From a virus: a stretch of 26,965 nucleotides of DNA. Below, one piece after another: positions 1-26,965 of the stretch. Each line of letters opens with the position of its first letter. Position 1 is the first letter of the stretch. The notes below the pieces were generated by a model. It was not told where the DNA came from. It did no database searches and was given only the letters and a program-made list of their open reading frames with translations. The position numbers were made by a program, and so were the translations under genes. The stretch lies in IMG/VR virus record IMGVR_UViG_3300046028_006360, positions 1-26,965 of that record; one strand, given 5' to 3'.

Positions 1-1191
1 GCTGAGTTGTTTGAAGAACTCTATGTCAAGTACGAAAAACAAAAAGGCCTCCGTAAGAAAACGATGAGCGCCGAAGAAGTGTTCAAGAGTGGTATACTAA
101 AAGAGCGCACAGACACGGGTCGAATATATCTCGTATTCATTGATAATGTCATGAACCAAGGACCTTTTGATCCTGAGTACCATACGATTTATCAAAGTAA
201 CTTGTGCTGTGAGATCCTATTACCCACACGTTCATTTAAGCGATTAGACGACGATAGTGGACGCATAGCGTTATGTACACTGGGATCTATCAACTGGGGA
301 TCGTTCCGCAATCCAGAGGATATGCGTAGAGCCTGTAGGATTCTACAGCGTAGCCTGTGTAACATTCTTGACTATCAAGATTTCTTGTCGATACAGAGTA
401 AACTGTCTAACGATGAGATACAACCACTAGGTATCGGTGTCACTAATCTTGCCTACTGGCATGCCAAGCGTGGTTTGAAGTATGGCGAGAAAGATGCACT
501 ACAGGATGTTAAAACATGGATGGAGCATCAAGCCTTCTACTTAACAGAAGCCACTGTGGAGTTGGCCAAAGAACGTGGCCCGTGTACAGAAAGTCATAAA
601 ACTAGATATGGTCAAGGCACATTCCCCTGGGAACTTCGTGCCAAGGGCGTTAATGAACTAGCAGACTTCGCTCCTGAACTTGATTGGGAAACACTACGTG
701 GTAATATGAAGCAGTACGGTGTGCGTAATGCCACATTGATGGCCATTGCCCCTGTTGAAAGTTCAAGTGTTGTTATTAACTCAACCAATGGCATTGAAAT
801 GCCCATGAGCCTGATATCAGTTAAAGAATCCAAAGCAGGATCACTCACACAAGTAGTGCCCGAATATCACAAGTTGAAAAACAAATATCAACTGATGTGG
901 GCACAAAAAGACTGCATTGGCTATTTGAAAACCGCATGTGTGTTGGCTGCTTATATTGACCAGTCAATTTCGACCAACACATTCTACAATCCAGCGCACT
1001 GGCCTGATCGCAAGGTGCCTACCACACTGATTGCTCGCAACCTAATGCAAGCACATCACTGGGGACTCAAGACATTCTACTACAGCCTTATCAACAAGGC
1101 CGGCAGTAAAATGATCAAAGAAGATGCACCTGCGCCCATGCTTGAGATTGATTTTGATCTCGAAGAAGATTGTGAAGCTTGTAAACTTTAA
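1..1191 (+). CDS. nrdA: Ribonucleotide reductase class Ia alpha subunit, C-terminal part (5' end outside window)
   Basis: Large catalytic subunit that reduces ribonucleoside diphosphates to deoxyribonucleotides with NrdB. The reading frame is open from the first base, so this is the C-terminal ~396 residues of a protein normally ~750 aa. Visible hallmarks are SNLCCEI (matching the N437-C439-E441 active site of E. coli NrdA), ALCTLGS (the C462 redox partner region), the TLMAIAPVESSS phosphate-binding stretch, the tandem tyrosines in TFYYS that relay the radical, and the C-terminal redox tail DCEACKL with two cysteines. It fits the nrdB and glutaredoxin genes downstream, although five other genes lie between nrdA and nrdB. 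Family identification is certain; the phage origin is inferred from neighbours. Confidence 0.97.
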   Translation, partial: AELFEELYVKYEKQKGLRKKTMSAEEVFKSGILKERTDTGRIYLVFIDNVMNQGPFDPEYHTIYQSNLCCEILLPTRSFKRLDDDSGRIALCTLGSINWGSFRNPEDMRRACRILQRSLCNILDYQDFLSIQSKLSNDEIQPLGIGVTNLAYWHAKRGLKYGEKDALQDVKTWMEHQAFYLTEATVELAKERGPCTESHKTRYGQGTFPWELRAKGVNELADFAPELDWETLRGNMKQYGVRNATLMAIAPVESSSVVINSTNGIEMPMSLISVKESKAGSLTQVVPEYHKLKNKYQLMWAQKDCIGYLKTACVLAAYIDQSISTNTFYNPAHWPDRKVPTTLIARNLMQAHHWGLKTFYYSLINKAGSKMIKEDAPAPMLEIDFDLEEDCEACKL

Positions 1192-1199
1192 TTTATAAA

Positions 1200-1931
1200 A
1201 TGTTTGAGTTACAATATTTTTGGATTTTTTGGCTGGTACAACTGCATGTTTTTACCACTTGTTTTTCTATCTATGTTCATAGATCTGTTGCACACAGACA
1301 TTTTTTGATATCTAAACCATTGGGATATTTTTTTAGAATTGTACTATGGATTTCTGGAACACTGGGGCCAAATTGGGCAGAGACTTACACCAGTAGACAT
1401 CGTAAACATCATGCAACCAGCGACACAAAAAATGACGGTCAGAGTCCACATCATCTAACGCTTAAACAAATGTGTCAACCGTGGAAGGCTGACCAGGATG
1501 AAGTTAAAAAGTATTGCCCAGACATTCAAACTCCAGATGACTGGATGCAAAAAACATTGCATGAAAAATATAGGTTTGCAGGTCCGTGGGTGCAACATCT
1601 AGTTGCAGGCATTTTGTTTGGATATCTGGGAGCAGTATTATCATTGGTATTACATTTATTAACTAAAAATTGGCTAGGTGTATTCATTGGCAACTATGCT
1701 TTTCATAAATTTGGGTTTGAGTATGCTGGCCATAAAAATTTAAATGACAAATCAAAGAATTTGTTTCCGATTGGAATCCTACTAGGTGGCGAAGAACTTC
1801 ACAACAATCACCATAATATGCCATATAGACCTAATTATAGACATAGGTGGTTTGAAGTTGATATTGGATATGTTTATGCTAAAATATTTGAAATATTTGG
1901 GCTGTTAAAAATTTCAAAGGAAAAATCATAA
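1200..1931 (+). CDS. Membrane fatty acid (acyl-CoA type) desaturase
   Basis: Integral-membrane di-iron desaturase of the delta-9 acyl-CoA desaturase superfamily, expected to introduce double bonds into acyl chains. All three histidine boxes are present: H27-RSVA-H32, HRKHH at about 67-71, and ELHNNHH near residue 200. Hydrophobic segments lie at about 6-25, 41-56 and 132-170. The 243-aa length is short for bacterial homologues (about 270-400), with a compact middle region. The ATG at 1200 follows the nrdA stop by 8 nt and has no Shine-Dalgarno sequence. The gene is visibly more A+T-rich than its neighbours, consistent with separate acquisition. It probably alters host membrane fluidity. The substrate (acyl-CoA, acyl-ACP or lipid-bound) cannot be told from sequence. 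Confidence 0.9.
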   Translation: MFELQYFWIFWLVQLHVFTTCFSIYVHRSVAHRHFLISKPLGYFFRIVLWISGTLGPNWAETYTSRHRKHHATSDTKNDGQSPHHLTLKQMCQPWKADQDEVKKYCPDIQTPDDWMQKTLHEKYRFAGPWVQHLVAGILFGYLGAVLSLVLHLLTKNWLGVFIGNYAFHKFGFEYAGHKNLNDKSKNLFPIGILLGGEELHNNHHNMPYRPNYRHRWFEVDIGYVYAKIFEIFGLLKISKEKS

Positions 1932-1935
1932 AGAA

Positions 1936-2127
1936 ATGAATAGTGTAGAAAAAGTCTGGGCACGAGCCACAGGCCACCTAATGGGGCACACAGACGATGA
2001 CCGTCCTGATGTGCCCATTTTAACCTTACGAGAAGCCCGATTGGCCTTGTTCTTCAAGACCTTTTGGGTTATAATACATGTTGTGACTTGTGGGTTCATC
2101 ATAGCAAATACAATAAGGCACTGGTAA
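1936..2127 (+). CDS. Small conserved phage membrane protein
   Basis: A 63-aa protein with a soluble N-terminal half (GHLMGHTDDDRPDVP) and one hydrophobic segment at about 36-58 (FFKTFWVIIHVVTCGFIIANT), ending in RHW. The sequence resembles small single-span proteins that recur in T4-like phages from water samples; I recognise the pattern but no function. It starts 5 nt after the desaturase stop, and its stop overlaps the next start as TAATG, so it is translated within the same operon. Confidence 0.7.
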   Translation: MNSVEKVWARATGHLMGHTDDDRPDVPILTLREARLALFFKTFWVIIHVVTCGFIIANTIRHW

Positions 2128-3068
2128 TGAGTTTTCTTAGTAGGATTGATTGGCACAACCATGATGGTGTAAACCTTGGCATGATCAATGACTTCATGCG
2201 CAATCAATTCTACGACAGAATTCTTTCTCGGTATGTTGCAAACCAACGTTGCACTGACATTGGATTTGGCACAGGCCTGTTGTCAATGTTGGCATTAAAG
2301 CATGGCGCTGAACATGTTCAAGCATTTGAAAGTGACTTAGATCGCTATCAATTGGGTTGCAAAATTATCAAGCAATTGAAGTTACAAGATCGCATTGAGT
2401 TGATCAACGAACGGTATGATCACAACTACAGCCCTAGATCAGTCACATTTACAGAAACTGTAAATGGTAACTTATGGTGGGAAGGCTTATGGAACAGTTT
2501 ACCACGTGGTCACGAAACAGTGTTCTTGCCAGGAACTTATTTTTTAGAAATGTGGGCAGTAGAAATTCCTGCAAGTTTTGCAAAAGGACTTGGCGTACAA
2601 GAACAAACCAATAGAGTTTTTGCCCCGGGCGTAGATGTTGATCCTGCATTTGTGCAAACAGTAAACGAATTGATATGTGAAACTGCTGATTGTGTTTTCA
2701 ATCCCATGATATTGGACAAGTTGACTCCGGGCATCATGCAGTTTGATCGACAAGTTGGTACTGTATGGAACTGGATCCCATACATGCGAGCAGTTCAAGC
2801 TGGATCAGTTGTTGCTAGTTATTCAGCCACGCAATGGGATGAGGATAGAGAATCGTTTACACTTGATGTAGACACTAAAGATTGGCGTGATAAAACAGTG
2901 TTGATTGTGCCGCGCTTGGGCATGGCACAAGACAATGATCGATTGTATTTGGATACCGGACATTGGGGGCCAGGAGAAAGCCCTATAATTTTATCAAACC
3001 CACAAACAAATTTAGTTGTTGAGCATAGTGTAAAAACTGGGCTAATTACATACTCACTGGAACAATAA
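2127..3068 (+). CDS. SAM-dependent methyltransferase, protein-arginine-methyltransferase-like
   Basis: A 313-aa Rossmann-fold methyltransferase. Motif I is DIGFGTG at residues 44-50, followed by LLSMLALKHGAEHV and the acidic residue of FESD that would bind the SAM ribose. The stretch TETVNGNLWWEGL (about 109-121) sits where PRMTs carry their double-E loop, and the C-terminal part looks like a beta-barrel domain, so the closest family is the PRMT type rather than a DNA methyltransferase. The start at 2127 overlaps the previous stop (TAATG); an upstream in-frame ATG at 2064 lies inside the previous gene and is less likely. The substrate is unknown, and an arginine target is inference. Confidence 0.75.
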   Translation: MSFLSRIDWHNHDGVNLGMINDFMRNQFYDRILSRYVANQRCTDIGFGTGLLSMLALKHGAEHVQAFESDLDRYQLGCKIIKQLKLQDRIELINERYDHNYSPRSVTFTETVNGNLWWEGLWNSLPRGHETVFLPGTYFLEMWAVEIPASFAKGLGVQEQTNRVFAPGVDVDPAFVQTVNELICETADCVFNPMILDKLTPGIMQFDRQVGTVWNWIPYMRAVQAGSVVASYSATQWDEDRESFTLDVDTKDWRDKTVLIVPRLGMAQDNDRLYLDTGHWGPGESPIILSNPQTNLVVEHSVKTGLITYSLEQ

Positions 3069-3070
3069 AA

Positions 3071-3721
3071 ATGCTAGAAACCTGTTGTGACATATTAGTA
3101 GATGCGTACAAACGCAATTGGATAACCAGCAGAGATGGCAACATCTCTATTCGTCATCACGACCGTGATCACTTTTACATTACGCCATCGGGTGTGCGTA
3201 AGCAAACACTTCAGCCTGACCAGTTTAAGAAAATTCGATTGGTTGATCAGGTCAATCCTGTTCCTCCATTTTTAACAAAGTCCTGGCAAGAAGAATACTA
3301 CACTGATATCAGTACTAACCTAACACCCAGTGGTGAACTTCCCTTGCACTTTGGTTTACAAAAAGAAATGGGTCAGCACTCAACCGATGTTAGAGTGGTT
3401 GTGCATGTACATCCAACTTATTGCATTGCAGCCATGCATGCTGGTATTGATTTGAGCACTATCAGTGATGCGTTTCCAGAGCTCAATCGCTATACTCGGG
3501 TAGCACCCAACGTGGGCGATGTTGCCCCTATCAGCCAAGAACTTGCTGATGCATGTCATAGTAATTTGGGACTGGATCGAGCAGGCAATATCAAATTTGA
3601 TATTGTGGGAATCAAAGGACATGGAGTTGTGGCCATTGATGTCACCCCATGGCGTGCTTATGAACACATTGAAAGATTAGAACACATTTGCAAGATAGTT
3701 CTTGCATCAGGAAAATACTAA
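3071..3721 (+). CDS. Class II aldolase/adducin-domain protein
   Basis: A 216-aa protein of the FucA/AraD/MtnB fold: Zn-dependent aldolases, epimerases or dehydratases acting on phosphorylated sugars. Visible are GNISIR, ITPSGVRK, the catalytic-glutamate region PSGELPLH, the zinc-binding HVHPT, and a later GHG supplying the third histidine. Key residues are intact, so it is probably an active enzyme. An insertion around 58-77 (VNPVPPFLTKSWQEEYYTD) lies between the two N-terminal motifs. It begins 2 nt after the methyltransferase stop. The exact substrate is unknown; fuculose-1-phosphate, ribulose-5-phosphate or methylthioribulose-1-phosphate type reactions are all possible. Confidence 0.85.
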   Translation: MLETCCDILVDAYKRNWITSRDGNISIRHHDRDHFYITPSGVRKQTLQPDQFKKIRLVDQVNPVPPFLTKSWQEEYYTDISTNLTPSGELPLHFGLQKEMGQHSTDVRVVVHVHPTYCIAAMHAGIDLSTISDAFPELNRYTRVAPNVGDVAPISQELADACHSNLGLDRAGNIKFDIVGIKGHGVVAIDVTPWRAYEHIERLEHICKIVLASGKY

Positions 3722-4354
3722 ATGAGCTATATTGTAGGATCATTACCGCCTGTCAAATGCTTTGTCAAAAGAGAATTTCTCTATAACTTTGAAAAAGGTC
3801 ACGGAGAATTAGAACCTGCCATTTGGGTCAGTCTCAAAGCACTACGTGGGCAGGTGTTTCGTATCGAGTCCTTGTTTCCCAACTACGGAGCACTGTATGA
3901 CAAACTGCCCATCCATGCTTATGTGTGGCAAGAAAACTACACAGGCCAGCTACCCATAGACACCTTGCAACTTTGGGACTGCATGGGCTATCGTTTTACT
4001 ATTATTGAAAAAATAGGCTTGCGTAATCTAGGTGTGAAGTTTCTAGGCAAAGACAAAGATTGGCACTACGGAACTTATTTGTTCACCGTGGACTTTTGTG
4101 CTGATGGTATGGATGTGGACACAGGCTTTACTGAAGTTGCAGAAGAACATAAGAGTTTCAACTTTATTAGATTAGAAAACGGGCAGTTTGCTTGCCAACC
4201 CAACAACCGATGTTTGTGGTACGACCAGAGTTTGATTTCGGGCACGGTGAAGTTTCCAGACTTTAAAGCTGCACAAAATCTATGGACAGTGGATGGCACA
4301 CGCAAGTGGTCAGCGGGAGATGATTGGTTTTACACCATAGAAGAAAAAAAATGA
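3722..4354 (+). CDS. Conserved hypothetical phage protein next to nrdB
   Basis: A 210-aa soluble protein with no signal peptide or membrane segment and no motif I can assign. It is rich in aromatic residues (for example HAYVWQENY, LWDCMGYRF, DKDWHYGTY). Length and style resemble proteins found beside ribonucleotide reductase genes in T4-like aquatic phages, but I know no function. The ATG directly follows the aldolase stop (TAAATG), with AGGAAA at 3709-3714 as ribosome binding site. It belongs to the nrdA-nrdB transcription unit. Confidence 0.75.
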   Translation: MSYIVGSLPPVKCFVKREFLYNFEKGHGELEPAIWVSLKALRGQVFRIESLFPNYGALYDKLPIHAYVWQENYTGQLPIDTLQLWDCMGYRFTIIEKIGLRNLGVKFLGKDKDWHYGTYLFTVDFCADGMDVDTGFTEVAEEHKSFNFIRLENGQFACQPNNRCLWYDQSLISGTVKFPDFKAAQNLWTVDGTRKWSAGDDWFYTIEEKK

Positions 4355-4373
4355 ATAAAAGGAAAAAATTAAA

Positions 4374-5474
4374 ATGAGCCAAGCACAATACAACTTATCA
4401 ACCAAAACAGACTATCTACATCGCAAAATGTTCTTGGATCCAGCGGGTCCAGTCACTATTCAACGATTTGAAGAAGTCAAGTACAACAAATTGGCCAAGT
4501 ACGAACAAGAGGCTCGTGGTTTCTTCTGGGTCCCAGAAGAAATTTCATTGAGCAAGGATGCCAATGACTTTAAAGAAGCATCAGAAACTGTCAAGCATAT
4601 CTTTACTGCAAACCTACTACGCCAAACTGCACTGGACAGCTTGCAAGGCCGTGGTCCAGCACAGGTGTTTACTCCTGTAATTAGTATTCCAGAATTGGAA
4701 GCATTGATGTACAACTGGAGTTTCTTTGAAACCAACATTCACAGCCGCAGTTACAGCCACATCATCCGCAACATCTACAATGTGCCCAAGGATGTGTTTA
4801 ATACCATTCATGACACCAAAGAGATTGTGGACATGGCGTCAAGCGTGGGCAAGTATTACGATCACTTGCACATGGTCAACTGCGAAAAAGAACTAGAAGT
4901 TCCTGTCAAAGATCACGGCCACGTCAAAGCTATTTGGATGGCACTCAACGCAAGTTATGCATTAGAAGCATTCCGTTTCATGGTATCATTTGCCACCAGT
5001 CTTGCCATGGTAGAAAATCGTATCTTTATTGGCAACGGCAACATCATTCAGTTGATCCTGCAGGACGAAATCCTGCACAAGGAATGGACTGGGTGGATCA
5101 TCAATCAAGTGGTGAAAGAAGACCCTCGCTTTGCTCAAGCCAAACAAGAATGTGAAGCAGAAGTGTATCAACTGTACCTAGATGTGATCCGTGAAGAAAA
5201 AGAGTGGGCTGACTACCTGTTCAACAAGGGACCAGTGATTGGCCTTAACGCACAAATCTTAAAAGACTTTGTGGATTACACAGCAGCCAATGCCTTGAAA
5301 GAAATTGGCATCAAGTATCTTGAGCCAGCACCACGCTCTACACCTATCCCATGGTTCAACAAGCATGTAGACACCAGCAAGAAACAAACTGCCCTGCAGG
5401 AAAACGAATCAACCAACTATGTGATTGGTGTCATGGGAGATGCTATTGACTACGACGAGTTACCAAATCTATGA
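4374..5474 (+). CDS. nrdB: Ribonucleotide reductase class Ia beta subunit
   Basis: A 366-aa di-iron/tyrosyl-radical subunit partnering NrdA. The ferritin-like ligands are recognisable: D88 in LDSLQGRGP, E119 and H123 in FFETNIHSRSY, the later glutamate in ALEAFRF, and E/H in QDEILHKEW. The radical tyrosine would be Y127 in SRSYSHIIRNIY. Compared with E. coli NrdB (ETIHSRSY) there is one extra residue between the first glutamate and histidine ligands, giving ExxxH rather than ExxH. The C-terminus (AIDYDELPNL) resembles the NrdA-docking tail. The ribosome binding site is AAAAGGAA before the ATG at 4374. The stop overlaps the next start as ATGA. Confidence 0.96.
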   Translation: MSQAQYNLSTKTDYLHRKMFLDPAGPVTIQRFEEVKYNKLAKYEQEARGFFWVPEEISLSKDANDFKEASETVKHIFTANLLRQTALDSLQGRGPAQVFTPVISIPELEALMYNWSFFETNIHSRSYSHIIRNIYNVPKDVFNTIHDTKEIVDMASSVGKYYDHLHMVNCEKELEVPVKDHGHVKAIWMALNASYALEAFRFMVSFATSLAMVENRIFIGNGNIIQLILQDEILHKEWTGWIINQVVKEDPRFAQAKQECEAEVYQLYLDVIREEKEWADYLFNKGPVIGLNAQILKDFVDYTAANALKEIGIKYLEPAPRSTPIPWFNKHVDTSKKQTALQENESTNYVIGVMGDAIDYDELPNL

Positions 5475-5881
5475 TTAACGACGAATGGTTCCAACCAGGT
5501 GGGTTTGCAACCTACAAACACCCAACCCCTATCAGTTATGAAACTGCCACAGACAACGGCACAGTAGACACACTAGAAGGTCCTGTTGCCTACACAGTTG
5601 GTTTTAAGATTATTACAGGACCCAAGGGCGAACGATATCCGGTGAGCCCTATTAAGTTTACGGCCTACTATGATGACAACGGTGATGGTACAGCAACACC
5701 CAAAAAGATCATGAAGGTAGCTCGACTTGCTGACCATGATGGTGTTGTTCGAGCGTCATGGGGTAATTTAGAATATACCAAAGGCAATGATTACATTGTG
5801 AAACATGGTCCTGGCGACTATGGTGTTGTAAAGAAAGATATCTTTGCACAAACTTACGATAAATCAAAAGAAAGAAAATAA
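5471..5881 (+). CDS. PGDYG-domain protein
   Basis: A 136-aa protein with a C-terminal PGDYG motif (DYIVKHGPGDYGVV, about 107-120), the signature of the small PGDYG family found in phages and bacteria. The N-terminal part (about 10-95) has no assigned domain and carries a DDNGDGTATP turn. The start overlaps the nrdB stop (ATGA), so translation is coupled to nrdB. The function of the family is not established; location suggests a link to nucleotide metabolism, which is inference only. Confidence 0.75.
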   Translation: MINDEWFQPGGFATYKHPTPISYETATDNGTVDTLEGPVAYTVGFKIITGPKGERYPVSPIKFTAYYDDNGDGTATPKKIMKVARLADHDGVVRASWGNLEYTKGNDYIVKHGPGDYGVVKKDIFAQTYDKSKERK

Positions 5882-5882
5882 A

Positions 5883-6113
5883 ATGAAAGCAATTGTATGG
5901 TCAAAAGACCAATGCCCCTACTGCGACCAAGCCAAGGCCTTGCTCAAATCACGAAACATTGAATTTGAAGAACGCAACATCCAGCATGACTGGACTCGAG
6001 AACAACTACTAGAAGCAGTACCAAATGCTCGCACAGTACCACAGATCTTTTTAGATGATCAACTGGTGGGCGGGTTCACTGAACTCAGAACAAAACTAAC
6101 AGAAAGCAAATAA
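5883..6113 (+). CDS. grx: Glutaredoxin
   Basis: A 76-aa thioredoxin-fold protein with the CPYC dithiol active site at residues 11-14, the cis-proline motif TVPQIF and the GG(F/Y)TEL glutathione-binding motif near the C-terminus. This is the electron donor that re-reduces NrdA. The start at 5883 was chosen because the glutaredoxin fold begins at MKAIVWSKD; an upstream in-frame ATG at 5844 would add 13 residues lying inside the previous gene. The stop overlaps the next start (TAATG). Confidence 0.95.
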   Translation: MKAIVWSKDQCPYCDQAKALLKSRNIEFEERNIQHDWTREQLLEAVPNARTVPQIFLDDQLVGGFTELRTKLTESK

Positions 6114-6412
6114 TGGAAATTGGAAAAGTTTACACATTCAAACTGAACTCTGGCGAGGAAATGATCGCCAAAGTCATGGACACAGACCCTGGCAATAACC
6201 ATGTCACAATACAAGACCCCGTAAGCGTGGCTCCTGGCCCACAAGGCATGGGACTTGTGCCTAGCATGTTTACCGCAGATCCTGACAAAAATCCCCGGCT
6301 AAATATGAGCTGTGTTGCTATTCATTCATTGACGGATGAAAATGTGCGTATGAAATACATCGAAGCAACCACAGGCATCAAGGTGCCAGAAAAGAAAATC
6401 TTAGTAGGATAA
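6113..6412 (+). CDS. Small conserved phage protein, Sm/SH3-like beta-barrel
   Basis: A 99-aa protein opening MEIGKVYTFKLNSGEEMIAKV, a pattern of short beta strands like the small barrels (Sm-like) of many tailed phages, followed by a proline/glycine-rich loop (VSVAPGPQGMGLVP) and a C-terminal MKYIEATTGI segment. It is co-transcribed between glutaredoxin and the PAAR gene. The Sm-like reading is a fold guess from strand pattern. RNA binding should not be assumed. Confidence 0.65.
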   Translation: MEIGKVYTFKLNSGEEMIAKVMDTDPGNNHVTIQDPVSVAPGPQGMGLVPSMFTADPDKNPRLNMSCVAIHSLTDENVRMKYIEATTGIKVPEKKILVG

Positions 6413-6413
6413 C

Positions 6414-6701
6414 ATGCCAGGAATACAACGAGTGGGTGATGCAAACGGAGCAGGCGGTGTAATTACATCGGGTATTGACTCTGTGCGCATAAACGGAAGA
6501 CCAATTGCCACAACCGGGCAAGGCGTCAGCGCACATCCTTGTTGTGGACGAAGAGGATGCCCTGGCATACATTGCGGACCCTCAACCGCAGGCGGCTCAG
6601 GCACAGTACGAGCTGGTGGAATAGCAGTAAGCCTAACTGGAGATGCAGACACCTGTGGCCATGCACGATCTGGTGGCAGTGGCGATGTTAGGGCAGGATA
6701 A
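6414..6701 (+). CDS. PAAR-repeat protein, tail spike tip
   Basis: A 95-aa glycine-rich PAAR protein, which caps the central spike of contractile tails (T4 gp5.4 counterpart) and sharpens it for membrane piercing. It begins MPGIQRVGDANGAGG and has the repeated short-strand pattern; the histidine/cysteine cluster HPCCGRRGCPGIHC (about 41-54) and the late CGH supply zinc ligands. It has no C-terminal effector extension, so it is structural. The start is 1 nt after the previous stop and the stop overlaps the 705-aa gene (TAATG). It supports a contractile-tailed phage. Confidence 0.9.
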   Translation: MPGIQRVGDANGAGGVITSGIDSVRINGRPIATTGQGVSAHPCCGRRGCPGIHCGPSTAGGSGTVRAGGIAVSLTGDADTCGHARSGGSGDVRAG

Positions 6702-8818
6702 TGGCCAACGGTGTATTAACTCCATTAGAACTGAACACCGCTGCTGGATTGATGGATAATCAAGGTGTCAAAAGTTTACCAACAGCATTGACCACAGCAA
6801 TTGCCACATTCAATGGCAAAACAGTGATAGTGAACTGGTTGGCTGCGATCAACTATTATCAAGCTCAAACATTCAAAACTCAAAGCACATTAGATTTGTT
6901 GCTGAGTATTGGTGCTGGCACAATTCCAGCACTGGGTGATGCCATCCCTGCGCTGCCATTGGCAAATTTTCCTTACTTGACTCAAGAATACTTGCCCACT
7001 CAAAGCGATGCTTCCACATTGGATCCATACGGATTTGCTGACTTGGTACAACAAACTGGAAATGCATATCTAGGTATCTACAATGATACTAGAGACCTTG
7101 GAAAATTTTGCCAAGGATTTATGGCAATGCAAGGTTACATTAACACTACCAATTCGTTAATCAACAGCACACGTAATGCCGCAACGTATTTGGGACCTAC
7201 GTTTACCAATATGAGCAACTTGGTAACCAATAATATTACAAGCCTAGTGGATAGCAGCCCCGGCGCATTGGGCAAACTGGCCACTGATATTGCCAATCAA
7301 GGATTGTTGACAAATACACAAACACTAAACGAATATGGCACACCAGCGGCATTACTGGCGCAGTTGTCAAGGGTAAGCAACACCATCAATGGTACGTTGC
7401 CTGCTGTTCGTGATGCATTGCAAGACCAAGGACTGACATTGCAAAACATATCAGATCTAGTGAACATCAACAAAGTGGCATTGTTCAATCCTAGTGGCCT
7501 CACACCAAACGAGTTTGATAAGCTACAGAAAAAAGCATACCCGGCATTGGTCAATATCACAGACGCTGCCTTACAAGATGTACTAGACATACTGGAAGTG
7601 ACCACACCTAATGTTTCAACCATGGCAGATTTGTTAAATCCAGCTGTGATGTTTCCCAACAGTTATACCAATTTACTAACACCGTCACCAACAGGACCTG
7701 TGCCAATTTATCAAACCAATGGTGCAGTTAACATGAACCTAGCCGAGACCGTGGGTGCATTTTTGCCTGCCCCGTCTGGATGTGATGAATTGGCTAAAAT
7801 TATTCCCCCGGACCAAGCTGTGTCCAACAAGTCCACACAAGCGGCTTTGCAACAGATTGCAAATATTCCATTAGCCACTTGGCCAGAACTGGCACAAACC
7901 ATACAAGGGTTTGATCGCAATCCTTGGGATGTCAACAGTGATTACTTGACCAATGACATTGTGGCAGATGCTCCAGTCAATCTCAACAGCACATTGCAAC
8001 CTCCACTGGCAGTGCTAAGTCCTGACACTGTGTTTTATCAGGCCATAGATGATGTTCCAGCTGGTACCGATATCAATAACACAAACTACTGGGAACCAAT
8101 CACACTTGGCGGCCTAAACACCATGACTGGACTGGACCAAATTGAAGCATTGACCAATCCTGTGGCCACTGCAACTACCAATTACATCAACAATTCTGTG
8201 GCCACAGGATCGGGCATAGACGGCAATATCACCATGTGTGATGTGCTAGGCACAGCAATTGATTACAACAACCTGGCAGCGCAATTTGACATAGCGTCGG
8301 CAGCAGTTCAAACATTACAAACTGCCGGAGCGTTGGCCACATTGAATACTGCGTATACTAATATTTTGGTTGCAGGCTCTGATGCCGCGGTGCTAACACA
8401 AATTACCAACGCCAACTCAGCCATAGCAACACTGTATGCCAATCCCACATACACTGCCACAGTCAGCACATTGAACACTGCATGGATCGCTATTGCCACA
8501 TATCTCAACAAAGAAAAAACCTATCAAGTCAAAGCTGGCATTGACTATTTTACGTTGGTGTCAGGTGAACAAAATTCAATTGTGGCGTTTGCTCAAATGC
8601 TGTCACAGTACGGCAGAGAATGCCAAACTTGTGGACCATATGATTTCTTGCAAGACATCGCTGACACCACAACATTGGCCGGTCAAGCCATGGTGGGCAG
8701 TTTACGTGAAGGTGAAAACCAAATGAAACTGGCCGAAAACAGACTCAGTGGCCCAGACATCAAGCCGGATACAGCACCGCCTGTGCCGCCAGCTTGCGGC
8801 GTAGAAATTGCAAACTAA
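6701..8818 (+). CDS. Large virion-type structural protein (baseplate/tail associated)
   Basis: A 705-aa protein of low-complexity style typical of tail or baseplate proteins: abundant N, T, A and L, many short amphipathic helices, no signal peptide and no enzymatic motif. Residues of about 439-469 (FYQAIDDVPAGTDINNTNYWEPI) match the small carbohydrate-binding-like module common in phage tail and fibre proteins (YQA..DVPAGT...NT.YW). The C-terminus is proline-rich with a pair of cysteine motifs (ECQTC). It directly follows the PAAR gene with start-stop overlap, which points to an assembly role near the spike. No specific T4 counterpart could be assigned. Confidence 0.7.
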   Translation: MANGVLTPLELNTAAGLMDNQGVKSLPTALTTAIATFNGKTVIVNWLAAINYYQAQTFKTQSTLDLLLSIGAGTIPALGDAIPALPLANFPYLTQEYLPTQSDASTLDPYGFADLVQQTGNAYLGIYNDTRDLGKFCQGFMAMQGYINTTNSLINSTRNAATYLGPTFTNMSNLVTNNITSLVDSSPGALGKLATDIANQGLLTNTQTLNEYGTPAALLAQLSRVSNTINGTLPAVRDALQDQGLTLQNISDLVNINKVALFNPSGLTPNEFDKLQKKAYPALVNITDAALQDVLDILEVTTPNVSTMADLLNPAVMFPNSYTNLLTPSPTGPVPIYQTNGAVNMNLAETVGAFLPAPSGCDELAKIIPPDQAVSNKSTQAALQQIANIPLATWPELAQTIQGFDRNPWDVNSDYLTNDIVADAPVNLNSTLQPPLAVLSPDTVFYQAIDDVPAGTDINNTNYWEPITLGGLNTMTGLDQIEALTNPVATATTNYINNSVATGSGIDGNITMCDVLGTAIDYNNLAAQFDIASAAVQTLQTAGALATLNTAYTNILVAGSDAAVLTQITNANSAIATLYANPTYTATVSTLNTAWIAIATYLNKEKTYQVKAGIDYFTLVSGEQNSIVAFAQMLSQYGRECQTCGPYDFLQDIADTTTLAGQAMVGSLREGENQMKLAENRLSGPDIKPDTAPPVPPACGVEIAN

Positions 8819-8826
8819 AGTATACA

Positions 8827-8855
8827 TTGACAAATAATGCCCAAACTGCTATAAT
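8827..8855 (+). promoter_or_regulatory. Sigma70 promoter, extended -10
   Basis: Consensus TTGACA (8827-8832), a 17-nt spacer and TATAAT (8850-8855) with the extended -10 TGC just upstream. It lies in the gap after the structural gene and would start transcription at about 8862, which is also the A of the next ATG. The motif GCC-N5-TGCTATAAT-N3-GGCAT is shared with the promoter at 8976-9004. Confidence 0.85.
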
Positions 8856-8861
8856 CAGGGC

Positions 8862-9014
8862 ATGAAACCACTAAAAACCCAACTGGTAGTACTTAAACAG
8901 AAAGTATTACGGTACTACTATCGTACTAATTTTACGGTGGTAGAACTCCTAGTGATTGTAGGGTTATTATTTTGGTTGACCAGAAAAGCCGTTTTTGCTA
9001 TAATTATGGCATAG
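8862..9014 (+). CDS. Putative 50-aa single-span membrane protein, possibly leaderless
   Basis: Short reading frame beginning MKPLKTQLVV with a basic N-terminal half (KQKVLRYYYR) and a hydrophobic segment at about 24-39 (FTVVELLVIVGLLFWL), then TRKAVFAIIMA. The ATG lies 6 nt after the perfect TATAAT at 8850-8855, so the transcript would begin at or near the start codon. Only AGGG, 1 nt from the ATG, resembles a ribosome binding site. The dedicated promoter and the membrane-protein composition support it. No homologue is recognised, so it may also be an untranslated leader. Confidence 0.5.
   Translation: MKPLKTQLVVLKQKVLRYYYRTNFTVVELLVIVGLLFWLTRKAVFAIIMA
8976..9004 (+). promoter_or_regulatory. 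Sigma70 promoter, extended -10
   Basis: TTGACC (8976-8981), a 17-nt spacer and TATAAT (8999-9004) preceded by TGC. It shares the arrangement GCC-N5-TGCTATAAT-N3-GGCAT with the promoter 150 nt upstream. Predicted transcription start is about 9011, giving a 25-nt leader with AAAGGAG (9023-9029) for the gene at 9036. It overlaps the end of the 50-aa reading frame. Confidence 0.8.
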
Positions 9015-9035
9015 TAAGCAACAAAGGAGCCCCAA

Positions 9036-9320
9036 ATGACCCAGATGTCCAAGATCCAGCAAGTTAACTCTGCTATCATGTTTGGTGAGTTTTCAAACAC
9101 TGAACTCGACAGCATCCTCAGTGCAGTGCAATTTGCCAAGGCCAGCCTGCGCAAACACAATATCCGTCAGTTCGCCAAAGGTGACACGGTAAAGTTTCAC
9201 AGCACCAAGCGCGGCATGACCATGTCGGGCACCGTGAGCAAGATTGCTATCAAGTATGTGACAGTGAGCACCCCGCAAGGCTTGTGGAAAGTGCCTGCCA
9301 ACATGTTGGAGGCAGCATGA
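9036..9320 (+). CDS. Small conserved phage protein, possible SH3/KOW-like C-terminal domain
   Basis: A 94-aa protein: an N-terminal helical part (about 1-40, IMFGEFSNTELDSILSAV) and a C-terminal strand-rich part (about 47-94, KGDTVKFHS...GTVSKIAIKYVTV...WKVPANML) with the look of a small SH3/KOW-type barrel that could bind nucleic acid. It has an excellent AAAGGAG ribosome binding site and its own promoter, suggesting early expression. Its stop overlaps the next start (ATGA). I know the type from aquatic T4-like phages but no function. Confidence 0.7.
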   Translation: MTQMSKIQQVNSAIMFGEFSNTELDSILSAVQFAKASLRKHNIRQFAKGDTVKFHSTKRGMTMSGTVSKIAIKYVTVSTPQGLWKVPANMLEAA

Positions 9321-9484
9321 CATTTCGACGCTGGTTAAATCAGCGTTGGTATGCTCACTGCCTTGAAATAGAAGAATGGACTGGACGCATGCCGCCCTAT
9401 CCAATGTCAGAATATTTTGCCAAATACAAATATTGGCTCAAACGAGAATACCGTCATCAACAAGGAGAAAACTATGGGTCTTGA
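9317..9484 (+). CDS. Small basic phage protein
   Basis: A 55-aa protein rich in W, R and Y (MTFRRWLNQRWYAHCLEIEEW...), with no membrane segment. The start at 9317 overlaps the previous stop (ATGA), which favours it over an in-frame ATG at 9284 inside the previous gene. Its 3' end overlaps the next start by 11 nt and contains that gene's ribosome binding site. Function unknown. Confidence 0.6.
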   Translation: MTFRRWLNQRWYAHCLEIEEWTGRMPPYPMSEYFAKYKYWLKREYRHQQGENYGS

Positions 9485-9887
9485 TATGTACGCCTATGTG
9501 GCTACCCGTGAAGGTCAGCAACGCGAATACTACGACGGTGCTGAGTGGGACGAAACCACCAAAGATCTTGTGAACACAAAAATGAACAAGCCGCGTGAAA
9601 TTGCCTACTGGCGCAAGCATCCTAACCTGCATGGCTGGATGGAACGGTTGGCAGAACAAAAAAAATTAAGCTATGACAGCTTCAACGGCATTGAAATGGA
9701 ACTAACTGCCGAGGACTTGGATGAACTTGAACGAGCAGTCACGCACCGGCAACTGCCTTCCACCCGTGGTTTCTTCTTTGGCGACAATTCAGACCAGCAC
9801 TACTATGACAGTGACCTGGCCTTTATCAAGGCCGCTAGAACAGAAATGTTCATGGGCTTGAAAGTGTTTTATAACTCATCCTGGTAA
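9474..9887 (+). CDS. Conserved hypothetical phage protein (MGLDMYAY family)
   Basis: A 137-aa protein starting MGLDMYAYVATREG, with EIAYWRKHPNLHGWMERL in the middle and a C-terminal RGFFFGDNSDQHYYDSDLAF. This conserved pattern is familiar from phage and bacterial hypothetical proteins without assigned activity. The AAGGAG seven nt before the ATG at 9474 decides the start; a longer in-frame version from 9417 would have no ribosome binding site. It lies in the early-type cluster before the ligase. Confidence 0.75.
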   Translation: MGLDMYAYVATREGQQREYYDGAEWDETTKDLVNTKMNKPREIAYWRKHPNLHGWMERLAEQKKLSYDSFNGIEMELTAEDLDELERAVTHRQLPSTRGFFFGDNSDQHYYDSDLAFIKAARTEMFMGLKVFYNSSW

Positions 9888-9899
9888 GGCGTTAAGTAT

Positions 9900-11273
9900 A
9901 TGAATGAAACAGATTACAGCTACTCAAGGTTTGATGCCATAATGGCCGCAGGATGGATCCGCGACCTAGAAAGCTCTGACAGTCGCATTCACAAAGAAAA
10001 AGTGATTGAAAAGGCTCTCATGGCGGCTAGGTTGGGCAGTGCCGATGCGCAGTGTTTTTTGTTCAATTGCTACCAGGCCTACAATCCGTTCTATGTGTTT
10101 GGTATCCGCCAGGTGCCTGAAACTGAGGGGCTGACTGGTCGTGCCAATCCTTGGACACAGTTCTGGGCCATGCTAGAAGCCCTGCGCACTAGATCGGTCA
10201 CAGGTAATCGTGCTAGAGATGCAGTTGAAAAAATGAGTCAGCAGTTTGACTCTGAAGAATGGAATGGCCTAGCTCGCCGTGTGTTGATCAAAGACTTGCG
10301 ATGCGGTATTTCAGAAAAGACCATCAACAAGGTTGTAGGCCGTACTGAGTACAAGATTCCCATATTCTCATGCCAGCTGGCACAAGACTCAACAGACCAT
10401 CCTAAGAAAATGAAAGGCGTCAAACGCCTGGAGTGCAAGTTAGACGGAGTGCGTGTGTTGGCAGTGGTCAGTGGTGCTAATGTCACATTGTACAGCCGCA
10501 ATGGCAAAGAGTTTGAGAACTTTCCACAGATTGCTGATGCAATTGAAGATGTTCGCAAGCACTTTCAACATGGACGCGGCACAGGCGGACATTATGTGTT
10601 AGATGGTGAGATTGTGGGAGAAAGTTTCCAGCAACTCATGCGTCAAGCACATCGCAAGTCAAATGCCGAAACAACAGGCATGGTATATCACATTTTTGAT
10701 ATCATTCCACTTGACGCCTTTCAAGAAGGCCACTGGAATGTACAGCAACACAAACGGTTGGAATGGTTGGAATCGGCTCGTGCTGGTTTAGAAGAAACCA
10801 CATGTCTACGTATCATGCCCGGATTGGATGTAGATTTGGACACAGCCGAAGGACATGATATCATGCAACGCTATGCCGAGGCCGCTGTGGAAGGTGGCTT
10901 TGAAGGCATTATGATCAAGAGCCTGGATGCACCTTACGAGTGTAAACGTTCAGACTCGTGGATGAAATGGAAACCCACCATTAGTGTTGATTTGAACATT
11001 GTGGGTTTTGAAGAAGGAACTGGTAGGAATAAAAACCGGTTGGGTGCTATAATTTGTGAAGGAGATGACAATGACCGTAGAATTTGTGTTAATGTTGGCA
11101 GTGGGTTTAGTGATGCTCTTCGTGATGAGTATTGGGCCAGTAGGGATCAGTTACTTGGTCACTTGGTTGAAGTCCAAGCAGACGCAGTCACCCAAAACCA
11201 AGACGGAACATACAGTCTCAGATTCCCCCGGTTCTTGAGATTCCGTGACTTTGAAGCAGGAGAAAAAGTTTGA
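9900..11273 (+). CDS. ATP-dependent DNA ligase, T4 gp30-like
   Basis: A 457-aa nick-sealing ligase of the ATP-dependent superfamily. Nucleotidyltransferase motif I is CKLDGVR with the adenylated lysine at about K180; motif III is the DGEIVG region, IIIa is FDIIP, IV is EGIMIK and V is WMKWKP, followed by an OB-fold C-terminal domain. The helical N-terminal domain (about 1-160) matches the T4 type. All catalytic motifs are intact. The stop (TGA) overlaps the TTG start of the next gene. A second reading frame with its own ribosome binding site lies inside the 3' end (11071-11238). Confidence 0.95.
   Translation: MNETDYSYSRFDAIMAAGWIRDLESSDSRIHKEKVIEKALMAARLGSADAQCFLFNCYQAYNPFYVFGIRQVPETEGLTGRANPWTQFWAMLEALRTRSVTGNRARDAVEKMSQQFDSEEWNGLARRVLIKDLRCGISEKTINKVVGRTEYKIPIFSCQLAQDSTDHPKKMKGVKRLECKLDGVRVLAVVSGANVTLYSRNGKEFENFPQIADAIEDVRKHFQHGRGTGGHYVLDGEIVGESFQQLMRQAHRKSNAETTGMVYHIFDIIPLDAFQEGHWNVQQHKRLEWLESARAGLEETTCLRIMPGLDVDLDTAEGHDIMQRYAEAAVEGGFEGIMIKSLDAPYECKRSDSWMKWKPTISVDLNIVGFEEGTGRNKNRLGAIICEGDDNDRRICVNVGSGFSDALRDEYWASRDQLLGHLVEVQADAVTQNQDGTYSLRFPRFLRFRDFEAGEKV
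11071..11238 (+). CDS. Possible nested 55-aa membrane protein inside the ligase gene
   Basis: In the +1 frame relative to the ligase, an ATG at 11071 is preceded by AAGGAG (11059-11064, 6-nt spacing) and by an extended -10 TGCTATAAT (TATAAT at 11048-11053). It would encode MTVEFVLMLAVGLVMLFVMS..., a hydrophobic segment at about 3-33, then a polar tail (KSKQTQSPKTKTEH). No -35 match is seen, and the predicted transcript start (about 11060) falls at the Shine-Dalgarno, so it may instead be translated from ligase mRNA. It could be chance. Confidence 0.35.
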   Translation: MTVEFVLMLAVGLVMLFVMSIGPVGISYLVTWLKSKQTQSPKTKTEHTVSDSPGS

Positions 11274-11695
11274 AAATTGGATTAAGTTATAGCCGTTGTG
11301 TTCGAGACATTGTGGAAGGTCGTGTGGACATCAATGATGTGTTGGTTCTGATCACTCGTACAGATTTTGATCCTAGAGATGACGAGCAGTGGGCAGGCAT
11401 ATGGGATGGATACTGCTACGGTGGTGGTAGCCGAGCAGAATGGAGCGCCTATGATTTCAACAGTAAAGAAGATGAAAACAAGTTTCGTAGTGTCAGCATT
11501 GAACTTTGGGAAGATGGAAAACTGCATCAGCCTCGTAAGTTTGGCAGACATCCTGCTCGTCGATCGGAATACTGGCTGGAAGCAGTGTTGCCTGACAGTG
11601 AACTTGAATCTCGCCCGGCAGTGAAAGATGCCTGGGACAAGTTCCAAATGGTTGCTGGATTGACCAATGTTAAACTAGATCGGGAGTATAGCTAA
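11270..11695 (+). CDS. Conserved hypothetical phage protein with TTG start
   Basis: A 141-aa protein (KIGLSYSRCVRDIVEGRVDINDV...), soluble, with no recognised catalytic motif. The start is TTG at 11270, overlapping the ligase stop as TTGA, supported by AGGAG at 11258-11262 with 7-nt spacing; no ATG alternative fits. The C-terminal RPAVKDAWDKFQMVAGL resembles the C-terminus of the protein at 11938-12399, so the two share a short module. This family recurs in aquatic phages. Function unknown. Confidence 0.75.
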   Translation: MKIGLSYSRCVRDIVEGRVDINDVLVLITRTDFDPRDDEQWAGIWDGYCYGGGSRAEWSAYDFNSKEDENKFRSVSIELWEDGKLHQPRKFGRHPARRSEYWLEAVLPDSELESRPAVKDAWDKFQMVAGLTNVKLDREYS

Positions 11696-11925
11696 TGAAC
11701 AAACGAATTGGACCTATCACACTAGACGGCGATGCCGCTGACCGAATCACTGTGCTCAATCTCAAAGAACAAAGAAGCTATCTTAAGAAAGAGCTGAGTG
11801 ATTGGAAAAAGGATCCGCGCACAGATACCAATCCTGGCGGTAAATGGATGCATCCCGAAGATGTGGAAATCAACACTCGCATGATTGAAGCATTGAATAC
11901 AGTTATAAAGTATTTTGGCGGATGA
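11695..11925 (+). CDS. Small conserved phage protein
   Basis: A 76-aa protein opening MNKRIGPITLDGDAADRITVLNLKEQ, with a charged helical middle (about 20-40) and a C-terminal helix (INTRMIEALNTVIKYFGG). The start overlaps the previous stop (TAATG). The pattern recurs in tailed phages. No function is known. Confidence 0.7.
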   Translation: MNKRIGPITLDGDAADRITVLNLKEQRSYLKKELSDWKKDPRTDTNPGGKWMHPEDVEINTRMIEALNTVIKYFGG

Positions 11926-11937
11926 AAAAGATTTATA

Positions 11938-12399
11938 ATGAAAAAAATTTACTATGAAAAAATTGGACGTCGGTATATGCCTGTGGCTGAGTATGATAAT
12001 GACCTTTTGGATAGTTTCACTAAAGGTGCCCACTTGGTCCTCTGTTACCCGGGAGGCTCCAGCCGTAGGTTTAACGTGGAACCTAACCATGCCGCGATGA
12101 TTGCGGCTGGACGTGTGGCCGAAGATGGCATGTGTGATGCCATCCGCAGGGCAAGTGAAATGCGTCCGCAACGCACACCTATTACAGAAGGTCAGCGTCG
12201 GGCATGGCGCAAGCTGGCCCGAGAGTTTGGTGATGACCTGGCCACTTTGAATATGGGCAGTGCCCGTGACATTGCCGAAGCAGGTGTCAACGCCATGATA
12301 GCAGAAGCAGATCAGTTGATGTCTCATCCTGCTGTACGTGATGCATACGAACGGTTCCAAACTGTGTGCAATCTTGTCAAACAAAAACAAAACACTTGA
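11938..12399 (+). CDS. Conserved hypothetical phage protein
   Basis: A 153-aa protein starting MKKIYYEKIGRRYMPVAEYD, with LVLCYPGGSSRRFNV in the first half and a helical second half (TEGQRRAWRKLAREFG). The C-terminal HPAVRDAYERFQTVCNL is a near copy of the C-terminal motif of the protein at 11270-11695. Its stop codon (12397-12399) lies within the -35 box of the promoter for the next gene. Function unknown. Confidence 0.75.
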   Translation: MKKIYYEKIGRRYMPVAEYDNDLLDSFTKGAHLVLCYPGGSSRRFNVEPNHAAMIAAGRVAEDGMCDAIRRASEMRPQRTPITEGQRRAWRKLAREFGDDLATLNMGSARDIAEAGVNAMIAEADQLMSHPAVRDAYERFQTVCNLVKQKQNT

Positions 12400-12424
12400 C
12401 AACAACGTTGAGTATTGTTATAAT
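12396..12424 (+). promoter_or_regulatory. Perfect sigma70 promoter with extended -10
   Basis: TTGACA (12396-12401), a 17-nt spacer and TATAAT (12419-12424), with TGT directly before the -10. It matches consensus at all 12 positions. It overlaps the stop codon of the upstream gene and would start transcription at about 12431, feeding a structured leader of about 180 nt. Confidence 0.88.
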
Positions 12425-12430
12425 TACTGT

Positions 12431-12613
12431 GCATGATCAAAGAGATGGGGTTGTCTAATGGTAGGGCAGGGTGAATCGATAACCCGGGCCTGCTCGGACC
12501 GTGGCACTTAGACGTAATTCCTATAGGTTGTGACAAGGACCTCGATCTTAGGATCAAAACCTGGGCTGGTACCCTGGGAGTATGCCGAGAGGATAAATCT
12601 GGAAAGGTTAGAA
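12431..12613 (+). ncRNA. Structured 5' leader or small RNA
   Basis: Between the perfect promoter and the ATG at 12614 lies about 180 nt with nested complementarity. Domain 1: 12452-12458 pairs with 12508-12514 (7 bp, one wobble), 12460-12462 with 12498-12500, and 12464-12470 with 12489-12495 (7 bp, one wobble), capped by an 18-nt loop. Domain 2: 12519-12523 with 12549-12553 enclosing 12525-12528 with 12539-12542. No tRNA, RNase P or riboswitch class that I know fits. It could be a cis-regulatory leader, a riboswitch-like element or an independent small RNA ending before the gene. A 13-codon frame begins at 12433 close to the transcript start. Confidence 0.55.
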
Positions 12614-12937
12614 ATGACTGTCAATATTGAGGGCTCTGCGTCGAGCATCCTTGAGTCACTTGACTCGCTTAAACAAACGCCTTTGGTCATGCACCGTATT
12701 TGGTTCCAATTGCATTCTACGAAAGAATGGTATGCAGTTATGAACGAGGCTCGTGCGATGTTTGGTAAAAACTGGCGCACTCAAAGCCGGGTAAAACGCA
12801 GACTGGAACACAATAATCTCTGGGGTCTAAACGCCGCACAAACAGTGTCGGTTTGGTTTGAAGTGCCAGATCAGACCTTTGCCACGTGGGTGGCAGTAAA
12901 GCATGCGGTGATCTCTTTGCCGCTACCCGGTAAATAA
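12614..12937 (+). CDS. Hypothetical protein behind the structured leader
   Basis: A 107-aa protein (MTVNIEGSASSILESLDSLKQ...), soluble, with a basic middle (RTQSRVKRRLEHNN) and no recognised motif. The frame is open back to 12530, but GGAAAGG (12601-12607), 6 nt before the ATG at 12614, decides the start. It is the first gene after a perfect sigma70 promoter and a long structured leader, which suggests strong and possibly leader-controlled early expression. Function unknown. Confidence 0.6.
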   Translation: MTVNIEGSASSILESLDSLKQTPLVMHRIWFQLHSTKEWYAVMNEARAMFGKNWRTQSRVKRRLEHNNLWGLNAAQTVSVWFEVPDQTFATWVAVKHAVISLPLPGK

Positions 12938-12942
12938 TTTTT

Positions 12943-14454
12943 ATGATATTTGGATTTGGAATTCTTGCCACCGCATTACTGTTAAGCGCCGTGGCAGCCT
13001 GGTACTCGGTAGCCGGATTGGTGGCCATCTTTAGTGCGGCCGCTATTCCGGTTATTATCATGGGCGGTAGTTTAGAACTAGGCAAGATTGTGGCTACGGT
13101 ATGGTTGCACAACAACTGGAAACGTGCTGGTATTGTGTTCAAGTTGTATTTGGTGCCAGCTATAGCGTTTCTCATGATACTGACCAGTATGGGTATCTTT
13201 GGATACCTATCAAAAGCACACAGCGATCAAAGTCTTGTGAGTGGTGATGTTCAAGGTAAAATTGCAATATATGATGAGAAAATCAAAACGGCACGAGAAA
13301 ATATTGAAGCCAACCGCAAGCAACTTAAACAAATGGATGAGGCAGTTGACCAGGTCATGGCACGGTCTCAAGATGAAAAAGGTGCCGAAAAAGCGGTTAG
13401 CATACGGAGAAATCAATCCCGTGATCGTGTGTCTCTGGCCAAAGAAATTGAAACCAACCAGAAGCTCATTGCTACTCTTAATGACGAATCTGCACCTATT
13501 CGTGCAGAAGTACGGAAAGTCGAAGCAGAAGTTGGGCCGATAAAATACATTGCGGCCTTGATCTACGGAGACAATCCTGATGCCAATCTATTAGAACGTG
13601 CAGTGCGATGGATGATCATAATGATTGTGCTGGTGTTTGATCCCTTGGCACTGACATTGATCTTGGCCGCCAGCAAACAATTCGAATGGGCACGGCAAGG
13701 CACAGGTGGCTTTGTACACGACGAATCTAAATATGAGCCTGACGATGGACCGCTTACCGAACAACAAGTAGAACAAATACAAGCCGGTGCCGAGCTATCA
13801 AACGAGCCCGTAAAGGAAGAACATGTTAAATGGCCAGGCGGGCAAGAACCTCTTTTCTGTTATAAATGTGCAACTGAATTAGTTAATGCTCCCGGAATAG
13901 GAATGTTCTGTCCAAACAAAGAGTGCGATGTGTTTGATTCTACGTCTGGCACCACGATTAGTTTTACACAACCCGAAACACCAAGTTCGCCAGTGTTTGT
14001 GGACATGCCTAACTTTGATCAAGAAGAAGATGAGCCTGCAAATGTCAAGGCAGCAGTCAAAGCCTGGAAAACTGCAAACCCTGATCGAACACTCAAGGAA
14101 GAAAGACGTAAATTGTATCGTGGAGAAATTGACGAATTACCTTGGATGAGACTAGTGCCTGACAATGATCAACCTAGAGAATCAAACTCCAGCTTTGGAA
14201 TACGATTCCCAGATAAGGCTGCTAAGGGTGATACATTTGTTAGAGTAGATCAATTGCCCAGCGTGGTGTACAAGTTCAACGGAACAGACTGGATTTTAGT
14301 TGACAAAAATTTAACTGATAACTACACATATGACACTGCGTATATCGATCATCTCATTGCTCGCCTCGAGACAGGTGAGTATGAAATTGAATTGCTTACC
14401 GACAGCGAACGTGCGCAGATTACACAAAGATTAGAAAACAATCGTCAAACATGA
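12943..14454 (+). CDS. Membrane protein with coiled coil and zinc ribbon
   Basis: A 503-aa multi-domain protein. N-terminal hydrophobic segments lie at about 2-24, 26-45 and 66-88. A long charged helical stretch (about 100-200; KIKTARENIEANRKQLKQM and following) predicts a coiled coil. A further membrane segment is at about 223-245 (WMIIMIVLVFDPLALTLILAA). The cytoplasmic C-terminal half carries a CxxC...CPNKEC zinc ribbon (about 306-328) and an acidic, low-complexity tail. Similar large membrane/coiled-coil proteins recur in aquatic T4-like phages without known role. The ATG is 5 nt after the previous stop, without a clear ribosome binding site; the stop overlaps clpX (ATGA). Confidence 0.75.
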   Translation: MIFGFGILATALLLSAVAAWYSVAGLVAIFSAAAIPVIIMGGSLELGKIVATVWLHNNWKRAGIVFKLYLVPAIAFLMILTSMGIFGYLSKAHSDQSLVSGDVQGKIAIYDEKIKTARENIEANRKQLKQMDEAVDQVMARSQDEKGAEKAVSIRRNQSRDRVSLAKEIETNQKLIATLNDESAPIRAEVRKVEAEVGPIKYIAALIYGDNPDANLLERAVRWMIIMIVLVFDPLALTLILAASKQFEWARQGTGGFVHDESKYEPDDGPLTEQQVEQIQAGAELSNEPVKEEHVKWPGGQEPLFCYKCATELVNAPGIGMFCPNKECDVFDSTSGTTISFTQPETPSSPVFVDMPNFDQEEDEPANVKAAVKAWKTANPDRTLKEERRKLYRGEIDELPWMRLVPDNDQPRESNSSFGIRFPDKAAKGDTFVRVDQLPSVVYKFNGTDWILVDKNLTDNYTYDTAYIDHLIARLETGEYEIELLTDSERAQITQRLENNRQT

Positions 14455-15656
14455 AACAAACTGAAACTATCGACACCTGCAGTTTTTGTAGCAAACACAA
14501 AGATGCAGTAACCAAACTAATAGTGGGCGAAGGAGTTGCTATATGCAACGAATGCGTAGATTTATGTGAAACTTTACTCAAAGACGAATTACCAATCAAA
14601 GAAGTAATAACATCTCCTACATTAAATCCAATTGATATCAAAACACATCTTGATCAATATGTGATTGGTCAAGATCAAGCCAAGATTGTGCTAAGTGTGG
14701 CAATTGCCAACCACTACAAACGCATCAACAATCAAGACAAGAACACTGAAATTGAAAAAGTCAACATCCTCATGCTTGGACCAACTGGTTCTGGCAAAAC
14801 ACTGCTGGCACGATCGGTAGCAAGATACTTGGATGTGCCTTTTGTGATTGCCGATGCTACCAGTTTAACTGAAGCAGGTTATGTAGGGGACGACGTTGAA
14901 AGTTTGATTTCTAGACTGTTTGCTGCCGCGGGCAATGACGTTGATCGTTGTCAACGAGGCATTGTATTCTTAGACGAAGTTGACAAGATCTCTAGACGGT
15001 CAGAATCAGCATCAATCACAAGAGACGTGTCGGGCGAAGGTGTACAACAGGCCTTGCTTAAATTGGTAGAAGGTACCAAGTGTAGAATTGTGCCACAAGG
15101 TGGACGCAAGCATCCTTCAGGTGAAACAATTGAAATTGACACCACCAATATTTTGTTTATTGCTGGTGGTGCATTTGTGGGTCTGGATAACATTGTAAAA
15201 AGTCGAGTGCGCGGAACCAGCATAGGGTTTGGTGCCAAAGTAACCTCAGACGCCACAACGCACCTAGACCAAGTCACACCTGACGATTTGATTCGCTTTG
15301 GTATGATTCCAGAATTTGTCGGCCGATTCCCAACCTGGGTAGCATTGCAGGAGTTAACTAGAGATGATCTCATTAGGATATTGATTGATATCAAGCACAG
15401 TTATATAGAGCAATACAAATGGTTGTTTGACCAAGACAAGATTGTGTTGGATTTTACCCCAGAGGCCCTGATCAAAATTGCCGACAATACCATCAAGAAC
15501 AAAACTGGTGCCCGTGGCCTACACAGTGAATTAGAACGTGTGCTACTGCCACACATGTACAAGCTAGGCGAATACAGCAAACAAAACATAACGCATGTGG
15601 AAATTGACGAAAACATGGTAAATACTCCCAGGGAGTTAAAACAGGTCAATGGGTAA
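14451..15656 (+). CDS. clpX: ClpX, AAA+ unfoldase subunit of the ClpXP protease
   Basis: Full-length (401 aa) ClpX. The N-terminal zinc-binding domain has C10/C13/C32/C35. Walker A is GPTGSGKT at 110-117, the pore loop GYVG at 143-146, Walker B FLDEVDK with D175/E176, the RKH loop at 219-221, the ClpP-docking IGF loop at 258-260, the arginine finger in PEFVGR and sensor-2 GARGL near 353-357. Every functional element of a host ClpX is retained, so it should form hexamers, dock host ClpP and unfold substrates. It starts inside the previous stop (ATGA) and overlaps the bS21 gene by 8 nt. Phages usually do not need their own ClpX, so redirection of host proteolysis is the likely purpose (inference). 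Confidence 0.97.
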   Translation: MKQTETIDTCSFCSKHKDAVTKLIVGEGVAICNECVDLCETLLKDELPIKEVITSPTLNPIDIKTHLDQYVIGQDQAKIVLSVAIANHYKRINNQDKNTEIEKVNILMLGPTGSGKTLLARSVARYLDVPFVIADATSLTEAGYVGDDVESLISRLFAAAGNDVDRCQRGIVFLDEVDKISRRSESASITRDVSGEGVQQALLKLVEGTKCRIVPQGGRKHPSGETIEIDTTNILFIAGGAFVGLDNIVKSRVRGTSIGFGAKVTSDATTHLDQVTPDDLIRFGMIPEFVGRFPTWVALQELTRDDLIRILIDIKHSYIEQYKWLFDQDKIVLDFTPEALIKIADNTIKNKTGARGLHSELERVLLPHMYKLGEYSKQNITHVEIDENMVNTPRELKQVNG

Positions 15657-15873
15657 ATTACATGGTAGATCAGTATTGGTTCAAGACAACAATGTTGAAC
15701 GTGCGCTGAGAAAACTCAAGAAAAAAATCCAAGCGTCGAACATACTCAATGATCTACGTGAAAAAGAACACTACATCAAGCCCACTACTGCTCGCAAACT
15801 CAAACGCAGTGCGGCCAAAAATCGCTGGCGCAAACAACTAGCCGAGCAAGCTCTACCCAAAAAAATGTACTAA
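15649..15873 (+). CDS. rpsU: Ribosomal protein bS21 homologue
   Basis: A 74-aa basic protein matching the small-subunit protein bS21: the core VERALRKLKKKI aligns with the VALRRFKR helix, followed by LREKEHYIKPTTARKLKRSAAKNRW, equivalent to the conserved RRREFYEKPTTERKR region, and a basic C-terminus ending KKMY (host KRKRLY/TRLY type). bS21 sits next to the anti-Shine-Dalgarno end of 16S rRNA and can exchange on assembled ribosomes, so phage copies are thought to steer translation initiation. It overlaps the end of clpX by 8 nt, and its stop overlaps the next start (TAATG). It is not on the core list of T4 genes; viral bS21 is known from aquatic phages. Confidence 0.9.
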   Translation: MGKLHGRSVLVQDNNVERALRKLKKKIQASNILNDLREKEHYIKPTTARKLKRSAAKNRWRKQLAEQALPKKMY

Positions 15874-16100
15874 TGTACATTGAGTTTAGCTTGCCCTCAG
15901 AGTTTGTTCGAAACAAACTGAGTGCATGGGCAGCAAAATACAATATCAAATACCGCACTAAAGCATTCAAATACACCTTGCGGGTTACATTTGATTCAGA
16001 CGAATCATACACGCTGTTTGCAATGACCTGGGTACCAGATCCAAAACATCCAAGTTGGACAAACTACCGCCTGGTAACTGACCTAAATAATAAAATATAG
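15873..16100 (+). CDS. Small hypothetical protein
   Basis: A 75-aa protein (MYIEFSLPSEFVRNKLSAWAAKYNIKY...) with an alternating strand/helix pattern and no membrane segment. The start overlaps the bS21 stop by one base. It is the last gene of the clpX-bS21 unit before the hsp20 leader. Function unknown. Confidence 0.65.
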   Translation: MYIEFSLPSEFVRNKLSAWAAKYNIKYRTKAFKYTLRVTFDSDESYTLFAMTWVPDPKHPSWTNYRLVTDLNNKI

Positions 16101-16112
16101 TTTTTCTTCGTG

Positions 16113-16187
16113 TATAATAAATAATGTTGTAGTGCCCATAGTGGGGCTACATTACAAGTCATCTTGCTTATATAAAGGAGAAAACAA
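16113..16187 (+). promoter_or_regulatory. Promoter and 5' leader of hsp20
   Basis: TATAAT at 16113-16118 overlaps a T4-late-like TAAATA (16118-16123). The leader contains a stem-loop: 16128-16131 with 16148-16151 and 16134-16137 with 16044+100-16147, that is GCCC pairing with GGGC at 16144-16147, with a 6-nt loop. AAAGGAG (16174-16180) lies before the ATG. No -35 match is seen, so a late or activator-dependent promoter is possible. Heat-shock genes often carry RNA thermometers; here the ribosome binding site is outside the stem, so that role is not supported. Confidence 0.5.
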
Positions 16188-16652
16188 ATGACAAAAACTC
16201 TCACCCTTCGTAGTTTCGACATTCCCACACTCACCAAATTTGGTATCGGTTTTGATAACATGTTTGATGAACTCATGCGTGTGAGTGCTCAGCAATCCTC
16301 TACCAACTATCCACCCTATGACATTGTACAAATCAATGAAGATGAGTACATGATCAGCATGGCCGTGGCTGGCTTTGGGCATGATAACCTTACGGTAACC
16401 AAAGACAAAAAATTCTTGATTATCGAAGGTAAACACAGTCGTGAGACTGTGGAAAATGCATATGAAGAATCCACTACAAAATATTTGCACAAAGGCATCA
16501 GCGAAAGAAGTTTCCGCAGGGAATTTCAGTTGGCTGATCATGTAGAGATCAGTAATGCACACCTTGAACTTGGTATTCTAAGCGTTCACTTGAAACGTGA
16601 AGTGCCCGAAGATGCCAAGCCAAAGAGCATTGCAATCACCTACACAAACTAA
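16188..16652 (+). CDS. hsp20: Small heat-shock protein Hsp20 (IbpA-like)
   Basis: A 154-aa alpha-crystallin-domain holdase chaperone. The N-terminal region contains the FDNMFDELMR motif typical of IbpA-type proteins. The crystallin domain spans about 42-140 (YPPYDIVQINEDEYMISMAVAGF...FLIIEGKH...RSFRREFQLADHVEI) and ends with the conserved A.LELGILSVHL segment. Hsp20 is common in T4-like aquatic phages, probably stabilising virion assembly. It has a strong AAAGGAG ribosome binding site and its own leader. It sits in an island with clpX, bS21 and clpS. Confidence 0.95.
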   Translation: MTKTLTLRSFDIPTLTKFGIGFDNMFDELMRVSAQQSSTNYPPYDIVQINEDEYMISMAVAGFGHDNLTVTKDKKFLIIEGKHSRETVENAYEESTTKYLHKGISERSFRREFQLADHVEISNAHLELGILSVHLKREVPEDAKPKSIAITYTN

Positions 16653-16658
16653 TATAAT
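16630..16658 (+). promoter_or_regulatory. Sigma70-like promoter for clpS
   Basis: TTGCAA (16630-16635), a 17-nt spacer and TATAAT (16653-16658), lying over the hsp20 stop codon. The predicted transcript start is about 16665, just before a 13-bp stem-loop. A late-type TAAATA (16663-16668) overlaps the predicted start and could serve as an alternative late promoter. Confidence 0.6.
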
Positions 16659-16667
16659 TGTGTAAAT

Positions 16668-16694
16668 ACAGTGGCAGCACGGTGCTGCCACTGT
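16668..16694 (+). repeat. Perfect 13-bp inverted repeat in the clpS leader
   Basis: Arms 16668-16680 and 16682-16694 are perfectly complementary around a single central base, beginning ACAGTGGC. In RNA the tip would open to a 3- or 5-nt loop. There is no U-tract after it, so it is a poor intrinsic terminator. It lies at the predicted 5' end of the clpS transcript, where stem-loops can protect mRNA from decay, or it may end or process the hsp20 mRNA. Confidence 0.75.
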
Positions 16695-16709
16695 TAACAA
16701 GGATAAAAA

Positions 16710-17021
16710 ATGGCTCAAACTGAAACGAAATCACGAACACGCACACAAGAAGCAGTGCGACCACCGTCGTTGTTTCGCGTGATCTACATCAATGACAATC
16801 AGACCACTATGGAATTTGTGGTCAGTAGTTTGGTTGAGTATTTTGATTACACCGCAGAATCTGCTGAACAAATCACAGTTGATATTCACGACGCCGGAAG
16901 TGCTGTGGTTGCTGTGCTACCTTATGAGATTGCCGAACAAAAAGGCATTGAAGTTACCTTGCAAGCTCGCTCACAAAGTTATCCATTACAAATCAAATTA
17001 GAACCTGAAGAAGTTCACTGA
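16710..17021 (+). CDS. clpS: ClpS, N-end-rule adaptor of ClpAP
   Basis: A 103-aa ClpS: a flexible N-terminal extension (about 1-18), then the fold starting PPSLFRVIYINDNQTTMEFVV, matching the host pattern PP..YKVILLNDD.TPMEFVV, including the residues around the N-degron pocket (ND.TTM), the helix DIHDAGSAVVAVLPYEIAEQK and the C-terminal strand PLQIKLEPE. ClpS delivers N-degron substrates to ClpA and inhibits ClpA on other substrates. No clpA is present here, so it would act on the host's. AAGGA lies before the ATG, with a 13-bp hairpin upstream. The 3' end overlaps the convergent metallophosphoesterase by 7 nt. Confidence 0.93.
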   Translation: MAQTETKSRTRTQEAVRPPSLFRVIYINDNQTTMEFVVSSLVEYFDYTAESAEQITVDIHDAGSAVVAVLPYEIAEQKGIEVTLQARSQSYPLQIKLEPEEVH

Positions 17022-17803
17022 ATTTCAATTCTGCGAGGATGGTACACATGATGTGACCATGGTGAACCACTACGCCCACGACAGTTGTTCACAAATCTCA
17101 CGTTGTGGCGTATTTGATCTACCGATCCATGATAGTGTCCAAAACACCAGGTATGAATCTTTTTCAAGTCGTCTGCTGCCATAGCTTGCATCATGTCTCT
17201 GTTGCCCATCATGTTGAACCGCATGCTGCCTTCAAGGTCTATGTCATGCTCGATCAATTGCTGACAAGGCACAGTATGTGTGACCATGAGTATGTGTTTG
17301 ACGTCTTTGTGTGATTGCAAGCGTTTTACAGAGTTTATCATGTACGCCGCATCATTGGTGGCCATCCTGGATATCCTTTTTGCAATGTCACTGGTGAGAT
17401 TTTCTTTTTCTTGCCACCACAAAGAACTTTGAGTAGGATCAATGCTGAGTTCAAAATCAAATCCCCACCAACCGTTGGTGCCCAAGATGCCAACCCCATC
17501 TACTACAACCACATTATCCTGGAGATAAACCACATTAGATATTTTGGCAATGCGTTTGGTTAGGTCTTTGTAGCTGTCGCTAAGACTGTGATAATATCTA
17601 GCATGCTCGTCATTGCCGTCTATAAAAAACACAGCTTGATAACAACGACTTATATTGGTCAATGCATCAGATAACAATTTTCTATCTTCGGCAATGTCAC
17701 CGGCAACAATAGCGTATGGACTGGTGGCTCGACCGGACCAGTCAAAGGGTTCGTTCCAGGTGTCAATATGGAGATCAGAAATTAGGTCAAAAGCAACTTT
17801 CAT
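17015..17803 (-). CDS. Calcineurin-like metallophosphoesterase
   Basis: A 262-aa protein with the complete dinuclear metal-site motif series: SDLHID near the N-terminus, VAGDIAED, GNDEH (a variant of GNHD/E), VTHTVP and GHYHG near 223-227. The closest style is the single-domain phosphoesterases of phages; the substrate (phosphodiester, phosphomonoester or nucleotide) cannot be told. On the minus strand, a TAAATA element at 17815-17810 is only 6 nt from the ATG, and no Shine-Dalgarno sequence is present. It is divergent from the small gene at 17828, with 24 nt between starts. Confidence 0.9.
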   Translation of the reverse strand: MKVAFDLISDLHIDTWNEPFDWSGRATSPYAIVAGDIAEDRKLLSDALTNISRCYQAVFFIDGNDEHARYYHSLSDSYKDLTKRIAKISNVVYLQDNVVVVDGVGILGTNGWWGFDFELSIDPTQSSLWWQEKENLTSDIAKRISRMATNDAAYMINSVKRLQSHKDVKHILMVTHTVPCQQLIEHDIDLEGSMRFNMMGNRDMMQAMAADDLKKIHTWCFGHYHGSVDQIRHNVRFVNNCRGRSGSPWSHHVYHPRRIEIQ

Positions 17804-17827
17804 GATATATATTTAAAAGGATTTAAC

Positions 17828-18187
17828 ATGCACATTATATTTGGAGACTCACTTCATCTAATTCCCGAAAAGTTTACCATACTAGAACTAGACACATTTG
17901 AAGATGGCGACAAGCAAGAAACTGCGTGGTGTGTGGTAGAAAACATTCCGTTGGGAGATTTTCCAACACTAGACGCCTACAAAAAGGTACACAGTGACTT
18001 GATGCAGGCCTATCGAGGCCGCAATTGGGAATACTGCAACAGTGCAATTAAAGGACTGCGTGGTCGATGGAACGGGGAACTAGACAGTTTTTACGACAAC
18101 CTACAGGCCAGGGTTACTGACTACGAACAGACTCCTCCACCGGAAGATTGGAACGGATGTTTAACTCGCTCGTTGTCCGATCTATAA
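17828..18187 (+). CDS. Conserved small phage protein
   Basis: A 119-aa soluble protein (MHIIFGDSLHLIPEKFTILELDTF...). The second half carries a conserved-looking helical signature, AYRGRNWEYCNSAIKGL.GRWNGELDSFY, known to me from aquatic phage hypothetical proteins. AAAGGA (17816-17821) is the ribosome binding site. Its last 74 nt overlap the end of the convergent glycosyltransferase-like gene. Function unknown. Confidence 0.65.
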   Translation: MHIIFGDSLHLIPEKFTILELDTFEDGDKQETAWCVVENIPLGDFPTLDAYKKVHSDLMQAYRGRNWEYCNSAIKGLRGRWNGELDSFYDNLQARVTDYEQTPPPEDWNGCLTRSLSDL

Positions 18188-19454
18188 AATCATAGACGTA
18201 TTTTTCTAAAGCATTGAGATTGTTAACATGTTCTTTGGAAGTAACACAGTCGTAATCTTTAGTAGATCGTAACGCATCAAGATATTGTTCCATGTATTTT
18301 GGTGTACAACTTTTTAAAACTTCGTTGAATCCGCTAGAAAAGTTTTGTTTAAATTCGTCTACAACTTGTTGATGGAACTCGGAACTAAAAAATCGTTGTT
18401 GGTTGAAGTCAGCAATAGCTTGTAACTGTTGGTACATTTCCAAACGGTTTGGGCTGTTCTTGATATTGTTCATGAGATTGACTATGGCACCAAGGCGTTC
18501 TACTGGATCACTGATGGTATCATACGATTCGTCAAACACTGAGCTAAATGTCTTAAACCCGTAGCTTCGAAGATATGCAAGACTACCAGCAGTTGCTGCC
18601 AATATAAAAGGTTGTCCACAAGCAATTGGGCGCAGGGACTTTTCAGTGAGATGCAACCGACTGTCATCAAACAGTGTTTCTAACACAACTTCAATTGCTG
18701 TTTGCTGATAGTCCTGAGTGCAATAGTCTGCACTAGCAGTTGGCAAGGAATTATTTTTGTCAAAGTGCCTAGCAAGATCCGTGCCACAAACTTGCATGGC
18801 AGGATTGCTAAATTTGTGGTCACTGTAATGAATGCCATCAATACCATTGAATCCCATCCGACAGTGATGATGTAAATTGCTTTTTATCAAAAGTTCTGCA
18901 AACTTTAGACGATACTCTCTAGTGCCACTCCATGCTCTGTTGTAGATTAAAAAATCAGACTGAATATTTTTTTGTTTTAGATCTTGATCCAGTTGAGCAA
19001 ATCTAAACCAATCTCTAGCAATTAATGCATGGGCCCAGTAGTAAACTCCGGTGAAGTTATTTTGTGTGTATTTGTCTAGTTCCTTGCTGTTGAGCTCTGA
19101 ATGGCACAACAACGTATTTTTAAACACATGTGCTTTGTGCCTAAATTGCAAAGCAGAACGCAAATGCCAATGGGCAAACTGCTTGGCAACTGATTCTGAC
19201 TCAGAAAAGTTGTCCATAGAATGGCATACAAAATTATCCTGAGTCCAATAATTGTAATTTAATGGTTCTTGATCATGGCAAATCATTGGAGGTATGGTTA
19301 ATAACATGTTTAGATTGAGAAATATGTCACTCCATGTTAACGAATTTAAATCGCCTAAATTTCTTGAGCCATGTGGCGTCCAGCGATAAATTATGATATC
19401 TCGGTTGCAAAGACTCTGCAAAAAATTGTATAATCTATCTAAAGGAACACTCAT
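18114..19454 (-). CDS. Glycosyltransferase-like protein (exostosin-type pattern)
   Basis: A 446-aa protein, A+T-rich. The C-terminal third carries LTEKSLRPIACGQPFILAATAGSLAYLR..GFKTF, resembling the nucleotide-sugar-binding region of exostosin/fucosyltransferase-like enzymes (TEK..RPI..G.PFI) that recurs in T4-like aquatic phages. The N-terminal part (IIIYRWTPHGSRNLGDL, ICHDQEPLNY) has no assigned motif. The start at 19454 was chosen because upstream in-frame codons lie in the divergent dehydrogenase gene; the two start codons share one CATG. No ribosome binding site is evident. It probably transfers a sugar to a host or virion glycan together with the dehydrogenase (inference). Confidence 0.65.
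   Translation of the reverse strand: MSVPLDRLYNFLQSLCNRDIIIYRWTPHGSRNLGDLNSLTWSDIFLNLNMLLTIPPMICHDQEPLNYNYWTQDNFVCHSMDNFSESESVAKQFAHWHLRSALQFRHKAHVFKNTLLCHSELNSKELDKYTQNNFTGVYYWAHALIARDWFRFAQLDQDLKQKNIQSDFLIYNRAWSGTREYRLKFAELLIKSNLHHHCRMGFNGIDGIHYSDHKFSNPAMQVCGTDLARHFDKNNSLPTASADYCTQDYQQTAIEVVLETLFDDSRLHLTEKSLRPIACGQPFILAATAGSLAYLRSYGFKTFSSVFDESYDTISDPVERLGAIVNLMNNIKNSPNRLEMYQQLQAIADFNQQRFFSSEFHQQVVDEFKQNFSSGFNEVLKSCTPKYMEQYLDALRSTKDYDCVTSKEHVNNLNALEKYVYDFIDRTTSELNIRSNLPVEESVRSQ
19405..19434 (+). promoter_or_regulatory. Sigma70-like promoter for the UDP-sugar dehydrogenase
   Basis: TTGCAA (19405-19410), an 18-nt spacer and TATAAT (19429-19434). Predicted transcription start is about 19441, followed by AAAGGAA (19441-19447) and the ATG at 19453. 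It lies inside the 5' end of the divergent gene. Confidence 0.6.
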
Positions 19455-20694
19455 GAAAAAAATTGGTTTTATTGGAATTGGTAAATTGGGACTGGACTGC
19501 GCTGAAGTCATGGCAGAGAAACATGAAGTCAGAGGCTACGATATTTACCCACGTACTAGTGACAGTGTAAAAGTCTGCGATATTGACGAACTGGTCAACG
19601 AAAGCGAATGGATTTTTATTGCTGTGCCAACACCGCATGCCGAAGGGTATGATGGATCAGTGCCAAGCTCGCACATGGAACCCCGAGACTTTGGGCATGC
19701 GGCTGTGATTGACGCCATCAAGAACGTTAACAAATACGCAACCAGCTCAAAGAAGGTTGTGTTGATCAGTACAGTATTGCCAGGCACCACTCGCAAGCAC
19801 TTTGTTCCGTTGTTGGATGCCAAGCACCAGTTCTTGTACAACCCTTACCTTATTGCCATGGGCTCAGTTAAATGGGACATGGTCAATCCTGAAATGATCA
19901 TGATTGGTACTGAAGATGGTAACCCCAACGCTCTAGCTGGAGAACTTCGTGACCTGTATGACACAGTGATGCAAAATGATCCACGTTATGAAATTGGCAC
20001 CTGGGACGAATGCGAAGCCATCAAGATCTTCTACAACACATTTATTTCAGCCAAGGTTGGCTTGGTGAACATGGTACAAGACTTTGCCATGCGAATTGGC
20101 AACATCAATGTTGACGTTGTTACAAACGCTCTTGCACGTTCAACCATGCGTATCATGGGACCCAAGTACATGACAGCAGGTATGGGCGATGCAGGTGCTT
20201 GTCATCCACGTGATAACATTGCTCTGCGTTGGCTGGCAAAAGAATACAATATTGGATACGACTTGTTTGACACTGTGATGCATGCTAGAGAAATCCAAGC
20301 CAAGAACTTGGCTATGTTCTTGGTTGACTTGAGTGTGATGAATGACAACATGCCCATTGTGATTCACGGCAAGGCCTACAAGCCCGACGTAGAATACTGC
20401 ATTGGTTCATACTCAACCTTGGTAGGACACTATGTTGAAATGGAAGGTAGATCGGTTGTGTACGTTGATCCACTTGCTGACAACAAAGACAAAGTAGTAG
20501 ATGGTGTTGATAGCCCTGCAATATTTTTATGGGCACACAATCGCAAGATCACATATGAGTACACAGGCGATCAAGCTGACACCAAACCCTACTGTGACAT
20601 TTTGCCTGGCAGTATAATTGTTGACCCATGGCGCAAGTTGGAATCTACTGACGACGTTGAAGTGGTGCATTACGGTAATACTAGACATGCTTAA
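19453..20694 (+). CDS. UDP-sugar 6-dehydrogenase family protein
   Basis: A 413-aa member of the UDP-glucose/GDP-mannose dehydrogenase family, which oxidises nucleotide sugars to uronic acids with NAD+. The N-terminal Rossmann motif is GFIGIGKLG, followed by IAVPTPH and STVLPGTTRKH. The catalytic cysteine lies in GMGDAGACHPRDNIAL, a divergent form of the usual GFGGSCFPKD, and the C-terminal domain has GKAYKPDVEY in place of GLAFKP. The active-site Cys and Asp persist, so activity is likely, but the substrate may not be UDP-glucose. The start is fixed by AAAGGAA before 19453. Its end overlaps the 2OG oxygenase start by 8 nt. Confidence 0.85.
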   Translation: MKKIGFIGIGKLGLDCAEVMAEKHEVRGYDIYPRTSDSVKVCDIDELVNESEWIFIAVPTPHAEGYDGSVPSSHMEPRDFGHAAVIDAIKNVNKYATSSKKVVLISTVLPGTTRKHFVPLLDAKHQFLYNPYLIAMGSVKWDMVNPEMIMIGTEDGNPNALAGELRDLYDTVMQNDPRYEIGTWDECEAIKIFYNTFISAKVGLVNMVQDFAMRIGNINVDVVTNALARSTMRIMGPKYMTAGMGDAGACHPRDNIALRWLAKEYNIGYDLFDTVMHAREIQAKNLAMFLVDLSVMNDNMPIVIHGKAYKPDVEYCIGSYSTLVGHYVEMEGRSVVYVDPLADNKDKVVDGVDSPAIFLWAHNRKITYEYTGDQADTKPYCDILPGSIIVDPWRKLESTDDVEVVHYGNTRHA

Positions 20695-21190
20695 ATACCA
20701 CATTCCAAAATTTTGGGATAACGAGTTTAAACAGCTATTGTATATCAATGAAACATTCAATGATCCAAAAAATCTAGAACTCTGGCAAGGCCAAGGCTTT
20801 GCCAACAAATTCACTGGCGACATGTGTGACATGCGGTCAGTACAGCCCAGTTGGAATAAACAATTTGTAAAAATTTACGAAGAAATGGGTTGGAAAGATG
20901 TAGGCACCAGCTACTACAGAATGAGTTCGGGCACAATCCTTCCTACTCATCAGGATCTCTATGTCAAGTACATTGAATTGTTTAACCTACAAGGTCAGGA
21001 ACAATGTATTAGACGAGCAGTGGTATTTCTTGAAGACTGGAAATCTGGACACTACGGCGAATATGAAGATCAACCAATGACAAACTGGCGAGCAGGTGAC
21101 ACAGTAGAGTGGCAGTACGACACGCCGCACATGGCAGCCAATTGTGGGTTTGAACCAAGATACACATTACAAATTACAGGACACGTATGA
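20687..21190 (+). CDS. 2-oxoglutarate/Fe(II)-dependent oxygenase-like protein
   Basis: A 167-aa double-stranded beta-helix protein. The iron-binding triad is visible as H88-Q-D90 (PTHQD) and distal H148 (DTPHMAANCG), with R158 (PRYTLQITG) placed to bind 2-oxoglutarate. It resembles small aspartyl/asparaginyl-hydroxylase-type oxygenases common in aquatic phages. The ATG at 20687 overlaps the end of the dehydrogenase gene; an upstream in-frame ATG lies well inside that gene. The stop overlaps the amidinotransferase start (ATGA). The target could be a sugar, an amino acid or a protein. Confidence 0.8.
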   Translation: MLKYHIPKFWDNEFKQLLYINETFNDPKNLELWQGQGFANKFTGDMCDMRSVQPSWNKQFVKIYEEMGWKDVGTSYYRMSSGTILPTHQDLYVKYIELFNLQGQEQCIRRAVVFLEDWKSGHYGEYEDQPMTNWRAGDTVEWQYDTPHMAANCGFEPRYTLQITGHV

Positions 21191-22104
21191 TTAGTTCAGT
21201 TAACGAGTGGAGTCCACTCAAGAAAATTGTTGTGGGCAGTGCCACTGATGCTAACTGGCCAGTTAATGATCCGGTGTTTTCAAAAGAGTCAGAAAAGACC
21301 ACCTGGAAAGAAACACCTGTACCTCGTGGACCTGTGCCGCAACGTATAATTGATGAAGCTAACGAAGACTTGGATACGTTGGCAACCACTCTAATTAGCC
21401 TTGGCGTAGAAGTTGTGCGCCCAGATCCACTCAACTTCCAAGCACATGATGGCATGTATAATTACTGCCCGCGTGATCGGTTCCTTGTGTACGGATCAAC
21501 TGTAGTGGATCCTGCCATGATGTATCCCTGCAGAGACATGGAACTGCAATGCTATCACAACATTGTGGATTCTGCTGACCAATATTTGTTTATGCCACGT
21601 AATGAAGGCATGACACTAGACGCTGCCAATGTACTAAGACTCAACGACAAAATGCTGTTTTTGGAATCAGCAAGTGGTAATCGAGCTGCCTACAATTGGC
21701 TGTGTGATCAATTCCCAGATGTCACAATAGAATTATGCAATTTTTACGCTGGTGTACACATTGACTCAACCATTGTGGCCTTGCGTGAAGGCCTGGTCAT
21801 GTTAAACAGCAGTCGAGTTGGGTTTGACAGTGTGCCCAAGGTGTTTGATGGCTGGCAGAAAATTTGGGTAAATGAAGTAGTAGCTCAGGATTTTTACCAA
21901 TATCCTTATGCTTCAAAATGGATAGCAATGAACATGCTCACTGTGGATCCAAACACTGTAATTGTGGATCGGCATCAAACCGAATTGATCAAAACACTAA
22001 AAAGTTACCAATTTGAAGTTATCCCGTTGGAACTGCGCCACAGCCGAACACTAGGTGGCGGATTTCATTGTGTTACCTTGGACCTAAATCGTCAATCTCG
22101 TTGA
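21187..22104 (+). CDS. Amidinotransferase (glycine/inosamine-phosphate amidinotransferase family)
   Basis: A 305-aa enzyme of the guanidino-group-modifying superfamily, which moves an amidino group from arginine to an amine. Catalytic residues are recognisable: CPRDRFLVYG (94-103), D145 in MTLDAANVLR, H191 in AGVHIDST and the nucleophile C295 in LGGGFHC. This matches AGAT (D254, H303, C407) and StrB-type enzymes. It is complete and probably active. It has AGGA before the ATG and overlaps the oxygenase stop. Its partners, a UDP-sugar dehydrogenase and a 2OG oxygenase, suggest amidination of an aminosugar or small amine (inference). Confidence 0.9.
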   Translation: MISSVNEWSPLKKIVVGSATDANWPVNDPVFSKESEKTTWKETPVPRGPVPQRIIDEANEDLDTLATTLISLGVEVVRPDPLNFQAHDGMYNYCPRDRFLVYGSTVVDPAMMYPCRDMELQCYHNIVDSADQYLFMPRNEGMTLDAANVLRLNDKMLFLESASGNRAAYNWLCDQFPDVTIELCNFYAGVHIDSTIVALREGLVMLNSSRVGFDSVPKVFDGWQKIWVNEVVAQDFYQYPYASKWIAMNMLTVDPNTVIVDRHQTELIKTLKSYQFEVIPLELRHSRTLGGGFHCVTLDLNRQSR

Positions 22105-22129
22105 CCTTTTAATAATATAGTCGTATAAT
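22101..22129 (+). promoter_or_regulatory. Sigma70 promoter of uvsE
   Basis: TTGACC (22101-22106), a 17-nt spacer and TATAAT (22124-22129). The -35 overlaps the amidinotransferase stop codon. The predicted start site, about 7 nt after the -10, coincides with the ATG at 22136, which suggests a leaderless mRNA. Confidence 0.75.
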
Positions 22130-22135
22130 ACATGT

Positions 22136-23173
22136 ATGACTACACTTACACATTCGCGTTTTGGCTTTTGTTGCAAATGGCTCAATGACCCCGAGGAAAC
22201 TGGGGGCATGAAAGTCAATGCTGTGGACCGTGATATAAACGGAAGATCAACTACCATGCGCTGGCTTCGTGAGCACAAGGACGAAGCCGAACAGCGGCAG
22301 TGGGACATCATGAACCATAACGCTGCCGCGGCCCTTAAGATGGTTGAGCGTGTGGGCACAATGGAACCCGAGCGCAGAATGGTGCGACTGGGATCAGAAA
22401 TGTTACAGGGCTATACAGAGCCCTCCTGGATAGATTGGTGGCAACGACATGAAATTCAAGATCACTGTGCCAAGATCTTTGCTCCGATCGGTGTACGTGC
22501 TCGAGATCTTGGCGTGCGGTTGTCTTTTCACCCTGGACAATTCTGCGTTTTGGCTAGTGAGTCGGACGAAATCGTTGAACGAAGCATCCTAGAATTTGAA
22601 TATCACGCAGACATGGCTCGGTGGATGGGTTACGGGAGGGACTGGCACGATCATGGGTTTAAGATCAATGTACATCTCTCGGGCAAAGGCGGTCCTGCTA
22701 AGTTTTTGCGCACCCTAAGCAGACTAAGCACCGAAGCCCGAAACTTAATAACAATAGAAAATGATGAACTCACAAATGGAATTGACGTTACTCTTGCCGT
22801 GGCTGATCATGTGGCTCTTGTGTTGGATATCCATCACCACTGGATCAACAGCGGCGAATACATTACCCCTACGGACCCACGTGCGCAACGGGTTCTTGAG
22901 TCTTGGCGCGGTGTTCGTCCTGCACTACATTACAGTGTTAGTCGTGAAGACTGCCTTGTTGACCACTCTCGCACAGTAAAACCTGACTTGAGTGCGTTGT
23001 TGGCCCTGGGTTACAAAAAACAAAAACTGCGAGCACATTCAGACTTCATGTGGAATGACGCTGTGAATGACTGGGCTATGACCTTTGCTGACCAGTGGGA
23101 CATTCAAGTAGAAGCCAAAGGCAAAAACTTAGCCCGTGATCAAATATACCAGCACTGGCTGGCAGCTCGATGA
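22136..23173 (+). CDS. uvsE: UV-damage endonuclease UvsE/UVDE
   Basis: A 345-aa TIM-barrel endonuclease that nicks DNA 5' to UV photoproducts. Typical features are the N-terminal RFGFCCKW, the helical RMVRLGSEM, the metal-binding LSFHPGQFCVLAS, FKINVHLSGKGG, LITIENDEL with the conserved glutamate and asparagine, LVLDIHHHW, and the C-terminal HSDFMWN. All metal ligands appear intact. No Shine-Dalgarno sequence precedes the ATG at 22136; the start is supported by family homology and by the promoter placed directly before it. The stop overlaps the next start (ATGA). It would repair sunlight damage, consistent with surface waters. Confidence 0.95.
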   Translation: MTTLTHSRFGFCCKWLNDPEETGGMKVNAVDRDINGRSTTMRWLREHKDEAEQRQWDIMNHNAAAALKMVERVGTMEPERRMVRLGSEMLQGYTEPSWIDWWQRHEIQDHCAKIFAPIGVRARDLGVRLSFHPGQFCVLASESDEIVERSILEFEYHADMARWMGYGRDWHDHGFKINVHLSGKGGPAKFLRTLSRLSTEARNLITIENDELTNGIDVTLAVADHVALVLDIHHHWINSGEYITPTDPRAQRVLESWRGVRPALHYSVSREDCLVDHSRTVKPDLSALLALGYKKQKLRAHSDFMWNDAVNDWAMTFADQWDIQVEAKGKNLARDQIYQHWLAAR

Positions 23174-23457
23174 TTAACATTTTAACCGGCATTGTTGATT
23201 GGATCCAAGATGACTTTAAATCTAATCGAGTTCGCTTTGTTATTGAGCTTGTTGCATGGGCTATTAGTGTGGGTTGCAGTATTACTATGGCACTCACAGT
23301 CCCCAATCCCCCGCTTCTTGCTCTTTATCCTGTTTGGATTCTTGGCTGTAGTTTGTATGCTTGGGCTAGTTGGACTAGGAAATCTTTTGGCATGCTGGCT
23401 AACTATCTATTGTTGACCACTATCGACACAGTGGGTTTGTTACGCATGACTTTGTAA
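23170..23457 (+). CDS. Small three-span membrane protein
   Basis: A 95-aa protein with hydrophobic segments at about 22-44 (VRFVIELVAWAISVGCSITMALTV), 48-66 (PLLALYPVWILGCSLYAWA) and 74-93 (MLANYLLLTTIDTVGLLRMT). A weak resemblance to PnuC/SWEET-like small transporters is not enough to assign a function. The start overlaps the uvsE stop (ATGA). The first Pho-like repeat before plcP lies over its last codons. Confidence 0.65.
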   Translation: MINILTGIVDWIQDDFKSNRVRFVIELVAWAISVGCSITMALTVPNPPLLALYPVWILGCSLYAWASWTRKSFGMLANYLLLTTIDTVGLLRMTL

Positions 23458-23486
23458 CAAAATTGTAACAGATTTCTCCGTAAATA
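23453..23486 (+). promoter_or_regulatory. Pho-box-like direct repeat and -10 before plcP
   Basis: Two TGTAAC units (23453-23458 and 23464-23469) spaced 11 bp apart, the periodicity of PhoB half-sites (consensus CTGTCAT with 4-bp spacing). After 11 bp follows TAAATA (23481-23486) at the position of a -10. A 7-bp dyad (TTTCTCC at 23473-23479 with GGAGAAA at 23493-23499) flanks the -10 and start codon. Each unit differs from CTGTCAT at several positions, so PhoB control is probable rather than certain. Confidence 0.6.
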
Positions 23487-23490
23487 CTTT

Positions 23491-24285
23491 ATGGAGAAAA
23501 CATATCGCAGCATCTTCATCTCCGATGTTCACCTTGGCACCAAAGAGTGTCAAGCTGATCGTCTAAACAATTTCCTCAAGCACAACACCTGCGAATCCTT
23601 GTACCTAGTAGGCGACATCATTGACGGCTGGAAGGTACAACAAAACCGATTGAGATGGAAGCAAAGCCATACCAATGTGGTTCGCAGGATTCTAGGCCAC
23701 GCCAAACGTGGCACACGAGTTGTGTATGTGGCCGGCAATCACGATGAATTTTTACGTCCAATGATACCTGACGGTATCACCTTTGGGCATGTAGAAGTTC
23801 GCAATCAATGTGAACATGTGGGTGCAGATGGAAAACATTATTTGGTCACACATGGTGATCTATTTGATGGTATCACTCGCCTGGCTCCATGGCTGAGTTT
23901 TTTAGGGGATAAAGCATATGATTTCATACTATTTCTCAATACTAAGTTTAATTGGATACGTCACCGCTTGGGTTTTGGGTACTGGAGTATTAGCCTGTAT
24001 CTTAAGCATCGCGTTAAAAAGGCTGTAGATTTTATATTTCAATTTGAACGCAATCTTACTGACTACTGTAAAAAACGTGGATTTGATGGCGTGATATGTG
24101 GACACATCCATCACGCAGAAATCAAAAACATTGGCGGCGTTGTTTACATGAATGACGGCGACTGGGTTGAGTCATGCACAGCATTGGTAGAACATCATTC
24201 AGGTGCATGGGAAATTGTAACATGGACTCAAAAAAATGACAAAGAAGATACTGATAGTAACAGACAACTTACCGGATCAAATTAA
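23491..24285 (+). CDS. plcP: PlcP-type phospholipase C (metallophosphoesterase, LpxH-like fold)
   Basis: A 264-aa calcineurin-like phosphoesterase, often annotated as UDP-2,3-diacylglucosamine hydrolase, but its sequence pattern is that of PlcP, which removes phosphate head groups from phosphatidyl lipids to give diacylglycerol. Motifs: SDVHLGTK (D12, H14), GDIIDGW (41-47), GNHDEF (82-87), THGDLFDG near 115-122, GYWSISLYLK..VKKAVDFI, CGHIHHAEI near 208-216, and GDWVESCTALVEHH near the end. It overlaps the GT4 gene by 50 nt, the classic plcP-agt operon order. No Shine-Dalgarno precedes the ATG, and the -10-like TAAATA is 4 nt upstream. It is on the phosphate-regulated side of the block (Pho-like boxes upstream). 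LpxH activity cannot be excluded from sequence alone. Confidence 0.85.
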   Translation: MEKTYRSIFISDVHLGTKECQADRLNNFLKHNTCESLYLVGDIIDGWKVQQNRLRWKQSHTNVVRRILGHAKRGTRVVYVAGNHDEFLRPMIPDGITFGHVEVRNQCEHVGADGKHYLVTHGDLFDGITRLAPWLSFLGDKAYDFILFLNTKFNWIRHRLGFGYWSISLYLKHRVKKAVDFIFQFERNLTDYCKKRGFDGVICGHIHHAEIKNIGGVVYMNDGDWVESCTALVEHHSGAWEIVTWTQKNDKEDTDSNRQLTGSN

Positions 24286-25231
24286 TGGTGTGGTTACGAC
24301 CTACAAGAATTTGGAGGCACATGCGCTTCTGGATGGGTATCAGCTTGTTTATATTGATCCCGGGCAGTTCCCCCACCGTGATTGTCCTGGCTACAACGAA
24401 GTCAAGATTGCCTATCCCCGGGCGCTACGCAAGAAGATTGAGGAGGTGGGTGCGGATCATTACCACATCGCCACAGAGGGTCCTCTCGGTGTGTCTGCTC
24501 GACACTTGTTTGAGCGTGACGGTATACGTTATAATACCGCTTACCATACTCGCTTTCCTGAAGGCATAAAAAAACTTGTGGGTGTACCTGAATTTATAAC
24601 CTGGGCCTATGTGCGTTGGTTCCACAAACATTCAGGCAAGGTTCTGACCACAACAGAAACCATGGTCAACGAACTAAGAGATCAAGGCTTCGACGGCACA
24701 GTGATCAGTTGGACACGCGGTGTTGACCGAGAAGTGTTTAGACCCAACTGGCGTGACCCTATGGAAAATGATCGTCCCATACTATTGTGTGTGAGCAGAG
24801 TTTCAAAGGAAAAAAATCTTGATGACTTTTGTGCCATGGATTATCCTGGTGCCAGAAAAATCATGGTGGGCGATGGTCCGTATAGAAAAGAACTGCAACA
24901 GAAATATCCTGATGTAGAGTTTGTGGGATTTAAAACAGGACAAGCACTGGCTGAATACTATGCACAGGCCGATGTATTTGTGTTTCCATCCAGATGGGAA
25001 ACATTTGGTCTGGTCATGATAGAAGCCATGGCCAGTGGTACACCAGTGGCAGCATATCCCGCACCTGGGCCACTGGATGTGATTGATCCAGGAGTGACAG
25101 GTATTATGGATGAAAATCTAGCCACTGCCACATACAAATGCATGGGCTTGGATAGAGAAACAGTATGGTACGGCAGTCAGCATTGGAGTTGGCAACGTGC
25201 CTGGGAAATATTTAGAGCAAATTTAGTGTAA
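24236..25231 (+). CDS. agt: Agt-type GT4 lipid glycosyltransferase
   Basis: A 331-aa family-4 glycosyltransferase (GT-B fold). The N-terminal domain begins KKILIVTDNLPDQINGVVTT and contains HIATEGPLG and AYHTRFPE, the signature of lipid glycosyltransferases of the Agt/SqdX group. The C-terminal domain has ISWTRGVDREVFRP, LLCVSRVSKEKNLDD, VGDGPYRKEL and the E-x7-E sugar-nucleotide motif in WETFGLVMIEAMASGTPV. In alphaproteobacteria and SAR11, Agt glycosylates the diacylglycerol made by PlcP, yielding glycolipids that replace phospholipids. The 50-nt overlap with plcP implies coupled expression. Its stop lies within the first unit of the pstS Pho box. The sugar (glucose or glucuronate) is not predictable here. 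Confidence 0.87.
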   Translation: MTKKILIVTDNLPDQINGVVTTYKNLEAHALLDGYQLVYIDPGQFPHRDCPGYNEVKIAYPRALRKKIEEVGADHYHIATEGPLGVSARHLFERDGIRYNTAYHTRFPEGIKKLVGVPEFITWAYVRWFHKHSGKVLTTTETMVNELRDQGFDGTVISWTRGVDREVFRPNWRDPMENDRPILLCVSRVSKEKNLDDFCAMDYPGARKIMVGDGPYRKELQQKYPDVEFVGFKTGQALAEYYAQADVFVFPSRWETFGLVMIEAMASGTPVAAYPAPGPLDVIDPGVTGIMDENLATATYKCMGLDRETVWYGSQHWSWQRAWEIFRANLV

Positions 25232-25260
25232 CAAAACTGTAATATGATTGTCATTAAATA
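25227..25260 (+). promoter_or_regulatory. Triple Pho box before pstS
   Basis: Three PhoB-type units at exact 11-bp steps: TGTAAC (25227-25232), TGTAAT (25238-25243) and TGTCAT (25249-25254). The last two read CTGTAATATGATTGTCAT, with one mismatch per half-site to CTGTCAT-N4-CTGTCAT. TAAATA (25255-25260) follows directly. This matches the known presence of Pho boxes before pstS in cyanophages and fits activation by the host PhoR/PhoB system. Confidence 0.8.
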
Positions 25261-25284
25261 ATCGTGAACTACAAAGGAGAAATC

Positions 25285-26289
25285 ATGTTCAAACATTTAC
25301 TGACACTACTGGCCGCATTCACGGTGGTTACAGCACAAGCAGACATAGTAGGTGCTGGTGCAACATTCCCGTACCCGATCTATTACAAGTGGGCTGAAGG
25401 ATACAAGAAAGCCACAGGAGTAAGTTTAAACTATCAGAGTATTGGTAGTTCAGGTGGCATTAGACAAATCAATGCCAAGACCGTGGACTTCGGTGCAACA
25501 GATGCTCCTGTCAGCGGAGAGAATTTAGACAAAAACGGACAAGTTCAATTCCCTGCTATCATTGGCGGAACAGTTCCTGTAATCAACTTGGATGGATTTA
25601 AACCTGGTGAACTACGTATCACTGGTCCAGTGTTGGCAGACGTTTACTTGGGCAACATTACCAAGTGGAATGATCCTAGACTGACCGCACTGAATCCAGG
25701 CAAGCAGTTACCAGATCAACCTATTACCATTGTGCATCGTGCAGACGGTTCGGGCACAACATTTAACTGGACAGATTATCTTGCTACAGTCAGCCCTGAG
25801 TGGTTGGCCAAAGTAGGTCGTGGTGCCGCAGTCAAATGGCCAGCTGCCACTTCATTGGGCGGCAAAGGCAACGAAGGTGTTGCAGCCAACGTGACCAGAG
25901 TTAAGGGTGCAATTGGTTATGTAGAGTATGCTTATGTTAAACAAAACAAAATGACATTTCTACAAGTACAAAACAAATCAGGCAAATACGTCAGTCCTGA
26001 TGACCTAACATTTGCCGCGGCAGCAGATGGTGCTGATTGGTTCTCAGTTCCTGGCATGGGCCTGAGCATTGTAGATCAAAAGAATCCTAATGCTTGGCCA
26101 ATAAGTTCAGCAAGTTTTATCATCATGTACAAAGAGCCAAAGAACAAAGCCACTAGTGATGAAGTGTTAAAGTTCTTTGATTGGGCATTTAAGAATGGTA
26201 AGAAAGATGCTGTAGATTTAGATTATGTGTCATTACCTGACGCACTAACAAAACAGATCCGTGAACGTGTTTGGACACAGATTAAGTAA
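25285..26289 (+). CDS. pstS: PstS, periplasmic phosphate-binding protein
   Basis: A 334-aa substrate-binding protein of the high-affinity Pst phosphate transporter. The signal peptide covers about residues 1-19 (KHLL...TAQA, cleavage before DIVGAG). Phosphate-binding motifs are GAGATFPYP, GSSGGI, DFGATDAPV, HRADGSGTTFNWTDYL and GNEGVA. It lacks pstCAB neighbours, so it would use the host transporter. Similarity is to betaproteobacterial PstS (NLDGFKPGEL, YVEYAYVKQNK), a clue to the host. The start at 25285 has AAAGGAG in front; an in-frame ATG at 25264 is rejected because the signal peptide would then be buried. A triple Pho box lies upstream and a terminator downstream. Confidence 0.97.
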   Translation: MFKHLLTLLAAFTVVTAQADIVGAGATFPYPIYYKWAEGYKKATGVSLNYQSIGSSGGIRQINAKTVDFGATDAPVSGENLDKNGQVQFPAIIGGTVPVINLDGFKPGELRITGPVLADVYLGNITKWNDPRLTALNPGKQLPDQPITIVHRADGSGTTFNWTDYLATVSPEWLAKVGRGAAVKWPAATSLGGKGNEGVAANVTRVKGAIGYVEYAYVKQNKMTFLQVQNKSGKYVSPDDLTFAAAADGADWFSVPGMGLSIVDQKNPNAWPISSASFIIMYKEPKNKATSDEVLKFFDWAFKNGKKDAVDLDYVSLPDALTKQIRERVWTQIK

Positions 26290-26296
26290 AAACCGT

Positions 26297-26333
26297 CCTC
26301 AACGATAGAGAGGCGCTGGAACTCGTAACCAGC
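26297..26333 (+). other. Two short hairpins after pstS
   Basis: CCTC (26297-26300) pairs with GAGG (26310-26313), and GCTGG (26315-26319) with CCAGC (26329-26333), each with a 9-nt loop. They precede the terminator and form a three-hairpin 3' end with it. They could stabilise the pstS mRNA, or they may be incidental. Confidence 0.4.
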
Positions 26334-26362
26334 ATAATAGGACTACACAGTCCTATTATTTT
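26334..26362 (+). terminator. Intrinsic terminator after pstS
   Basis: An 11-bp perfect stem (26334-26344 with 26349-26359), a 4-nt ACAC loop, and a short T-run (26359-26362). It separates the phosphate block from the small gene downstream. The stem is fairly A/T-rich at its base, which adds to the U-tract effect. Confidence 0.8.
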
Positions 26363-26367
26363 GGCCG

Positions 26368-26373
26368 TAAATA
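26368..26373 (+). promoter_or_regulatory. T4-late-like TAAATA element
   Basis: TAAATA just after the terminator and 4 nt before the ATG at 26378. The same core occurs before the gene at 26664 (26639-26644). T4-like late promoters use TATAAATA at -10. Whether it is a true promoter is inference. Confidence 0.4.
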
Positions 26374-26377
26374 AGGT

Positions 26378-26608
26378 ATGTGGCCCACAATGTTTATGCT
26401 TGTGTTTGCGCCCATGCAATCATGGGCCGTGAACCTAAATGATTGCACTAAGATCAAAGATCCTGAGCAAAATGCCATGTGCATGGCTCAAGCCACGGTA
26501 AGTATTAACCATTGTGATAAAATCAAAAACCTGTCACTCAAGGAAGATTGTATCCACTGGGTGCGCAAAGAACAGCGCAGACTGGTCTGGAACTACAACA
26601 AAAAATAA
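26378..26608 (+). CDS. Small secreted cysteine-containing protein
   Basis: A 76-aa protein with a likely signal peptide (hydrophobic FMLVFAPM, cleavage after SWA) and a mature part of about 60 residues with four cysteines (NLNDCTK, AMCMAQ, NHCDKI, EDCIHW) in pairs that could form two disulfides in the periplasm. The start may be 26378 or 26390; the latter gives a shorter, cleaner signal peptide. No homologue is recognised. Confidence 0.6.
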   Translation: MWPTMFMLVFAPMQSWAVNLNDCTKIKDPEQNAMCMAQATVSINHCDKIKNLSLKEDCIHWVRKEQRRLVWNYNKK

Positions 26609-26638
26609 AAGCTCAACTTTACGGCGTAACTGAGCAGT

Positions 26639-26644
26639 TAAATA
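26639..26644 (+). promoter_or_regulatory. T4-late-like TAAATA element
   Basis: TAAATA preceded by T and followed by C, 19 nt before the ATG at 26664, with AAAGGA (26650-26655) between. This spacing would allow a short leader with a ribosome binding site, so it is a better late-promoter candidate than most other copies. Confidence 0.45.
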
Positions 26645-26663
26645 CTTCAAAAGGACACAGCCT

Positions 26664-26801
26664 ATGAGTTGGTTCAAGCACAAACCACCCCGATACCCTC
26701 CAGCACCCCGCCCCACTGCTCCGCACAGATCAAGCCCAGCTTCAGAAAACGCCAAACAAAAAGCCAAAGAATCTGCTCCAAAGCCCCCAATAAATAATTG
26801 A
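26664..26801 (+). CDS. 45-aa proline-rich small protein
   Basis: Begins MSWFKHKPPRYPPAPRP; very rich in proline, lysine and alanine, predicted disordered. AAAGGA lies before the ATG. The stop overlaps the next ATG (TGATG), implying translational coupling with the CHASE2 gene. It could be a small virion or linker protein; no homologue is recognised. Confidence 0.5.
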   Translation: MSWFKHKPPRYPPAPRPTAPHRSSPASENAKQKAKESAPKPPINN

Positions 26802-26965
26802 TGTTGAAAAAAATAGCATTAAGTCCATGGACTGCCCTAATTACTCTAGCCCTGGTGCTGGTCGTGCGTGTGAACGACCCTGTGTTTGTAGAAAGTGTAA
26901 GACTGCGCTATTTTGACACGCTGATCACTGATCGTGCCACCACTGTAAGCGAGCAAATTCACGCC
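26801..26965 (+). CDS. CHASE2-domain protein, N-terminal fragment (runs off the window)
   Basis: The 55 residues visible begin MLKKIALSPWTALITLALVLVVRVNDP, one membrane segment (about 10-23), then FVESVRLRYFDTLITDRA, the typical entry of CHASE2 extracellular sensor domains (RLRYFDxL). In bacteria CHASE2 is usually followed by an adenylate/guanylate cyclase, kinase or GGDEF output; the output domain lies outside the window. The start overlaps the previous stop. If complete, a phage-borne sensory protein would be notable. Assignment rests on a short stretch. Confidence 0.65.
   Translation, partial: MLKKIALSPWTALITLALVLVVRVNDPVFVESVRLRYFDTLITDRATTVSEQIHA

Follow-up and report, generated by a model that had tools for sequence, protein, structure and literature searches.

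The occurrence of plcP, agt and pstS side by side in a viral sequence record raises the question of whether these genes belong to a phage, what their products are, and whether together they could draw phosphate from the membrane of a starved host. The window, that is, the whole stretch of DNA analysed, is the 26,965-base IMG/VR virus record IMGVR_UViG_3300046028_006360 (positions 1 to 26,965).

Gene layout and genomic setting

An earlier note on this DNA had placed PlcP, an overlapping Agt and PstS at the open reading frames of Table 1, and the coordinates and family profiles agree with it. The plcP and agt genes overlap by 50 bases; in profile searches the product of the former falls in the family Metallophos and that of the latter in the families Glycos_transf_1 and Glyco_transf_4. 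PstS matches the NCBIfam equivalog PRK10918 with 406 bits (cut-off 339) and the phosphate transporter subunit phrog_5385. Its start is most likely the ATG at 25288 rather than the listed GTG at 25264, since AAGGAG stands ahead of it and a signal-peptide-like start follows. The hairpin behind pstS (-17.7 kcal/mol, z -5.0) was equalled in stability by 0 of 200 shuffles, and is absent from the output of a simple terminator scan. Moreover, the product of the dehydrogenase gene matches phrog_9148 'UDP-glucose dehydrogenase' (E 1.7e-89) and Pfam UDPG_MGDP_dh, and scores 133 bits on the NCBIfam nucleotide sugar dehydrogenase model, below the cut-off of 190. Such a gene is present on 7 of 25 chosen records, the window included. 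It is possible that the enzyme provides UDP-glucuronate for Agt, as a merely putative member of the module. A fatty-acid desaturase gene also lies in the window, with relatives in 15 of the best 80 viral plcP loci. A megablast search with bases 1-25000 of the window found no match among 50,697 phage records, and hence points to no named close phage and to no host.

Table 1. Features of the plcP-agt-pstS region and its upstream part (positions in the window)
Feature	Position	Strand	Basis
plcP: PlcP-type calcineurin-like phospholipase C, 264 aa (well-supported family identity)	23491..24285	+	ORF, family profiles, tree
agt: Agt-type GT4 diacylglycerol glycosyltransferase, 331 aa (well-supported family identity)	24236..25231	+	ORF, family profiles, trees, structure model
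pstS: phosphate-binding protein (high-affinity) of the Pst ABC transporter	25288..26289	+	NCBIfam PRK10918, phrog_5385
Pho-box-like direct repeat TGTAAC-N5-TGTAAC, 11-bp spacing, before plcP	23453..23470	+	exact pattern match
Candidate -10 element TAAATA before plcP	23481..23486	+	position; recurs in viral relatives
Three Pho-box-like units at 11-bp spacing, TGTAAC-N5-TGTAAT-N5-TGTCAT, before pstS	25227..25254	+	exact pattern matches
TAAATA directly after the triple repeat, ahead of pstS	25255-25260	+	
Strong RNA hairpin 3' of pstS, possible terminator	26329..26364	+	fold energy vs shuffles
Nucleotide-sugar dehydrogenase gene, 2.8 kb upstream	19453..20694	+	phrog_9148, Pfam UDPG_MGDP_dh

The module could be host DNA in a chimeric or misclassified contig, a reading favoured by the window length of 27 kb and by the result that profile models for terminase and gp23 found neither in it. 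However, a 113-kb contig has the gene order of the window up to agt and also encodes a terminase, a phage DNA helicase and an ssDNA-binding protein. In the trees, PlcP and Agt of the window each belong to a clade of viral rows, where the viral Agt clade counts L152, a bacterial-bin contig with phage genes as neighbours. Furthermore, T4-type gp23 was found on 3 records of a set of 25 and on 8 of a set of 20 (11 of the 45 records in all, the window being one of the 45), and on none of 14 control genomes; both record sets were of our own choice, mostly longer contigs, and the window belongs to the set of 25. The earlier note had named a bacterial flanking contig as grounds for abandoning its claim, and what was seen instead are phage-like flanks and the terminase on the same-order contig. 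Host contamination was rejected on that contig and on the viral tree clades, and we consider it extremely improbable; the module lies in a phage genome.

Family identity of the hydrolase and the glycosyltransferase

The lipid A pathway enzyme LpxH shares the calcineurin-like metallophosphoesterase fold with the window PlcP, and PlcP in two phage isolates is annotated with the LpxH product name. The top solved fold for the PlcP structure model (mean pLDDT 79.8) is LpxH, with a TM of about 0.54, and the nearest solved folds fail to distinguish PlcP from LpxH. The two differ in profile scores and tree position. On two LpxH models with cut-offs of 134 and 190 bits, the window PlcP scores 40 and 29, P. 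aeruginosa PlcP 55 and 44, and E. coli LpxH 364 and 389. In the PlcP tree of 69 rows, a viral clade (n=26 rows, SH-aLRT 100) stands among bacterial PlcP including that of P. aeruginosa, and the branch that leads to the only LpxH included is very long, with 10 changes per column. For this tree, the window copy L001 and two truncated PlcP (L020 and L044) were excluded, and 165 rows were dereplicated to 69. L108, a fecal record whose 'phage' label is unverified and whose neighbouring genes look bacterial, was treated as bacterial. All trees come from quick searches, with SH-aLRT as the sole measure of support and with unsure roots. The metal-binding motif is intact (D12xH14, D42, N83H84, H121, H205xH207), and its residues D12, H14, D42, N83, H84, H121, H205 and H207 are invariant in sets of 12 and 19 aligned rows. 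An assignment to LpxH was rejected on the scores and the remote tree position, and the identity of the gene as a PlcP-family phospholipase C is well supported by its sequence.

The window GT4 nests in the Agt clade beside the bacterial plcP-agt pairs, with WaaG, WaaB, WcaI, WcaC and MgtA outside, in trees whose bacterial rows were drawn from the 80 top-ranking of at least 580 relatives, a set outside which SAR11 and Bacteroidota Agt fall. In the first Agt tree (97 rows reduced to 64), viral Agt below 300 aa and bacterial matches below 200 bits were excluded, except two retained as other GT4; in the second (136 dereplicated to 48), four E. coli GT4 were dropped and the rows newly found by the Agt scan were not used. 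The structure model (mean pLDDT 90.8) has GT-B glycosyltransferases as its nearest folds. The candidate identity as an LPS enzyme was rejected on the tree, and the family identity as an Agt-type GT4 is likewise well supported. Clustering of PlcP with true LpxH, or of the GT4 with unrelated glycosyltransferases, had been named beforehand as evidence against the module, and neither was seen.

These results bear on the reading that the genes modify the cell surface, in which the GT4 (and GT2) would alter host LPS or another acceptor so as to block superinfection, while the metallophosphoesterase would act in the lipid A pathway as an LpxH-like enzyme. Pelagimyophage glycosyltransferases and UDP-glucose 6-dehydrogenase are interpreted in this way in one report (PMC7029224), database names are of the LpxH type, and the window also has the nucleotide-sugar dehydrogenase. 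But the low LpxH scores, the position outside LpxH, and the grouping of the GT4 with Agt rather than with WaaG and WaaB all oppose it, and the 11-bp repeats common to plcP and pstS fit phosphate control, so that we regard surface modification as improbable.

For SAR11 GTcp, 14 residues are reported to be essential (PMC8231724), of which 13 are kept in the window Agt by a mapping inferred from motifs. By the same mapping, the remaining one, Asp256 of GTcp, corresponds to Glu255, a position held by Asp in 24 of 24 sampled bacterial Agt rows and by Glu in 31 of the 32 phage rows of the first Agt tree. In a redundant set of viral Agt ORFs, 165 could be scored and 123 of these have Glu, while 8 more end before the site; phage Agt with a natural Asp also occur, such as that of L053. 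The exchange could alter specificity, and activity may even be lost or changed, for example towards another sugar donor, considering that Glu prevails in the viral rows and that GTcp was dead as D256A and lost more than 90% of its activity as D256E (PMC8231724). On the other side, Glu is the residue at the corresponding catalytic position of MshA (PMC8231724) and in most of seven other GT4 rows. The 13 key residues kept and the large, conserved clade argue for a working Agt enzyme, and we consider a lost or changed activity unlikely.

Repeats before plcP and pstS

The earlier note had also reported 11-bp Pho-like repeats before both units, and these hold up in the window and in viral relatives. 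The pattern TGT[AC]A[CT]-N5-TGT[AC]A[CT] has exactly three exact matches on both strands of the window, all before plcP or pstS; the plcP-side repeat overlaps with the end of a 95-aa gene ahead of it, at the stop codon, and TAAATA lies 28 bases after the start of this repeat and ends 4 bases before the ATG of plcP. Sets of viral plcP upstream regions were dereplicated, one from 80 to 49 and another to 44. The repeat (spacing 11, with 11 or more of the 12 positions matching) is found before plcP in 30 of the 49, compared with at most 5 of 49 at each of the other spacings from 6 to 17. Ahead of other genes it is present in 4 of 363 regions, and mononucleotide shuffles of the 49 give it in 0.165 on average. 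Because the motif was taken from the window, the viral relatives are a test that is not wholly independent. Moreover, 27 of the 30 relatives that have the repeat also have TAAATA, at offset 28 (11 loci) or 38-39 (16 loci), and in 56 of the best 80 viral loci TAAATA ends 4-8 bases before the plcP ATG. Repeats (at least 11 of 12 positions) also precede pstS in 5 of 5 loci of the viral PlcP scan that contain it. The repeats spaced by 11 bp before plcP and pstS are real and beyond chance.

These repeats are candidate Pho boxes. When up to 3 mismatches to the published consensus CTGTCATNNNNCTGTCAT were allowed, the whole window gave 3 matches versus 3.7 expected by chance, i.e. no enrichment; the pstS site is among them (12 of 14 positions), and the plcP site, which fits poorly (8 of 14), is not. 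In the viral relatives, matches to CTGTCATNNNNCTGTCAT peak at spacing 11 (at least 10 of 14 positions in 13 of 49, other spacings at most 4 of 49). Neither repeat coincides with a + strand promoter in the output of a sigma-70 promoter scan. The plcP-agt1 genes of P. aeruginosa have a Pho box, and the glycolipid is made (PMC8528852); cyanophage pstS and other phage genes are run by host PhoBR (PMC10976474).

Spread among viruses and proposed role

At least 596 viral PlcP relatives were found, which suggests that the PlcP module is probably common among phages. Among the best 80, which were the loci analysed, the downstream gene is Agt in 50 and a GT2 glycosyltransferase in 26, so that a glycosyltransferase follows plcP in 76; in the remaining 4, the contig ends first. 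Scanning from the Agt side gave PlcP in 77 of 79 new loci (74 adjacent; the other 2 are contig edges), and from the GT2 side an adjacent PlcP in 75 of 79 (the other 4 are contig edges), where at least 18 Agt-side and at least 8 GT2-side loci overlap with contigs of the PlcP scan. Of the 80 top-ranking bacterial loci among at least 580 relatives, 45 have Agt directly after plcP, L152 included. The earlier note knew of no described plcP-agt module in a phage, and we found no paper describing one; the idea of a single oddity did not survive, since many viral loci carry the module, which is widespread. The two exchangeable glycosyltransferases beside one hydrolase mirror the bacterial plcP operon types 2 and 3/5, which have different glycosyltransferase partners (PMC4796936).

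The bacterial plcP-agt operon (SAR11 HTCC7211; P. aeruginosa PA3219-PA3218) shares with the window the families, their order, overlapping or abutting genes and an upstream Pho-box-like site, and the P. aeruginosa proteins are 55% (PlcP) and 40% (Agt) identical to those of the window. It differs in that the window version is carried by a phage and lies in clades of viral rows, with Glu in its subclade where the bacterial enzymes have Asp, and in that GT2 replaces GT4 in many other phages. In cyanophages, pstS and phoA under host PhoBR combine a phage phosphate gene with a PhoB-type site, to which the candidate Pho boxes of the window would correspond, and the cyanophage PstS listed are about 40% identical to that of the window. 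However, the window PlcP matches only 5 of the 50,697 phage records (E up to 1e-3), of which S-SRM01 (two accessions, 37%) is the only cyanophage, and none of the 7 Agt-matching records (E up to 1e-10) is in common with these 5. In the cultured Pelagibacter phage Mosig EXVC030M, the 'UDP-2,3-diacylglucosamine hydrolase' QOI69083.1 is a PlcP (48.5% identity) that adjoins a divergent PstS-type gene and, unlike in the window, has no glycosyltransferase beside it; the interval between the two genes has no match to the window motif, and the terms lipid, LpxH, pstS and phosphate are all absent from the main text of the genome paper. Of 80 loci in a Mosig-type set, 11 have a PlcP that lacks a recognised glycosyltransferase although the contig has space for one. 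The window-type pstS lies near plcP in 5 of the best 80 viral loci and occurs on 4 of the 25 chosen records, the window included, and a different PstS-type protein adjoins plcP in phage Mosig and in loci L398 and L433. pstS beside plcP is thus a minority arrangement.

We think it likely that the window carries a phage-borne, phosphate-responsive cassette for membrane-lipid remodelling, which frees phosphate while the membrane is kept intact, and we infer what its enzymes do, on which substrate and with which sugar, that PhoB binds, and how the phage benefits, as follows. Host PhoB would switch the genes on through the 11-bp repeats in starved cells; PlcP would strip the phosphate-bearing head group off host phosphatidylethanolamine or phosphatidylglycerol, leaving diacylglycerol; Agt would transfer a sugar from a UDP-sugar onto this diacylglycerol, so that the membrane stays intact as glycolipid replaces phospholipid; the head-group phosphate would be freed for nucleotide and DNA synthesis, and PstS would sustain phosphate import. 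In favour of this reading are the tight coupling of plcP to a glycosyltransferase, the family identities, the 11-bp repeats, the phage setting and the bacterial and cyanophage precedents; Glu255, the poor fit of the plcP site to the published consensus, the lack of a motif match in Mosig, the rarity of a window-type pstS near plcP and the 11 Mosig-type loci without a recognised glycosyltransferase speak against it. The remodelling might instead serve membrane properties, with glycolipids shifting charge, curvature or receptor exposure for virion assembly, lysis timing or superinfection exclusion. Head-group release by phospholipase C gives a phospho-alcohol, for which a phosphatase is still needed, and the desaturase with its viral relatives suggests wider membrane tailoring. 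Against this reading, which seems to us rather doubtful, stand the repeats common to plcP and pstS and the PstS-type neighbours in several lineages.

Evenly balanced, in our estimate, is an extension of the phosphate cassette: that T4-like phages of large size, whose habitat is probably lakes and seas, have an old, phage-evolved and phosphate-controlled PlcP cassette with Agt or GT2, using host phospholipid as a phosphate store during infection, and that the Glu subclade may make a different glycolipid. The LpxH label on PlcP would explain why it was overlooked, together with the way in which auxiliary-gene surveys can drop contigs that encode glycosyltransferases, as one such survey left out those with glycosyltransferases and other LPS-island genes (PMC11360552).

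Phage production is affected by phosphorus supply, and the known phage answers include pstS, phoA and nucleotide recycling; cyanophages that lack pstS show late lysis or lower yield in phosphate-starved hosts (PMC10976474). Renaming phage 'LpxH' would also correct auxiliary-gene surveys. If the proposed role is true, drawing phosphate from the host membrane with the lipid replaced would be a further phage answer, and the influence of phages on membrane lipids at low phosphorus would become directly testable.

Gene content and phage context of the plcP-agt-pstS block

The 26,965-base window makes up one IMG/VR virus record and is probably a genome fragment. The overlap of plcP and agt beside pstS, which the earlier note had described in phage DNA, is confirmed by the open reading frames listed in the table.

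Features of the window
Feature	Position	Strand	Basis or remark
plcP	23491-24285	+	Metallophos match
agt	24236-25231	+	Glycos_transf_1 and Glyco_transf_4 matches; 50-base overlap with plcP
pstS	25288-26289	+	Above the NCBIfam equivalog cut-off
Stable hairpin	26329-26364		3' of pstS; z -5.0
TAAATA	23481-23491 region		Before plcP
Fatty-acid desaturase	1200-1931		PF00487; further membrane-lipid gene, 15 of the 80 viral plcP loci have relatives
465-aa protein	18114-19511		No Pfam or PHROG match
Amidinotransferase-like protein	21187-22104		Named by eye; phrog_25854, function of this PHROG not assigned

The ribonucleotide reductase subunits and DNA ligase match phage families, and the genes for a PAAR protein, a ClpX-like ATPase and a UvdE-like endonuclease also fit a phage; the terminase and gp23 models have no match in the window. 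The viral contigs L004 and L005, whose PlcP is 98% identical to that of the window, share with it the order UGD, 2OG-oxygenase-like, amidinotransferase-like, UvdE, small membrane protein, plcP and agt (two of these names were assigned by eye), and a relative of the window's PstS (window-type pstS) was found on neither. The 113-kb contig L005 also carries a terminase large subunit (phrog_36964, E 5e-116), a DNA helicase (phrog_16) and a ssDNA-binding protein (phrog_1192). T4-type gp23 scored above the cut-off on 3 of the 25 records examined (a set including the window) and 8 of 20 more, and in none of 14 control genomes; Terminase_6C did so on 5 of 25 and 11 of 20, with matches also in 4 of the 14 controls. 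Several contigs among these records exceed 200 kb.

Identity of PlcP and Agt

On two equivalog models of LpxH, the lipid A pathway enzyme with the same fold (cut-offs 134 and 190 bits), the window PlcP scores 40 and 29 bits, compared with 364 and 389 for E. coli LpxH, 55 and 44 for P. aeruginosa PlcP, 38 and 39 for a S. meliloti pSymB paralogue and 60 and 50 for the PlcP of Pelagibacter phage Mosig. With its scores far under both cut-offs, LpxH was rejected as its identity. The window protein groups in the tree with 25 further viral rows, in a single clade (SH-aLRT 100) that lies among bacterial PlcP; PlcP of Mosig, of cyanophage S-SRM01 and of contig L152 fall outside this clade, and the metal ligands are invariant in the aligned rows. 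On a betaproteobacterial single-cell contig (L150:5923-8641), plcP is followed by DUF3419 and methyltransferase genes, presumably the betaine-lipid genes btaA and btaB, which is consistent with PlcP supplying diacylglycerol. In the P. aeruginosa locus L190, the gene after the plcP-agt pair encodes an adenylate cyclase, which we take to be PA3217, the neighbour of PA3219-PA3218, and from this gene order we equate the pair with PA3219-PA3218. That pair has been characterised in P. aeruginosa (PMC8528852).

The assignment of the GT4 protein to Agt likewise stands: it clusters with Agt rows, separate from WaaG, WaaB, WcaI, WcaC and MgtA on long branches, and its identity is 40% with P. aeruginosa Agt1 and 62% with the Agt of L152. 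The latter (contig NHBR02000105.1, labelled Muricauda sp. TMED12) lies in a bacterial genome bin; genes around its plcP-agt have matches among the PhoH, exonuclease and endolysin families of phages, and it is probably a misbinned phage fragment. In a broader tree, drawn without SAR11 and Bacteroidota Agt, 23 phage rows including L152 form one clade (SH-aLRT 98), the depth of which suggests that Agt has long been resident in phages rather than recently captured. In the SAR11 Agt enzyme GTcp, 14 residues are reported as essential or nearly so (PMC8231724), and by motif mapping 13 of them are present in the window Agt, the sole exception being Asp256, which corresponds to Glu255. Asp occupies this site in all 24 bacterial Agt rows and Glu in 31 of the 32 phage rows aligned with them. 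Since the eight Glu rows of the broader tree group in a single subclade (support 84), with Asp in the remaining 15 phage rows, one switch within phages is suggested; L266 Agt (Asp, 66% identity), outside that tree, may be an exception. The D256E substitution cost GTcp more than 90% of its activity (PMC8231724), yet Glu is usual at the equivalent site in other GT4 enzymes; we interpret Glu255 as a possible change of donor or kinetics, and the window enzyme may conceivably have lost its function through it.

Distribution of the module in viral sequences

A plcP-glycosyltransferase module is common in viral sequences and occurs in two forms, with Agt or with GT2. The PlcP scan of IMG/VR gave at least 596 relatives, and in the best 80 of them Agt lies downstream in 50, GT2 in 26 and a contig edge in 4. 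Agt comes directly after plcP in 47 of the 50, and in three behind a RimK-type ATP-grasp ligase gene (L045:1970-2860, L070:6895-7785, L081:6722-7621). Two of the GT2 proteins were scanned for domains and match PF00535, plus PF13506 (GT21) above cut-off. From the Agt side, PlcP was found in 77 of 79 new loci (contig edge in 2); from the GT2 side it adjoined in 75 of 79 (edge in 4), at least 18 of these Agt loci and 8 of these GT2 loci being on contigs already in the PlcP scan. The 80 loci found with Mosig PlcP as query comprise 45 with Agt, 14 with GT2, 11 without a recognised glycosyltransferase and 10 edges. In having either Agt or another glycosyltransferase as partner, phage plcP is like the bacterial operons, of which type 2 has agt and types 3 and 5 have different glycosyltransferases (PMC4796936). 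Phage contig IMGVR_UViG_3300023243_000078 (loci L043 and L416) has two different PlcP genes separated by about 6 kb, of which one is window-type and the other came from the search with Mosig PlcP; GT2 follows each.

Window-type pstS, a count that misses other PstS types, is present in 5 of the best 80 PlcP loci, in 2 of the 80 Mosig-type loci, in 16 of the 79 Agt loci and on 4 of the 25 records, window included; in Mosig, L398 and L433 the neighbour of plcP encodes a PBP_like_2 protein. A nucleotide-sugar dehydrogenase gene 2.8 kb upstream of the window plcP, with relatives on 7 of the 25 records (window included), might, we suggest, make UDP-glucuronate for Agt, which is one donor used by GTcp (PMC8231724).

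Among the matches listed, titles and abstract openings of the open-licence PMC literature gave no description of PlcP-Agt in phages. What comes closest is lpxH among the viral auxiliary genes tabulated for Lake Baikal (PMC9611531); this entry may be a PlcP of the kind described here. In pelagimyophages, glycosyltransferases and UDP-glucose 6-dehydrogenase were interpreted as LPS-related (PMC7029224), a global-ocean catalogue left out contigs with glycosyltransferases (PMC11360552), and a term search of PMC6802176 and PMC7674155 found no lipid or phosphate words.

Upstream repeats and the proposed response to low phosphate

The 11-bp repeats that the earlier note had placed before plcP and pstS are borne out by the motif TGT[AC]A[CT]-N5-TGT[AC]A[CT], which has three exact matches in the window, every one before plcP or pstS. 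At least 11 of 12 positions are matched upstream of plcP in 54 of 80 relatives, where 1.3 would be expected given the loci themselves. After dereplication, 30 of 49 upstream regions reach this level at spacing 11; no other spacing gives more than 5, and among 363 regions before other genes 4 have such a match. The signal in the Mosig-type set is weaker, with 8 of 44 compared with 3 at most. The published Pho-box consensus (at least 10 of 14 positions) occurs at spacing 11 in 13 of these 49, compared with no more than 4 at any other spacing and with 17 of the 363 regions before other genes, a weaker signal in the relatives than that of the window motif, and in the whole window its match count is not above chance. 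TAAATA, which we take to resemble a T4-type late promoter, stands at an offset of 28 or 38-39 in 27 of the 30 relatives bearing the repeat. In 56 of 80 loci its end is 4-8 bases from the plcP ATG downstream, a distance that suggests transcripts with no leader or almost none. The window motif is not matched in the Mosig pstS-plcP intergenic region (L002:5800-6000), where TTTAACA and CTTAACA, 11 bp apart, are possibly a host-specific version. In cyanophages there is a precedent for phage genes being controlled by host PhoB (PMC10976474).

Gene families and their context support the proposed lipid remodelling, which would be a form of phosphate auxiliary metabolism. Judging from gene families, context and sequence motifs only, we infer that low phosphate would activate host PhoB and thereby transcription of phage plcP-agt and pstS; PlcP would then convert phospholipid to diacylglycerol and a phospho-alcohol, Agt would cap the diacylglycerol with a sugar, and the phosphate released after further phosphatase action, together with PstS-mediated import, would serve phage DNA synthesis.
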